Position numbers and translations under genes: made by a program
Notes under the pieces: model-generated
What the model was told of the DNA's origin: nothing
The model's input: only the letters and a program-made list of their open reading frames with translations
Database searches by the model: none
Source: Flavobacteriaceae bacterium
GTDB lineage: Bacteria; Bacteroidota; Bacteroidia; Flavobacteriales; Flavobacteriaceae
NCBI GenBank assembly: GCA_018669795.1
Contig: JABHSQ010000020.1
Coordinates: 62,001-126,000 of the forward strand
DNA: 64,000 nucleotides
Direction: 5' to 3'
Shown here: piece by piece, positions 1 through 64,000 of the stretch
How the letters are laid out: each line of letters opens with the position of its first letter
Numbering within the stretch: the first letter of the stretch is position 1

Positions 1-867
1 TTATATTCCAGTATGCTAAGTTTTAGCAGCACTAGTAATTCGGGTACTTTTGTGACAATACCTAGTGAATCTGGAGATAATATTTATGATCATATAGTAA
101 GTAATGCAACTATAAATGTAAATACTTCAGGGATCACTTCTTTAAGTGATTTAGATACTAGGACTCAAGTAATAAACAAACTCCTAGGAAGGTCATTTTT
201 TGGAGGAAATTTAGGTATTGGAGTTGATTTAGGCGCAACTTACGAAATAAATGAAAAATGGACTGCAAGTGCTAGTATACTCGATTTAGGCGCTATTTTT
301 CATAAAAAAAATATTGAATCTTATCAAGTAAGTGGCGAATATAACTTGGACGGAATAGAATTATTATTTCCACCTTTAGGTAATGGAGATTCTTCACTGC
401 CTTATTACGAAGATTTAATTGATGATATTGGGGCAGCCTTTACAATAGATACCATTTATAATTCTTATATTCAAATGCGCCCTGTTAAAATGTATGCTTC
501 TGTTAAATATAATTTTGGTCAAGCAATAGGAGGTGATAAAACTTGTAATTGTTTAAAAATGGGAGAAAATCAAAAATACAATCAATCTATTGGTTTTCAA
601 TATTTTAGTATTATTAGACCCAAAGGGCCACAAATCGCTGCAACTTTATTTTATTATCACCGATTGTCAGATTATTTTTCCGTAAAAGCAACCTATACTG
701 CAGATTCCTATTCTTATTCAAATGTTGGATTGGGTTTAATAACTAATATTAAGATGGTTAATTTCTATATAGTGGCTGATAATCTACAATGGTACTCTAA
801 TTTAGCAAAGGCTAAAAGTGTATCTTTACAGTTCGGGTTTAATATAATAATAGACAAAAATGAATAA
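1..867 (+). CDS. Outer-membrane beta-barrel-like protein (DUF5723-like), 5'-truncated by window edge
   Basis: Frame is open from base 1 through the ATG at 13; barrel-like alternating segments; tentative family call. Confidence 0.6.
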   Translation, partial: LYSSMLSFSSTSNSGTFVTIPSESGDNIYDHIVSNATINVNTSGITSLSDLDTRTQVINKLLGRSFFGGNLGIGVDLGATYEINEKWTASASILDLGAIFHKKNIESYQVSGEYNLDGIELLFPPLGNGDSSLPYYEDLIDDIGAAFTIDTIYNSYIQMRPVKMYASVKYNFGQAIGGDKTCNCLKMGENQKYNQSIGFQYFSIIRPKGPQIAATLFYYHRLSDYFSVKATYTADSYSYSNVGLGLITNIKMVNFYIVADNLQWYSNLAKAKSVSLQFGFNIIIDKNE

Positions 868-1708
868 ATTAGTTTTAGGAATATTTCTTTTTATTGGTAT
901 AATATCTAAAAGTTTTTCCCAAAAATCCTTAAGTGACTATAGTTATGTTATTGTATCAGAACAATTTGAATTTCAACAAGAAAAGGATCAATATCAATTA
1001 AATTCATTAATTAAATTTCTATTTAACAAATATGGATTTCATGCTTATTTTGATAGAGAAGTTCCCTTAAATGTGGTTAGATGCGATGGACTGTGGGCTG
1101 AAGCTGAAGGGACACCTGGATTTATTATGACTAAAGTCCAATTGGTTTTAAGAGATTGTGCTGGAGAAGAAATTTTTAGAACTAACTATGGAAAAAGTAA
1201 AGTTAAAGATTATAAAAAAGCATATTATGAATCTGTTAGAAATGCTTTTGATGATATAATTAATCTTAATATAATCCAAAAAGAAATTGAAGACTTAGGT
1301 ATAGTAATAATTTCAAACCCTCAAATTTTATCTGAAAGCACTAAAAATTCACCTATTTTAGAAACTTCTATAGTCGCTATAAATTCTATAAAGAAAGAGC
1401 CATTAAAAAAAGTTGAACCAACAATAGAAAAAACAATAAAGTTAAATCTTCCTTTAAATAAATATACCAATTATAAGTATATGGGAAAAACTTTTTTATT
1501 GCGAAAAACAGCTATAGGTTATACACTTTATCAAGAATTAAGAGATGCTGATGATGATTTATTATTAATTGGAAAAATTGATGTGAAAAATTCAAAAATT
1601 AATTTCAAAAATAAAAAAGATAAAATAGTTGAGGCCTTTTTTGATACATCTAATCATTTAATTATAGGTAGCGGAAATAAAAGAAAGATATATAATTATA
1701 TTAACTAA
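860..1708 (+). CDS. Hypothetical exported protein
   Basis: ORF with N-terminal signal peptide-like segment MNKLVLGIFLFIGIISKSFSQ; overlaps upstream CDS by 8 nt. Confidence 0.7.
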   Translation: MNKLVLGIFLFIGIISKSFSQKSLSDYSYVIVSEQFEFQQEKDQYQLNSLIKFLFNKYGFHAYFDREVPLNVVRCDGLWAEAEGTPGFIMTKVQLVLRDCAGEEIFRTNYGKSKVKDYKKAYYESVRNAFDDIINLNIIQKEIEDLGIVIISNPQILSESTKNSPILETSIVAINSIKKEPLKKVEPTIEKTIKLNLPLNKYTNYKYMGKTFLLRKTAIGYTLYQELRDADDDLLLIGKIDVKNSKINFKNKKDKIVEAFFDTSNHLIIGSGNKRKIYNYIN

Positions 1709-1801
1709 TTCCCATCCATTTTTTACAGCATAAAAAATAAAACATAAATCATTAATTTTACATATATTTGTGCTTTGATTAATAAACTTAAACAATAAAT
1801 C

Positions 1802-2212
1802 ATGAAAAAAATTATTTTTTTATTATTAACCGTTCTGATTGTTTCTTGTAGTAGTAGTGATGATCCTAATCCGGTACCATCTTGTTGGGACAGCCCTTCA
1901 TTTGTAGGAACTTGGATTGGTACAGATGAAGCCACAGAAACTCCGACTACAATTACATTGGTATTTAACGACGACGCAACTGGTAGTATAGCTACAGTGG
2001 GTGAACTTGATTCTGAAACCTATAATGCTTTTACATGGGTAGATGTAAGAGATATAGATTTTGATGCAAATAAAGAGGGTACATTAACTCTTAATGGTTA
2101 TGATTCAAATATAGGTGAGGTTTACCAATTCCTTGGATGTAACCAATTTAGAGCTTATAAAGAAGTTTCAGATGGTACGGAGGCTGATATTATAGTTTTT
2201 AATAAGGAATAA
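1802..2212 (+). CDS. Small lipoprotein
   Basis: Signal peptide plus lipobox (LLTVLIVSC) followed by SSSDD; preceded by TATATTTG element. Confidence 0.7.
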   Translation: MKKIIFLLLTVLIVSCSSSDDPNPVPSCWDSPSFVGTWIGTDEATETPTTITLVFNDDATGSIATVGELDSETYNAFTWVDVRDIDFDANKEGTLTLNGYDSNIGEVYQFLGCNQFRAYKEVSDGTEADIIVFNKE

Positions 2213-2235
2213 TATTCGATATTTTTTAAAATATT

Positions 2236-2270
2236 AAAAAGGTTATCATTAATTTGATAGCCTTTTTTTA
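2236..2270 (+). terminator. Rho-independent terminator
   Basis: AAAAGGTTATCA-loop-TGATAGCCTTTTTTT. Confidence 0.8.
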
Positions 2271-2371
2271 TTCAATAATTTAAAAATACATCTACTTGGC
2301 TTAAAAACTAAAAAGCTTGCAACTGTCAATAATATATGAAATTAAATAATATGTAAATTATAATATATTAA

Positions 2372-3649
2372 TTAATAACCATATTTATCCTTCCACAGAT
2401 TTTTTAAATATTTTTTAAAAATATTTTCTTTACTATTGTTTCCTGGAGTATAAATTCTTGTTCCTTTTATTTCATTTGGCAGGAATTCCTGTGTAACAAA
2501 ATTATTATCAAAATCATGGGCATATTGGTATTCTTGTCCGTGCCCCAATTCTTTCATCAATTTTGTGGGAGCATTTCTTATTGCAATTGGCACCGATAGA
2601 TCTCCTGTTTGTTTTACAATGTTTTGAGCATCCTTAATAGCGAGGTAAGAGGCGTTACTTTTTGGAGAAGTAGCAAGATATATAACGCATTGGCTTAAAA
2701 TAATTCTAGACTCTGGATAGCCAATTATATTTACAGATTGAAAAGTTGTATTGGCTAGGACTAATGCAGTTGGGTTTGCATTTCCAATATCTTCGGACGC
2801 TAATATCACTAATCTTCTTGCAATAAATTTTAAATCCTCTCCACCTTCAATCATTCTTGCAAGCCAATAAACAGCTGCATTTGGGTCGCTGCCACGGATT
2901 GATTTTATAAAAGCAGATATGATATCATAATGCTGTTCTCCTGTTTTATCATATAAAACGGTATTTTTTTGAACTTTTTGTAATACCATTTTATTAGTGA
3001 TGGTAACAGCATCTGAATTTTCTGAAAGAACGACCAATTCAAGTATATTTAAAAGTTTTCTTGCATCTCCGCCAGATAATCTTAAAATAGCTTCCGTTTC
3101 TTTAAGAATTACTTTCTTTTTAGACAAATATTCGTCTTTATCTATAGCGCGCTTTAAAAGTGCTTCTAAATCGGTTCTACTGAATGATTCGAGGACATAA
3201 ACTTGACAGCGAGATAAAAGTGCAGGTATTACCTCAAAGCTTGGATTCTCTGTAGTTGCTCCAAATAAGGTAATCCACCCTTTTTCTACAGCTTTCAGGA
3301 GTGAATCTTGTTGAGATTTACTAAATCGATGAATTTCATCAATAAATAAAATTGGATTCTTTGTGCTAAAGAGAGTATCGCTTTTTTTAGCTTTTTCAAT
3401 AACTTCTCTAATTGCAGCTACACCACTATCAATAGCGCTTAACATGTAGAAAGGCCTTTCTGATTCTTCTGCAAGAATCATAGCAAGTGTTGTTTTTCCT
3501 GTTCCTGGAGGTCCCCAAAATATCATAGAGGATAGCATCTGAGAATCTAATTGAGACTTTATAGCACCATTTTCGCCAACTAAATGTTTTTGACTTAAAT
3601 AGTCATTTAAGGACTTAGGTCTTATGCGCTCAGCTAAGGGAATACTCAT
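2372..3649 (-). CDS. rarA: Replication-associated recombination protein A (AAA+ ATPase, MgsA/RarA)
   Basis: Walker [10 protein letters not shown], Walker B FIDEIHRF, MgsA C-terminal region. Confidence 0.93.
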
Positions 3650-3732
3650 AGCTGTAAAAATACAATTTTATTAACGTGCTTGTACTGACAATTTAACCGA
3701 AATTTGAAAAAGGGATTGTTTTTTGAAATTAA

Positions 3733-4494
3733 ATGATTATGACTAAAAAAAATAACTTATATTTTTCTAATGATGTACTATTATTTCCATTACTTTTTTT
3801 GTTAACGATTGTAATTGTTTTTTGGATAGAATCACGTTTCAATATTAATTTAAATTATTTAGGGATTTATCCAAGAAAAATAGAAGGCTTAATAGGAATC
3901 ATATGTAGTCCATTTATACATGGAGATGTTAAACACTTATTTAACAACGCTATACCATTATTGGTATTAACTTCTGCTTTATTTTATTTTTATAGAAGAA
4001 TAAGATGGAAGGTTTTAATATATGGTTTGTTATTAACTGGTTTATTTACTTGGATAATAGGAAGGTCAAGTATACACATTGGAGCTAGTGGTGTAATTTA
4101 TATGTTAACAGCATTTTTAATGTTTAGAGGTATATTATCAAAACACTATCAACTAACCGCATTGTCATTTAGTGTTATATTTTTATATGGTGGTTTTATT
4201 TGGTATATATTTCCAACAGACCCTAAGATATCTTGGGAAGGTCATTTGTCAGGTTTTATAGTAGGAATAATTTTTGCTTTAATATTTAATAAGCAAACAC
4301 TTCCAGTTAAAAAATATATTTGGGAAAAAGAAGATTATAATCCAGATAATGATCCTTTTATGAAAAATTTTGATAAAGATGGAAATTTTATAGAAACTAC
4401 ATCTGAAACTGAAGTTATTGAGCCTCAAATAGAATCTACTTCAATAAAATATATTTTTAAAAAATCAATTACTAAAGAGAAGAAAGATTTATAA
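3733..4494 (+). CDS. Rhomboid family intramembrane serine protease
   Basis: Multi-TM, GASG motif (HIGASGVIYML), conserved His in later TM (GHLSGF). Confidence 0.9.
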   Translation: MIMTKKNNLYFSNDVLLFPLLFLLTIVIVFWIESRFNINLNYLGIYPRKIEGLIGIICSPFIHGDVKHLFNNAIPLLVLTSALFYFYRRIRWKVLIYGLLLTGLFTWIIGRSSIHIGASGVIYMLTAFLMFRGILSKHYQLTALSFSVIFLYGGFIWYIFPTDPKISWEGHLSGFIVGIIFALIFNKQTLPVKKYIWEKEDYNPDNDPFMKNFDKDGNFIETTSETEVIEPQIESTSIKYIFKKSITKEKKDL

Positions 4495-5229
4495 AGATCG
4501 TTGTCTTATAGCTTCATACAAAAATGCTCCACAAGCTACAGAAACATTTAAAGAGTTTACATCTCCTAAAAGAGGCAATGACGCCCTATGATCAACAATG
4601 TTTAAAACTGATTTAGAAACACCTTTTCCTTCAGAACCCATAATAATAGCAAGTGGTTTGTTTAAATCTAAATCATAAACTATATTTTCAGTTTTTTCTG
4701 TAGCTGAAACGGTAGTGATATTTGAAGCCTTTAAATAAAAGATAGCATCTTTTATGTGATCAACTTTACAAATAGGTATTTTAAATATAGCTCCAGCCGA
4801 TGTTTTAACTGTATCTCCTGTTACCGGTGCACCTCCTTTTTTTTGTATTATAATGGCATCTACGCCAGTACATTCAGCGGTTCTAATAATGGCGCCAAAA
4901 TTTCGCACATCACTAATTTGATCTAATATAATAAATAAAGGTTTTTCTTTCTCTGAAAGTATTTTCTCTACAATTTCTTCTAATGGATAAAACGGAATAG
5001 GAGAGGTGATTGCAATAATACCTTGATGATTTCCATGAGTTAATCTATTTAGTTTTTCAATTGGAACATGATTTACTGTAACGTCACTTGATTCTATTTT
5101 TTTAATTATTTCTTCAATTTTAGGATTTATCGAATCTTTTTGAATAAATAATTTATCAATTACTATATCAGAATCTAATGCTTCTAATATAGGATGTATA
5201 CCGAATATCGTATTTTGTTTATTTGCCAT
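4489..5229 (-). CDS. rlmB: 23S rRNA (guanosine-2'-O-)-methyltransferase RlmB-like (SpoU/TrmH family)
   Basis: FGIHPILEAL N-terminus, LDQISDVRNFGAIIRTAECTGVDAI, IMGSEGKGV and SLNVSVACGAFLYE motifs. Confidence 0.92.
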   Translation of the reverse strand: MANKQNTIFGIHPILEALDSDIVIDKLFIQKDSINPKIEEIIKKIESSDVTVNHVPIEKLNRLTHGNHQGIIAITSPIPFYPLEEIVEKILSEKEKPLFIILDQISDVRNFGAIIRTAECTGVDAIIIQKKGGAPVTGDTVKTSAGAIFKIPICKVDHIKDAIFYLKASNITTVSATEKTENIVYDLDLNKPLAIIMGSEGKGVSKSVLNIVDHRASLPLLGDVNSLNVSVACGAFLYEAIRQRSL

Positions 5230-5255
5230 ATTACATGAAATATAATGATAAAAAA

Positions 5256-5286
5256 AAAGACTGTCTTTATAAGACAGTCTTTTTTA
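5256..5286 (-). terminator. Rho-independent terminator
   Basis: AAGACTGTCTTTATAAGACAGTCTTTTT; downstream of T9SS-sorted protein gene. Confidence 0.8.
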
Positions 5287-5307
5287 TATTTATAAAAACC
5301 TATTGTA

Positions 5308-6228
5308 TTATCTGATAACTTTTACAGAACCTTCAGTTCCGTTAATGTTAACTTTTACAATGTAAGTACCGTTAGATAAGTTAGACATATCTACTGTAGA
5401 TCTCATTGCATTTACATTAGCGTTATAAACTTGTTGACCTAACATATTGTAAATAGCTACAGAGTTAATGTTTTCTTGAGCTTTTAATGTTAAAGTACCG
5501 TTACTCATTGCTGATCTAAATCCTGTAGATGCAAAATCGTCATTAGCTAATACCCCCTCTATATAAGTGAAAGTATCATAATAAGCTATGTGTTCTGAAG
5601 ATATAGAAAAGAAATCAATTCCACCAAGACCAGTTGCTGTTGTTCCAGCAGAATCTGTGAAAGGAGTTCCAGCAGGAACAATATTAACACCATTTACAGT
5701 CACATCCCAAGTTGCTAATGAAATACCAGAATTGATATCCCAGTTCATCGTAATATTAAACCATTCACCATGAGGAAATTGAAATTCTACTGCACCATTA
5801 GCAGTATTATCAATAACACCCTGACCAGGTGTTCCTAAAGCTTGATTAAAGAATATGTTACCTACAACCCATTCACCAGAGCCAATTGGTACTGCTCCTT
5901 GCAAATTAAAATATCCTTCTTTGTTTTCAGGTACAAACATCCAGAATGATAATCCCCAATTACTAAATATTTGGTTTCCTAAATTTAATACAGCATCAGT
6001 AGTACCATCACCTGGAACAAGGCCAGATTGTGATCCACCTTGAGCTTCTTCAGCAGATGACATTATTGCACATCCTGGTCCTCCACCACAACCCCAATCA
6101 GTCCACCAATCAATAAATATTGGCTCACCTACATTGTAAGATTCCATGTCATCATCGAACGTTTGAGCGTTCATTGTTACTGCAGCAAATAAGAATAAGG
6201 TTGCTACTAAAAAATAATTTTTTTTCAT
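5308..6228 (-). CDS. Secreted protein with T9SS type A C-terminal sorting domain
   Basis: Signal peptide and C-terminal NINSVAIYNMLGQQVYNANV...GTYIVKVNINGTEGSVKVIR sorting domain. Confidence 0.88.
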   Translation of the reverse strand: MKKNYFLVATLFLFAAVTMNAQTFDDDMESYNVGEPIFIDWWTDWGCGGGPGCAIMSSAEEAQGGSQSGLVPGDGTTDAVLNLGNQIFSNWGLSFWMFVPENKEGYFNLQGAVPIGSGEWVVGNIFFNQALGTPGQGVIDNTANGAVEFQFPHGEWFNITMNWDINSGISLATWDVTVNGVNIVPAGTPFTDSAGTTATGLGGIDFFSISSEHIAYYDTFTYIEGVLANDDFASTGFRSAMSNGTLTLKAQENINSVAIYNMLGQQVYNANVNAMRSTVDMSNLSNGTYIVKVNINGTEGSVKVIR

Positions 6229-6355
6229 GATAATTTTGTTTTAAAAGTTAATTACATACAAATATATAAAAATATTACTTTAAAATAATGTGTTTTTAGC
6301 AATTATTTATAAAATTATTAAATATAATTATTATAATTTAAATAATTATAATGAT

Positions 6356-6393
6356 AAAAACGCTAAGAATCTTGATAGAAACTTAGCGTTTTT
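6356..6393 (-). terminator. Rho-independent terminator
   Basis: AAAAACGCTAAG...CTTAGCGTTTTT between the lipoprotein gene and the T9SS protein gene. Confidence 0.8.
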
Positions 6394-6416
6394 ATTATTA
6401 TTAATAACTACCTTAA

Positions 6417-7013
6417 TTAATTATTTATGTAGATAGTTTTCCAAGAAAATGGTGAATTAAAATAAGGACCACTTAAAGTAGCACCAGCATTACTCACATT
6501 CCAAACAATATTATTACCATCTTCATCTAATTCATTCATTTCTAACTCAAAATTAGTTACTATAAATGAGGCACCACTTGGAATTTCTATTCCTGGGAAA
6601 GCTGCAATCATATCTTCAATTGTTATTTCAATATAATATGATGGTAACTTATTAACTTCACTCAATACATCAAATGATTCGGCAGGTATAGTCTTGTACA
6701 AAATATTAGGTGTATAAGAAGATTCTGGTGTAGCATCTTGGTTATCAAAAAGCTCAATTTTTACACGCACTTCTTTAAAGTCTGGAGTGAAGCTTCCATC
6801 ACCTTGTTGCACTTCTACAAGAAAACACAAACAAGATTTTTCTTCACCATCATTATTTAAGAGATCAAGTGGTTTTTCTAATATTCTTAATACTGATCCA
6901 GTTGTATTAACTTCTTCATATAAAGTATCTATCGCTAAGTCGCTGTCAGAACAAGAAGAAAAACCTCCTAATATAATGATTGTAACTAATATTGATTTAA
7001 ATATATTTTTCAT
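6417..7013 (-). CDS. Lipoprotein, hypothetical, SusCD-associated
   Basis: Lipobox (IIILGGFSSC); directly downstream of susD-like gene. Confidence 0.7.
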   Translation of the reverse strand: MKNIFKSILVTIIILGGFSSCSDSDLAIDTLYEEVNTTGSVLRILEKPLDLLNNDGEEKSCLCFLVEVQQGDGSFTPDFKEVRVKIELFDNQDATPESSYTPNILYKTIPAESFDVLSEVNKLPSYYIEITIEDMIAAFPGIEIPSGASFIVTNFELEMNELDEDGNNIVWNVSNAGATLSGPYFNSPFSWKTIYINN

Positions 7014-7030
7014 AATTATTTGTTTTATTA

Positions 7031-8761
7031 TTAATTAGCAATTGGGAAACCAGTACTTCCAGGACCTGCTGCACTTGATGCAGGATTGTTATCCCAAAAT
7101 ACTTTCACACTAACATCAGGTTTTTGCGCGATATTTGGATTGGTATTTGCTTCATCAGCAGGATAAAATAATGATCTTACAAATCCTCCAGGAGCAGGTT
7201 CAACAGTCCATTGAAGTGTATGTGGATATCCTGTTCTTCTATAGAAGTTATATGAATTAGATCCATTACCATAATGCGCAATTAAATGTTGTTCACCAAG
7301 TATGTTCATTTTATCATCATAATTACCTAAAAAGAATTGCTCTGTTTTTAAATTAATCCATTGATCAACAGTAAAATCTGTAGGTACATATCCTCCATCG
7401 TCTGTTGTTGATAAATCAGCATCTCCATCCTTAGATCCAAAGCTCATTACTTTTGCTATAGATATTCCCATAGCGTTTCTTAAATGACTAGCAGCATCAC
7501 CACCACCTGATAATGCCATTTCGGCAAGCATTAAGTGAGACCAAGAAGCTAAATATATTGGAGTAATACCAGCTCCACCACCACCTTGTCCTATACCAAC
7601 GCTAGAAAAACGATTATCATCAAAATTACCAGCTATTGGGTACACACCACCAGCTGTTCTTTTAAATGTGTCAGGTGGAATACCACCGCCAAAACCATGA
7701 TCTCTTCCCCAATATCCATTATCTACACTACAAAACACCATTAGAGATGCTCCAGGATAAAGAGCGGGTCTTGGTTGGGTTGAACAAAATAATCTTTCAG
7801 GATCAACAGCACATTGATTAGCAGGATCATTAGGATCTCCGTTAATGTCTTTTAGAGCTCCAGGTGTACAATCGTTTTGTCTAAAGAAATAATACCTTCT
7901 TCTTGGATCGTTATCTTTCAGCATTTTATCCATTAAATAGTCTGATCTATATCTGGTTACACCACCAGCTGTATAATCACTTTGATAACCAGGAGATCTA
8001 GCATCGATTTGATCATTAATTAATACATTATAATTCCATACAAAATCATCTGATGTATCAGAAATGAAATTACCCTCATTTTTAAGTGTATTAAATTCAG
8101 ATACATTATTAGTGTTGACATAAGCTTGCATTTTTAATGTATTAGCAAGTTTAACCCATTGATCAAAATTATTGTTATAATAAAAATCATTTGCAATGTC
8201 AAAATTATTTCCACCTAACAACTCTTTAGCTTCTTGTAACAATGCTATAGCAAATTCATAAACTGAGCTTCCAGAATCAACAGAAGGTTGTGGAAATTCA
8301 GCTAAATTATTTGCTTCCGATCTTGGTATATCGCCAAAATAATCAACTAATGTAATAAGTGTATACGCTTTTAAAATTTTCATTACAGCAATGTGATTAC
8401 TATAACCTATTAATTCAGTTTCTTGGTCTTTAGCTAATTGAATAGCATTTTGAATGTCAGAGAACATATTAACATATGCTAAGCCCCATTCGTAATTTGT
8501 AAAAACTGGTTCAAAAGCATTAACATAATTTGTTGCTCCCATTTGTTCAATTCTTACTAGTCTAGCACCATTATTACCCATTGCTTCTGCAAAACGTGCA
8601 AAATCTACTTGGATAGAAACCATATATCTTTCTAAATCACCATTTTCAACGGTAATTTGATTTGGATCGTTTATTAAGTCTAAATCAGTTGTTTCACAAG
8701 AAGTGAAAGTCAACCCAAGAAGTAGAATTAATAATACTGATATTTTATTTAAATTTTTCAT
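7031..8761 (-). CDS. SusD/RagB-like nutrient-binding outer membrane lipoprotein
   Basis: Lipobox LLGLTFTSC, SusD-like helical repeats and C-terminal region; adjacent to SusC. Confidence 0.9.
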   Translation of the reverse strand: MKNLNKISVLLILLLGLTFTSCETTDLDLINDPNQITVENGDLERYMVSIQVDFARFAEAMGNNGARLVRIEQMGATNYVNAFEPVFTNYEWGLAYVNMFSDIQNAIQLAKDQETELIGYSNHIAVMKILKAYTLITLVDYFGDIPRSEANNLAEFPQPSVDSGSSVYEFAIALLQEAKELLGGNNFDIANDFYYNNNFDQWVKLANTLKMQAYVNTNNVSEFNTLKNEGNFISDTSDDFVWNYNVLINDQIDARSPGYQSDYTAGGVTRYRSDYLMDKMLKDNDPRRRYYFFRQNDCTPGALKDINGDPNDPANQCAVDPERLFCSTQPRPALYPGASLMVFCSVDNGYWGRDHGFGGGIPPDTFKRTAGGVYPIAGNFDDNRFSSVGIGQGGGGAGITPIYLASWSHLMLAEMALSGGGDAASHLRNAMGISIAKVMSFGSKDGDADLSTTDDGGYVPTDFTVDQWINLKTEQFFLGNYDDKMNILGEQHLIAHYGNGSNSYNFYRRTGYPHTLQWTVEPAPGGFVRSLFYPADEANTNPNIAQKPDVSVKVFWDNNPASSAAGPGSTGFPIAN

Positions 8762-8782
8762 TTTTATTCTTGATTTATATTA

Positions 8783-11700
8783 TTAGAATGATAAGTTTAC
8801 ACTTAAACCGTATCTTTTACTACTAGGTCCTGTTAAATAATCAAACCCTTGTCCATTTCCAGATCCTAAAGCAGTTGTATTAGGGTCAAAGTTAATGCCA
8901 TCTGGAGTGTTATAAGCATCATACCACATATTGTATGCACTTGCTTTAAAAACAATCTTCCCAAATGGAGTTTTGTCTAACATTTTAGATGGTAAAGAAT
9001 AACCAAAACTAACTTCTCTTAATCTTATAACAGAAGCATCATATACAGATAATTCACTAGCTGGACTAGCAAATCCATTATCAAAATAGAAATTTGAGTT
9101 ATTAATTTGAAGATCATTTGGTAATCCAGTTGCTTGACTAACACCAGGTAAGATATAGGTTGATAACCTGTCTTCTGTATCAGTAGTTAAACCCCTACCC
9201 ATAAGTGTAGCAATAGTGGTTGAGTAAATATCTCCACCTGATGTATGGTTAACAGCAACTGCTAATGACCATCCCTTGTATTCAAAAGTATTGGTATAGT
9301 TCATTGAAAAGTCAGGATTTGGATTTCCAATAAAAGGTAATATACCTTCTTCATCCGTTTCTTCTGAGACATAGTTTCCTACTCCATCAACCAATAGATC
9401 TCCATTTGCATTTCTAGCGATACGAGAACCAAATATTGAACCTAAAGGATAACCTACTCTAGCACCATTACCTAAATTAGTAAAACCTGCATATATAATA
9501 AGATCATTATTTCCTATATCGGTTACGTTACTTTCATTTTGTGTAAAATTAACTCCAACATTCCAATTAAACCCATCAGATTTTTTTAACAAATCGATAT
9601 CAAAAATAGCTTCAATACCCCAAGATTCAATTTCACCAATATTTGTACCTGTAAATGCAGCACCTGTACTTAATGGAATTGGAGCTGATTGGATAATTAA
9701 ATCCTTAGTCACTCTCGTGTAATATGTAAAATCAAGGTTTATTCTGCTAAATAACTTAGCCTCTAAACCATATTCTAACTCTGTAAATAATTCAGGTTTG
9801 ATATTTGGATTACCTACAAAAGAATTTGTTGTATTACCTGTTGTATCAATCCATCCTTGAGTATTTAGACTTAAACCAGTTACTGTTGGGTATCCAGTTG
9901 CAAAGTTTGCAGATGTACCATAACCACCTCTTAGTTTTAAATAATTTAAACCATTATCTGTTCTAATACTTGGAAAAGCAGAAGTTGGAATAAACGATAA
10001 ACTAGTAGAAGGGTAAAAAAGTGTATTATTTTTTGCTGTATTAGAAACCCAATCTTGTCTTCCCGAAAAGTTTAAGAAAAGAAAATTATTAAAATCAAAT
10101 CCTATTTGGCCATATAAACCAATAATGTTTCTTTCCTCGTGATATTCTATATAACCGTGATTTACAAATCCTTCATGAGCGAAAAAATCAAAAACTTGTT
10201 GATCTGAACTATTAACTCCAATTCTGTCATATTTTGTGCCTCTTGAAGTTGCACCAGCCATAAAGTTAAAACCTAAGTGATCATTAAAAAATGAATAATT
10301 GTTACCACTTAAAACCAGGTTGTGGTCAGATATCAAATTAGTATTATTCCAAGTTTCATAGATTCCTGAATCTGTAATAATACTTCCAGTTGTTCCACCT
10401 CGGTTTTGTAAGTTAACATTATTTTCAGAATAGGTGTCAATACTTCCTTGATATCTAAGATTAATATTATCGTTAAAATTATAGTCTACAGAAGCGAATC
10501 CATTTACACGATTTACTTTTTGTGAGAACTTAGCATTTTGTATTGTCCAAAGTGGATGTTGTATAGCATTATCATCTCTATAGTAAATACTACCTCCATC
10601 AGGTAATTCATATGGTAATTCATAAAAATCAATACTTCTAGGGGTATAAAATAAATCTCCAAAAATAGAAGAACCAGTACCGCCAACACTACTACCGAAA
10701 CTAGCCGCTACTGGAGGAGTTTTAAAATCTGTTTTGGTATATGTCATAGAACCTCTAACGTTTAATTTGTTGGTAAGCTTAGCTCCACCAGAAATAGTTA
10801 AGTTGGTTCTTGTAATTTGGTTACCAGGTGTAAAACCTTCGTCATTGACATGACCGAAAGCCATACCGTAGTTATATTTACTGTCTTCACTTCTACCTCT
10901 TAAGTTAGCAGAAACAGCAGCTACACCACCTGTCCTGAAAAATTGTTCTACACTATTTCTAGGTTTCCAATCATAACGAAAATTGTCTCCATTTTCCTCA
11001 AAAAATGTATTTTGATAACTAGGATAGTTAGATGCTAAAAAAGCTGACGTAGAATAAGGGTGAGCTACAGATCCAGATACAGCTCCAGGTAAAAGATTAT
11101 CACCATTTATTGCTTTATCACTACCATACCCGCCAAGGCCATCTTCATAAAATCCTGGTCCCCAGTTACTGTAGAACCATCCAAAAGCTTGATCAAATCC
11201 ACCACCGTATTGATCTTGGTAGTCAGGAAGAGAAGCTACTTCGTTAAAGAAATATGATGATGAAATTTCAACTTCTTGCTTAGACTTCATCTTTGAATTA
11301 CTTCCAGTTTTAGTTGTAATTAATATTACACCATTTCGACCATCAGTACCATATAATGTTGTTGCGGCTAAACCTTTTAGTATATCAATATTTTCGATAT
11401 TATTAGGGTCAATATCAAATGATCTACTTGAACCTGAATTACCATCAATGAAATTACCAGCAGCATTTGAATCACTACTGTAAGGAACACCATCAATAAC
11501 ATAAAGTGCATTGTTGTTTCCAGAGAATGAATTCATACCTCTAATAATAACTTTGTTTGCAGATCCAGATAAACCGTTTGAAGTTGTTATCTCAATACCA
11601 GCAGTTTTTCCTTGAAGAACACGTGTTAAATCTGTTTCAGGACTGTCTTTAATTGCTTCTTCTTTAATGGAAGATACGGCATATCCTAATGCTTTCTTTT

Positions 11701-12046
11701 CCTTTTTAATACCTAAAGCTGTTACAACCACTTCTTCTAATACAGCTGCATCTTCAGACATCTGAAGATTTATGTTACTAGTTGCGGCAGTTACAGCTCT
11801 TTCAGCTGTATAAAAACCAACATAGCTAAACACAATGGTCTGTCCCACATTCGCATTAACAGTAAAATTACCGTCAAAATCGGATTGTGTTCCATTGCTT
11901 GTGCCTTTTACAATAATGTTTACTCCTGGTAAGGGCAATCCGCTATTATCGGATACTGTACCGGAGATTGTTTTTTCTTGTGCGAACGTAAGTTGCACTA
12001 CAAACGCTAATAATAACGTCAAAATTCCACTAAACTTTGTTCTCAT
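8783..12046 (-). CDS. SusC/RagA family TonB-linked outer membrane protein
   Basis: CarboxypepD-reg-like domain (ISGTVSDNSGLPLPGVNIIVKGTSNGTQSDFDGNF), plug domain, C-terminal YGLSVNLSF. Confidence 0.96.
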   Translation of the reverse strand: MRTKFSGILTLLLAFVVQLTFAQEKTISGTVSDNSGLPLPGVNIIVKGTSNGTQSDFDGNFTVNANVGQTIVFSYVGFYTAERAVTAATSNINLQMSEDAAVLEEVVVTALGIKKEKKALGYAVSSIKEEAIKDSPETDLTRVLQGKTAGIEITTSNGLSGSANKVIIRGMNSFSGNNNALYVIDGVPYSSDSNAAGNFIDGNSGSSRSFDIDPNNIENIDILKGLAATTLYGTDGRNGVILITTKTGSNSKMKSKQEVEISSSYFFNEVASLPDYQDQYGGGFDQAFGWFYSNWGPGFYEDGLGGYGSDKAINGDNLLPGAVSGSVAHPYSTSAFLASNYPSYQNTFFEENGDNFRYDWKPRNSVEQFFRTGGVAAVSANLRGRSEDSKYNYGMAFGHVNDEGFTPGNQITRTNLTISGGAKLTNKLNVRGSMTYTKTDFKTPPVAASFGSSVGGTGSSIFGDLFYTPRSIDFYELPYELPDGGSIYYRDDNAIQHPLWTIQNAKFSQKVNRVNGFASVDYNFNDNINLRYQGSIDTYSENNVNLQNRGGTTGSIITDSGIYETWNNTNLISDHNLVLSGNNYSFFNDHLGFNFMAGATSRGTKYDRIGVNSSDQQVFDFFAHEGFVNHGYIEYHEERNIIGLYGQIGFDFNNFLFLNFSGRQDWVSNTAKNNTLFYPSTSLSFIPTSAFPSIRTDNGLNYLKLRGGYGTSANFATGYPTVTGLSLNTQGWIDTTGNTTNSFVGNPNIKPELFTELEYGLEAKLFSRINLDFTYYTRVTKDLIIQSAPIPLSTGAAFTGTNIGEIESWGIEAIFDIDLLKKSDGFNWNVGVNFTQNESNVTDIGNNDLIIYAGFTNLGNGARVGYPLGSIFGSRIARNANGDLLVDGVGNYVSEETDEEGILPFIGNPNPDFSMNYTNTFEYKGWSLAVAVNHTSGGDIYSTTIATLMGRGLTTDTEDRLSTYILPGVSQATGLPNDLQINNSNFYFDNGFASPASELSVYDASVIRLREVSFGYSLPSKMLDKTPFGKIVFKASAYNMWYDAYNTPDGINFDPNTTALGSGNGQGFDYLTGPSSKRYGLSVNLSF

Positions 12047-12168
12047 TTTTTATGATTTATTTGTATTAACCAATCGCAAAAATCATAATAAAAAGTTAAA
12101 TACGCAACTATTTAAACTTAAATTTTGGTTTTTTTTAACTCTAATGCTTCATTTTTCTTGAATATTTG

Positions 12169-13872
12169 TTAAAATTTAGATAAAATACTAATGTGAATTT
12201 TTGTGTTAGAAAAATTAAAATCTTGATTTTCAGTATTTCCATTAGCAATACTAAATTTTATAATACCAGCTGTAGTTTGTAGGCCAATGCCGATACCAAA
12301 GCTATATAATTTTTGTTTTAATACTATTATTTCATTTTCAAAATATGCAAAATCAATAATACTATGGACGTATATATCTTGATTAATTTGATAACGGTAT
12401 TCCGAATTTAAAACCGAATAAAATGATGCGTCAATACTATTTTCGTTAAATCCTCTTATGCTATTAATGCCCCCAAACCTAAATAGTTCATTTGTAAAAT
12501 AACTTTCACTGTTTAGTAATTCGGTGTTATTTTTTAAATATATTGAGTTTTTGTAATTTAAATTAAAAATAGTATGCAACAATAAGCTTGCTCTTATTTG
12601 AGATTCGTTAGCGTTGTCATATTCTCTTGAGCCAATTTCGGTATCTAGATGAAATATAGATTTTATCGGAAAAAGGATATTGTTCTGAGCTTTTGTATAA
12701 GATAAGCCAACTAGTATAAATTTTGATGTATAATCTTCAACATCAATATTAGTAGAATTATCTTTCCGTAAATTACTGGACTCGTAACCTTTGAAGCCTA
12801 TATATGATTTTGAGGTGGTATTAATTTGATATCTTACTTTTATTAATTGATCTGAAGTGGAAAATGTGCTGTCGCGTTTAAATATTTTTAGTTCCGTTAT
12901 AAGGCCAAAAGGAGTTTTAAATAGATAAGGTACAGTTAATTTTGCTTTAAAATTTTGCTGATCATTGCCATCTGCTTTATAATTTAACAAAAATTGCTCA
13001 CCAAAATTTAGGTTGTTATTAAGTTCTAGGTTTAAATAGCCGTTAAATATTAACTTTTGAGAATCTTCGTTAGTAGCGAACCCTAAGATTCCATCAAAGA
13101 GATTGTTTTTTTCTTTTTTTAAATATAAATATACTATTGTTGAGTCCTTTTTAAAAAGTATCTCTGGAGGTTTTGTGACAGATACAAATCCTAAAGAATT
13201 TAAAATGTTGCTTTTTTCAATTAATTTAGATTTATTAAATTTATTTTCTTTTTTTATTCCAGCATAGTGCTTAATGTGTGATTTTGAAAATTTTTCATAA
13301 CCCTTTACTTTAATACTGTCAATTGTTCTAGAAACTCCCTTTAGAAGAATAATATTCGCAGATAAAGATCTGTTTTTCTTTTTGGTTATATTTTCTAATT
13401 TTATTCTTGCAAAAGCATTACCGCTTTCGGTTTTTAAAGAATTTAATTTTGTAATGGAAGATGCTATGGAGTTAAATGGAAGCACAAAATAAGATTCAGT
13501 AACTTTTTTTGATACTTGTAATAGTTCCTTTTTGCTGAAATCTTTTTCCAAATAAAATAGTTGAATTGATTTGTATTTGGGACCTAGGTGGTAAAGTGCA
13601 ATATAAGTACTGTCGTTCTTTTTTTGAAGTGAACGTATTTCGTTTTCAATAAAACCATTTGTTTCTAAAGTATTGTGTAAAGCGTCTACTTCTTTTTTTA
13701 AGTTTAAATAATTAATAAAAGTAGCGTTTAAATCTAAAGAATCTAAAGTTGATTGTGAAATTGAGTCTTGAGCTTTAAATTTAAGGTTCAAATTTTGAGC
13801 ATTTATATTAAAAAAAAATGCAGTATATATATTAAGGTATATTAAAATGTAAAATAATGGCTTCAAAAACAA
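12169..13872 (-). CDS. Omp85-superfamily outer membrane protein (POTRA plus beta-barrel)
   Basis: POTRA-like region, IRGF motif (FGGINSIRGFNEN), C-terminal barrel strand. Confidence 0.75.
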   Translation of the reverse strand: MFLKPLFYILIYLNIYTAFFFNINAQNLNLKFKAQDSISQSTLDSLDLNATFINYLNLKKEVDALHNTLETNGFIENEIRSLQKKNDSTYIALYHLGPKYKSIQLFYLEKDFSKKELLQVSKKVTESYFVLPFNSIASSITKLNSLKTESGNAFARIKLENITKKKNRSLSANIILLKGVSRTIDSIKVKGYEKFSKSHIKHYAGIKKENKFNKSKLIEKSNILNSLGFVSVTKPPEILFKKDSTIVYLYLKKEKNNLFDGILGFATNEDSQKLIFNGYLNLELNNNLNFGEQFLLNYKADGNDQQNFKAKLTVPYLFKTPFGLITELKIFKRDSTFSTSDQLIKVRYQINTTSKSYIGFKGYESSNLRKDNSTNIDVEDYTSKFILVGLSYTKAQNNILFPIKSIFHLDTEIGSREYDNANESQIRASLLLHTIFNLNYKNSIYLKNNTELLNSESYFTNELFRFGGINSIRGFNENSIDASFYSVLNSEYRYQINQDIYVHSIIDFAYFENEIIVLKQKLYSFGIGIGLQTTAGIIKFSIANGNTENQDFNFSNTKIHISILSKF

Positions 13873-14059
13873 ACAAAATTAGACTTGTAAAGCTAACGTA
13901 CCTTTACGTTAATTCATATATATTCTTCATTAATTTTTTAATTGCAGTTTAATAGTTGGTTTGTAGAAATATTCTAAGTTCTACTTAGTTATTTAAATTC
14001 AAGGTATTTTTTTATTTTCAACTCGTTTTTAAATACTTAAAAAAATTAATTTATTAGGG

Positions 14060-14090
14060 TTGTTTTTACATAAATTTATTTCTACATTTG
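14060..14090 (+). promoter_or_regulatory. Predicted sigma-ABfr-type promoter of the str operon
   Basis: TTG (14060-14062), 20-nt spacer, TACATTTG (14083-14090) matching TAnnTTTG. Confidence 0.65.
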
Positions 14091-14132
14091 CAAACCCTTA
14101 AAAAAGGGTATTTTATTATATAAAAAGTTTAT

Positions 14133-14507
14133 ATGCCAACAATTTCACAATTAGTACGAAAAGGAAGAGCCAAAATAACCAAGAAGAGTAAATCGGCTGC
14201 TTTAGATTCGTGTCCTCAAAGAAGAGGGGTGTGTACACGTGTTTATACTACTACGCCAAAAAAACCAAACTCTGCAATGCGTAAAGTTGCAAGGGTAAGG
14301 TTGACAAACGGTAAGGAAGTAAATGCGTACATCCCAGGTGAGGGTCATAATCTACAAGAGCACTCGATAGTATTGGTTAGAGGTGGAAGGGTAAAAGATT
14401 TGCCAGGAGTTAGATATCATATCGTTCGTGGAGCTTTAGACACCGCTGGTGTAGAAGGTAGAACACAACGTAGATCTAAATACGGTGCAAAACGCCCTAA
14501 AAAGTAA
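14133..14507 (+). CDS. rpsL: 30S ribosomal protein S12
   Basis: Characteristic sequence [11 protein letters not shown]...[18 protein letters not shown]. Confidence 0.99.
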
Positions 14508-14532
14508 AATTTAAAAGTTTTAAAGAGAAGAC

Positions 14533-15009
14533 ATGAGAAAAAAAGCAGCCAAAAAAAGACCGCTTTTACCGGATCCAAAGTTTAACGACCAGTTAGTAAC
14601 TCGTTTCGTTAACAATTTAATGTGGGACGGGAAAAAATCGGTGGCTTTCAAAGTATTTTATGATGCGATTGCAATTGTAGAAGAAAAGAACCAAGACGAA
14701 GAAAAAACTGCACTCGAGTTGTGGAAAGACGCTTTATCTAATGTAATGCCTCACGTAGAGGTGCGTAGTCGTAGAATTGGAGGAGCAACTTTCCAAATTC
14801 CGAGACAAATACGTCCAGACAGAAAAGTTTCAACAGCTATGAAATGGTTGATTTTATTTGCTAGAAAAAGAAACGAAAAGTCTATGGCGCAAAAATTAGC
14901 TGCAGAAGTCTTAGCTGCTGCTAAAGAAGAAGGTGCTGCTGTAAAAAAACGTGTTGATACTCACAAAATGGCAGACGCTAATAAAGCATTTTCACATTTC
15001 AGATTCTAG
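14533..15009 (+). CDS. rpsG: 30S ribosomal protein S7
   Basis: S7 family sequence, str operon order. Confidence 0.99.
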
Positions 15010-15012
15010 AAA

Positions 15013-17145
15013 ATGGCACAAAGAGATTTAAAATATACAAGAAATATAGGGATTGCTGCGCATATTGATGCTGGTAAAACCACTACTACAGAGCGTGTTT
15101 TGTATTATACGGGTGTAAGTCATAAAATTGGAGAAGTTCATGATGGAGCTGCTACAATGGACTGGATGGAGCAAGAGCAGGAAAGAGGTATTACAATTAC
15201 ATCTGCTGCAACTACTTGTACTTGGCAATTTCCAATGGAAAATGCTGAAATTCTTCCAGATACTAAGGATTACCACTTTAATATTATAGATACTCCTGGG
15301 CACGTTGATTTTACGGTGGAAGTAAATCGTTCATTGCGCGTGCTTGACGGGTTGGTGTTTTTGTTTAGTGCTGTTGATGGTGTAGAGCCTCAATCAGAAA
15401 CAAACTGGAGACTTGCTGATAATTACAATGTACCAAGAATTGGTTTTGTCAATAAAATGGACCGTCAAGGATCTGATTTTATGATGGTTTGTAAGCAAGT
15501 AAAAGAAATGTTAGGTTCTAACGCAGTCCCAATTGTTTTAAACATTGGTGATGAAGAGGACTTTAAAGGTATTGTAGATCTTGTTAAGAATAGAGCTATT
15601 ATATGGCATGATGAAGGAATGGGGGCGAAGTTTGACGTTGTTGAAATTCCTGAAGATTTGAAAGAAGAAGCAAAAATTCTCCGTGGTAAACTTATTGAAG
15701 AAGTTGCTGCTTATGATGAAGATTTGCTAGAAAAATATATGGAAGATGAAGACTCAATTACTGAAGATGAAGTGCATGCTGCGCTTCGTGCTGCAGTAAT
15801 GGATATGTCTATTATTCCTATGATTTGTGGTTCAGCTTTTAAAAATAAAGGGGTTCAATTTTTATTAGATGCAGTATGTCGATATTTGCCTTCACCTGTA
15901 GATAAAGAAGCGATTATAGGAAAAAATCCTGATACTGATGAAGAAGAATTAAGGAAACCAGATGTCAATGAACCATTTGCTGCCTTAGCTTTTAAAATTG
16001 CAACAGATCCTTTTGTAGGAAGACTTGCTTTTTTCCGTGCTTATTCTGGTAGATTAGATGCTGGATCTTATGTGTTGAATAATCGTTCTGGTAAAAAAGA
16101 ACGTATCTCACGTATTTATCAAATGCATGCTAATAAGCAAAATGCTATTGATTTTATTGAAGCAGGAGATATTGGTGCGGCAGTAGGGTTTAAAAGTATT
16201 AAAACAGGAGATACCTTATCTGATGAAAAGCATCCAATTATATTAGAAAGTATGGATTTCCCAGACCCAGTAATTGGTATTGCTGTGGAGCCTAAAACTA
16301 AAGCGGACGTAGATAAATTAGGAATGGCTTTAGCAAAACTTGCTGAAGAAGATCCAACATTTACCGTTAGAACTGATGAAGCTTCAGGACAGACTATTAT
16401 TTCTGGAATGGGTGAACTACATTTAGATATTATTGTAGATCGTTTAAGGCGTGAGTTTAAGGTAGAAGTTAATCAAGGGAAACCTCAGGTTGAATATAAA
16501 GAAACTATTACACGCGAAGCTAATCATAGAGAGACTTACAAGAAACAATCTGGTGGTCGTGGAAAGTTTGGTGATATTGTATTTACATTAGAACCGGCTG
16601 AAGAAGGAAAAACAGGTTTAGAATTTGTAAATAAAATTAAAGGAGGTAACGTTCCTAAAGAATTTATACCTTCTGTGGAAAAAGGTTTCAAAATGGCTAT
16701 GGTAAATGGTCCTTTGGCTGGTTTCGAGGTAGACAGTATGAAGGTAACTTTAACAGATGGGTCTTACCACGATGTGGATTCAGATCAATTATCATTTGAG
16801 TTAGCTGCAAAACTTGGTTTTAAGGCAGCTGCTAAAAAAGCAGGAGCTGTAATTTTAGAGCCAATAATGAAATTAGAGGTTCTTACTCCTGAAGAAAATA
16901 TGGGAGATATCGTTGGAGATCTTAACCGTCGTCGTGGTCAATTAAGTGACATGGGTGATCGTTCAGGTTCTAAAGTAATTAAAGCTACAGTCCCATTATC
17001 TGAAATGTTTGGATATGTAACTACTTTAAGAACTTTATCATCTGGTAGAGCAACTTCAACTATGGAATTTTCACATTATGCAGAAACTCCTTCTAATATT
17101 TCAGAAGAAGTAATTGCAGTAGCAAGAGGAACAGTTAACGCTTAA
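15013..17145 (+). CDS. fusA: Elongation factor G
   Basis: [26 protein letters not shown] motifs. Confidence 0.99.
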
Positions 17146-17155
17146 TATTAAGGCA

Positions 17156-17461
17156 ATGAGTCAAAAAATTAGAATAAAGCTAAAATCTTACGATCACAAC
17201 TTAGTGGATAAATCTGCTGAAAAAATCGTTAAGACTGTAAAAAGTACAGGAGCAGTTGTAACGGGGCCAATCCCTTTACCAACTCATAAAAAAATATTTA
17301 CTGTATTGCGTTCACCGCACGTAAATAAAAAGAGTAGAGAACAATTTCAATTAAGTTCTTATAAAAGGCTTTTAGATATTTATAGTTCTTCATCAAAAAC
17401 AATCGATGCTTTAATGAAGTTAGAATTGCCAAGTGGTGTAGAAGTAGAGATTAAAGTTTAA
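17156..17461 (+). CDS. rpsJ: 30S ribosomal protein S10
   Basis: [21 protein letters not shown]. Confidence 0.99.
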
Positions 17462-17571
17462 GTTTATGAAGTGAGTATTCATAACTATAAAATGAATCTT
17501 ACAAAATAAATAATTGCTTAAAACATGTCTGGAGCTTGAACGCAAAGGAAAAACGGAAACAGAATAATATT

Positions 17572-17604
17572 CAGGATTGAATTTATTTTCATCCTGTTTT
17601 TTTT
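17572..17604 (+). terminator. Intrinsic terminator-like hairpin inside the ribosomal cluster (rpsJ-rplC junction)
   Basis: CAGGAT/ATCCTG stem with inner GAA/TTC pairs followed by eight T's. Confidence 0.65.
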
Positions 17605-17650
17605 AATTAATGTTTCAGGATAAATAATTAATAATTAATAAATAATAAAT

Positions 17651-18262
17651 ATGTCTGGGTTAATTGGAAGAAAGATAGGTATGACTAGCATCTTTGACGC
17701 AAACGGCAAGAATATGCCGTGTACCGTTATTGAAGCAGGTCCCTGTGTTGTCACCCAAGTCAGAACTAAAGAAGCTGACGGGTACGAAGCTCTTCAACTT
17801 GGTTTCGATGACAAAAAGACTGCTACAAAAGCTGCTCAAGGGCATGCTAAAAAAGCAGGAAGCGCTGTAAAGCGTAAAGTTGTTGAATTCCAAAGATTTG
17901 AAGAAGATTATAAATTAGGCGACACCATAACAGTGGAGCATTTTAAAGAAGGGGAGTTTGTGGATGTTTCAGGAACTTCAAAAGGAAAAGGATTTCAAGG
18001 TGTTGTAAAACGTCATGGTTTTGCCGGTGTAGGTCAAGCGACTCACGGTCAGCATAACCGATTAAGAGCTCCTGGATCTATTGGTGCAGCTTCATATCCT
18101 GCAAGAGTATTTAAGGGTATGCGTATGGCTGGACAAATGGGTAATGAAAAAGTAAAAGTACAAAACCTAAGAGTGTTGAAAGTAGTTGCTGAAAAGAACT
18201 TACTTGTTGTTAAAGGATGTATTCCTGGAGCTAAAAATGCTTATGTAACTATTCAGAAATAA
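17651..18262 (+). CDS. rplC: 50S ribosomal protein L3
   Basis: L3 sequence [14 protein letters not shown]. Confidence 0.99.
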
Positions 18263-18891
18263 TGAAGGTAGCAGTATTAGATAAAAACGGAAAAGACACA
18301 GGTAGAAAGGTAGATCTTTCTAAAGATGTGTTTGGAATTGAGCCTAATAATCACGCGCTTTATCTTGATGTAAAGCAATACCTTGCAAATCAAAGGCAAG
18401 GTACGCATAAGTCAAAAGAGCGTGCAGAGATTACTGGTAGTACCAGAAAAATAAAGAAACAAAAAGGAACTGGTACAGCCCGTGCGGGTAGTATTAAGTC
18501 TGGTGTTTTTAGAGGTGGTGGAAGAATGTTTGGTCCAAGACCAAGAAATTATTCTTTTAAATTAAATAAGAATTTAAAAAGATTAGCGCGTCGTTCTGCA
18601 TTGAGTATCAAGGCAAATGAAAAAGCAATAGTTGTAATTGAAGATCTTAATTTTGATACTCCAAAAACTAAAGAATTCACATCAGTATTAAAGTCTTTAG
18701 GCTTAGATGCTAAAAAATCTTTATTTGTGTTGGGAGAGTCAAATAATAATCTATATTTGTCGTCTCGTAATTTGAAAAGCACTGAAGTGGTAACTAACTC
18801 TCACTTAAGTACTTATAAAATTATGAATGCAAACAGCTTAGTGTTGTTTGAAGGTTCATTGGAAGGAATTGAGTCAAACTTAAGTAATTAG
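18262..18891 (+). CDS. rplD: 50S ribosomal protein L4
   Basis: L4 sequence, overlaps rplC stop (TAATG). Confidence 0.98.
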   Translation: MKVAVLDKNGKDTGRKVDLSKDVFGIEPNNHALYLDVKQYLANQRQGTHKSKERAEITGSTRKIKKQKGTGTARAGSIKSGVFRGGGRMFGPRPRNYSFKLNKNLKRLARRSALSIKANEKAIVVIEDLNFDTPKTKEFTSVLKSLGLDAKKSLFVLGESNNNLYLSSRNLKSTEVVTNSHLSTYKIMNANSLVLFEGSLEGIESNLSN

Positions 18892-18896
18892 AAATA

Positions 18897-19187
18897 ATGA
18901 ATATCTTAATTAAACCTATTATAACAGAAAAAGCTACAGCTGATGTTGAAAATTTCAACAGATATACTTTTGTAGTAAATCCAAAGGCGAATAAGGTAGA
19001 AATTAAAAAGGCAGTGGAAGCTGCTTATGAAGTTTCGGTTACTAAAGTTCGTACTATAAATGTTCGCCCAGATAGAAAAACTCGTAATACAAAAACGGGT
19101 ATTCAAATTGGTAAAACTAATGCGGTTAAAAAAGCAATAGTACAATTGGCGGAAGGTGATGCAATAGATTTTTACAGTAACATCTAA
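18897..19187 (+). CDS. rplW: 50S ribosomal protein L23
   Basis: L23 sequence IKPIITEKAT. Confidence 0.98.
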   Translation: MNILIKPIITEKATADVENFNRYTFVVNPKANKVEIKKAVEAAYEVSVTKVRTINVRPDRKTRNTKTGIQIGKTNAVKKAIVQLAEGDAIDFYSNI

Positions 19188-19214
19188 GTTTAGCTTAGAT
19201 TAATTAGACAAAAA

Positions 19215-20039
19215 ATGTCAGTAAGAAAATTAAAACCAATCACCCCAGGACAGCGATTTAGAGTTGTAAATGGATTTGACGCCATTACAACTGATAAGCC
19301 GGAGAAAAGTTTATTATCTCCGATTAAAAGAACTGGGGGAAGAAACAGTCAAGGAAAAATGACTATGCGCTACAAAGGTGGTGGTCATAAAAGACGTTAT
19401 CGAATTATCGATTTTAAACGTACCAAAGAAGGAGTCCCTGCAACAGTTGCGTCCATAGAGTATGACCCAAATCGTACTGCATTTATCGCTTTATTAAACT
19501 ATCAAGATGGTGAAAAGCGTTATGTAGTAGCTCAAAGTGGATTAAAAGTAGGACAGAACATTGTTTCAGGAGATAAAGTTGCTCCAGAAATTGGAAACTG
19601 TATGTTACTAGAAAATATTCCTTTAGGAACTATAATATCTTGTATTGAATTACATCCTGGTCAAGGAGCTGTTTTAGCGCGTAGTGCTGGAGCATTTGCT
19701 CAACTAATGGCACGTGATGGTAAGTTCGCTACTGTTAAATTACCTTCTGGCGAAACTCGTTTAATATTAATTACTTGTGCTGCAACTATTGGTGCTGTTT
19801 CTAACAGTGACCATCAGTTATTAGTGTCAGGTAAGGCGGGTAGATCAAGATGGTTAGGTAGAAGACCTCGTACAAGACCAGTAGTGATGAATCCTGTAGA
19901 TCACCCAATGGGTGGTGGTGAAGGTAAATCTTCTGGTGGACATCCACGTTCTAGAAACGGTATTCCTGCAAAAGGATTTAGAACCCGTTCTAAAATAAAA
20001 GCAAGTAATAAATATATAATCGAACGTAGAAAGAAATAA
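19215..20039 (+). CDS. rplB: 50S ribosomal protein L2
   Basis: L2 sequence [13 protein letters not shown]. Confidence 0.99.
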
Positions 20040-20042
20040 GAT

Positions 20043-20321
20043 ATGGCACGATCATTAAAAAAGGGACCTTACGTTCATTATAAATTAGATAAGAAAGTTC
20101 AATTAAATGTTGATTCGAGTAAAAAGACGGTGATCAAAACTTGGTCAAGAGCGTCTATGATTACTCCAGATTTTGTTGGACAAACCATTGCAGTACATAA
20201 TGGGAAACAATTTATTCCTGTATATGTTACTGAGAATATGGTAGGACATAAATTAGGGGAATTTTCACCGACAAGATCATTTCGTGGTCATCAAGGTGCA
20301 AAAAACAAAGGTAAAAAATAA
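20043..20321 (+). CDS. rpsS: 30S ribosomal protein S19
   Basis: [14 protein letters not shown]. Confidence 0.99.
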
Positions 20322-20324
20322 GCC

Positions 20325-20735
20325 ATGGGAGTTCGTAAAAGAGAAAGAGCGGAGCAAATCAAGGAATCAAAGAAAACAATGTACTTTGCTAAATTGAACA
20401 ATTGCCCAACATCACCAAGAAAAATGCGATTAGTTGCAGATTTAGTTCGTGGTGAAAAAATAAATAAAGCGCTTAATATTTTAAAGTTTAGCCCTAAAGA
20501 AGCTTCACGTCGTTTAGAGACGTTATTATTGTCTGCTATTGCAAATTGGCAAGCAAAAAATGAAGAAGCTTCTGTAGAAGATGCAGATCTTTTTGTTAAA
20601 GAAATCCGTGTGGATGGTGGAGCTATGTTAAAAAGACTTAGACCTGCGCCACAAGGACGTGCACACAGAATTAGAAAACGCTCCAATCACGTAACACTCG
20701 TGCTTGCAGCTAACGATAACACACAAAGCAATTAA
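20325..20735 (+). CDS. rplV: 50S ribosomal protein L22
   Basis: L22 sequence, operon order. Confidence 0.98.
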
Positions 20736-20738
20736 TAA

Positions 20739-21461
20739 ATGGGACAAAAAACAAATCCAATCGGAAATCGCTTAGGTATCATTAGAGGATGGGAATCCAA
20801 CTGGTATGGAGGCAACGACTACGGCGATAGATTAGCTGAGGACGACAAGATTAGAAAGTATGTTCATGCTCGTTTACAAAAAGCTAGTGTGTCTAGGGTA
20901 ATTATTGAGCGTACACTTAAGCTTGTAACCGTTACTATCACTACTGCTAGACCTGGTATCATTATCGGAAAAGGTGGACAAGAGGTAGACAAGCTAAAAG
21001 AAGAACTTAAGAAAATTACTGGTAAAGATGTACAAATAAACATCCACGAAATTAAGAGACCAGAAATGGATGCGTATTTAGTAGGAGCTAGTATTGCAAG
21101 ACAAATTGAAAACAGAATTTCATACCGTCGTGCAATTAAAATGGCTATAACTGCTGCAATGCGTATGAATGCAGAAGGTATAAAAGTGCAAATTTCAGGT
21201 CGTTTGAACGGTGCTGAAATGGCACGTTCTGAATCTTATAAGGATGGACGTATTCCTTTATCAACATTTAGAGCCGATATTGACTATGCTTTAGTTGAGG
21301 CGCACACTACTTATGGTAGGTTGGGGATTAAAGTATGGATTATGAAAGGTGAAGTGTACGGAAAAAGAGAGCTTTCTCCACTAGTTGGCTTAGCCAAAAA
21401 AGGTGGAAAAAGCGGTAACAACAAACGAGGTGGTGCTAATAAACCCCGTCGTAGACAGTAA
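20739..21461 (+). CDS. rpsC: 30S ribosomal protein S3
   Basis: [21 protein letters not shown]. Confidence 0.99.
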
Positions 21462-21478
21462 TTATTAAATAGAATAAA

Positions 21479-21898
21479 ATGTTACAACCAAAAAGAACAA
21501 AGTTTCGTAAACAGCAAAAAGGTAGAATGAAAGGTAATGCCGGACGTGGAAACCAACTTGCGTTTGGAACTTTTGGTATAAAATCTTTAGATTCAAATTT
21601 CTTGACATCACGTCAAATAGAAGCTGCACGTATTGCTGCTACTCGTTTTATGAAGAGAGAAGGTTCTATCTGGATAATGATATTTCCAGATAAACCAATA
21701 ACTAAAAAACCTCTTGAAGTACGTATGGGTAAAGGTAAAGGTGCTGTAGAATATTGGGCAGCTGTTGTTAAACCAGGAAGAATGTTGTTTGAAGTATCTG
21801 GAGTTCCTATTGAAACTGCAAAAGAGGCATTACGTCTTGCGGCTCAAAAGTTACCAGTAAAAACAAAATTCATTGTATCTAGAACATTTCAAGCTTAA
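21479..21898 (+). CDS. rplP: 50S ribosomal protein L16
   Basis: [18 protein letters not shown]. Confidence 0.99.
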
Positions 21899-21904
21899 TT
21901 TATT

Positions 21905-22096
21905 ATGAAACAACCTGAAATAAAAGAAGCATCAACAGCGGAATTACAAGAAAAGCTATCTGATTCAAGAAAAGCATTTTCTGATCTTAAAATGGCTCAT
22001 GCCATAACACCGTTGGAAAATCCAATTCAACTAAGAGATCAAAGAAGGTCTATAGCGAGAATTGTGACTGAACTAACTAAAAGAGAAGTACAATAG
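21905..22096 (+). CDS. rpmC: 50S ribosomal protein L29
   Basis: L29 length and sequence, operon order. Confidence 0.97.
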   Translation: MKQPEIKEASTAELQEKLSDSRKAFSDLKMAHAITPLENPIQLRDQRRSIARIVTELTKREVQ

Positions 22097-22110
22097 TACC
22101 AAGCTGAAAG

Positions 22111-22368
22111 ATGGAAAAAAGAAATTTAAGAAAAGAACGTATAGGTGTAGTTACTAGCAATAAAATGGATAAGTCTATTGTGGTTGCTGAAGTAAAAAAA
22201 GTAAAGCACCCAATGTATGGTAAGTTCGTGTTAAAAACTAAGAAATATGTTGCGCACGATGAGACCAATGACTGCAACGAAGGAGATAAAGTAAGGATCA
22301 TGGAAACACGTCCTTTAAGTAAAACCAAATGTTGGAGACTAGTAGAAATAATTGATAGAGCTAAGTAG
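22111..22368 (+). CDS. rpsQ: 30S ribosomal protein S17
   Basis: [18 protein letters not shown]. Confidence 0.98.
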
Positions 22369-22370
22369 GT

Positions 22371-22739
22371 ATGTTACAACAAGAGTCAAGACTAAAAGTT
22401 GCAGATAATACTGGAGCTAAAGAAGTGCTAACAATTCGCGTGTTAGGTGGAACCAAAAAAAGATATGCTTCCATAGGGGATAAAATTGTCGTTGCTGTAA
22501 AAGCTGCTACACCTAATGGAACCATTAAAAAAGGAGATGTTGCTACTGCGGTAGTTATACGTACTAAGAAAGAAGTGAGAAGACCAGACGGATCATATAT
22601 TCGTTTCGATGATAATGCTTGTGTGCTTTTAAACCCACAGGGAGAAATGATTGGAACACGTGTATTTGGACCGGTTGCAAGAGAACTTCGTGACAAGCAA
22701 TTTATGAAAATTGTATCATTGGCGCCTGAGGTGCTTTAA
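22371..22739 (+). CDS. rplN: 50S ribosomal protein L14
   Basis: [18 protein letters not shown]. Confidence 0.99.
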
Positions 22740-22752
22740 ATTGAAAACAAAG

Positions 22753-23067
22753 ATGGCAAAGCTTAAAATAAAATCAGGAGATACAGTAATTGTTACCGCC
22801 GGAGATCATAAAGGATCTGAAGGTAAGGTGATGAAAGTAATTTTTGAAAAGAACAAAGCAATAGTAGAAGGAGTAAATATGGTTTCTAAACATGAGAAGC
22901 CTAGTGCAAATAATCCTCAAGGTGGAATTGTAAAAAAGGAAGCTGCTCTACATATCTCAAATCTTTCTCTAGTAGACCCTAAAACAGGAACTGCAACAAG
23001 AGTTGGTTATAGAATGGAAGAAGAGAAAAAAGTACGTTTTACAAAAAAATCGAATCAAGTATTATAG
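22753..23067 (+). CDS. rplX: 50S ribosomal protein L24
   Basis: L24 KOW sequence; internal ATG at 22753 ([12 protein letters not shown]) is the more plausible start than the track's 22711, which lies inside rplN. Confidence 0.95.
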
Positions 23068-23069
23068 TT

Positions 23070-23621
23070 ATGGCATATTTACCAAGACTTAAAGAGGAAT
23101 ATAAGGGCAGAGTAATTGAAGCTCTTAAAGAAGAATTTGGTTACTCGAATGTAATGGAAGTTCCAAAATTAGAGCGCATCGTTGTGTCTCGTGGTGTTGG
23201 AGCTGCAGTAGCAGACAAGAAACTATTAGAGTATGCTGTTGATGAGCTTACAAACATAACAGGGCAAAAAGCTGTTGCAACTATTTCTAAGAAGGATGTT
23301 GCAAATTTTAAATTGCGTAAAGGAGTGCCAATTGGCGCTAAAGTTACTTTGCGTGGTGAGCGCATGTATGAGTTTTTAGATAGACTTGTTACTAGTGCAT
23401 TGCCTCGAGTAAGAGATTTTAATGGTATTAAAGCAACAGGGTTTGATGGAAGAGGTAATTACTCATTAGGTGTTACCGAACAAATTATTTTTCCTGAAAT
23501 CAATATCGATAAGATTAAGAAAATTGATGGTATGAACATCACTTTTGTTACTTCAGCTGGTACTGATAAAGAAGCAAAATCATTATTAACTGAATTAGGT
23601 TTACCTTTTAAAAAGAACTAA
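23070..23621 (+). CDS. rplE: 50S ribosomal protein L5
   Basis: L5 sequence. Confidence 0.99.
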
Positions 23622-23622
23622 T

Positions 23623-23892
23623 ATGGCTAAAGAATCAATGAAAGCCCGTGAGGTTAAGAGACGTAAATTGGTAGCAAAGTATGCAACTAAACGTAAGGCT
23701 TTAAAAGAAGCTGGAGATTATCAAGCATTACAAAAATTACCAAAAGACGCTTCACCAGTTCGTTTGCACAACCGTTGTAAACTAACCGGTAGACCGAAAG
23801 GGTATATGAGAACGTTTGGTGTTTCACGTGTAACATTTCGTGAAATGGCAAATCAAGGTTTAATCCCAGGTGTTAGAAAAGCATCTTGGTAA
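23623..23892 (+). CDS. rpsN: 30S ribosomal protein S14 (zinc-free long form)
   Basis: 89 aa S14, no CxxC zinc motifs. Confidence 0.98.
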
Positions 23893-23961
23893 TATACTAT
23901 TAATTGGTTGTAGGTTTACTTTGGAAACGATAAGTAAAAACCACATCCGCAAAATTAAAAT

Positions 23962-24363
23962 ATGAATATAGATCCAATAGCAGATTATCTAACTAGAGTT
24001 AGAAATGCAGTAAACGCAGGGCATAGAGTAGTAGATATTCCTGCATCAAATGTTAAGAAAGAAATTACAAAGATCTTATTTGATCAAGGATTTGTTTTAA
24101 GTTATAAGTTTGAAGACGATAAAGGGCCTCAGGGAACTATTAAAATCGCTTTAAAATATGATAAACTTACTAAAGATCCTGTAATTAAGAAAATACAACG
24201 AATTAGTAAACCAGGTTTACGTAAGTATTCTAGTTCTTCAGAACTACCAAGAATTCTAAACGGATTGGGAATTGCAATAGTTTCTACTTCTCACGGAGTA
24301 ATGACAGGAAGGCAAGCTCAAGCTCAGAATGTAGGTGGTGAAGTATTATGTTACGTATACTAA
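23962..24363 (+). CDS. rpsH: 30S ribosomal protein S8
   Basis: S8 sequence. Confidence 0.98.
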   Translation: MNIDPIADYLTRVRNAVNAGHRVVDIPASNVKKEITKILFDQGFVLSYKFEDDKGPQGTIKIALKYDKLTKDPVIKKIQRISKPGLRKYSSSSELPRILNGLGIAIVSTSHGVMTGRQAQAQNVGGEVLCYVY

Positions 24364-24380
24364 AATAAAGACAAAAAGAA

Positions 24381-24923
24381 ATGTCAAGAATAGGTAAAAG
24401 CCCGGTAGCAATCCCAGAAGGAATTACAGTCGATATTAGCGATAATGTAGTTACTGTAAAAGGAAAATTAGGTGAATTAACACAAGAATTTTCAGGAGTT
24501 ACAGTAAAGATTGATGAAGGGAACGTTATTGTAGAGCGCACATCAGAATCAAAAGAAGATAGGTCTAAACATGGTTTATATAGATCTTTAATCAATAATA
24601 TGATTGAAGGTGTAAGCAAAGGATGGACAAAAGAACTAGAATTAGTTGGTGTGGGTTACCGTGCTTCTAATCAAGGTCAGAAATTAGATTTAGCTCTTGG
24701 GTTTTCTCACAATATAGTGATTAGTATAGCCCCAGAAGTTAAAGTTGAAACGGTTTCTGATAAAGGAAAAAATCCAAAAATAAAATTAACTTCTCACGAC
24801 AAACAATTGGTTGGTCAAGTTGCCGCAAAGATTCGTTCTATGCGTAAACCAGAACCATACAAAGGAAAAGGGATTAGATTTGTAGGAGAAATAATAAGAA
24901 GAAAAGCAGGTAAATCTGCATAA
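24381..24923 (+). CDS. rplF: 50S ribosomal protein L6
   Basis: [14 protein letters not shown]. Confidence 0.99.
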
Positions 24924-24934
24924 CAAATAAAGTT

Positions 24935-25291
24935 ATGGCATTATCAAAAACAGATAGAAGAGAACGTTTACGTTTTAGAATTAGAAAAACAGTTTCTGGA
25001 ACAACACAACGTCCTCGTTTGGCAGTTTTCAGAAGTAATAAAGAAATATATGCTCAACTTATTGACGATGTAAATGGAGTAACTATTACTGCTGCATCTT
25101 CAAGAGATAAAGATATAGACGCATCTAAAGCAAACAAAGTAGATGCTGCTAAATTAGTAGGTAAAACAATTGCTGATAGAGCAATTAAAGCTGGTTTAGA
25201 AAGTATTACTTTCGATAGAGGCGGTTACCTTTACCATGGAAGAGTTAAATCATTAGCTGAAGGAGCTCGCGAAGGCGGACTAAAATTCTAA
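24935..25291 (+). CDS. rplR: 50S ribosomal protein L18
   Basis: L18 sequence. Confidence 0.98.
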
Positions 25292-25296
25292 GAAAT

Positions 25297-25821
25297 ATGT
25301 ATCAAGATTATAAAAACGTAGAGTTAGTTAAACCAGGAGGTCTAGATTTAAAAGACCGTTTAGTAGGGGTTCAACGTGTAACTAAAGTAACAAAAGGGGG
25401 TAGAACCTTTGGATTTTCAGCTATTGTAGTAGTAGGTGATGAAAACGGAATAGTAGGTCAAGGACTTGGAAAATCGAAAGATGTTGCAAGTGCAATTGCT
25501 AAAGCAATTGAAGACGCTAAGAAAAACTTAGTTCGCATACCTTTAAACAAGGCTACATTACCTCATGAACAAAAAGGTAAATACGGCGGAGCTAGAGTTA
25601 ACTTATTACCAGCTTCTGCTGGTACAGGAGTTATTGCTGGTGGAGCTGTTCGTGCGGTATTAGAAGCAGTTGGTGTACATGATGTGCTTTCGAAGTCTCA
25701 AGGATCTTCGAATCCACATAATGTAGTAAAAGCTACTTTTGATGCTCTTTTACAAATGAGAAGCGCTCAAACTATTGCAAAACAAAGAGGAATTTCTTTA
25801 GAGAAATTATTTAAAGGATAA
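25297..25821 (+). CDS. rpsE: 30S ribosomal protein S5
   Basis: S5 sequence. Confidence 0.99.
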
Positions 25822-25833
25822 ACATTAAGCAAG

Positions 25834-26013
25834 ATGGCAAAAATCAAAGTAACCAAGGTTCGTAGTGCGATTAATCGTACTCAAAACCAAAAAAGAGTAC
25901 TTGAATCTTTAGGTCTTCATAAAATGGGTCAGACTGTTGAACATGAAGATACCTTAAGTATTTTAGGTATGATAAGAAAAGTTAATCACTTAGTTTCAGT
26001 AGAAGCTAACTAA
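25834..26013 (+). CDS. rpmD: 50S ribosomal protein L30 (59 aa, absent from ORF track)
   Basis: ATG at 25834, TAA 26011-26013; [39 protein letters not shown]; between rpsE and rplO. Confidence 0.97.
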
Positions 26014-26026
26014 GAAATTAAAAATT

Positions 26027-26479
26027 ATGAATTTAAGTAACTTACAACCGGCAGCTGGTTCGGTAAAAAATCAAGGCAAGCGAGTAGGTCGCGGACAAGG
26101 TTCAGGAAAAGGGGGGACTGCAACACGTGGACATAATGGAGCAAAATCTCGTTCTGGATATTCTAAGAAATTAGGATTTGAAGGTGGGCAAATGCCGTTA
26201 CAACGTCGTGTTCCTAAATTTGGTTTTACGAATATAAACCGAAAAGAATACCAAGCAGTAAATATTGATAAACTTCAAGAACTAGTTGACGATAAAAAAA
26301 TAAAAGATGCTATCGATTTTGATACTTTTGTAGATTTAGGTTTAGTTGGTAAAAACGAACTACTTAAAATCTTAGGAAGAGGAGAGTTAAAATCAAAATT
26401 AACAGTTACAGCAAATAAATTTTCAGCTTCTGCTAAAGAAGCAATTGAAAAAGCTGGAGGTGAAGTAATAACATTATAA
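26027..26479 (+). CDS. rplO: 50S ribosomal protein L15
   Basis: L15 sequence. Confidence 0.99.
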
Positions 26480-26491
26480 TTTATTATAAGG

Positions 26492-27841
26492 ATGAAATTT
26501 ATTGAAACCTTAAAAAATGTTTGGAAAATTGAAGAGCTACGTAACCGTATCCTTCTCACACTAGGACTTTTGTTAGTGTATCGTTTTGGAGCACAAGTTG
26601 TGTTGCCAGGTATTGATGCATCTAAACTAACAGCTGTTGTTGGTGGAGATGGTCAAGGTATTTTTGGACTTTTAAATGCTTTTACAGGTGGAGCTTTTTC
26701 CAATGCTTCAGTTTTTGCATTGGGTATTATGCCTTATATCTCTGCATCGATTGTAGTTCAGTTAATGCAAATAGCAATTCCATATTTACAAAAATTACAA
26801 AAAGAAGGAGAAAGTGGTAGAAAAAAGATCAATCAAATTACTAGATGGTTAACCATTGGTATTTGTTTACTTCAAGCGCCTACTTACTTAATTGGCTTAC
26901 CTGCATTAGGAGTTCCAGTTGAAGCATTTATTATAGGACAAACAACAATGTTCTATGTTTCATCTACAATTATACTTGTAACCGGTTGTGTATTTGCAAT
27001 GTGGTTAGGAGAAAAAATTACAGATAAAGGTATTGGAAACGGTATCTCTATACTAATTATGGTAGGTATTATCGCTAGATTGCCACAATCTTTTGCTCAA
27101 GAATTTGCTTCTAGAGTAATGGAATCAAATGGTGGTATGATTATGATACTTATTGAGTTAGTAATATGGTTTGTTATTATTTTAGCTTCTATTATGTTAG
27201 TAATGGCTGTTCGTAAAATTCCTGTGCAATATGCAAGAAGAACTGCAAGCGGTGGTTATGAGAAAAATATATTTGGAGCAAGACAATTTATTCCATTAAA
27301 ATTAAACGCATCTGGTGTAATGCCTATTATTTTTGCACAAGCAATTATGTTTGTTCCTGGATTAATTGGAGGAGCATCATTTATGAAAGACTCAAATGTT
27401 GGACAATGGATGCAAGTTAATTTTAGTGATATGTTTGGACTTTGGTACAATGTATTGTTTGCGGTATTAATTATTATTTTTACCTATTTCTATACAGCTA
27501 TTACTGTTCCAACTAATAAAATGGCTGATGATTTAAAACGTAGTGGAGGGTTTATTCCTGGAATAAAGCCCGGTACAGATACTGCAGAATTGTTGGATAA
27601 TATTATGTCACAAATAACACTGCCTGGATCTATATTTTTAGCTGGTATTGCAATATTCCCTGCAATCGCCGTTAAAGTATTTGGTATTCAGCAAGGTTGG
27701 GCATTGTTTTATGGAGGAACTTCACTATTAATTATGGTGGGTGTTGCCATCGATACCATGCAGCAAATTAATTCATATTTATTAAATCGTCATTATGATG
27801 GTTTAATGAAAACAGGAAAAAATAGAAAAGCAGTAGCATAA
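26492..27841 (+). CDS. secY: Protein translocase subunit SecY
   Basis: SecY multi-TM sequence. Confidence 0.99.
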
Positions 27842-28056
27842 TGGCAAAGCAAACCGCAATAGAACAAGATGGAACAATTACGGAAGCATTGTCAAATGCA
27901 ATGTTTCGTGTAGAGTTAGAAAACGCACATATTGTTACAGCGCATATATCTGGTAAAATGCGTATGCACTATATAAAATTATTACCAGGAGATAAAGTTA
28001 AATTAGAAATGAGTCCTTATGATTTATCAAAGGCTCGAATCACTTATAGATATTAA
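27841..28056 (+). CDS. infA: Translation initiation factor IF-1
   Basis: IF-1 S1-like sequence. Confidence 0.99.
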
Positions 28057-28062
28057 GTTATT

Positions 28063-28179
28063 ATGAAAGTAAGAGCATCTATTAAAAAAAGAAGTGCCGA
28101 ATGCAAAATAGTTCGCAGAAAAGGCAGATTATATGTTATTAACAAAAAGAACCCTAGGTTCAAACAAAGACAAGGATAA
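28063..28179 (+). CDS. rpmJ: 50S ribosomal protein L36 (38 aa, absent from ORF track)
   Basis: [38 protein letters not shown] between infA and rpsM. Confidence 0.97.
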
Positions 28180-28182
28180 GTT

Positions 28183-28557
28183 ATGGCAAGAATCGCAGGT
28201 GTAGATATCCCAAAACAAAAAAGGGGTGTAATCGCGTTAACGTATATCTTTGGTATTGGTGATAGCCGTGCTAAAGAAATACTAAAAAATGCTGGTGTAG
28301 ACGAAAACAAAAAAGTAAACGAATGGTCTGATGATGAAATCGGAAAAATTCGTGATACTGTTGGAGCAATTACCATCGAAGGTGAATTACGTAGTGAAAT
28401 TCAATTAAATATTAAGCGATTAATGGACATTGGATGTTATAGAGGTATTCGTCATAGAACGGGTCTTCCTTTAAGAGGACAACGTACTAAGAATAACTCA
28501 AGGACTAGAAAAGGAAAACGTAAAACCGTTGCTAACAAGAAAAAAGCAACTAAATAA
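28183..28557 (+). CDS. rpsM: 30S ribosomal protein S13
   Basis: [14 protein letters not shown]. Confidence 0.99.
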
Positions 28558-28568
28558 ACACTAGAGAT

Positions 28569-28958
28569 ATGGCAAAGGCAAAAACTAGTACGAAAAAACG
28601 TAAAGTTAATGTGGAAGCAGTGGGTCAAGCTCACGTGACCGCTTCATTTAACAATATTATCATTTCGTTGACAAACAAAAAAGGAGATGTAATCTCTTGG
28701 TCATCAGCTGGAAAAATGGGCTTTAGAGGTTCTAAAAAGAACACTCCTTACGCAGCTCAATTAGCAGCAGAAGATTGTGCAGCAACTGCACATGCAGAAG
28801 GTTTACGTAAAGTAAAAGTATATGTAAAAGGTCCAGGTAATGGTAGAGAATCTGCTATTAGATCGATACATAACGCAGGAATTGAAGTAACTGAAATTAT
28901 CGATGTTACTCCAATGCCACATAATGGATGTAGACCTCCAAAAAGAAGAAGAGTATAA
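28569..28958 (+). CDS. rpsK: 30S ribosomal protein S11
   Basis: S11 sequence, [18 protein letters not shown]. Confidence 0.99.
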
Positions 28959-29078
28959 TTCTGAAAATATTCAGAAACTTTTATATAAATTAATTAATAA
29001 GTATAAACTGAAGGATTAAGATATTCAAAGGATAAGTATAAGACCTTAATTTGAGAATCCCTTCAAAAAAAATTAGAA

Positions 29079-29684
29079 ATGGCAAGATATACTGGTCCAA
29101 AAACTAAAATAGCCCGTAAGTTTGGTGAAGCTATTTTCGGAGATGATAAAAACTTCGAAAAAAGAAATTACCCTCCTGGGCAACACGGTAATAATCGTCG
29201 TAGAGGAAAAAAATCTGAATACGCAATTCAATTAGCTGAAAAGCAAAAGGCTAAATATACTTATGGTATTTTAGAGCGTCAATTTAGAAACATGTTTAAA
29301 AGAGCAACTGCTTTAAAAGGAATTACTGGACAAATATTATTACAATTATGTGAATCGCGTCTAGATAATGTAGTTTTCCGTATGGGAATCGCTCCTAGTC
29401 GCAGCGCAGCAAGACAATTAGTTTCTCACCGGCACATATTAGTAAACGGGGAAAAAGTAAACATTGCTTCTTACCAATTAAAACCTGGTGATACTGTAGG
29501 TGTAAGAGAAAAATCTAAATCACTAGAAGCAATTGAAAACTCGTTAGCAAATGCAAGTCACGTTTACGAGTGGATCACTTGGGATAATGCAATAAAAAGA
29601 GGAACTTTTGTTTCTAAACCTGAGCGTATTCAAATACCAGAAAACATAAACGAACAGTTTATTGTTGAATTATATTCAAAATAA
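29079..29684 (+). CDS. rpsD: 30S ribosomal protein S4
   Basis: S4 sequence with S4 RNA-binding domain. Confidence 0.99.
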
Positions 29685-29704
29685 TTAAAACACAAAGTTA
29701 CATT

Positions 29705-30697
29705 ATGGCAGTATTTAGTTTTCAAAAGCCCGATAAAGTTATTATGATCAACTCGACAGATTTCGAAGGTAAATTCGAATTCCGTCCTTTAGAGCCTGGT
29801 TATGGATTAACAGTCGGTAACGCTTTAAGGAGAGTACTACTTTCATCGTTAGAAGGTTTTGCAATTACTTCAATTAGAATTGAAGGAGTAGATCACGAGT
29901 TTTCTACTATTGCAGGAGTTGTTGAGGATGTTACAGAGATAATCTTGAACTTAAAACAAGTATGTTTTAAAAGGCAAATTGATGAAGTAGATAACGAAAC
30001 CGTTACTATTTCTATTTCAGGAGCTGAACAATTAACGGCAGGAGATTTTCAAAAACATATCTCTGGTTTTCAAGTATTAAATCCAGATATGGTAATTTGT
30101 AATATGGATCCTAAAGTTAATTTCAATATGGAAATCACTATCGAAAAAGGTAGGGGATATGTTCCAGCTGAAGAAAATAAAAAAGGAGGAGTTCCTTTTG
30201 GAACTATCTTTATAGATTCAATTTACACACCAATTAAAAATGTTAAGTATAGCATTGAAAATTTCCGTGTAGAGCAAAAAACAGATTACGAAAAATTAGT
30301 ATTTGAAATTATTACTGATGGATCTATTAATCCTAAAGATGCTTTAACTGAAGCAGCTAAAACATTAATTCACCACTTTATGTTATTTAGTGATGAAAGA
30401 ATTACGTTAGAAGCTGATGAAATAGCGCAAACAGAAACTTATGATGAAGAATCACTTCACATGAGACAGTTGTTAAAAACTAAATTAATTGATATGGATC
30501 TTTCAGTAAGAGCTTTAAATTGTTTAAAAGCTGCTGAAGTAGATACTCTTGGAGATTTAGTTTCATTTAACAAAAACGATTTAATGAAATTTAGAAATTT
30601 CGGAAAGAAATCTCTTACTGAACTAGATGAACTAGTAGATGTAAAAGGTTTAAACTTCGGAATGGACCTTTCAAAATACAAATTAGATAAAGATTAA
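29705..30697 (+). CDS. rpoA: DNA-directed RNA polymerase subunit alpha
   Basis: RpoA NTD and alpha-CTD. Confidence 0.99.
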
Positions 30698-30757
30698 TAC
30701 ATCATATTTTGCTCCTCAAAATGAGTAGATGCAAGATGATGATTAAAATAAAATGTC

Positions 30758-31234
30758 ATGAGACACGGAAAAAAAGTAAATCATTTAGGTAGAAAAACAG
30801 CACATAGAAAGTCAATGTTGGCTAATATGGCATGTTCCTTAATTGAGCATAAAAGAATAAATACTACAGTTGCTAAAGCAAAAGCTTTAAAACAATTTGT
30901 AGAACCTATAATAACCAAGTCTAAACTTGATACTACACATAGTCGTCGTATTGTAATGGCAAGACTTCGTCAAAAAGAAGCAGTAACTGAACTTTTTAAA
31001 GATGTTTCTGTTAAAGTTGGTGATCGTCCAGGAGGTTATACACGTATTATTAAATTAGGTAATCGTTTAGGAGATAATGCTGATATGGCAATGATCGAAT
31101 TAGTAGATTATAACGAAATTTATAATGCAGGTAAAGCAGTTAAAAAGAAAACTACTCGTCGTAGCCGTCGAGGTGTTTCAAATGTTGTAGCTCCTGTTGT
31201 TGTTCCAACTGAAGCTAAGAAAGAAGAAGAATAA
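30758..31234 (+). CDS. rplQ: 50S ribosomal protein L17
   Basis: [25 protein letters not shown]. Confidence 0.99.
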
Positions 31235-31254
31235 ATGAAATTTTATTTTTAAAT

Positions 31255-31300
31255 AAAAAAAAGGATAAACTATAATAGTTTATCCTTTTTTTTTTTTTGA
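31255..31300 (+). terminator. Rho-independent terminator of ribosomal operon
   Basis: AAGGATAAACT-ATAAT-AGTTTATCCTT + T-tract. Confidence 0.88.
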
Positions 31301-31386
31301 TTAAAAAATTAGTTGTTTACAAATTCTAAAAACGAAATTATTATAAGAATATCATTTAAAGTATTTTTGTAGAATATTTTTAAAGT

Positions 31387-32496
31387 ATGAAATATAAAAA
31401 TAGAAAAAAAGCTTTAATACTATTGGCAGATGGAACCATATTTTATGGTAAAGCTGTAGGAGGAAAAGAAGGCACCGCTTATGGAGAAGCATGTTTTAAC
31501 ACTGGTATGACCGGTTATCAAGAAATATTCACCGATCCTTCTTATTTTGGGCAACTAATGGTTACCACCAATGCTCATATTGGAAATTATGGAGTCGCTG
31601 AAAATGAAATTGAATCTGATTCCATAAAAATATCAGGTTTAATTTGCAGAAATTTTAGTTATCATTATTCTAGAGACCGCGCAAACGATTCGTTAGCGAC
31701 TTTTTTAGATAAAAACAATCTCTTAGCTATTGCTGATGTTGATACAAGATCGTTAGTGGCTTATATCCGTGATAATGGCGCAATGAATGCGGTGATTACT
31801 ACCGATGTTGAAAATATAGATAACTTAAAAAAGAAATTAGCAGAAATTCCAAATATGAAAGGGATGGAATTAGCTTCTAAAGTATCTACAAAAGAGCCTT
31901 ATTATTTTGGAGATGAAAATGCTACTTTTAAAATTGCTGCATTAGATATCGGTATTAAAAAGAACATATTAAGAAACTTATCTCAAAGAGATTGTTATAT
32001 AAAGGTGTATCCATACGATGCTACATTAGAAGACTTAAATTCTTTTAATCCAGATGGATACTTCTTTTCAAATGGCCCTGGAGATCCAGAACCCTTAACT
32101 CAAGCCATTAAAACAGCTCAAGATGCTATTGAAACTGGAAAACCAATTTTTGGAATTTGCTTAGGACATCAAGTATTGGCTTTAGCAAATGGTATTTCTA
32201 CCTATAAAATGCATAACGGACATCGTGGTATTAACCACCCTATTAAAAACCTTCAAACAGGCAAAGGTGAAATTACTTCCCAAAATCATGGATTCGCTAT
32301 TAATAGAGAAGAAACTGAAAAGAACACAGAAATTGAAATAACCCATGTTCATTTAAATGATCATACGGTAGCAGGAATAAAAATGAAAAATAAACAAGTA
32401 TTTTCTGTTCAATATCATCCAGAAGCAAGCCCAGGACCACATGATTCTAGGTATCTTTTTGATGAGTTTATAAATAATATTAAAAAACATAAATAA
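31387..32496 (+). CDS. carA: Carbamoyl-phosphate synthase small subunit
   Basis: Class I glutamine amidotransferase motif [16 protein letters not shown] element upstream. Confidence 0.97.
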
Positions 32497-32504
32497 CAAT
32501 TGGT

Positions 32505-33791
32505 ATGAGCATAATAATAGATATACATGCTAGGCAAATTTTTGATTCAAGAGGAAATCCAACAGTTGAAGTAGATGTAATTACTGAAAATGGTTTTTTA
32601 GGAAGAGCTGCGGTACCTTCAGGAGCTTCAACAGGAGTTCATGAAGCTGTAGAATTGCGTGATGGAGGAAAAGACTATTTGGGTAAAGGAGTTTTAAAAG
32701 CAGTTGAAAATGTAAATGATAAAATTGCTAGTACGCTATTAGGAGTTTCTGTTTTTGAGCAAGAAACTATCGATAAAATGATGATAGATTTAGATGGCAC
32801 ACCTAATAAATCTAATTTAGGTGCAAATGCTATTTTAGGAGTGTCATTAGCAGCTGCTCATGCAGCAGCTTTAGAATTAGGAATGCCATTATATCGTTAT
32901 GTAGGTGGAGTTAGTGCTAAAATATTGCCTGTACCCATGATGAATATTATTAATGGAGGTTCTCATAGTGATGCACCTATTGCATTTCAGGAGTTTATGA
33001 TCATACCGGTAAAAGCAACAAGTTTTTTAGAAGCAATTAAAATGGGAAGTGAAATATTTCATCATTTAAAAATGGTATTGCACGATAGAAATTTAAGTAC
33101 AGCTGTTGGCGATGAAGGGGGTTTTGCTCCAACTTTAGGCGGAACAGAAGATGCATTAGATACTATCGCTCAAGCAGTCACCAATGCAGGTTATAAATTT
33201 GGGGATGAAATTATGATTGCTTTAGATTGTGCTGCGGCAGAGTTTTATGTGGATGGTAATTACGATTACAGCAAATTTGAAGGAGATTCTGGTAAAATAA
33301 GAACTTCAAAAGAACAAGCAGAATACCTTGCCGAATTGGCTAAAAATTACCCTATAATTTCAATCGAAGACGGAATGGATGAAGATGATTGGGATGGTTG
33401 GAAGTATTTAACAGCGCTTATTGGAGATACCACTCAGTTGGTAGGAGATGACCTTTTTGTAACCAATGTAGCGCGTTTATCAAGAGGAATTAAGGAAGGA
33501 ATTTCAAATTCAATCTTGATAAAAGTAAATCAAATAGGGACTTTATCAGAAACCATTGCAGCCGTTAATATGGCTCATAATGCTGGTTATACTACCGTAA
33601 TGTCACATAGGTCTGGTGAAACGGAAGACACTACCATCGCAGATTTAGCAGTAGCACTTAATTGCGGGCAAATTAAAACAGGATCGATGTCTCGTAGTGA
33701 CCGCATGTCAAAATACAATCAGTTATTACGTATAGAAGAGCAATTAGGAGATATTGCTTATTATCCTCAAAGGAATGCTTTTAAATTTTAA
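32505..33791 (+). CDS. eno: Enolase
   Basis: [17 protein letters not shown]. Confidence 0.99.
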
Positions 33792-33816
33792 TTGGAATTA
33801 TTTCAATATTTATATG

Positions 33817-33849
33817 AAGTCCGAGTTTTAATTAACTCGGGCTTTTTTT
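33817..33849 (+). terminator. Rho-independent terminator
   Basis: GTCCGAGTT...AACTCGGGC + T-tract. Confidence 0.8.
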
Positions 33850-33982
33850 ATGGAGCTAATATTTTTTATATAATAAAGACTTAAAAGTTTGTATTGTGTG
33901 TTAATTTATTGAGAAAATGACACTCAAAAACCAACGTTTTTTGTAACTTCGCGTACTCTCAGAATTTTTAAAAACACTGTAA

Positions 33983-35269
33983 ATGTCAAGAAACGCAACC
34001 ATCGAAATAGACGGTAAAAAGTATGAATTTCCTATTATTGAAGGAACTGAAAATGAATTAGCAATCGATATCAAAACTCTTAGGAGTATTACTGGTGGTG
34101 TAACTACCATTGATCCTGGATTTAAGAATACCGGTTCTTGTGAAAGTGCTATTACATTTTTAGATGGTGAAAAAGGAATTCTTCGTTACAGAGGATATTC
34201 TATAGAAGAATTAGCTGAAAAAGCTGAGTTTTTAGAAGTTGCTTACTTATTAATTTTTGGAGAATTACCTACTGCTGAAGAATTGACAAAATTTCATAAT
34301 GATATTAAAGATCAAGCTCATGTTGATGAAGATGTAAAGAAGATTTTAGATGGTTTTCCAAAAACTGCGCATCCAATGGGTGTATTGTCTTCATTGACCA
34401 GTGCATTGGTTGCTTTTAACCCAGATTCAGTTAATGTAGATTCTGAAGAAGAAATGTACAATGCAATTGTTAGGATTTTAGGGAAATTTCCGGTTTTAGC
34501 GGCTTGGACTTATCGAAAGCATGCTGGTTTGCCCTTGGACTATGGAGATAATTCATTAGGCTATGTCGATAATTTTTTTAAAATGATGTTTAAAAAGCCT
34601 GCTGCGGATTATGAATCAAATGAAATTGTGGTTAGTGCATTAAATAAATTATTAATTCTGCATGCTGATCACGAGCAAAACTGTTCAACTTCGACGGTGC
34701 GAATTGTAGGTTCTTCAAATGCAGGTCTATTTGTTTCGATTTCTGCTGGTATTAATGCCTTATGGGGACCGCTTCACGGAGGAGCCAATCAAGCAGTAAT
34801 AGAAATGTTAGAGGCTATTAAAGGTGATGGTGGAGATACTAAAAAGTACATGGCAAAAGCTAAGGACAAAGAAGATTCATTCCGTTTAATGGGCTTTGGG
34901 CATCGTGTATATAAAAACTTTGACCCCCGCGCAAAGATTATAAAAGTTGCAGCAGATGAAGTTTTAAATGAATTAGGAATCGAAGATCCTATTTTAGATA
35001 TTGCTAAAGGATTAGAAAAAGAGGCGTTAGAAGATCCCTATTTTGTAGATAGAAAATTATATCCAAACGTAGATTTTTATTCAGGAATTATATACAGGGC
35101 TCTGGGTATACCAACAGACATGTTTACCCCTATGTTTGCATTGGGAAGATTACCAGGTTGGATTTCACAATGGAGAGAAATGCGTTTAGGTAAAGAACCT
35201 ATTGGGAGACCAAGACAAATTTATATTGGAGAAACTCATCGTAATTTTATACCTTTAAAAAAAAGATAG
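33983..35269 (+). CDS. gltA: Citrate synthase
   Basis: GFGHRVYKNFDPRA and other citrate synthase motifs. Confidence 0.98.
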   Translation: MSRNATIEIDGKKYEFPIIEGTENELAIDIKTLRSITGGVTTIDPGFKNTGSCESAITFLDGEKGILRYRGYSIEELAEKAEFLEVAYLLIFGELPTAEELTKFHNDIKDQAHVDEDVKKILDGFPKTAHPMGVLSSLTSALVAFNPDSVNVDSEEEMYNAIVRILGKFPVLAAWTYRKHAGLPLDYGDNSLGYVDNFFKMMFKKPAADYESNEIVVSALNKLLILHADHEQNCSTSTVRIVGSSNAGLFVSISAGINALWGPLHGGANQAVIEMLEAIKGDGGDTKKYMAKAKDKEDSFRLMGFGHRVYKNFDPRAKIIKVAADEVLNELGIEDPILDIAKGLEKEALEDPYFVDRKLYPNVDFYSGIIYRALGIPTDMFTPMFALGRLPGWISQWREMRLGKEPIGRPRQIYIGETHRNFIPLKKR

Positions 35270-35286
35270 ATAAATTCTATGTTTTT

Positions 35287-35321
35287 TAAAAAAGCACTTT
35301 CAATAGAAAGTGCTTTTTTTA
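35287..35321 (+). terminator. Rho-independent terminator
   Basis: AAAAAAGCACTTTCAATAGAAAGTGCTTTTTTT. Confidence 0.85.
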
Positions 35322-35331
35322 TATTTGTTAT

Positions 35332-36246
35332 ATGATAAACTTAAATATTACTAACGAAACTTCTAGGTTAAGATCTGTAGTACTTGGAATCGCTAATTCA
35401 AATGGTCCTATTCCTAAGTTGGAAGACACCTATGATCCGAAATCTGCTGAGCATATTAAATCCGGAACCTATCCAAAAGAAATTGATATGGTAAAGGAAA
35501 TAGAATCTGTTTATCAAGTTTTTAAAAAGTACGATGTAAAGGTTTATCGACCTGAAAAAATAATAGGTTATAATCAGATTTTTTCTAGAGATATTGCATT
35601 TATAATTGATGATAAAATGATTGTCTCAAATATTCTGCCAGATAGAGACAAAGAAATTGAAGCCATACAATATCTATGTTCACAAATAGATAAAAATAAA
35701 ATTATTTTTTTACCAAAAGAAGCTCATATAGAAGGGGGAGATGTAATGCCATGGAACGATTATATTTTTGTAGGCACTTATAGAGGTAACGATTATGAAG
35801 ATTTTATAACCGCAAGAACAAATATGGTTGCTGTAAAATGTTTAGAAGATTTATTTCCAACAAAAAAAATAGTTTCATTTAATTTACGAAAATCTAATAC
35901 CATAGCTAGGGATAACGCACTTCATTTAGATTGTTGTTTTCAACCACTAGGAAAAGGTAAATGCATTATTCACAAAGAAGCTTTTTTAGAGCAAGAGGAA
36001 TATGAATGGTTGATTAATTTTTTTGGTAAAGAAAACTGTTTTCATATCAGTAAAGATGAAATGTACCATATGAATAGTAATATATTTTCTATATCTCCAG
36101 AAATAATTATTTCAGAAAAAAACTTTACACGTCTTAATATTTGGCTTCGTAATGAAGGGTTTACTGTAGAAGAAGTACCCTATTCAGAAATAGCAAAACA
36201 AGAAGGACTGTTACGTTGTTCTACAATACCCCTGGTGAGAGATTAA
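35332..36246 (+). CDS. Dimethylarginine dimethylaminohydrolase/arginine deiminase superfamily protein (amidinotransferase fold)
   Basis: EGGD, ALHLDCCFQPL, C-terminal LRCSTIPLVR catalytic-type motifs. Confidence 0.8.
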   Translation: MINLNITNETSRLRSVVLGIANSNGPIPKLEDTYDPKSAEHIKSGTYPKEIDMVKEIESVYQVFKKYDVKVYRPEKIIGYNQIFSRDIAFIIDDKMIVSNILPDRDKEIEAIQYLCSQIDKNKIIFLPKEAHIEGGDVMPWNDYIFVGTYRGNDYEDFITARTNMVAVKCLEDLFPTKKIVSFNLRKSNTIARDNALHLDCCFQPLGKGKCIIHKEAFLEQEEYEWLINFFGKENCFHISKDEMYHMNSNIFSISPEIIISEKNFTRLNIWLRNEGFTVEEVPYSEIAKQEGLLRCSTIPLVRD

Positions 36247-36265
36247 TTTTTTTAATTATATTATA

Positions 36266-37198
36266 ATGAAACAAATTACAAATACTCTTTTAATGATTCG
36301 TCCGGTAGCGTATCGAATGAATGAACAAACTGCTGTAAATAACTATTTTCAAGAGAATTTGAATTTAAGTGATGTTGTAATTAATGCCAAAGCTCAAAAA
36401 GAGTTTGATGTTTTTGTTGTAAAACTGCGCGAAGTTGGAGTAACGGTTATTGTAGAAGATGATATCTTAGAAATGGAAACGCCAGATTCTATTTTCCCGA
36501 ATAATTGGGTGAGTTTTCATGAAAATGGTGATGTTGGTTTGTATCCTATGTTTGCAGAAAATAGGCGTAGAGAACGAAGAGAAGATATTCTTCTTAGATT
36601 GGAAAAAGAAGGTTTTGTGATTAATAATTTAATAGATTATACAAGCGCAGAAGACGAAGGAATTTTTCTGGAAGGCACTGGAAGTTTAATCCTAGATCGT
36701 GTGAACCAAAAAGCATATTGTGCTTTATCGCCTCGAGCAGATGAAGATTTAGTGATTGAGTTTTGCGAAGATTTTGAATATGACCCTATTATTTTTAGGG
36801 CTAACCAAATGATAAAAGGACAACGATTACCTATTTATCACACCAATGTATTAATGGCTCTTGGTGAAGACATCGCAGTGATCTGTTTAGATGCCATCGA
36901 TAGTAAATCTGAAAAGAAAATGCTTATTCAAAACTTTAAAGAAGACGGCAAAGAAGTTGTAAAAATCTCCGAAACCCAAATGCAACAGTTTGCTGGAAAC
37001 ATGTTACAAGTAAAAGGAGCAAACAATCAAAAATACATGGTGATGAGTTCAGCTGCTTATTATAGTTTAATTCCAGAACAAATTAGGAGTATTGAAAAAA
37101 ATAGCACCATTATTCATAGTGATTTAAAAACTATTGAAACCTGTGGAGGCGGAAGTGCTCGTTGTATGATGGCAGAAGTGTTTTTATCTAAAGGTTAA
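36266..37198 (+). CDS. ctlX: Citrulline utilization hydrolase CtlX-like (guanidine-modifying superfamily)
   Basis: IRPVAYRMNEQTAVNNYFQ, TPDSIFPNNW, GGGSARCMMAEVFL. Confidence 0.85.
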   Translation: MKQITNTLLMIRPVAYRMNEQTAVNNYFQENLNLSDVVINAKAQKEFDVFVVKLREVGVTVIVEDDILEMETPDSIFPNNWVSFHENGDVGLYPMFAENRRRERREDILLRLEKEGFVINNLIDYTSAEDEGIFLEGTGSLILDRVNQKAYCALSPRADEDLVIEFCEDFEYDPIIFRANQMIKGQRLPIYHTNVLMALGEDIAVICLDAIDSKSEKKMLIQNFKEDGKEVVKISETQMQQFAGNMLQVKGANNQKYMVMSSAAYYSLIPEQIRSIEKNSTIIHSDLKTIETCGGGSARCMMAEVFLSKG

Positions 37199-37295
37199 GA
37201 GGCCTAAATAATTATTGGATGCTTTTTGATTTCCCTATGCATCTATGTGGTATCGCATTACAAAAATGTATCTTTACAATCTTAAATTTAAGACC

Positions 37296-39065
37296 ATGAC
37301 GCTTCAAGAAAAGCTTGAAATACAAATTAAAAAAGCAGTAAGTCAGCTATACCAAGCTAATTTAGAAAGTGTAGAATTTCAGGCTACTCGCAAAGAGTTT
37401 GAAGGTGATATTACAGTAGTGGTTTTTCCAATGTTAAGAGTTGTAAAAGGAAACCCTGAACAAATTGGTCAATCTATTGGAGAATATTTGATAGAAAACC
37501 TGGAAGAAGTAATCCGTTTTAATGTGATAAAAGGGTTTTTAAATGTAGTATTTAGTGACACCTACTTTTTAAACTTTTTTAAGGAGACTTCCGATTATTC
37601 AAAATTTGGAAAAGTAACTGGAGAAGCAGAAACCATAATGGTGGAATACTCTTCACCCAATACTAATAAGCCTTTGCATTTAGGTCATATTCGCAATATT
37701 TTATTAGGATATTCAGTAGCTGAAATATTAAAAGCTTCTGGTAAAAAAGCATATAAAACTCAAATTATTAACGATCGTGGTATTCATATTTGTAAAAGTA
37801 TGTTGGCATGGAAAATCTTCGGAACTGGAGAGACTCCAGAAAGCACGCGTTTAAAAGGAGACAAATTAGTTGGTAATTATTATGTAAAATTTAATCAAGA
37901 ATATAAGAAGGAAATCGCTCAACTGATTGCGGAAGGTGTTTCTGAAAAGGAAGCAAAATTAAAAGCACCTTCATTAATAAAAGCACAGGAGATGCTTATT
38001 AAATGGGAGGCTGGAGATGAAGAAACGGTTGCGCTTTGGAAAACGATGAACGGATGGGTATATGCAGGATTTGATAAAACCTATGCATCTCTTGGAGTAG
38101 ATTTTGACAGGTTATATTATGAAAGTAATACCTACCTTTTAGGAAAGGAAGTTATAAAAGAAGGGCTGTCTAAGGATGTGTTTTTTCAAAAAGAGGATGG
38201 TTCTATATGGTGCGATTTAACCGAAGATGGATTGGACGAAAAGATTGTACAGCGTAGTGATGGAACGGCAGTGTATATGACGCAAGATATTGGTACAGCG
38301 ATCCAACGGGTAAAAGATTATCCTGAAATTACGGGTATGATTTACACCGTGGGTAATGAACAAGATTACCATTTTAAGGTATTGTTTTTAATCTTGAAGA
38401 AATTAGGCTATCAATGGGCAGAAAATTTATTTCATTTAAGTTATGGAATGGTTGATTTGCCTTCTGGAAAAATGAAATCCCGTGAAGGAACGGTGGTAGA
38501 TGCGGATGACTTAATTTTTGATATGGCTCAAACGGCTAAAAAAATTAGTGAAGAGTTAGGGAAGATCGATGATTTCTCGGAAGAAGAAAAAGAAGGTTTG
38601 TACAAGACCATCGGATTAGGAGCTTTAAAATATTACATCTTAAAAGTAGACCCTAAAAAACGAATTTTATTTAATCCAGAAGAAAGTGTAGATTTTCAAG
38701 GGAATACAGGTCCGTTTATACAATATACCTATGCCCGCATTCAATCAATTCTGCGAAAATCAGGCACACTAACTGAATTAAGTAATTTATTAGAATTGCA
38801 TCCAAAGGAAAAGGAATTGATAAAACAATTACAGTTATTTCCTGAAGCTATTCAGCAAGCTGGGGTTCAATACAGTCCAGCATTAATTGCAAATTACACC
38901 TATGAATTGGTAAAGTCTTTTAATTCTTTTTATCAAAACGTGTCCATATTAGGAACTGATAATAATGAAGAAAAAAGTTTTAGGATACAGCTTTCTCAAG
39001 CGGTTTCAGATGTAATTAAAACTGCTTTTGGTTTATTGGGAATTGAAGTTCCTGAAAGGATGTAA
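37296..39065 (+). CDS. argS: Arginyl-tRNA synthetase (start revised to ATG 37296)
   Basis: VEYSSPNTNKPLHLGHIRN class I signature; MTLQEKLEIQIKKAV more plausible start than 37245. Confidence 0.96.
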   Translation: MTLQEKLEIQIKKAVSQLYQANLESVEFQATRKEFEGDITVVVFPMLRVVKGNPEQIGQSIGEYLIENLEEVIRFNVIKGFLNVVFSDTYFLNFFKETSDYSKFGKVTGEAETIMVEYSSPNTNKPLHLGHIRNILLGYSVAEILKASGKKAYKTQIINDRGIHICKSMLAWKIFGTGETPESTRLKGDKLVGNYYVKFNQEYKKEIAQLIAEGVSEKEAKLKAPSLIKAQEMLIKWEAGDEETVALWKTMNGWVYAGFDKTYASLGVDFDRLYYESNTYLLGKEVIKEGLSKDVFFQKEDGSIWCDLTEDGLDEKIVQRSDGTAVYMTQDIGTAIQRVKDYPEITGMIYTVGNEQDYHFKVLFLILKKLGYQWAENLFHLSYGMVDLPSGKMKSREGTVVDADDLIFDMAQTAKKISEELGKIDDFSEEEKEGLYKTIGLGALKYYILKVDPKKRILFNPEESVDFQGNTGPFIQYTYARIQSILRKSGTLTELSNLLELHPKEKELIKQLQLFPEAIQQAGVQYSPALIANYTYELVKSFNSFYQNVSILGTDNNEEKSFRIQLSQAVSDVIKTAFGLLGIEVPERM

Positions 39066-39083
39066 TAAAAAAATAAGGTTAAT

Positions 39084-39176
39084 TTACTTTTTCTTCTTAC
39101 CTAAAATTAACCAAAGGGCTACTACAATTGCCACTGCTGATCCTGCTGCTATTGCTGTGATAATTGCTATGGACAT
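39084..39176 (-). CDS. Small single-TM protein, 30 aa (absent from ORF track)
   Basis: MSIAIITAIAAGSAVAIVVALWLILGKKKK; uninterrupted hydrophobic helix then Lys4 tail; 38 nt downstream of the AMP-binding CDS on the same strand. Confidence 0.6.
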   Translation of the reverse strand: MSIAIITAIAAGSAVAIVVALWLILGKKKK

Positions 39177-39214
39177 TCTATTCGTTGTTTAATTATTCTC
39201 TAAATATAATTGAA

Positions 39215-40894
39215 TTATTTAAAAATGACCATTTCTTTATTATTATACCAGGTCAAATAATTATCATTATTATCAAGTTCAATTAAATTCCTTTTTAGCT
39301 TTAAAGTAGGAGTTAAGAAATTGTTCTCTATAGTCCAATGAGTTTTAAAGACAACTGCTTTTTTAATTTTTTCGTGATTTTCTAATTGATTATTTAATTG
39401 ATTAATAGTGTTCATTATACTATTAGATATTTTAAATGAAGAATTAGAATTTCCAATTTCTGAAATTGTTACTAACGCTATAGGATGAGGTAATCCACTG
39501 CCTACAATGCAAACTTGTTCTATATTGGTGTTTTTAGATAGTTCTAATTCGATAGGTGATGGATCTATATATTTTCCCTTATCCGTTTTAAATTGATCTT
39601 TTATTCTTCCTGTGATTGTTAAATTACCTTCTGAATCATATATCCCTTTATCACCGGTTTTTAAATAACCATCTTTATCAAATATTTTGGCAGTTAATTC
39701 AGGATTTTTAAAATAGCCTTTCATTAGACAATTGTTTTTGATGCAAATTTCCCCTTCACTAGTTATTTTTGTTTTTACTCCAGGTAAAGCCTTTCCTACA
39801 GTTCCTATTTTGTTGTGAGGAGGTGTATTAAAATGTGAGACACAACAATCTTCAGTCATTCCGTAAATTTGAGAAATTTCTATATCAATAGTCTTAAACC
39901 AATAAAGCACATCTTTGGATATTGGAGCTGCTCCTGAAATAATAATTTCGCTGTTTTTTAATCCTAATTTTTGTTTGAGCTTAGCTATTACTATATCTTT
40001 AATTATAGGAGTTTTTAAAAGCCAATCTAACTTTTTTTGAGGTATTTTTGTTGTGATAATTTCTTGAAACTTCACCCAAATTCTTGGGACTCCAAAAAAC
40101 GCGTGGGGCTGCGATTTTTCTAAATCTTTTGCAAAGGTTTTTAATGATTCTGGATAACTAAACTGTGCACCTATAGTTAGACCATAGGTCCAAATAATTC
40201 TTTCTGCGACATGAACCAAAGGTAAATAAGAGAATAATCTAGGATGACTAGGTAGCTTAATAATTTTTTGAATGGTATGTAGACTGTTCACGAAATTCCC
40301 TACACTATGCAGTACTCCTTTAGGATTTCCAGACGTTCCTGAAGTATAGATAATGGTATGTATGTCTGAGAGTTTTGGAAATTTAATTGTAATTTCTGAA
40401 CTTTTCGATTGTATAATGTTTTCCCAACTGTATTCTTCTTGAATTCCATACAATTCAATTCCTATTTTTGGAATCGCTGTAATTCCTTTCTTTAAGGAAG
40501 AGTAGTCGTCTAGTTTGCCAATAATAATAGCTTTAGACTCACTATGAGTTAGTACTTGACGAATCGCTTTTGCAGTTAAAGAAGTGTAAATAGGAACAGA
40601 AATAAATCCTGCCATCATTATTGCTAAATCTGACATCATCCAATGAGCACAATTTTTAGATAGCAGTGCAATGTGGCTTTTCTTTTCTAATCCTAGACTT
40701 TGTAATTTTAAAGCTACTTTCCTTAGTTCTGCACCAGCTTCTTCATAGGTGTATTTTATAAGTTTACCATTAATTGGTTGTTGTAAAAAGAGGTGATTGG
40801 GAATTTCTTTTTCCCAGTATAAAAAAGCTTCTAGCGGTGACAAGAATAAGGGTTTTTTTTTGTTTAAATTTTTTTTTTCTGATCTATTTCTCAT
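39215..40894 (-). CDS. AMP-dependent synthetase / long-chain acyl-CoA ligase
   Basis: IIYTSGTSGNPKGVLHS, YGMTED, GDKGIYDSEGNLTITGRIKDQFKT. Confidence 0.92.
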   Translation of the reverse strand: MRNRSEKKNLNKKKPLFLSPLEAFLYWEKEIPNHLFLQQPINGKLIKYTYEEAGAELRKVALKLQSLGLEKKSHIALLSKNCAHWMMSDLAIMMAGFISVPIYTSLTAKAIRQVLTHSESKAIIIGKLDDYSSLKKGITAIPKIGIELYGIQEEYSWENIIQSKSSEITIKFPKLSDIHTIIYTSGTSGNPKGVLHSVGNFVNSLHTIQKIIKLPSHPRLFSYLPLVHVAERIIWTYGLTIGAQFSYPESLKTFAKDLEKSQPHAFFGVPRIWVKFQEIITTKIPQKKLDWLLKTPIIKDIVIAKLKQKLGLKNSEIIISGAAPISKDVLYWFKTIDIEISQIYGMTEDCCVSHFNTPPHNKIGTVGKALPGVKTKITSEGEICIKNNCLMKGYFKNPELTAKIFDKDGYLKTGDKGIYDSEGNLTITGRIKDQFKTDKGKYIDPSPIELELSKNTNIEQVCIVGSGLPHPIALVTISEIGNSNSSFKISNSIMNTINQLNNQLENHEKIKKAVVFKTHWTIENNFLTPTLKLKRNLIELDNNDNYLTWYNNKEMVIFK

Positions 40895-41005
40895 AATATC
40901 AATGTTAAAAATAAGCCATTCTATGCAGAAATTTTAAAATGAATGGTTTTTATATTTTATAAAATTAAATAAGTTCCTTTTAAGTTTACATGAGCATTAA
41001 AATAG

Positions 41006-41036
41006 TTTGTAACTACTTGCTCAATTGTTATCTTTG
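41006..41036 (+). promoter_or_regulatory. Predicted promoter of ffh
   Basis: TTTG (41006-41009), 19 nt, TATCTTTG (41029-41036). Confidence 0.6.
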
Positions 41037-41084
41037 TAAATCCTTTACCAAAAAAGGTAGTATCATATAAAATTTTGCAAGATC

Positions 41085-42413
41085 ATGTTCAATAATTTAA
41101 GCGAAAAACTAGACAAAGCCCTTCATGTACTTAAGGGTCAAGGAAGTATAACAGAAGTTAATGTTGCTGAAACTTTAAAGGAAGTTAGGCGTGCATTGTT
41201 AGATGCCGATGTTAATTTTAAAATCGCAAAAGAGTTTACCAACAAAGTAAAACAGGATGCCTTAGGTCAAAATGTACTTACCTCTCTTCAACCAGGCCAA
41301 TTAATGGTCAAGTTGGTTAAAGATGAGCTTACTCAACTTATGGGTGGTGATACTGCAGGTATTAATTTAAGTGGTGATCCATCGGTAATTTTAATGTCTG
41401 GTTTGCAAGGTAGTGGTAAAACTACTTTTTCAGGGAAATTAGCAAATTACCTAAAAACTAAAAAATCAAAAAATCCATTATTAGTAGCTTGTGATGTATA
41501 TCGCCCTGCTGCTATTGATCAGTTGCACGTGGTTGGGGATCAAATAGGGATCGAGGTATTTAGTGATCGAGGAAATAATAATCCTGTAGATATTGCCCAA
41601 AAAGCAATTGCTCATGCAAAGCAAAATGGATTTAATGTTGTTATTGTGGATACCGCTGGTCGTTTAGCTGTAGACGAAGTGATGATGACAGAAATTGAAA
41701 ATATCTATAAAGCCATCCAGCCTGAAGAAACATTGTTTGTAGTGGATTCTATGACAGGTCAAGATGCGGTTAATACTGCAAAAACATTTAATGACCGACT
41801 AAACTTTGATGGTGTTATTTTAACCAAATTAGACGGTGATACTCGTGGTGGAGCTGCAATTTCAATTAAAAGTATTGTAAATAAACCAATCAAGTTTATT
41901 GGTACTGGAGAAAAAATGGAGGCCATCGATGTTTTTCATCCATCTAGAATGGCAGAACGCATCCTTGGGATGGGAGATGTGGTTTCTTTAGTTGAGAGAG
42001 CACAAGAACAATTTGATGAAGTAGAAGCAAGAAAACTTCAGAAAAAAATCGCAAAAAATCAATTTGGATTTGATGATTTTTTGAAACAAATTCAGCAAGT
42101 AAAGAAAATGGGTAATATGAAGGATCTAATCGGAATGATTCCAGGAGCCGGAAAAGCTATGAAAGATGTAGATATAGATGATGACGCTTTTAAGGGAATA
42201 GAAGCAATTATTCATTCAATGACTCCAGAAGAAAGAAGTCAGCCAACATTAATAAATGCAAGCCGTAAAAAAAGAATTGGTAAAGGTAGTGGTACTTCTG
42301 TCCAAGAAGTTAACCAATTAATGAAACAATTCGAGCAAATGAGTAAAATGATGAAGATGATGCAAGGTGGTGGTGGCCGCAAGATGATGCAAGCGATGAA
42401 AGGAATGCAATAA
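41085..42413 (+). CDS. ffh: Signal recognition particle protein
   Basis: SRP54 GTPase motifs GLQGSGKTT, DTAGRL, Met-rich M domain. Confidence 0.98.
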   Translation: MFNNLSEKLDKALHVLKGQGSITEVNVAETLKEVRRALLDADVNFKIAKEFTNKVKQDALGQNVLTSLQPGQLMVKLVKDELTQLMGGDTAGINLSGDPSVILMSGLQGSGKTTFSGKLANYLKTKKSKNPLLVACDVYRPAAIDQLHVVGDQIGIEVFSDRGNNNPVDIAQKAIAHAKQNGFNVVIVDTAGRLAVDEVMMTEIENIYKAIQPEETLFVVDSMTGQDAVNTAKTFNDRLNFDGVILTKLDGDTRGGAAISIKSIVNKPIKFIGTGEKMEAIDVFHPSRMAERILGMGDVVSLVERAQEQFDEVEARKLQKKIAKNQFGFDDFLKQIQQVKKMGNMKDLIGMIPGAGKAMKDVDIDDDAFKGIEAIIHSMTPEERSQPTLINASRKKRIGKGSGTSVQEVNQLMKQFEQMSKMMKMMQGGGGRKMMQAMKGMQ

Positions 42414-42449
42414 TACTAAGCAATTAAATAATTAAAAAATTGAAAGAAC

Positions 42450-43325
42450 ATGGTTCTATTAGATGGTAAAAAAACTGCTAACGATATTAAAGATGAAATT
42501 ACTATTTCGGTAAACGAAATGATAGATCTTGGTGAGAAAGTTCCTCATTTGGCAGCAGTTTTAGTGGGGTCTGATGGAGCTAGTTTGACCTATGTTGGAT
42601 CTAAAGTTAGAGCCTGTGAACGTGTTGGGTTTAATTCTACTTTAATAGAATTACCAGAAACAACCTCTGAGGAAAAGTTATTAAAAGTCATTCAAGACTT
42701 AAATGGAAATAATGATATTGATGGATTTATTGTTCAGTTACCCTTACCTAAACACATAGATGAGCAAAAAGTATTAAATGCTGTAAATCCAGCTAAAGAT
42801 GTTGATGGGTTTCATCCTGAAAATTTTGGTCGAATGGCATTAGAGATGGAATCTTTTATTCCTGCAACCCCTTATGGTATATTACAATTGCTAGAACGTT
42901 ATCAAGTAATAACTAAAGGGAAACATACCGTTGTCATAGGTAGAAGTCATATAGTAGGTCGTCCGATGAGTATTCTAATGAGTCAGAAAGGACCAGCGGG
43001 AAACAGTACCGTAACCTTAACGCATAGTCATACTAAAAACCTTTCAGAAATTACAAAACAAGCGGACATTATTATTGTTGCCCTAGGTGTTCCTGAATTT
43101 TTAAAAGCAAGCATGGTGAAAGATGGTGTTGTAATTGTTGATGTTGGAATAAGTCGTGTTCCTGATGATACTAAACCAAGAGGTTATACTATAAAAGGAG
43201 ATGTAGCATTTGATGAGGTAAGTAAAAAGTCTTCATTTATCACACCTGTTCCAGGAGGCGTTGGGCCAATGACTATTGCTATGTTGCTAAAAAATACCTT
43301 GATAGCGCGAAAGCGAAATACTTAA
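42450..43325 (+). CDS. folD: Bifunctional methylenetetrahydrofolate dehydrogenase/cyclohydrolase
   Basis: FIVQLPLPKHID, TPVPGGVGPMT. Confidence 0.98.
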   Translation: MVLLDGKKTANDIKDEITISVNEMIDLGEKVPHLAAVLVGSDGASLTYVGSKVRACERVGFNSTLIELPETTSEEKLLKVIQDLNGNNDIDGFIVQLPLPKHIDEQKVLNAVNPAKDVDGFHPENFGRMALEMESFIPATPYGILQLLERYQVITKGKHTVVIGRSHIVGRPMSILMSQKGPAGNSTVTLTHSHTKNLSEITKQADIIIVALGVPEFLKASMVKDGVVIVDVGISRVPDDTKPRGYTIKGDVAFDEVSKKSSFITPVPGGVGPMTIAMLLKNTLIARKRNT

Positions 43326-44335
43326 AATCTTTTATCTACATATTCTATTTTATACATTTTAAGTATAATAAAGAATAAAGAAATTATTATTGGACCAAAA
43401 ACAAGTCCAATAAATCCAAAAAGAGGAATTCCAATAATGACCCCAATTAAAGTTATTAATGGGTGAACGTTATCCATTTTTTTAAGGACATAAAGTCTAA
43501 TTATATTATCGGTAGAGCCAACAACTACCAAACCATAAATTAGAATTCCATAAGCAGCATAATCATTTCCGCTAGCTAATGTTATTAAAAATAGGGGTAT
43601 AATACCAACAAGAGTACCTACAAAGGGTATCATTGATCCTATAACAACAATTACAAACCAAAATAATGGGTTTTCAATTCCAAAAATCAAAAAACCTATG
43701 AGTGCAACTATTCCTTGTGATAAGGCTACAATTGGTATTCCAAGTGCATTTGAGCGAATCATTTTACTGCTTTCTTTTACTAGAATTTTTAAATGTTTCT
43801 CTGAAAAAGGTGCATAATTATAAATGCTTTCTTTCACCTGCTTTGGTTTTGTAAGCATGAAATATAGCAGAAAATACATGATGGCAATAGCGACAAAAAG
43901 TTCAAAAGTACTTCCAATTAATACTTTTGCATTTTCACCTACCCAAGAGGTTCCTCCTGCAACATCTAAATCTTTATAAAAATCATGACCAAAAGTATTT
44001 TCAAGTTTTATGATATGCTTTTGTAAAGCTGAAAATAATTTCTCTGCATTAGAAACTGCATTATCGAGTTTATTACTTAACATCAAGGTGATGCCCAATA
44101 TTGGAAATAATATTCCTATAAAGGAAAGAAACATTAATAAAGATGCCGCTAAATAAGTTTTCCAGCCTTTATCCTTAAGCGTTTTCATAGGTTTTTTTAA
44201 TAATATGTATAGCGTTATTGCTCCTAAAAAACCAGAGAAGTAGGGTAATAATTCATAAAATATTAAAGAGCCCACTATACCTAGTACTACAATTATAATA
44301 ATTTGTCTAATAATTCTTGAAGGGACTGCTTCCAT
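43322..44335 (-). CDS. AI-2E family transporter
   Basis: Multi-TM UPF0118/AI-2E pattern with conserved C-terminal TMs. Confidence 0.85.
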   Translation of the reverse strand: MEAVPSRIIRQIIIIVVLGIVGSLIFYELLPYFSGFLGAITLYILLKKPMKTLKDKGWKTYLAASLLMFLSFIGILFPILGITLMLSNKLDNAVSNAEKLFSALQKHIIKLENTFGHDFYKDLDVAGGTSWVGENAKVLIGSTFELFVAIAIMYFLLYFMLTKPKQVKESIYNYAPFSEKHLKILVKESSKMIRSNALGIPIVALSQGIVALIGFLIFGIENPLFWFVIVVIGSMIPFVGTLVGIIPLFLITLASGNDYAAYGILIYGLVVVGSTDNIIRLYVLKKMDNVHPLITLIGVIIGIPLFGFIGLVFGPIIISLFFIILKMYKIEYVDKRF

Positions 44336-44336
44336 A

Positions 44337-45950
44337 TTATATTTTTAAATAATTGATACTTACTGTTGCTAGTTCGTTATTTGGAAACTTAGAAAAGTGC
44401 TTTTGATCGATATTCATTCCAATTTCACTTATTACTTCTTGAAACACATCTAATTCTAATATATACTGATCTGAAAAACCATGAGTGGCATCATATGCAG
44501 TAGCTGCTGTTAAGCCTAGGTTTGCTGATGTAATACTTGGATTGATAGTGTGTAGTTCGATTAATAATAAGCCAAATTTCTTTATATAAGGTGCCCATTT
44601 TTCAAAATGCTCCTTTAAATTTTGTTCCACTACAGAATTGTTTAATCTTTTTCCAGCATGTGCAAAAGCACCTTGTGATTTACTAATTCTGTATGCTTCT
44701 GGTTGATTTGGTTGTGACCAAGGGCGATTGTGATCTAAAAAGGTTCTTACGTTTAATAAATCACTTAATTTAATATTATAATTGGAATAAATGTCTTCTT
44801 GTAGTAGTTTTGGATTTCCAATATCTCCCCAAATCACTTTTGCCCAAATATCTGCTTTTACAAGATTTGAACGAGTTGCTTTTAAGGCAGCTTTGTTATA
44901 ATCTGCACCGACTAAAAACAGGGGATACTCTTCTAATAAACCTCCACGTTTTGTTCTTTGCTCTATTACTTCAAATAAATGAATTAGAAAAGCACCATTA
45001 CCACAACCCATATCTAAAATACCTTTAGGTTGTTCTTCAATTGGTTTGTTAAATAAAGTAATAATAATTTCATCTATTTTTTTAAAATAGGCAGAATGTG
45101 CTCCTCCACTTCCCCAAACATTCATCTCTCTATCCACATGAGTTTCTCCTGAACTTGGAATAGTACTACCTAACATATTTGCATTACCAAACATCAACTC
45201 TTCTGCTCTTCTAAATGTTGGAATATAAGAAACAGTTACTCCATATGCTGAAGATCTTCTAGCAAAAAAGAATCCTTTATTGGTGAATTTATAATGCTCT
45301 TTACTTTTAGTAAACCAACCTAAATAATATAAGAAATTTAATATTTTGGAAAAGCTTTCTGGGTCTTCATGAAACTCTTCTGCGCTGAAGGAAGCTTCCA
45401 TAAAATATTTATGGAACATTCCGTCCATACCTAAAAATACAATTAAAGGTCCAACTAAAATACCTTCAATATGACTTTCAATTTGTTTTTGTATTTCTAG
45501 TTCTATTGGGTTATTTGAAGTTGGTTCGTATTTTTTATTTTTATAATTTACAAAGATTCTATTAATGATTGAAACTTGATCCTTATCTAAACTTCTTGGA
45601 TGAAATTCTTTAGAGGTTTTTAAAAAATGGACTACATCATCGTATAAAATAAAATGCTTAAAAGCTATTTTACTTTTATTATTTTGAGATATAGTGACTG
45701 TGTTTTTTAAATTGTCTACATCATAATTAAGCCAACCTTGAGAGGCTAACATTCTAAGACCTACGTTAAGGTATCCTTCGTTTGCGTTGAATTTTTTAGT
45801 GATTTCAGAAAGAAGAAAATGTTGTTTTTTTAAAATAAAATCCAAGACTCCTTTTTCTCTTAATGAAAAAGCGATTGGAGCAACTGCAATACCATCTAAA
45901 TGTCTAAATAACTCTTCGCGGTATTTGTTTTTTTCTTCCTTATTAAGCAT
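44337..45950 (-). CDS. SAM-dependent class I methyltransferase with duplicated N-terminal winged-helix-like region
   Basis: SAM motif ILDMGCGNGAFLIHLFE; two HxxGIxVxP-type N-terminal repeats. Confidence 0.75.
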   Translation of the reverse strand: MLNKEEKNKYREELFRHLDGIAVAPIAFSLREKGVLDFILKKQHFLLSEITKKFNANEGYLNVGLRMLASQGWLNYDVDNLKNTVTISQNNKSKIAFKHFILYDDVVHFLKTSKEFHPRSLDKDQVSIINRIFVNYKNKKYEPTSNNPIELEIQKQIESHIEGILVGPLIVFLGMDGMFHKYFMEASFSAEEFHEDPESFSKILNFLYYLGWFTKSKEHYKFTNKGFFFARRSSAYGVTVSYIPTFRRAEELMFGNANMLGSTIPSSGETHVDREMNVWGSGGAHSAYFKKIDEIIITLFNKPIEEQPKGILDMGCGNGAFLIHLFEVIEQRTKRGGLLEEYPLFLVGADYNKAALKATRSNLVKADIWAKVIWGDIGNPKLLQEDIYSNYNIKLSDLLNVRTFLDHNRPWSQPNQPEAYRISKSQGAFAHAGKRLNNSVVEQNLKEHFEKWAPYIKKFGLLLIELHTINPSITSANLGLTAATAYDATHGFSDQYILELDVFQEVISEIGMNIDQKHFSKFPNNELATVSINYLKI

Positions 45951-46074
45951 TAATTTAAATAATTTTAAAGAGCCCTCGTAAATGTAGAGAAAAAACTAAT
46001 AGCAATAATAAAACTTAAATTAAAAACAAAACCTTCAAAACATAAGGTTGATGTCAACCTATTTATTCTCGTTG

Positions 46075-46653
46075 TTACTCTTTTTCTTCAAGATCATCAA
46101 TGTCCCAGGATAACATAAAATATTTAATTTTTGCTTCATCTGGAATATTCGTTACGTCAATTACTAGGTTTGGATTGTAACGAAAATTTTCAGGAAGCTC
46201 TTTTTTATCAATATTGATAAAAATATCACTGTCTTTTAAGAAAATAACCACGGTGCTTAATGTAGTTTCAATACTAGCGATTTCATAATTCTCTTTTATG
46301 TCTTTAAAAGTACTATTAATATTTAATCCTTTAACAGTTTTGTATCGATCATCAAAAAACTGAAAATTTTCTATTAATGCATCTGGATCATAATTATTCC
46401 TTGGGGATATAAGCAATAACTTTTTGCCGCTTTTTTCATAAATTTCTAATTCACCAAAAGACGATGATTGATTTTGTCTAGGGCTTAGTCTAACAATAGA
46501 ATGCATGGCGAAAATAGAATCTACTTGTTTTATTTTCATTCCGATGGTTAAATTACCCACCGCGTTATTTGAAATTAAAAATGGATCTTTTTCTTTAGCG
46601 CATTGAACAAACAAAAAAACCACTAGTCCTATAAAAAATATTTTTTTAATCAT
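46075..46653 (-). CDS. Hypothetical lipoprotein
   Basis: Lipobox (VVFLFVQC), no clear family. Confidence 0.65.
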   Translation of the reverse strand: MIKKIFFIGLVVFLFVQCAKEKDPFLISNNAVGNLTIGMKIKQVDSIFAMHSIVRLSPRQNQSSSFGELEIYEKSGKKLLLISPRNNYDPDALIENFQFFDDRYKTVKGLNINSTFKDIKENYEIASIETTLSTVVIFLKDSDIFINIDKKELPENFRYNPNLVIDVTNIPDEAKIKYFMLSWDIDDLEEKE

Positions 46654-46824
46654 TTTATTCTATTATTTGATTTAGATACCAAAACTACTAAAATCGAATT
46701 TGTATTTTATCAATTATGATTAAATTATTAGGATGCTAATTTTTTCAATTTTTTTTTAATTATTTCTTATTGCAATTGCAAGAGTAATAAAAAAAATACC
46801 ATTAAAAATCTAGCTTTTAATTTC

Positions 46825-46832
46825 TACCTTTG
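46825..46832 (+). promoter_or_regulatory. Predicted -7 element immediately upstream of queE
   Basis: TACCTTTG 5 nt before the ATG at 46838. Confidence 0.45.
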
Positions 46833-46837
46833 CTGCA

Positions 46838-47467
46838 ATGCAAAAAGAAATTAAAGAGTTAGTTCGTAAAGGTGAAATGCTTCCTTTAATGGAAGAGTTT
46901 TATACCATACAAGGAGAAGGTTATCATAAAGGCACAGCCGCTTATTTTGTAAGAATTGGTGGTTGCGATGTGGGTTGTCATTGGTGTGATGTTAAAGAAA
47001 GCTGGAATGCAGATCTGCATCCCCCAACAAATACACAACTTATTGCAGATAATGCCGCTACTTATTCTAATACAGTGGTGGTAACTGGAGGTGAGCCTTT
47101 AACTTGGGATATGAATCACTTAACTTCTTTGTTTAAAGAAAAAGAAATGCAAGTGCATATTGAAACTTCTGGAGCCTATAAGTTATCAGGCACTTGGGAT
47201 TGGATTTGCTTGTCTCCTAAAAAAATAAAACTTCCAAAAGAAAAAATATATCAAGTTGCTAATGAGCTTAAAATGATTATTTATAATAAGGCGGATTTTA
47301 AGTTTGCCGAAGAACAAGCAGCTAAAGTAAATGATCATTGTATTTTGTATTTGCAGCCAGAGTGGAGTAAGAGAGATCAGATGATTCCTGTAATTGTTGA
47401 CTACGTAATGAAAAACCCTAAATGGAAAGTTTCCTTGCAAACTCATAAATATCTAAATATACCATAA
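46838..47467 (+). CDS. queE: 7-carboxy-7-deazaguanine synthase
   Basis: Radical SAM CxxxCxxC (GGCDVGCHWCD), FYTIQGEG motif. Confidence 0.93.
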   Translation: MQKEIKELVRKGEMLPLMEEFYTIQGEGYHKGTAAYFVRIGGCDVGCHWCDVKESWNADLHPPTNTQLIADNAATYSNTVVVTGGEPLTWDMNHLTSLFKEKEMQVHIETSGAYKLSGTWDWICLSPKKIKLPKEKIYQVANELKMIIYNKADFKFAEEQAAKVNDHCILYLQPEWSKRDQMIPVIVDYVMKNPKWKVSLQTHKYLNIP

Positions 47468-47499
47468 AAAAAAGCCTTGGAAAATCAAGGCTTTTTTTA
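47466..47499 (+). terminator. Rho-independent terminator (bidirectional)
   Basis: AAAAAAAGCCTTGGAAAATCAAGGCTTTTTTT between convergent genes. Confidence 0.85.
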
Positions 47500-47516
47500 G
47501 TTCAAAAAAGATAAAT

Positions 47517-48062
47517 TTATTTTGTGAATGGTACAGAAACTCTAAGGGTGTCCCATCCTATATGCATGATAATATTGCCATCTTCGCCATCAAGAACTAT
47601 CGAGAAAGCTTCTAAAGAATCACTAGCGTAAGTCGTTGGAACAGAAATGCGAGCTACATCATTTTTTTCATTATAATAATAAGATCCCCAGATGTTTAGG
47701 TCAGAATTTAAAATAATTGTCCATTCTTTTTCGCCTGGTATTGTTAATAAAGAATAGCTACCTGCTTTTATTTTTGTTCCGTTTAAGTTAAAATCTTTAT
47801 ATAAAACTAATTCAGGAGCTTCGTTGGCGCCAGTTCTCCAAACTTCTCCATTTGGCGCTAATTTACTTAACTCTCTGCCTTTTAGTTGAGGTCTACTGTA
47901 TATTACTTTCATTTGTTTGTTAGCTTCTTTGTAACTAGTTGGAAAAGCAGCTGTATCCATAGGGCTTTTGTCTAATTTACTAAATTTTTGTGCGTTTACT
48001 GAACTTACTATTGTTATTAATAATGCAAATAATAGTGTTGAGATAGTGTTACTTTTTTTCAT
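47517..48062 (-). CDS. DUF2911 family exported protein
   Basis: Signal peptide; KGRELSKLAPNGEVWRTGANEAPEL motif. Confidence 0.85.
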   Translation of the reverse strand: MKKSNTISTLLFALLITIVSSVNAQKFSKLDKSPMDTAAFPTSYKEANKQMKVIYSRPQLKGRELSKLAPNGEVWRTGANEAPELVLYKDFNLNGTKIKAGSYSLLTIPGEKEWTIILNSDLNIWGSYYYNEKNDVARISVPTTYASDSLEAFSIVLDGEDGNIIMHIGWDTLRVSVPFTK

Positions 48063-48383
48063 GTTGTTTGTTTTTATTAATGACGTTAAAAATACTTTCC
48101 TTTTTTTTAAATTATGAAAAATATTTGTTAAAATGATGGTTACTAGGCCTTGAATAAAATTAAAACTTATATTTTTTTAAAGAGTAAACGTAAAAGTTTA
48201 AGATTGAAATTTCGTTTTTGAGCACTTTTTGTTTTCTTTCTGAAATCACAACACTTTTAAAAAACATGAAATGTATTTTAAGGTGTTTTTTAAGCTTTTT
48301 AAGCATGTTTCAGGAAATTAACAAAAAGTTAATAAGTACCTATAAAATGGCTCTATAAGCTTTAAATAAAGAATTGTAAAGAG

Positions 48384-48391
48384 TATATTTG
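48384..48391 (+). promoter_or_regulatory. Predicted -7 element of gyrB
   Basis: TATATTTG. Confidence 0.5.
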
Positions 48392-48454
48392 TTTGTAATC
48401 AAAAAGGGTTTTATTGTCCTAGTTGATTTTAAAATTAACATTATTTAATTATAA

Positions 48455-50398
<1,944 letters not shown>

Positions 50399-50443
50399 AA
50401 AGAATCAATATTGTTAAAGTATTTTTTTTACTTTAATATCTTT

Positions 50444-50484
50444 ATAAAGTCCTTCTTTTATTTTTTAAAAGAAGGACTTTATGT
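50444..50484 (+). terminator. Rho-independent terminator
   Basis: AAAGTCCTTCTTTTATTTTTTAAAAGAAGGACTTT. Confidence 0.75.
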
Positions 50485-50523
50485 TTTTACTGTTTTCATA
50501 ACAAAATTTAAGCTATATAATTG

Positions 50524-50531
50524 TATTTTTG
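50524..50531 (+). promoter_or_regulatory. Predicted -7 element of mdh
   Basis: TATTTTTG. Confidence 0.5.
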
Positions 50532-50590
50532 CACCCTTCTATCAATAAGGTAGAATTTGATTAATAAATATAAAAAAAATATATAAAACT

Positions 50591-51517
50591 ATGAAAATTA
50601 CTATTGTAGGAGCAGGTGCGGTTGGTGCAAGTTGTGCTGAGTATATTGCTATCAAAGATTTTGCAAGCGAAGTTGTTATTTTAGATATCAAAGAAGGATT
50701 TGCGGAAGGAAAAGCTATGGATTTGATGCAAACAGCATCATTAAATAAATTTGATACAAAAATTGTTGGTGTTTCTAACGATTATTCGAAAACTGCAGGA
50801 AGTGATATCGTAGTTATTACAAGTGGTATTCCTAGAAAACCAGGAATGACACGTGAAGAATTAATAGGTATTAATGCCGGTATTGTAAAGTCAGTTTCTT
50901 CAAATTTAATTGAACATTCACCAAATACAATTATTATAGTAGTTAGTAATCCTATGGATACAATGACGTATTTAGTTCATAAAACTTCAGGTTTGCCAAA
51001 GCATCGAATTATCGGAATGGGTGGAGCTTTAGATAGTGCACGATTTAAATACAGATTGGCTGAAGCTTTAGAAGCGCCTATTAGTGATGTAGATGGTATG
51101 GTAATTGGCGGTCATAGTGATTTGGGTATGGTGCCTTTAACTAGAATGGCAACTAGAAACAGTGTACCAGTATCAAAATTTATTTCTGAAGAAAGATTAA
51201 ATCAGGTTATGGAGGATACTAAAGTTGGTGGTGGTACCTTAACTAAACTATTAGGAACTTCGGCTTGGTATGCTCCAGGAGCTGCAGTTTCAGCATTGGT
51301 GCAAGCCATTGCTTGTGACCAAAAGAAAATGTTTCCCTGTTCTATTTTGCTAGAAGGAGAATATGGATTAAATGATATTTGTATTGGTGTACCTGTTATT
51401 CTTGGACGTAATGGTATTGATAGTGTTGTTGAATTAGATTTAACCGATGCCGAAAAAGAACATATGTCAAGAAGCGCAGAAGGAGTTAGAAAAACGAATG
51501 GTTTATTAGCGTTCTAA
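50591..51517 (+). CDS. mdh: Malate dehydrogenase
   Basis: IVGAGAVGASCAEYIA NAD-binding; LDSARF and GGHSD motifs. Confidence 0.97.
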   Translation: MKITIVGAGAVGASCAEYIAIKDFASEVVILDIKEGFAEGKAMDLMQTASLNKFDTKIVGVSNDYSKTAGSDIVVITSGIPRKPGMTREELIGINAGIVKSVSSNLIEHSPNTIIIVVSNPMDTMTYLVHKTSGLPKHRIIGMGGALDSARFKYRLAEALEAPISDVDGMVIGGHSDLGMVPLTRMATRNSVPVSKFISEERLNQVMEDTKVGGGTLTKLLGTSAWYAPGAAVSALVQAIACDQKKMFPCSILLEGEYGLNDICIGVPVILGRNGIDSVVELDLTDAEKEHMSRSAEGVRKTNGLLAF

Positions 51518-51545
51518 TATTCAACTCTTAAATAAGATTATTAAT

Positions 51546-51577
51546 AAAGACTGCAGAGATGCAGTCTTTATTTTTTA
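51546..51577 (+). terminator. Rho-independent terminator
   Basis: AAAGACTGCAGAGATGCAGTCTTTATTTTTT. Confidence 0.8.
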
Positions 51578-51587
51578 TATTTGGCAA

Positions 51588-52205
51588 ATGAAACCAAAAT
51601 GGTACTTAAGTATATTTGTATTAATTGTCGCTTTTTTAGGAGCTGGTCTTCAACAGTTTTCTGCACCTAATCAAGAAATTGTATTGCAGTTTGAAGATAA
51701 AGAGATTTCTTTAGTTAAAACTGAAAATGCAATTGCGAATATAAAAAAACAACTGCAGGACATTGGAGTTAAAAAGATACAAGTTTATAAAGGAGCTAAC
51801 GGAGTTTTAAAGATTTCTTATTTTAGTGAAATTGATGTTGTTTCTATAAAAAAAATATTTTCAAAAGAAAAGGCTTTAAAGCTGAGTTATTCCTTATTAG
51901 ATTTTGAAGAAGGATCTACCAAAATGCCTTCTAAAAATAAATCAAATACCTATCAACTTGATGTATTTGAAATTCAAAAGAGTAATGGAAATGAAGGAGA
52001 TTCAAATGGTTTAGTCGTAGAGTTATTACCTGAGCATGATCGCTATTTTAATCCTGATGTTTATTATTCTACTCTAGTGTATGAGCTTCGGTTTAAAAAC
52101 AAAATTGAAAAAGTAGCCTATATTATATATAGCAATAGATTCATTGAAATTGATAATTCTTCCTATAACACTCCAGAAGTTAGAGCGGGTCCAGTTCTTA
52201 TTTAA
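51588..52205 (+). CDS. Hypothetical membrane-anchored protein
   Basis: Single N-terminal hydrophobic segment, no recognised domain. Confidence 0.65.
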   Translation: MKPKWYLSIFVLIVAFLGAGLQQFSAPNQEIVLQFEDKEISLVKTENAIANIKKQLQDIGVKKIQVYKGANGVLKISYFSEIDVVSIKKIFSKEKALKLSYSLLDFEEGSTKMPSKNKSNTYQLDVFEIQKSNGNEGDSNGLVVELLPEHDRYFNPDVYYSTLVYELRFKNKIEKVAYIIYSNRFIEIDNSSYNTPEVRAGPVLI

Positions 52206-52288
52206 TAACTCGAAGAGCTTTTATAAAGCTTAAAAAATAATCAGATTTAATATCATTAAAAATAATTGTCAGATTATGCGGTAAATTC

Positions 52289-52296
52289 TATATTTG
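52289..52296 (+). promoter_or_regulatory. Predicted -7 element of secDF
   Basis: TATATTTG, overlaps the TTG start chosen by the ORF track. Confidence 0.5.
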
Positions 52297-52332
52297 CTCG
52301 TTTTAAAAAATTTGACACAAAAAAATAAAAGA

Positions 52333-55300
52333 ATGCAAAACAAAGGACTAATTAAAGTATTTGCAATAGTGTTTGGTTTGGTAAGTTTATACCAACTATC
52401 ATTTACCTATATCGCAAATAGTGTAGAGGATGAAGCAAAAACGTTTGCTAACGAAAAGTTTCCTGCTAATGAGCCAGAAAAAAGAAATTTAGCGGAAGCT
52501 AGTTATTTAGATTCTCTTGGAACTATTCCAGTGGTTTCCGTAGGTCCAATTATAATAGATTATAACACGGCTAAAGGAAAAGAACTTAATAAAGGTTTAG
52601 ATTTAAAAGGAGGTATTAATGTAATTCTTCAAGTATCGGTAAAAGATATCTTAAAAGGATTAGCAAACAATACAAAGGATACTGCTTTTAATCAAGCTTT
52701 AGATAATGCATTTATTCTTCAAAAAGAATCTCAAGATACTTATTTAGAGTCTTTCTTTATTGCTTTTGATGCACTTCCAGGAGAAAATTTATTAGCTTCT
52801 CCAGATATTTTCTTTAACAAAAATTTAGAAGATGATATCAATGCATCAATGACAAACAGTGATGTTTATCCTGTAATCGAACGTAAAATTGACGAATCTA
52901 TTACAGCTGCTTTTGAAGTATTAAGAAAACGTATCGATAAGTTTGGTGTTGCTCAGCCAAACATTCAGCGAATTGGAAAATCTGCACGTATTTTAGTAGA
53001 ACTACCAGGAGCTAAAGACGTAGAGCGTGTAAAAAAATTATTACAAAGTACTGCTCAGTTAGAGTTTTGGGGAGTTTATAAAATTGACGAATTACAAGGT
53101 TTTTTAGTTACAGCAGATTCGAAATTAGCTGAAATTTATAAAACTGATGAGCCAGAAATAGAAGAAGATGTTAAAGGTTCTACAGACACAGAAGCTAGTG
53201 TTGTTGATGATTTAATTGGAGGAGAAGATGTAAATGATTCTATTGCTGATGCATTAAAAGAAAGACCATTATTAAGTAAAATGCTGTATCCTGGACAAAC
53301 TGGAAGACCAGAATTAGGAACCTTTATGCTTAGAGATACTGCTGCAATAAATGGCTATTTAAAAATACCTCAAGTAAGATCATTACTTAGCGAAGATCAA
53401 CGTTATGCAAAATTTGTATGGGGAATTGCAACTGATAACAAAGAATTAGGAGAAGAAGTTATTACGCTTTACGCTATAAAATCGAATAGAGATAAAACAC
53501 CGCCATTGGCTGGAGGAGTTGTGGTAGATGCAATTCAAACATACGATCAATTAGGTAGAGTTGTTGTTAGTATGCAAATGAATGCAAGAGGATCAAGAGT
53601 TTGGGAACAAATGACGGGGGAAGCTTTTAACAATCAAACGCAAATCGCTATTGTATTAGATGATATTGTTTATTCTGCACCAGGGGTAACAAGTGGGCCA
53701 ATTGCAGGTGGTAGAAGTCAGATTTCTGGTGATTTTAATATTACTGAAGGTCAAGATTTAGCCAATGTTTTAAGAGCTGGTAAATTACCAGCTTCTGCTG
53801 AGATTATTCAAGGAGAGATAGTTGGACCAACATTAGGTCAAGAAGCTATTGATAGTGGGGTCTTCTCATTTGTGTTAGCACTAATCTTTGTATTGATTTG
53901 GATGGTATTATATTATGGTAAAGCAGGTGCTTTTGCAGATGTTGCCTTAGTAGTTAATATTATATTTATTTTTGGAATCCTAGCTGGATTAGGAGCGGTA
54001 TTAACACTTCCTGGAATTGCGGGTATTATATTAACGATTGGTATTTCGGTTGATGCGAACGTTCTTATTTTCGAGCGTATTAAAGAAGAACTTGCAAAAG
54101 GGAAAGCTCAAAAAGATGCGATTAGCGATGGATTTAATAATGCATTGTCATCAATTTTAGATGCGAATATTACAACAGGTTTAACTGGTTTTATATTGTT
54201 AATGTTTGGAACAGGACCCATCCAAGGTTTCGCAACTACTTTGTTAATAGGTATTGCAACGTCATTATTTACTGCAATTTTTATCACAAGATTATTTATT
54301 GATAGTTATATGAGAAATGGAAAGCCATTAACTTTTACAACGTCATTAACTAAAAATATTCTAACAAAAAACAATTTTGATTTTTTAAGAAGAAGAAAAA
54401 TTTCTTATGTATTTTCAGGCTTGTTAATTGCTATTAGTTTAGTTTCATTATTAACAGTTGGTTTAAATCAAGGTGTCGATTTTGTAGGTGGTAGAACTTA
54501 TACAGTACGTTTTGATAGAGATGTAAATTCAACACAAGTTGAAGCGGATTTAATTCAAGTATTTGGTTCTGCAGAAGCAAAAACATATGGGGGTAGTAAT
54601 CAATTAAAGATTACTACTAAATATAAAGTAGATGAAGCAGGGTCTGCCGTTGATGAAGAAATTGAACAAATGTTGTTCGAAGGTTTAAAACCTAACCTTC
54701 CTGATGGATTTACCTATGATCAATATATTGGTGATGCTGATAATAAACTTGCTGGTAGAATGGAATCTTATAAAGTAAGTCCAACTATTGCCGATGATAT
54801 TAAAAAAGCATCTTTCTGGGTAGTATTAGGATCTTTAGTAGTTGTATTCCTTTATATATTATTGCGTTTTAGAAGATGGCAATTTAGTTTAGGTGCCGTA
54901 GTTGCGGTTTTCCATGATGTATTAATTGTGTTGGGAATTTTTTCATTAACCTATAGGTTTATGCCTTTTAATATGGAGATTGGACAATCATTTATCGCTG
55001 CGATACTTACTGTAATTGGTTATTCGTTGAATGATACCGTGGTAGTATTCGATAGAATTCGTGAATACTTTAATGAACATCCATCTTGGAAAATGTCTAA
55101 AGTAATTGATAGTGCCTTAAATAGTACGTTAAGTCGTACATTAAATACTTCATTAACTACCTTAATAGTATTGCTTTCTATCTTTATATTTGGAGCAGAA
55201 TCTATTAGAGGATTGATTTTTGCATTAATAGTTGGTGTTTTAGTTGGTACTTATTCATCCTTATTTATAGCAACTCCTGTATTCTTTGATTCAGTTAAGA

Positions 55301-55353
55301 AAAAAGGAATCGATTTATCAGATAAAAAAGAAGAAGAAGAAGAAGTAAAATAA
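52333..55353 (+). CDS. secDF: Fused protein translocase subunits SecD-SecF (start revised to ATG 52333)
   Basis: GLDLKGGINVILQV (SecD), SecF second half with ILTVIGYSLNDTVVVFDRIRE. Confidence 0.96.
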   Translation: MQNKGLIKVFAIVFGLVSLYQLSFTYIANSVEDEAKTFANEKFPANEPEKRNLAEASYLDSLGTIPVVSVGPIIIDYNTAKGKELNKGLDLKGGINVILQVSVKDILKGLANNTKDTAFNQALDNAFILQKESQDTYLESFFIAFDALPGENLLASPDIFFNKNLEDDINASMTNSDVYPVIERKIDESITAAFEVLRKRIDKFGVAQPNIQRIGKSARILVELPGAKDVERVKKLLQSTAQLEFWGVYKIDELQGFLVTADSKLAEIYKTDEPEIEEDVKGSTDTEASVVDDLIGGEDVNDSIADALKERPLLSKMLYPGQTGRPELGTFMLRDTAAINGYLKIPQVRSLLSEDQRYAKFVWGIATDNKELGEEVITLYAIKSNRDKTPPLAGGVVVDAIQTYDQLGRVVVSMQMNARGSRVWEQMTGEAFNNQTQIAIVLDDIVYSAPGVTSGPIAGGRSQISGDFNITEGQDLANVLRAGKLPASAEIIQGEIVGPTLGQEAIDSGVFSFVLALIFVLIWMVLYYGKAGAFADVALVVNIIFIFGILAGLGAVLTLPGIAGIILTIGISVDANVLIFERIKEELAKGKAQKDAISDGFNNALSSILDANITTGLTGFILLMFGTGPIQGFATTLLIGIATSLFTAIFITRLFIDSYMRNGKPLTFTTSLTKNILTKNNFDFLRRRKISYVFSGLLIAISLVSLLTVGLNQGVDFVGGRTYTVRFDRDVNSTQVEADLIQVFGSAEAKTYGGSNQLKITTKYKVDEAGSAVDEEIEQMLFEGLKPNLPDGFTYDQYIGDADNKLAGRMESYKVSPTIADDIKKASFWVVLGSLVVVFLYILLRFRRWQFSLGAVVAVFHDVLIVLGIFSLTYRFMPFNMEIGQSFIAAILTVIGYSLNDTVVVFDRIREYFNEHPSWKMSKVIDSALNSTLSRTLNTSLTTLIVLLSIFIFGAESIRGLIFALIVGVLVGTYSSLFIATPVFFDSVKKKGIDLSDKKEEEEEVK

Positions 55354-55414
55354 TTGACTTCTTTGACCTAACTCGTCCTAAATAATCGATACAGATTATT
55401 AGAAAAAATAATTA

Positions 55415-55452
55415 AACACTTCCAAAAAAATTTTGGAAGTGTTTTTTCTTTT
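55415..55452 (+). terminator. Rho-independent terminator of secDF
   Basis: AACACTTCCAAAAAAATTTTGGAAGTGTTTTTT. Confidence 0.85.
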
Positions 55453-55810
55453 ATAGGTGCTCACTGTTGTTTTATTTTTTTTGTTTATTTGATTTGGTTT
55501 CAACATATAATTTGAATAATATGGTCGTCTATTTTTGTAAGACATCTTCACCCAATTTATTGAACAAGTTGTAATTTAAAAGACATGGAATAGTCATTTT
55601 GAGTATTGCTAGTGTGAAAAAAGCATTTTGTAAATGGATAAATCTATAAATGCATCCTATGTTAGAGAAGAAAAATGATTGTATTTATTAAGAGCTTCTA
55701 TAGCGCACTTCAATCATTAACGATGCAGATACTGAGATTTTATTAATAAAGTTATTGATACGTATAAATAAGGCCTTATGTGTTAGGGATTACTAGAATA
55801 GTTTATGCTT

Positions 55811-55861
55811 AAAATAGTTAAAAATCCTGTTATAAATTATAACAGGATTTTTAACTATTTT
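55811..55861 (-). repeat. Perfect 24-bp inverted repeat, 3-nt spacer, at rho 3' end (terminator candidate)
   Basis: AAAATAGTTAAAAATCCTGTTATA-AAT-TATAACAGGATTTTTAACTATTTT. Confidence 0.85.
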
Positions 55862-55875
55862 AGAATACGTATTCT

Positions 55876-57624
55876 TTAACTATTCATAGAAATTAAAAAC
55901 TCTTCGTTGTTTCTAGTGTTTTTAATTCTATCGTTGATAAACTCCATAGCTTCAACAGGGTTCATATCAGCAAGATATTTACGCAATACCCACATACGTT
56001 GAATTACATTTTCACCTAACAGTAAATCGTCTCTACGAGTACTTGAAGAAGTAAGATCAATTGCTGGGAAAATTCTACGATTAGATATTTTTCTATCCAA
56101 TTGTAATTCCATATTACCAGTTCCTTTAAATTCTTCGAAAATCACTTCATCCATTTTAGAACCTGTTTCTGTAAGAGCTGTTGCAATAATACTTAATGAT
56201 CCACCATCTTCAATATTTCGTGCAGCTCCAAAGAAACGTTTTGGTTTGTGCAATGCATTAGAATCAACACCACCACTTAATATTTTTCCACTTGCAGGTT
56301 GTACGGTATTATATGCTCTTGCTAAACGGGTAATTGAATCTAATAGAATAACTACATCATGACCACATTCTACCAAGCGTTTTGCTTTTTCTAAAACAAG
56401 ATTCGCTATCCTAACGTGTTCTGTCGCTTCTTTGTCAAAAGTTGAAGCAACTACTTCGCCACGAACATTACGTTGCATATCGGTAACCTCTTCAGGTCGT
56501 TCGTCAATTAAAAGTATAATTTGGTATACCTCAGGATGATTTGCAGCAATTGCATTGGCAACATCCTTTAATAACATTGTTTTTCCTGTCTTTGGCTGAG
56601 AAACAATCATACCACGTTGCCCTTTTCCGATAGGAGCAAACATATCAATTATACGAGTAGAAATACTTGATTGTCTATCTGCTAAATTAAATTTTTCTTG
56701 TGGGAATAACGGCGTTAAATGCTCAAATGCAACTCGATCACGAACTACATCAGGACTTTGTCCATTAATTTTATTCACTTTAATAAGTGGAAAATATTTT
56801 TCACCTTCTTTTGGAGGTCTTACTTGTCCTAAAACAGTATCTCCAGTTTTTAATCCAAATAAACGTATTTGAGATTGTGAAACATAAATATCATCTGGAG
56901 ATGATAAATAATTATAATCACTAGAACGTAAAAAACCATAGCCATCTTGCATGATATCTAAAACACCTTCACTTTCTATAATACCATCAAATTCAAAGTC
57001 GGGTTGGCGATACCTATTTCGGTTGTCTTTATTGCCATCCTTACCTCTATGTTGATTGGGATTGTTGTTTTCTCTTTTATTATTCTGATTGTTGTGTCTA
57101 GGTTTTTGCTCTGTTTTTTGACGCTTATCATCATCAGTAGTTTTATGCTGCTGAGGTTGCTTGGCTTTTTGAACTTGAGTTTTTTGACGCTTATCATCAT
57201 CAGTAGTTTTATGCTGCTGTGGTTGATTCTGTTTTTGAGTTTGATTTTTTTCGCTATTATCATCTTCAGCAGGTTTATTTTGCTGTGGATGATTTTGTTT
57301 TTGAGTATGATTTTTTTGATTGCGATTATCATCTCTAGGAGTGCGAGGTCGAATTACTCTTTTTGGAGCTGTTCTTTGCGTTTGTTCTCTGGTATTTACA
57401 GAAGCTTCCTTTTTTTCTGAAGTTTCTTGTTGTGTAACAACAACCTCTGTTTTTACTTCTTTTATAACAGCTTTTACTGCGGAAGGATTTGCGGCTTGGT
57501 GGTCCAATATTTTATACACCAAATCTAATTTTTTTAAGCTACGGAATTTTGGTACTCCTGAAGCTTTAGCAATTTCCTGAAGCTCAGGTAATAACTTTGC
57601 TTTTAATTCTGAAATTTCAAACAT
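55876..57624 (-). CDS. rho: Transcription termination factor Rho with long disordered N-terminal insertion
   Basis: Rho_N, cold-shock-like RNA-binding and ATPase motifs ([27 protein letters not shown]); Q/N/K-rich insertion. Confidence 0.97.
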
Positions 57625-57821
57625 TTAAATATATATATGATTTATTTGATACTATTGAGTATTACTGAATGTAATTTTTTTTGAAAATTTTATCGAAGAC
57701 TAAGTAACCTCTGTTGAATTGGTTACATATTGATGGTACAATTATACAACAATAATTTTTAAATGCATTTAATTTTTATAAAAAGATAGTGTATTTTTGC
57801 GTTAAGAATTAGAAGAAATAA

Positions 57822-58232
57822 ATGTTACAAAGAATACAAACTGTTTATTTATTAATTTCTGCTTTAATAATAGGAGGGTTGTATTTGTGGTTTCCAATAA
57901 TTAAATCTGAAAACGGTTTGGCCATTATCAGTAACAACGAACCATTAATTTTAGGCCTTATTTTTGGGTCAATTTTATTGACTTTACTATCTATATTAAA
58001 CTTTAAAAAACGACAATTACAATTTGTAATTAACCGTTTAAATATCATATTAAATTTTTTACTACTGGGAGTTTTCGTTTACAGATCACTAACGCTATCC
58101 GGAGAGACATTAGTTTCAGAGAAGGGTATTGGGGTTTTACTTCCTATCATTTCTATCGTTTTTTTAGTCATGGCCAATAAGGCCATAAAAAAGGATGAAG
58201 ACCTCGTAAAATCTGTGGATCGGTTGCGCTAA
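57822..58232 (+). CDS. DUF4293-like membrane protein
   Basis: MLQRIQTVYLLISALI start, four predicted TMs. Confidence 0.75.
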   Translation: MLQRIQTVYLLISALIIGGLYLWFPIIKSENGLAIISNNEPLILGLIFGSILLTLLSILNFKKRQLQFVINRLNIILNFLLLGVFVYRSLTLSGETLVSEKGIGVLLPIISIVFLVMANKAIKKDEDLVKSVDRLR

Positions 58233-58257
58233 ACCGCATATCTTAGTATATTAGTGC

Positions 58258-58298
58258 AAAACCCTAAAAGAATGCCATCTTTTAGGGTTTTTGTTTTG
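58258..58298 (+). terminator. Rho-independent terminator
   Basis: AAAACCCTAAAAGA-ATGCCA-TCTTTTAGGGTTTTT. Confidence 0.8.
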
Positions 58299-58347
58299 GA
58301 AGGGTTTTATATTTTATTGTTGTCTTATAATAATAAAGTTTGATTAT

Positions 58348-58851
58348 TTAGGACGAGACATTGCGTTTTGTTTCAATTACCTCTAAGTTTTGTATTTTAT
58401 CTTTATCAATTTCAAATCGCAACATGGTTCTTACTTTATGAAATCCGTGTGTGCCAATAGCCCCAGGATTCATATGTAGTAATCCAATCTTTTTATCATT
58501 CATTACTCTTAAAATATGGGAATGTCCAGTTATAAACAGTTTTGGAGGATTGGTTTTAATTTCTTCTCTTAAACTGGGATTGTATCTTCCGGGATATCCT
58601 CCTATGTGTGTGATCCAAACAGTTACTTCTTCACATAAAAAACGATTGTGTAATGGAAATTCACTGCGAGCTTCTGCGTTATCAATGTTTCCGTAAACTG
58701 CTTTTAAAGGCTTTAATTTTTTAATAGCATCTGTAACTTTTAAATCTCCAATGTCTCCAGCATGCCATACTTCATCTGCCAGATTCACATACTTTATTAT
58801 AGTATCGTCTAAATAACTATGAGTATCTGAAAGTAATAGGATTTTTTTCAT
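58348..58851 (-). CDS. YfcE/MJ0936-type metallophosphoesterase
   Basis: LLSDTHS, WHAGDIGD, VYGNID, ITGHSH motifs. Confidence 0.92.
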   Translation of the reverse strand: MKKILLLSDTHSYLDDTIIKYVNLADEVWHAGDIGDLKVTDAIKKLKPLKAVYGNIDNAEARSEFPLHNRFLCEEVTVWITHIGGYPGRYNPSLREEIKTNPPKLFITGHSHILRVMNDKKIGLLHMNPGAIGTHGFHKVRTMLRFEIDKDKIQNLEVIETKRNVSS

Positions 58852-58912
58852 ATTTAATTTAAAAATAATTTATTAAGAGAACCTAAACTTAAGTTGGAAA
58901 GAATTCACTTTG

Positions 58913-58920
58913 TATCTTTG
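58913..58920 (+). promoter_or_regulatory. Predicted -7 element of truA
   Basis: TATCTTTG. Confidence 0.5.
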
Positions 58921-58943
58921 ATTTTTCAAAAATACAAGATTCA

Positions 58944-59687
58944 TTGCGATATTTTATAGAACTAGCATATAATGGAAAAAACTATCATGGTTGGCAAATT
59001 CAGCCTGATGCTATTACCGTACAAGAAGTTTTAGAGAATGCTTTGTCAATACTATTACGAAAGAAAATTCAAGTAATGGGAGCTGGAAGAACTGATGCTG
59101 GAGTACATGCAAAACAGTTGTTTGCTCATTTTGATATGGAAATGATTGAGTCAATATCAGATTTAATATTCAAATTAAATTCTTTTCTACCAAAAGATAT
59201 TTCTATACAAAACATTTTTCCTGTTAAGGAAGATGCGCATGCTCGTTTTGATGCTTTAGAAAGAGAATATGAATATTTTATTTCATTGCAAAAAAATCCT
59301 TTTTCAAATGATTTCACATATTTTATTCATCATAAACCCAATATAGACTTAATGAATTCGGCTGCTAATGTGTTGTTGAGCTATAAGGATTTTCAATGTT
59401 TTTCTCGTTCTAATACCGATGTAAAAACGTATAATTGTGATGTGAAAGAGGCGTATTGGAAAGTTGAAAATTCACAATTGATTTTTACAATTAAAGCAGA
59501 TCGTTTTTTAAGAAATATGGTGAGGGCAATTGTAGGAACCTTATTAGATATAGGATTTGAAAAAACATCTATGTTACAATTTCATGAAATACTAAAAAGT
59601 AAGGATAGGGGTAAAGCAGGTTCTTCTGCACCTGCAAAAGGACTTTATTTAACTAAAATTGTATATCCAGAACAACTAAAAAATTAA
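58944..59687 (+). CDS. truA: tRNA pseudouridine(38-40) synthase TruA (TTG start)
   Basis: GAGRTDAGVHA motif; start codon at 58944 is TTG. Confidence 0.95.
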   Translation: MRYFIELAYNGKNYHGWQIQPDAITVQEVLENALSILLRKKIQVMGAGRTDAGVHAKQLFAHFDMEMIESISDLIFKLNSFLPKDISIQNIFPVKEDAHARFDALEREYEYFISLQKNPFSNDFTYFIHHKPNIDLMNSAANVLLSYKDFQCFSRSNTDVKTYNCDVKEAYWKVENSQLIFTIKADRFLRNMVRAIVGTLLDIGFEKTSMLQFHEILKSKDRGKAGSSAPAKGLYLTKIVYPEQLKN

Positions 59688-59722
59688 TTTAAATAAAACT
59701 CCTGTCTTAGCAGGGAGCTAGT

Positions 59723-61483
59723 ATGGCAGATTCGGGGAAAGCATTCGATTTAAAACTCTTTAAAAGATTATTAGGGCACACTAATTATTATCGAGGCACA
59801 TTTATATATGTTGCTTTTGCTGCTTTGGTAATGTCAGTTTTAGGAGTGTTGCGTCCATTGATAATGCAAAAGGCGATTGATGAGTCTATTGTTCCTAAGG
59901 ATATAGAAAACCTTGTTTTCTATATTTCGTTAATGATTGGAGTATTAATGTTAGAGGTCATATTTATGTTAACTTTTATCTATTTCACCAATTGGTTAGG
60001 GCAAAGTGTTATTAGGGATATACGGGTAAAGCTTTTTAAATTAATGTTAAGTTTTAAGTTAAAATATTACGATACTAGTGCGGTAGGAAGATTGACAACA
60101 AGAGCAGTTAATGATATAGAAACCATTTCGAGTATTTTTAGTCAAGGGTTATTTATGATGATAGCTGACTTGCTTAAAATGGTTGTAATATTAGGTGTTA
60201 TGCTTTATAAAAGTTGGCAATTAACATTAATTGTAATGTCTATTTTGCCAATAATATTATATGCAACAAGAGTTTTCCAGAGAGCAATGAAAGTTGCTTT
60301 TGAAGAAGTTCGAGCTCAGGTTGCGAATTTAAATTCTTTTGTTCAAGAACGTATAACAGGTATGAAAATAGTTCAGATTTTTACGCGTGAAAAAACGGAA
60401 TATAAAGAGTTTAAAGAAATAAATGAAAAGCATAAAAAAGCTTGGATTAAAACAGTATGGCACAATTCTATATTTTTTCCAATTGCAGAAATGGCATCCT
60501 CTGTAGCGATTGGGTTAGTTGTTTGGTATGGTGGACTTAATGCTGCTGAAGGTGGCATCATAACACTTGGTGCTATTGTGGCATTTATCGAGTTGTCTCA
60601 GATGTTATTTAGGCCATTACGTCTAATAGCAGATAAGTTTAATACCCTGCAAATGGGTATGGTTGCTGCTCGTAGAGTATTTGATGTTTTGGATACCAAG
60701 TCTCATATAGACGATTCGGGAACTCTATTATTAGAAAATACAAAAGGCTCTATTGAATTTAAAAACGTTCGGTTTAGTTATATTGAAGAAGAGGAAATAA
60801 TAAAAGACATTTCATTTAAAGTAGCTCCTGGAGAAACTGTTGCAATCGTTGGAGCAACTGGAGCTGGGAAATCGACTATTATTAATTTATTATCTCGTTT
60901 TTATGAAATCAATAGCGGTGTAATATTAGTAGATAATAAATCTATTAACGAGTATACTCTAAAATCATTGAGAAGCCATATCGCAGTGGTATTACAAGAT
61001 GTTTTCTTATTTTCAGATTCCGTTTTAAATAATATTACTTTAAACGATACAGCTGTTTCAGAAGAAGAAGTGATGAATGCAGCAAAAAAAATTGGGGTTC
61101 ATAAATTTATTAGTTCTCTGCCTAATGGTTATCATTATAATGTTAAAGAAAGGGGCTTAATGTTATCTTCTGGTCAACGCCAGTTATTAGCTTTCTTAAG
61201 AGCGTATGTGAGTAATCCAAGTATTTTAATATTAGATGAAGCTACTTCTTCTGTAGATTCTTATTCAGAAGAAATGATACAAATTGCAACAGAGAAAATC
61301 ACTAAAGGAAGAACTTCAATAATAATTGCCCATCGTTTGGCTACCATTAAAAAAGCAGATAAAATTATTGTAATGGATGCTGGAAAAATTGTAGAAATTG
61401 GAACTCATAAAGAATTGATTAGGAAAGAAAATGGGTATTATAAAAACTTATATGAGGTTCAGTTTTTAAAAAAAAGAAGCTAG
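59723..61483 (+). CDS. ABC transporter, fused permease/ATPase (exporter type)
   Basis: Six-TM domain, Walker A GATGAGKST, signature LSSGQ, Walker B ILILDEATS. Confidence 0.95.
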   Translation: MADSGKAFDLKLFKRLLGHTNYYRGTFIYVAFAALVMSVLGVLRPLIMQKAIDESIVPKDIENLVFYISLMIGVLMLEVIFMLTFIYFTNWLGQSVIRDIRVKLFKLMLSFKLKYYDTSAVGRLTTRAVNDIETISSIFSQGLFMMIADLLKMVVILGVMLYKSWQLTLIVMSILPIILYATRVFQRAMKVAFEEVRAQVANLNSFVQERITGMKIVQIFTREKTEYKEFKEINEKHKKAWIKTVWHNSIFFPIAEMASSVAIGLVVWYGGLNAAEGGIITLGAIVAFIELSQMLFRPLRLIADKFNTLQMGMVAARRVFDVLDTKSHIDDSGTLLLENTKGSIEFKNVRFSYIEEEEIIKDISFKVAPGETVAIVGATGAGKSTIINLLSRFYEINSGVILVDNKSINEYTLKSLRSHIAVVLQDVFLFSDSVLNNITLNDTAVSEEEVMNAAKKIGVHKFISSLPNGYHYNVKERGLMLSSGQRQLLAFLRAYVSNPSILILDEATSSVDSYSEEMIQIATEKITKGRTSIIIAHRLATIKKADKIIVMDAGKIVEIGTHKELIRKENGYYKNLYEVQFLKKRS

Positions 61484-61509
61484 CTAGAAAGATTTTAAAT
61501 AGATCCTTG

Positions 61510-62283
61510 TTAAGATGATAAATCCTTTTCAAGCAATTCATTTAATTCTTCAATATCATCAAAAAGCACAAAATTACCATCCATAATGTAGGATATTAGA
61601 CCACTTTCTTCAGAAACGGTAATACAAACAGCATCTGTTTTTTCAGTAATACTAACTGCGGCTCTATGTCGCAATCCAAAACGTTCGGGAATCTCATTTT
61701 CATTAGTAACCGGCAGAATAACTCTTGTAGCAGTAATAACATTGTCTTCGATCAAAGTAGCTCCATCATGCAAAGGACTGTTTTTATAAAAAACACTTTC
61801 AATAATGGGTTGATTTATTTCAATAAACATTTTATCACCGGTGCTTTTAACAAAATCCAAGCTGTTATTTCGTTTAAAAACAATTAATGCTCCTGTTTTC
61901 GATTTACTCATTTTTTTGCAAGCTTGAGTAACTGCATCGATTGTTGAGATTAATTTTGAATCTGAAGTAGATCGAAATTGTTTTAAAAGCTTTTTACGAG
62001 CACTGAAATTGGTAGATCCTAACATTAATAAAAAACGTCTGATTTCTTGTTGAAAAACAACAACTAAAGCAACCATACCTACTCCTAAAAACCCTCCAAG
62101 GATTTTACTAAGCATTTCCATTTCTAAAAGTTCAGTTACTTTCCAAATAGCATAAATGATTACGATACCAATAAAAATATTGATTGCAACAGTACCTTTT
62201 ATTAATTTATAGATATAGTATAATAGAAATGCAACAAGGACAATGTCTATAATATCTATGATTCTTATGTCTAATAATTCCAA
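61510..62283 (-). CDS. cdaA: Diadenylate cyclase (CdaA-type)
   Basis: N-terminal TMs; DAC motifs DGATLI and RHRAAVS. Confidence 0.93.
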   Translation of the reverse strand: MELLDIRIIDIIDIVLVAFLLYYIYKLIKGTVAINIFIGIVIIYAIWKVTELLEMEMLSKILGGFLGVGMVALVVVFQQEIRRFLLMLGSTNFSARKKLLKQFRSTSDSKLISTIDAVTQACKKMSKSKTGALIVFKRNNSLDFVKSTGDKMFIEINQPIIESVFYKNSPLHDGATLIEDNVITATRVILPVTNENEIPERFGLRHRAAVSITEKTDAVCITVSEESGLISYIMDGNFVLFDDIEELNELLEKDLSS

Positions 62284-62316
62284 TGAAATTCAGCTTTTTG
62301 TAAATGTAGTTTTTTA

Positions 62317-63147
62317 TTAATGAAACTTCAAATTTTGTAATAGATTAATCGTTTCAAAAGCTTCTTTTACGTCATGCACCCGAAGTATGGAAGCGCCTTT
62401 TTGAATTGCTATAGCGTGTAGTGCAGTAGTTCCATTTAATGAATTGGCTGCTGTTGTTTTAATTTTTTTCTGAATCATTGATTTCCTTGAAATGCCAAGC
62501 AACAAAGGAACATTTAAATTCCTAAATAGTTCCAGATCATTGAAAAGTTCATAGTTTTGATCCAATGTTTTAGAAAATCCAAAACCAGGATCTGCTATTA
62601 AATCATTAATTCCAAAAGATCGTGCTTTAGCAATTCTTTCAGAAAAATAATAAAGAACTTCTTTTGTTAGGTCAGTATAATCGGTGTTTTTCATCATTAA
62701 TTCTGGTGTTCCCCGCATATGCATCATCACATAAGGAACTTGATGTTGAGCAATAATTTTAAACATATGATCGTCTAATTTTCCTGCAGAAATATCATTG
62801 ATCAAAGAAGCGCCAGCAGAAATACTTTCATCTGCAACGTTGCTTCTAAAGGTGTCTATTGACAAAAGGGTTTCAGGAAATTCATTTAAAAGAATTTTAA
62901 TCACGGGTAGTACTCGATCTATTTCCTCCTTTTCTGAAACAAATTGGGCTCCAGGTCTAGAGCTGTAAGCTCCTAGATCTAAAAATGTTGCTCCTTCTTT
63001 TAGCATTTGCTCAGCTTTAAGAAGAATTTCTTTTTCAGAGGTTAATTTTCCTCCATCATAAAACGAATCTGGTGTTAAATTTATAATGCCCATTACTTTG
63101 GGTGTTGATAAATCGATAAGGTTTCCTTTACAATTAATTGTTCTCAA
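62317..63147 (-). CDS. folP: Dihydropteroate synthase (TTG start)
   Basis: VMGIINLTPDSFYDGG, DLGAYSSRPGA, IADPGFGF. Confidence 0.96.
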   Translation of the reverse strand: MRTINCKGNLIDLSTPKVMGIINLTPDSFYDGGKLTSEKEILLKAEQMLKEGATFLDLGAYSSRPGAQFVSEKEEIDRVLPVIKILLNEFPETLLSIDTFRSNVADESISAGASLINDISAGKLDDHMFKIIAQHQVPYVMMHMRGTPELMMKNTDYTDLTKEVLYYFSERIAKARSFGINDLIADPGFGFSKTLDQNYELFNDLELFRNLNVPLLLGISRKSMIQKKIKTTAANSLNGTTALHAIAIQKGASILRVHDVKEAFETINLLQNLKFH

Positions 63148-63199
63148 TTTTTTAAATTGATTTATTTAAGCGAAATTTACGGAAAATATTACAGACCTA

Positions 63200-63739
63200 A
63201 TGGCAGATACTTCAAAACAATACAATAAAATTATAGAAACTTGTAAAAACTTGTTTATCAATAAAATGAAAGATTACGGAAGTGCTTGGCGAATACTCCG
63301 ATTGCCTTCTTTAACCGATCAAATATTTATTAAAACGCAGCGTATACGAGGATTGCAACAAAATGAAGTACAAAAAGTAGATGAGGATCAAGTAAGTGAA
63401 TTTATTGGTATTATTAACTATTCCATAATGGCATTAGTGCAATTGGAATTAGGTACTGTTGAACAACCTGATTTAGATATAGAGGACGCTGTTAGTGAAT
63501 ACGATAAACATGTAAAAATCACCAAGCAATTAATGATGGATAAAAACCATGATTATGGAGAAGCTTGGAGAGATATGAGAGTGAGTTCTCTTACCGATTT
63601 AATATTACAAAAATTGCTTAGGGTAAAGCAGATAGAAGACAATAAAGGAAAAACATTAGTATCTGAAGGTATTGTTGCCAATTACCAAGACATGATTAAT
63701 TATGCGATTTTTGCGCTAATACTTTTAGAGGAAGAATAA
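63200..63739 (+). CDS. DUF1599-like protein with two tandem homologous halves
   Basis: KDYGSAWRxxRxxSLTD / HDYGEAWRDMRVSSLTD repeats. Confidence 0.8.
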   Translation: MADTSKQYNKIIETCKNLFINKMKDYGSAWRILRLPSLTDQIFIKTQRIRGLQQNEVQKVDEDQVSEFIGIINYSIMALVQLELGTVEQPDLDIEDAVSEYDKHVKITKQLMMDKNHDYGEAWRDMRVSSLTDLILQKLLRVKQIEDNKGKTLVSEGIVANYQDMINYAIFALILLEEE

Positions 63740-63845
63740 TATTTTTAGAATATAATATAAAACATCAAAGGCTATAAATTTAGTCGCTCAAAAAATTAAT
63801 AAATGGATGTTTTATATATTCGATTTAATAAAATAATATAGACTT

Positions 63846-64000
63846 ATGAAACAAATTGTAAACCTTTCCAGAATATTAGTTGGTGTTTTATTTATTATTA
63901 GCGGATTAATTAAGTTGAACGACCCAGTTGGGTTCTCATTTAAGTTAAAAGAATATTTTGCTCCAGAGGTACTTAATTTGGAGCTTTTTATTCCATTTGC
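63846..64000 (+). CDS. DoxX-like membrane protein, 3'-truncated by window edge
   Basis: MKQIVNLSRILVGVLFIISGLIKLNDPVGFSFKLKEYF...; open to window end. Confidence 0.75.
   Translation, partial: MKQIVNLSRILVGVLFIISGLIKLNDPVGFSFKLKEYFAPEVLNLELFIPF

Follow-up and report, generated by a model that had tools for sequence, protein, structure and literature searches.

What does the DNA between rpsJ and rplC encode in this Flavobacteriaceae ribosomal-protein cluster? Within the window (the whole 64,000-nucleotide stretch of DNA that was analysed), the open reading frame list leaves 189 nucleotides between the two genes (17462-17650), in agreement with the length of about 190 nucleotides given in an initial annotation of the sequence, and the other junctions of the cluster are mostly 0-30 nucleotides long. 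Further long junctions separate rpsK from rpsD (ca. 120 nucleotides), infA from rpsM (126 nucleotides, probably accommodating rpmJ), rpsN from rpsH (69 nucleotides) and rpoA from rplQ (60 nucleotides). The annotation read the rpsJ-rplC gap as an rplC leader carrying a terminator/antiterminator switch, and this general idea is upheld by the analysis described here, but the competing arm that it proposed is not.

To our knowledge, little is known about how ribosomal protein synthesis is balanced in the Bacteroidota, in which translation initiation differs from that of E. coli. A switch that occurs once per genome in ca. 80% of the Flavobacteriaceae genera sampled, and that precedes a very large cluster of ribosomal genes, is a concrete candidate for such control. 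We are highly confident that the gap contains a family-wide leader RNA with a terminator/antiterminator pair, which is real and, as far as checked, undescribed.

Architecture and conservation of the leader element

The covariance model of the element matches the window at 17523-17603 (G000:C3:79523-79603) with an E-value of 4.4e-13, and the genome contains this single copy (Table 1). At the 5' end, a small hairpin is set between near-invariant flanks (ACAUGUCC ... GGAAAAACGG). In the relatives, the element runs from ACAUGUCCnnAGC through a loop to GCRARGGAAAAACGG, an A-rich linker, a hairpin (e.g., CAGGGUUGAA...UUUUGACCCUG) and a T-run, the T-tracts of some members being weak, as exemplified by GAATTTTATATA in Winogradskyella. 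Two pairs of the P1 stem, U6-A29 and C7-G28 (columns of alignment A2), are invariant, and the remaining pairs show compensatory changes. This 5' domain is probably the ligand-binding site, and it corresponds to the less AT-rich upstream segment for which a sensory role had already been suggested.

Table 1. Coordinates of the leader element, its substructures and the adjoining genes in the window.
Feature	Position	Strand	Evidence
rpsJ (uS10), gene 5' of element	17156-17461	+	ORF; homology across loci
Entire conserved leader element: 5' domain, linker, terminator, U-tract	17523-17604	+	Covariance model; T-run to 17604
5' domain (P1), ACAUGUCU-hairpin-GGAAAAACGG; probable sensor	17523-17556	+	Alignments A1/A2
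P1 stem: 17528-17530/17547-17549 and 17534-17535/17542-17543	17528-17549	+	Pair counts
AAAAACGG, 5' strand of proposed helix C; partner 17593-17601 (CCTGTTTTT)	17549-17556	+	MFE, state energies, core-variant control
Antiterminator hairpin A: 17561-17567/17583-17589 and 17569-17573/17578-17582	17561-17589	+	Fold; linker swap tests
Terminator hairpin B: CAGGAT/ATCCTG (17572-17577/17591-17596) plus GAA/TTC	17572-17596	+	Fold; covariation
Intrinsic terminator U-tract, eight T	17597-17604	+	Sequence
Second CAGGAT, arm proposed in the initial annotation; outside conserved element	17616-17621	+	Absent in L163, L001
rplC (uL3), nearest gene 3' of element	17651-18262	+	ORF; homology
rplD (uL4), second gene 3' of element; candidate ligand	18262-18891	+	ORF; uL4 compared across lineages with and without element

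The motifs on which the annotation was built, two copies of CAGGAT, one ATCCTG and a run of eight T residues, are all found in the sequence where it had placed them. The terminator hairpin has a predicted folding energy of -9.1 kcal/mol (z -3.7) and is more stable than all of 200 shuffled sequences. A simple terminator scan does not list the site, but its assignment as an intrinsic terminator is supported by the folding and comparative evidence. In an alignment of 97 elements that was fitted to the structure under test, 13 of the 18 pairs in the 5' hairpin and the terminator are changed on both sides, 92.4% of the paired cells contain a pair (versus 85.2% for shuffled sequences and at most 58% for slid partners) and the covariation score is 0.323 (versus 0.179 and at most 0.080, respectively). 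A sequence-only MAFFT alignment agrees, with 91.1% of cells paired and 11 pairs with changes on both sides. These comparisons argue for a leader of a ribosomal protein gene with a conserved, covarying RNA structure.

Distribution and genomic context

Among the rpsJ-rplC gaps extracted from the rplC-relative loci that were collected, 48 of 76 contain the element, including that of the window. On a wider scale, the covariance model (R1) detects it in 244 of 301 Flavobacteriaceae genomes, covering 192 of 237 genera, normally as one confident match per genome, and every confident match that was checked for context lies between rpsJ (uS10) and rplC (uL3). In searches of 395 genomes from across the class and 248 from across the order, conducted with strict filters that could miss divergent relatives, confident matches were restricted to the Flavobacteriaceae. 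Second copies in some genomes, and hits from families of the class other than the Flavobacteriaceae, were rejected, the 5' motif and the ribosomal protein neighbours being absent in all of the fetched loci (a set that left out the weakest few hits). What the model matches weakly at other places is AT-rich hairpins. Within the family, one large genus (g129) has no match among the genomes listed; as all named Flavobacterium loci are without the element, this genus is probably Flavobacterium.

The distance from rpsJ to the element ranges from 9 to 474 nucleotides across loci, and that from the element to the rplC start codon from 27 to 104 nucleotides. At ca. 10 loci, TAnnTTTG, the Bacteroidetes-type promoter pattern, is found a few tens of nucleotides 5' of the element, and some of these loci also have a terminator-like hairpin 3' of rpsJ. 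These are pattern matches only; a promoter-like sequence at this place is as would be expected for a true 5' leader. A pattern scan of the window found no TAnnTTTG 5' of the element, and here the element would thus act inside the operon.

Competing structures of the leader

The A-rich linker is complementary to the loop and the inner 3' arm of the terminator, with a UUCA/UGAA pairing inside, and so gives rise to hairpin A, which is mutually exclusive with hairpin B. In a linker swap test, the complementarity is -4.81 kcal/mol for native combinations versus -2.92 kcal/mol for permuted ones (z -12.6), and the effect is retained both in 25 sequences of less than 80% identity (z -7.7) and when the most frequent linker type is left out (z -8.6). 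With the 3' arms reversed as a control, z is -4.4, so that part of the linker signal reflects composition and most of it does not. The linker/loop pair types include AAUAC/GUAUU, AACAC/GUGUU, AACAAA/UUUGUU and AAGAAA/UUUCUU, and by this comparison of sequences the linker is shown to coevolve with the loop and the inner 3' arm of the terminator. An H-type pseudoknot containing A and B together was also considered and is ruled out, since there are no nucleotides between the 3' arm of A and that of B.

In the minimum free energy fold of the window element, AAAAACGG pairs with CCUGUUUUU (17593-17601), that is, with the terminator 3' arm (CCTG) and the U-tract, and the resulting helix C encloses hairpin A. 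The predicted energy of this read-through fold (A with helix C) is -14.7, compared with -12.3 for the terminator fold. Over 95 sequences, the mean state energies are -22.0 for the terminator, -18.2 for read-through and -14.0 for read-through without helix C, and the read-through energy is at or below that of the terminator in 26 of them. The gain from helix C, which is -4.2 with the native core, is mostly smaller with scrambled cores (-0.6 to -2.7), although the pairing is better with one of these, AAAAGGC (-5.3). Helix C shows no covariation because AAAAACGG is nearly invariant; on the basis of these energies, helix C may explain that invariance, for which a protein site would be just as good an explanation. 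Taken together, the comparative and energetic evidence points to alternative folds of the leader, one of which contains an intrinsic terminator.

A model for control of the S10 operon

In the reading that we prefer, a conserved transcription attenuator that acts in cis is encoded between rpsJ and rplC. Through pairing with the CC of the terminator 3' arm and the U-tract, AAAAACGG would close the antiterminator, and the predicted read-through fold would then be competitive with the terminator. When present in excess, a ribosomal protein from the downstream genes (by our ranking, uL4 most likely and uL3 next) would bind the 5' domain, including AAAAACGG, and block closure of the antiterminator, allowing the terminator to form and transcription to stop before rplC. 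Expression of the ribosomal genes from rplC onward would be lowered, if they are co-transcribed, with rpsL-rpsG-fusA-rpsJ unaffected; if the switch acts in this way, ribosomal protein output is probably adjusted by it. Feedback by a ribosomal protein is likely by analogy, and the entire chain, with an operon-encoded ribosomal protein as the ligand and termination on excess, is slightly favoured. In most species the terminator has the advantage in folding energy, by several kcal/mol, and read-through would therefore depend on kinetic trapping or on a factor that stabilises it; the regulation could also have the opposite sign. Only tentatively do we put forward the most specific form of the model, in which a new family of ribosomal protein leaders uses an invariant A-rich motif both as the protein site and as the antiterminator strand that sequesters the U-tract, inside a fused str-S10 operon, so that uL4 or uL3 would control the large-subunit part on its own.

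By analogy with known leaders, a protein from the operon itself would be expected as the ligand. In E. coli, the S10 operon is attenuated by uL4 (review PMC10931766), a parallel that the initial annotation had drawn with reason, and we place the probability that uL4 is the ligand here at a little under one half. Positions that are invariant in lineages with the element and altered in those without it amount to 8 of 97 in uL4, 2 of 113 in uL3, 3 of 162 in uL2, 2 of 89 in uS10 and 3 of 37 in uL23, with uL4 having the highest number and uL23 matching it as a fraction. Residues I57, I78, S80, R88, L114 and K135 of uL4 (window numbering) are kept in 47 of 47 carriers, apart from one change of L114, and several of the six change in lineages without the element. 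Most of this pattern comes from the Flavobacterium clade together with one group of uncultured genomes; given this confounding by phylogeny, it is only a hint. The R88T and K135N/S changes are found mostly in Flavobacterium, and S80N also occurs in the group of uncultured genomes.

The 5' domain has no sequence resemblance to 23S or 16S rRNA, and a split profile scan performed no better than with shuffled rRNA; since the MAG contains no assembled 23S rRNA of its own, Galbibacter and E. coli were used instead. A candidate likeness of GCGAGGGAAAAACGG to domain I of 23S rRNA (around E. coli nucleotide 463; 13 of 18 matches) was discarded, being no better than several other places. Among published leaders, visible rRNA mimicry is often absent (PMC7247131, PMC2864571).

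Alternative explanations

The same switch might respond, through its 5' domain, to a signal from outside the S10 operon, such as a small molecule, an ion or a general transcription factor. A small aptamer could likewise have near-invariant unpaired flanks (ACAUG and AAAAACGG) on either side of a variable hairpin, and the negative result for rRNA mimicry is compatible with one. The element occurs, however, as a single copy and only before a ribosomal protein operon, which suits an autoregulatory protein more than it does a metabolite that acts on many targets, and we consider a signal of this kind unlikely.

A degree less probable again is a partial terminator that acts without any ligand and holds the ratio of the str genes and rpsJ to the S10 operon constant, the 5' domain serving in processing or stability. 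Such a device would accord with the favoured terminator state in most species and with the variable length of the upstream gap; however, the coevolution of an antiterminator arm and the near-invariance of the 5' domain would both be superfluous to it, and some copies have their own promoter-like sequence immediately in front of them.

The switch originally proposed, in which ATCCTG alternates between the upstream CAGGAT and the one downstream at 17616, is very improbable. The complementarity is present in this genome, but the downstream arm is missing from locus L163, which is from the same genus, and from L001, the closest relative, the uL3 of which is 99% identical, and the hairpin between ATCCTG and the downstream CAGGAT is unremarkable (-5.6 kcal/mol, with z from -1.3 to -2.0 against shuffled sequences). 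The three CAGGAT/ATCCTG arms are thus not conserved as a set in relatives, in which the conserved competitor is instead found upstream (the linker at 17561-17567 and AAAAACGG). A chance hairpin in an AT-rich gap, with no regulation at all, would resemble the AT-rich hairpins matched weakly elsewhere, but conservation, covariation and a fixed position across 192 genera leave it a negligible probability.

Relation to known leaders

As far as checked, the element represents a new family within a known type of RNA, the ribosomal protein leader attenuators. With the E. coli S10 leader (PMC10931766) it shares control of the S10 operon, putative here, a terminal intrinsic terminator and uL4, encoded in the operon and here a candidate, as the effector. 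The E. coli leader lies 5' of rpsJ, whereas the Flavobacteriaceae element is located 3' of rpsJ and 5' of rplC, and in E. coli uL4 and NusA hold a paused polymerase at the terminator (PMC10931766), while here there is a coevolving antiterminator hairpin. The logic of the model proposed here is that of the rplJL leader of B. subtilis, which responds to L10(L12)4 through a terminator, an antiterminator and an anti-antiterminator, such that protein on an upstream domain prevents the antiterminator and permits the terminator (PMC10931766). That leader differs in its genes and sequence, and its control by protein is demonstrated, whereas protein control, like any kink-turn, is putative here.

Lineage-restricted leaders of ribosomal protein genes have likewise been obtained by comparative genomics (Eckert and Weinberg, 2020; PMC7247131), among them the S4, S15 and S16 leaders of Flavobacteria and the L4 leader of Archaeoglobi. 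None of the 20 motifs in that set is a Flavobacteria leader before rplC, and the sole rplC/rplD motif is archaeal. The name of the GUCCY-hairpin (Weinberg, 2010; PMC2864571) suggests a conserved GUCCY hairpin of Bacteroidetes, and P1 of the element begins with GUCC. By its description, the GUCCY-hairpin, with which the element might be identical, is reported from Bacteroidetes and Proteobacteria and is rated uncertain, in contrast to the element, which was found in one Bacteroidota family only; in the 2010 table it carries no Rfam number. The initial annotation had allowed for an already known leader at this site, and a search of Rfam, including the S10 and L4 leaders, returns no family there at E<=5, while the same library does detect the S4-Flavobacteria leader elsewhere in the cluster. 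No Flavobacteriaceae rplC leader was found in the open-access literature. The covariance model would enable the element to be recognised by annotation pipelines.

Other leader-like sequences

The model of the S4-Flavobacteria leader (RF03141) has its match in the rpsK-rpsD gap (29020-29059; 32.2 bits, slightly below the gathering score) and not at the element; judged from this weak match, it is a known ribosomal protein leader in the same cluster as the element. The Rfam scan also covered a gap of ca. 260 nucleotides 5' of rpsL, at the start of the cluster (13873-14132).

In Tenacibaculum/Polaribacter gaps (L040, L050 and L070), a strong hairpin with a T-run (CTTTCGG...CCGAAAG) follows rpsJ and overlaps promoter-like sequence; the element comes next, and between it and rplC is a conserved stretch that contains GACGCGCTGGATA. 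The genus Flavobacterium, being without the element, provides a natural comparison, and several of its species have a promoter-like sequence before rplC: in such gaps (L045, L053, L054, L055; L052, L056, L058, L060, L063), TANNTTTGCA takes the place of the element, and on its 3' side are two further leaders that look conserved and have no evident terminator.
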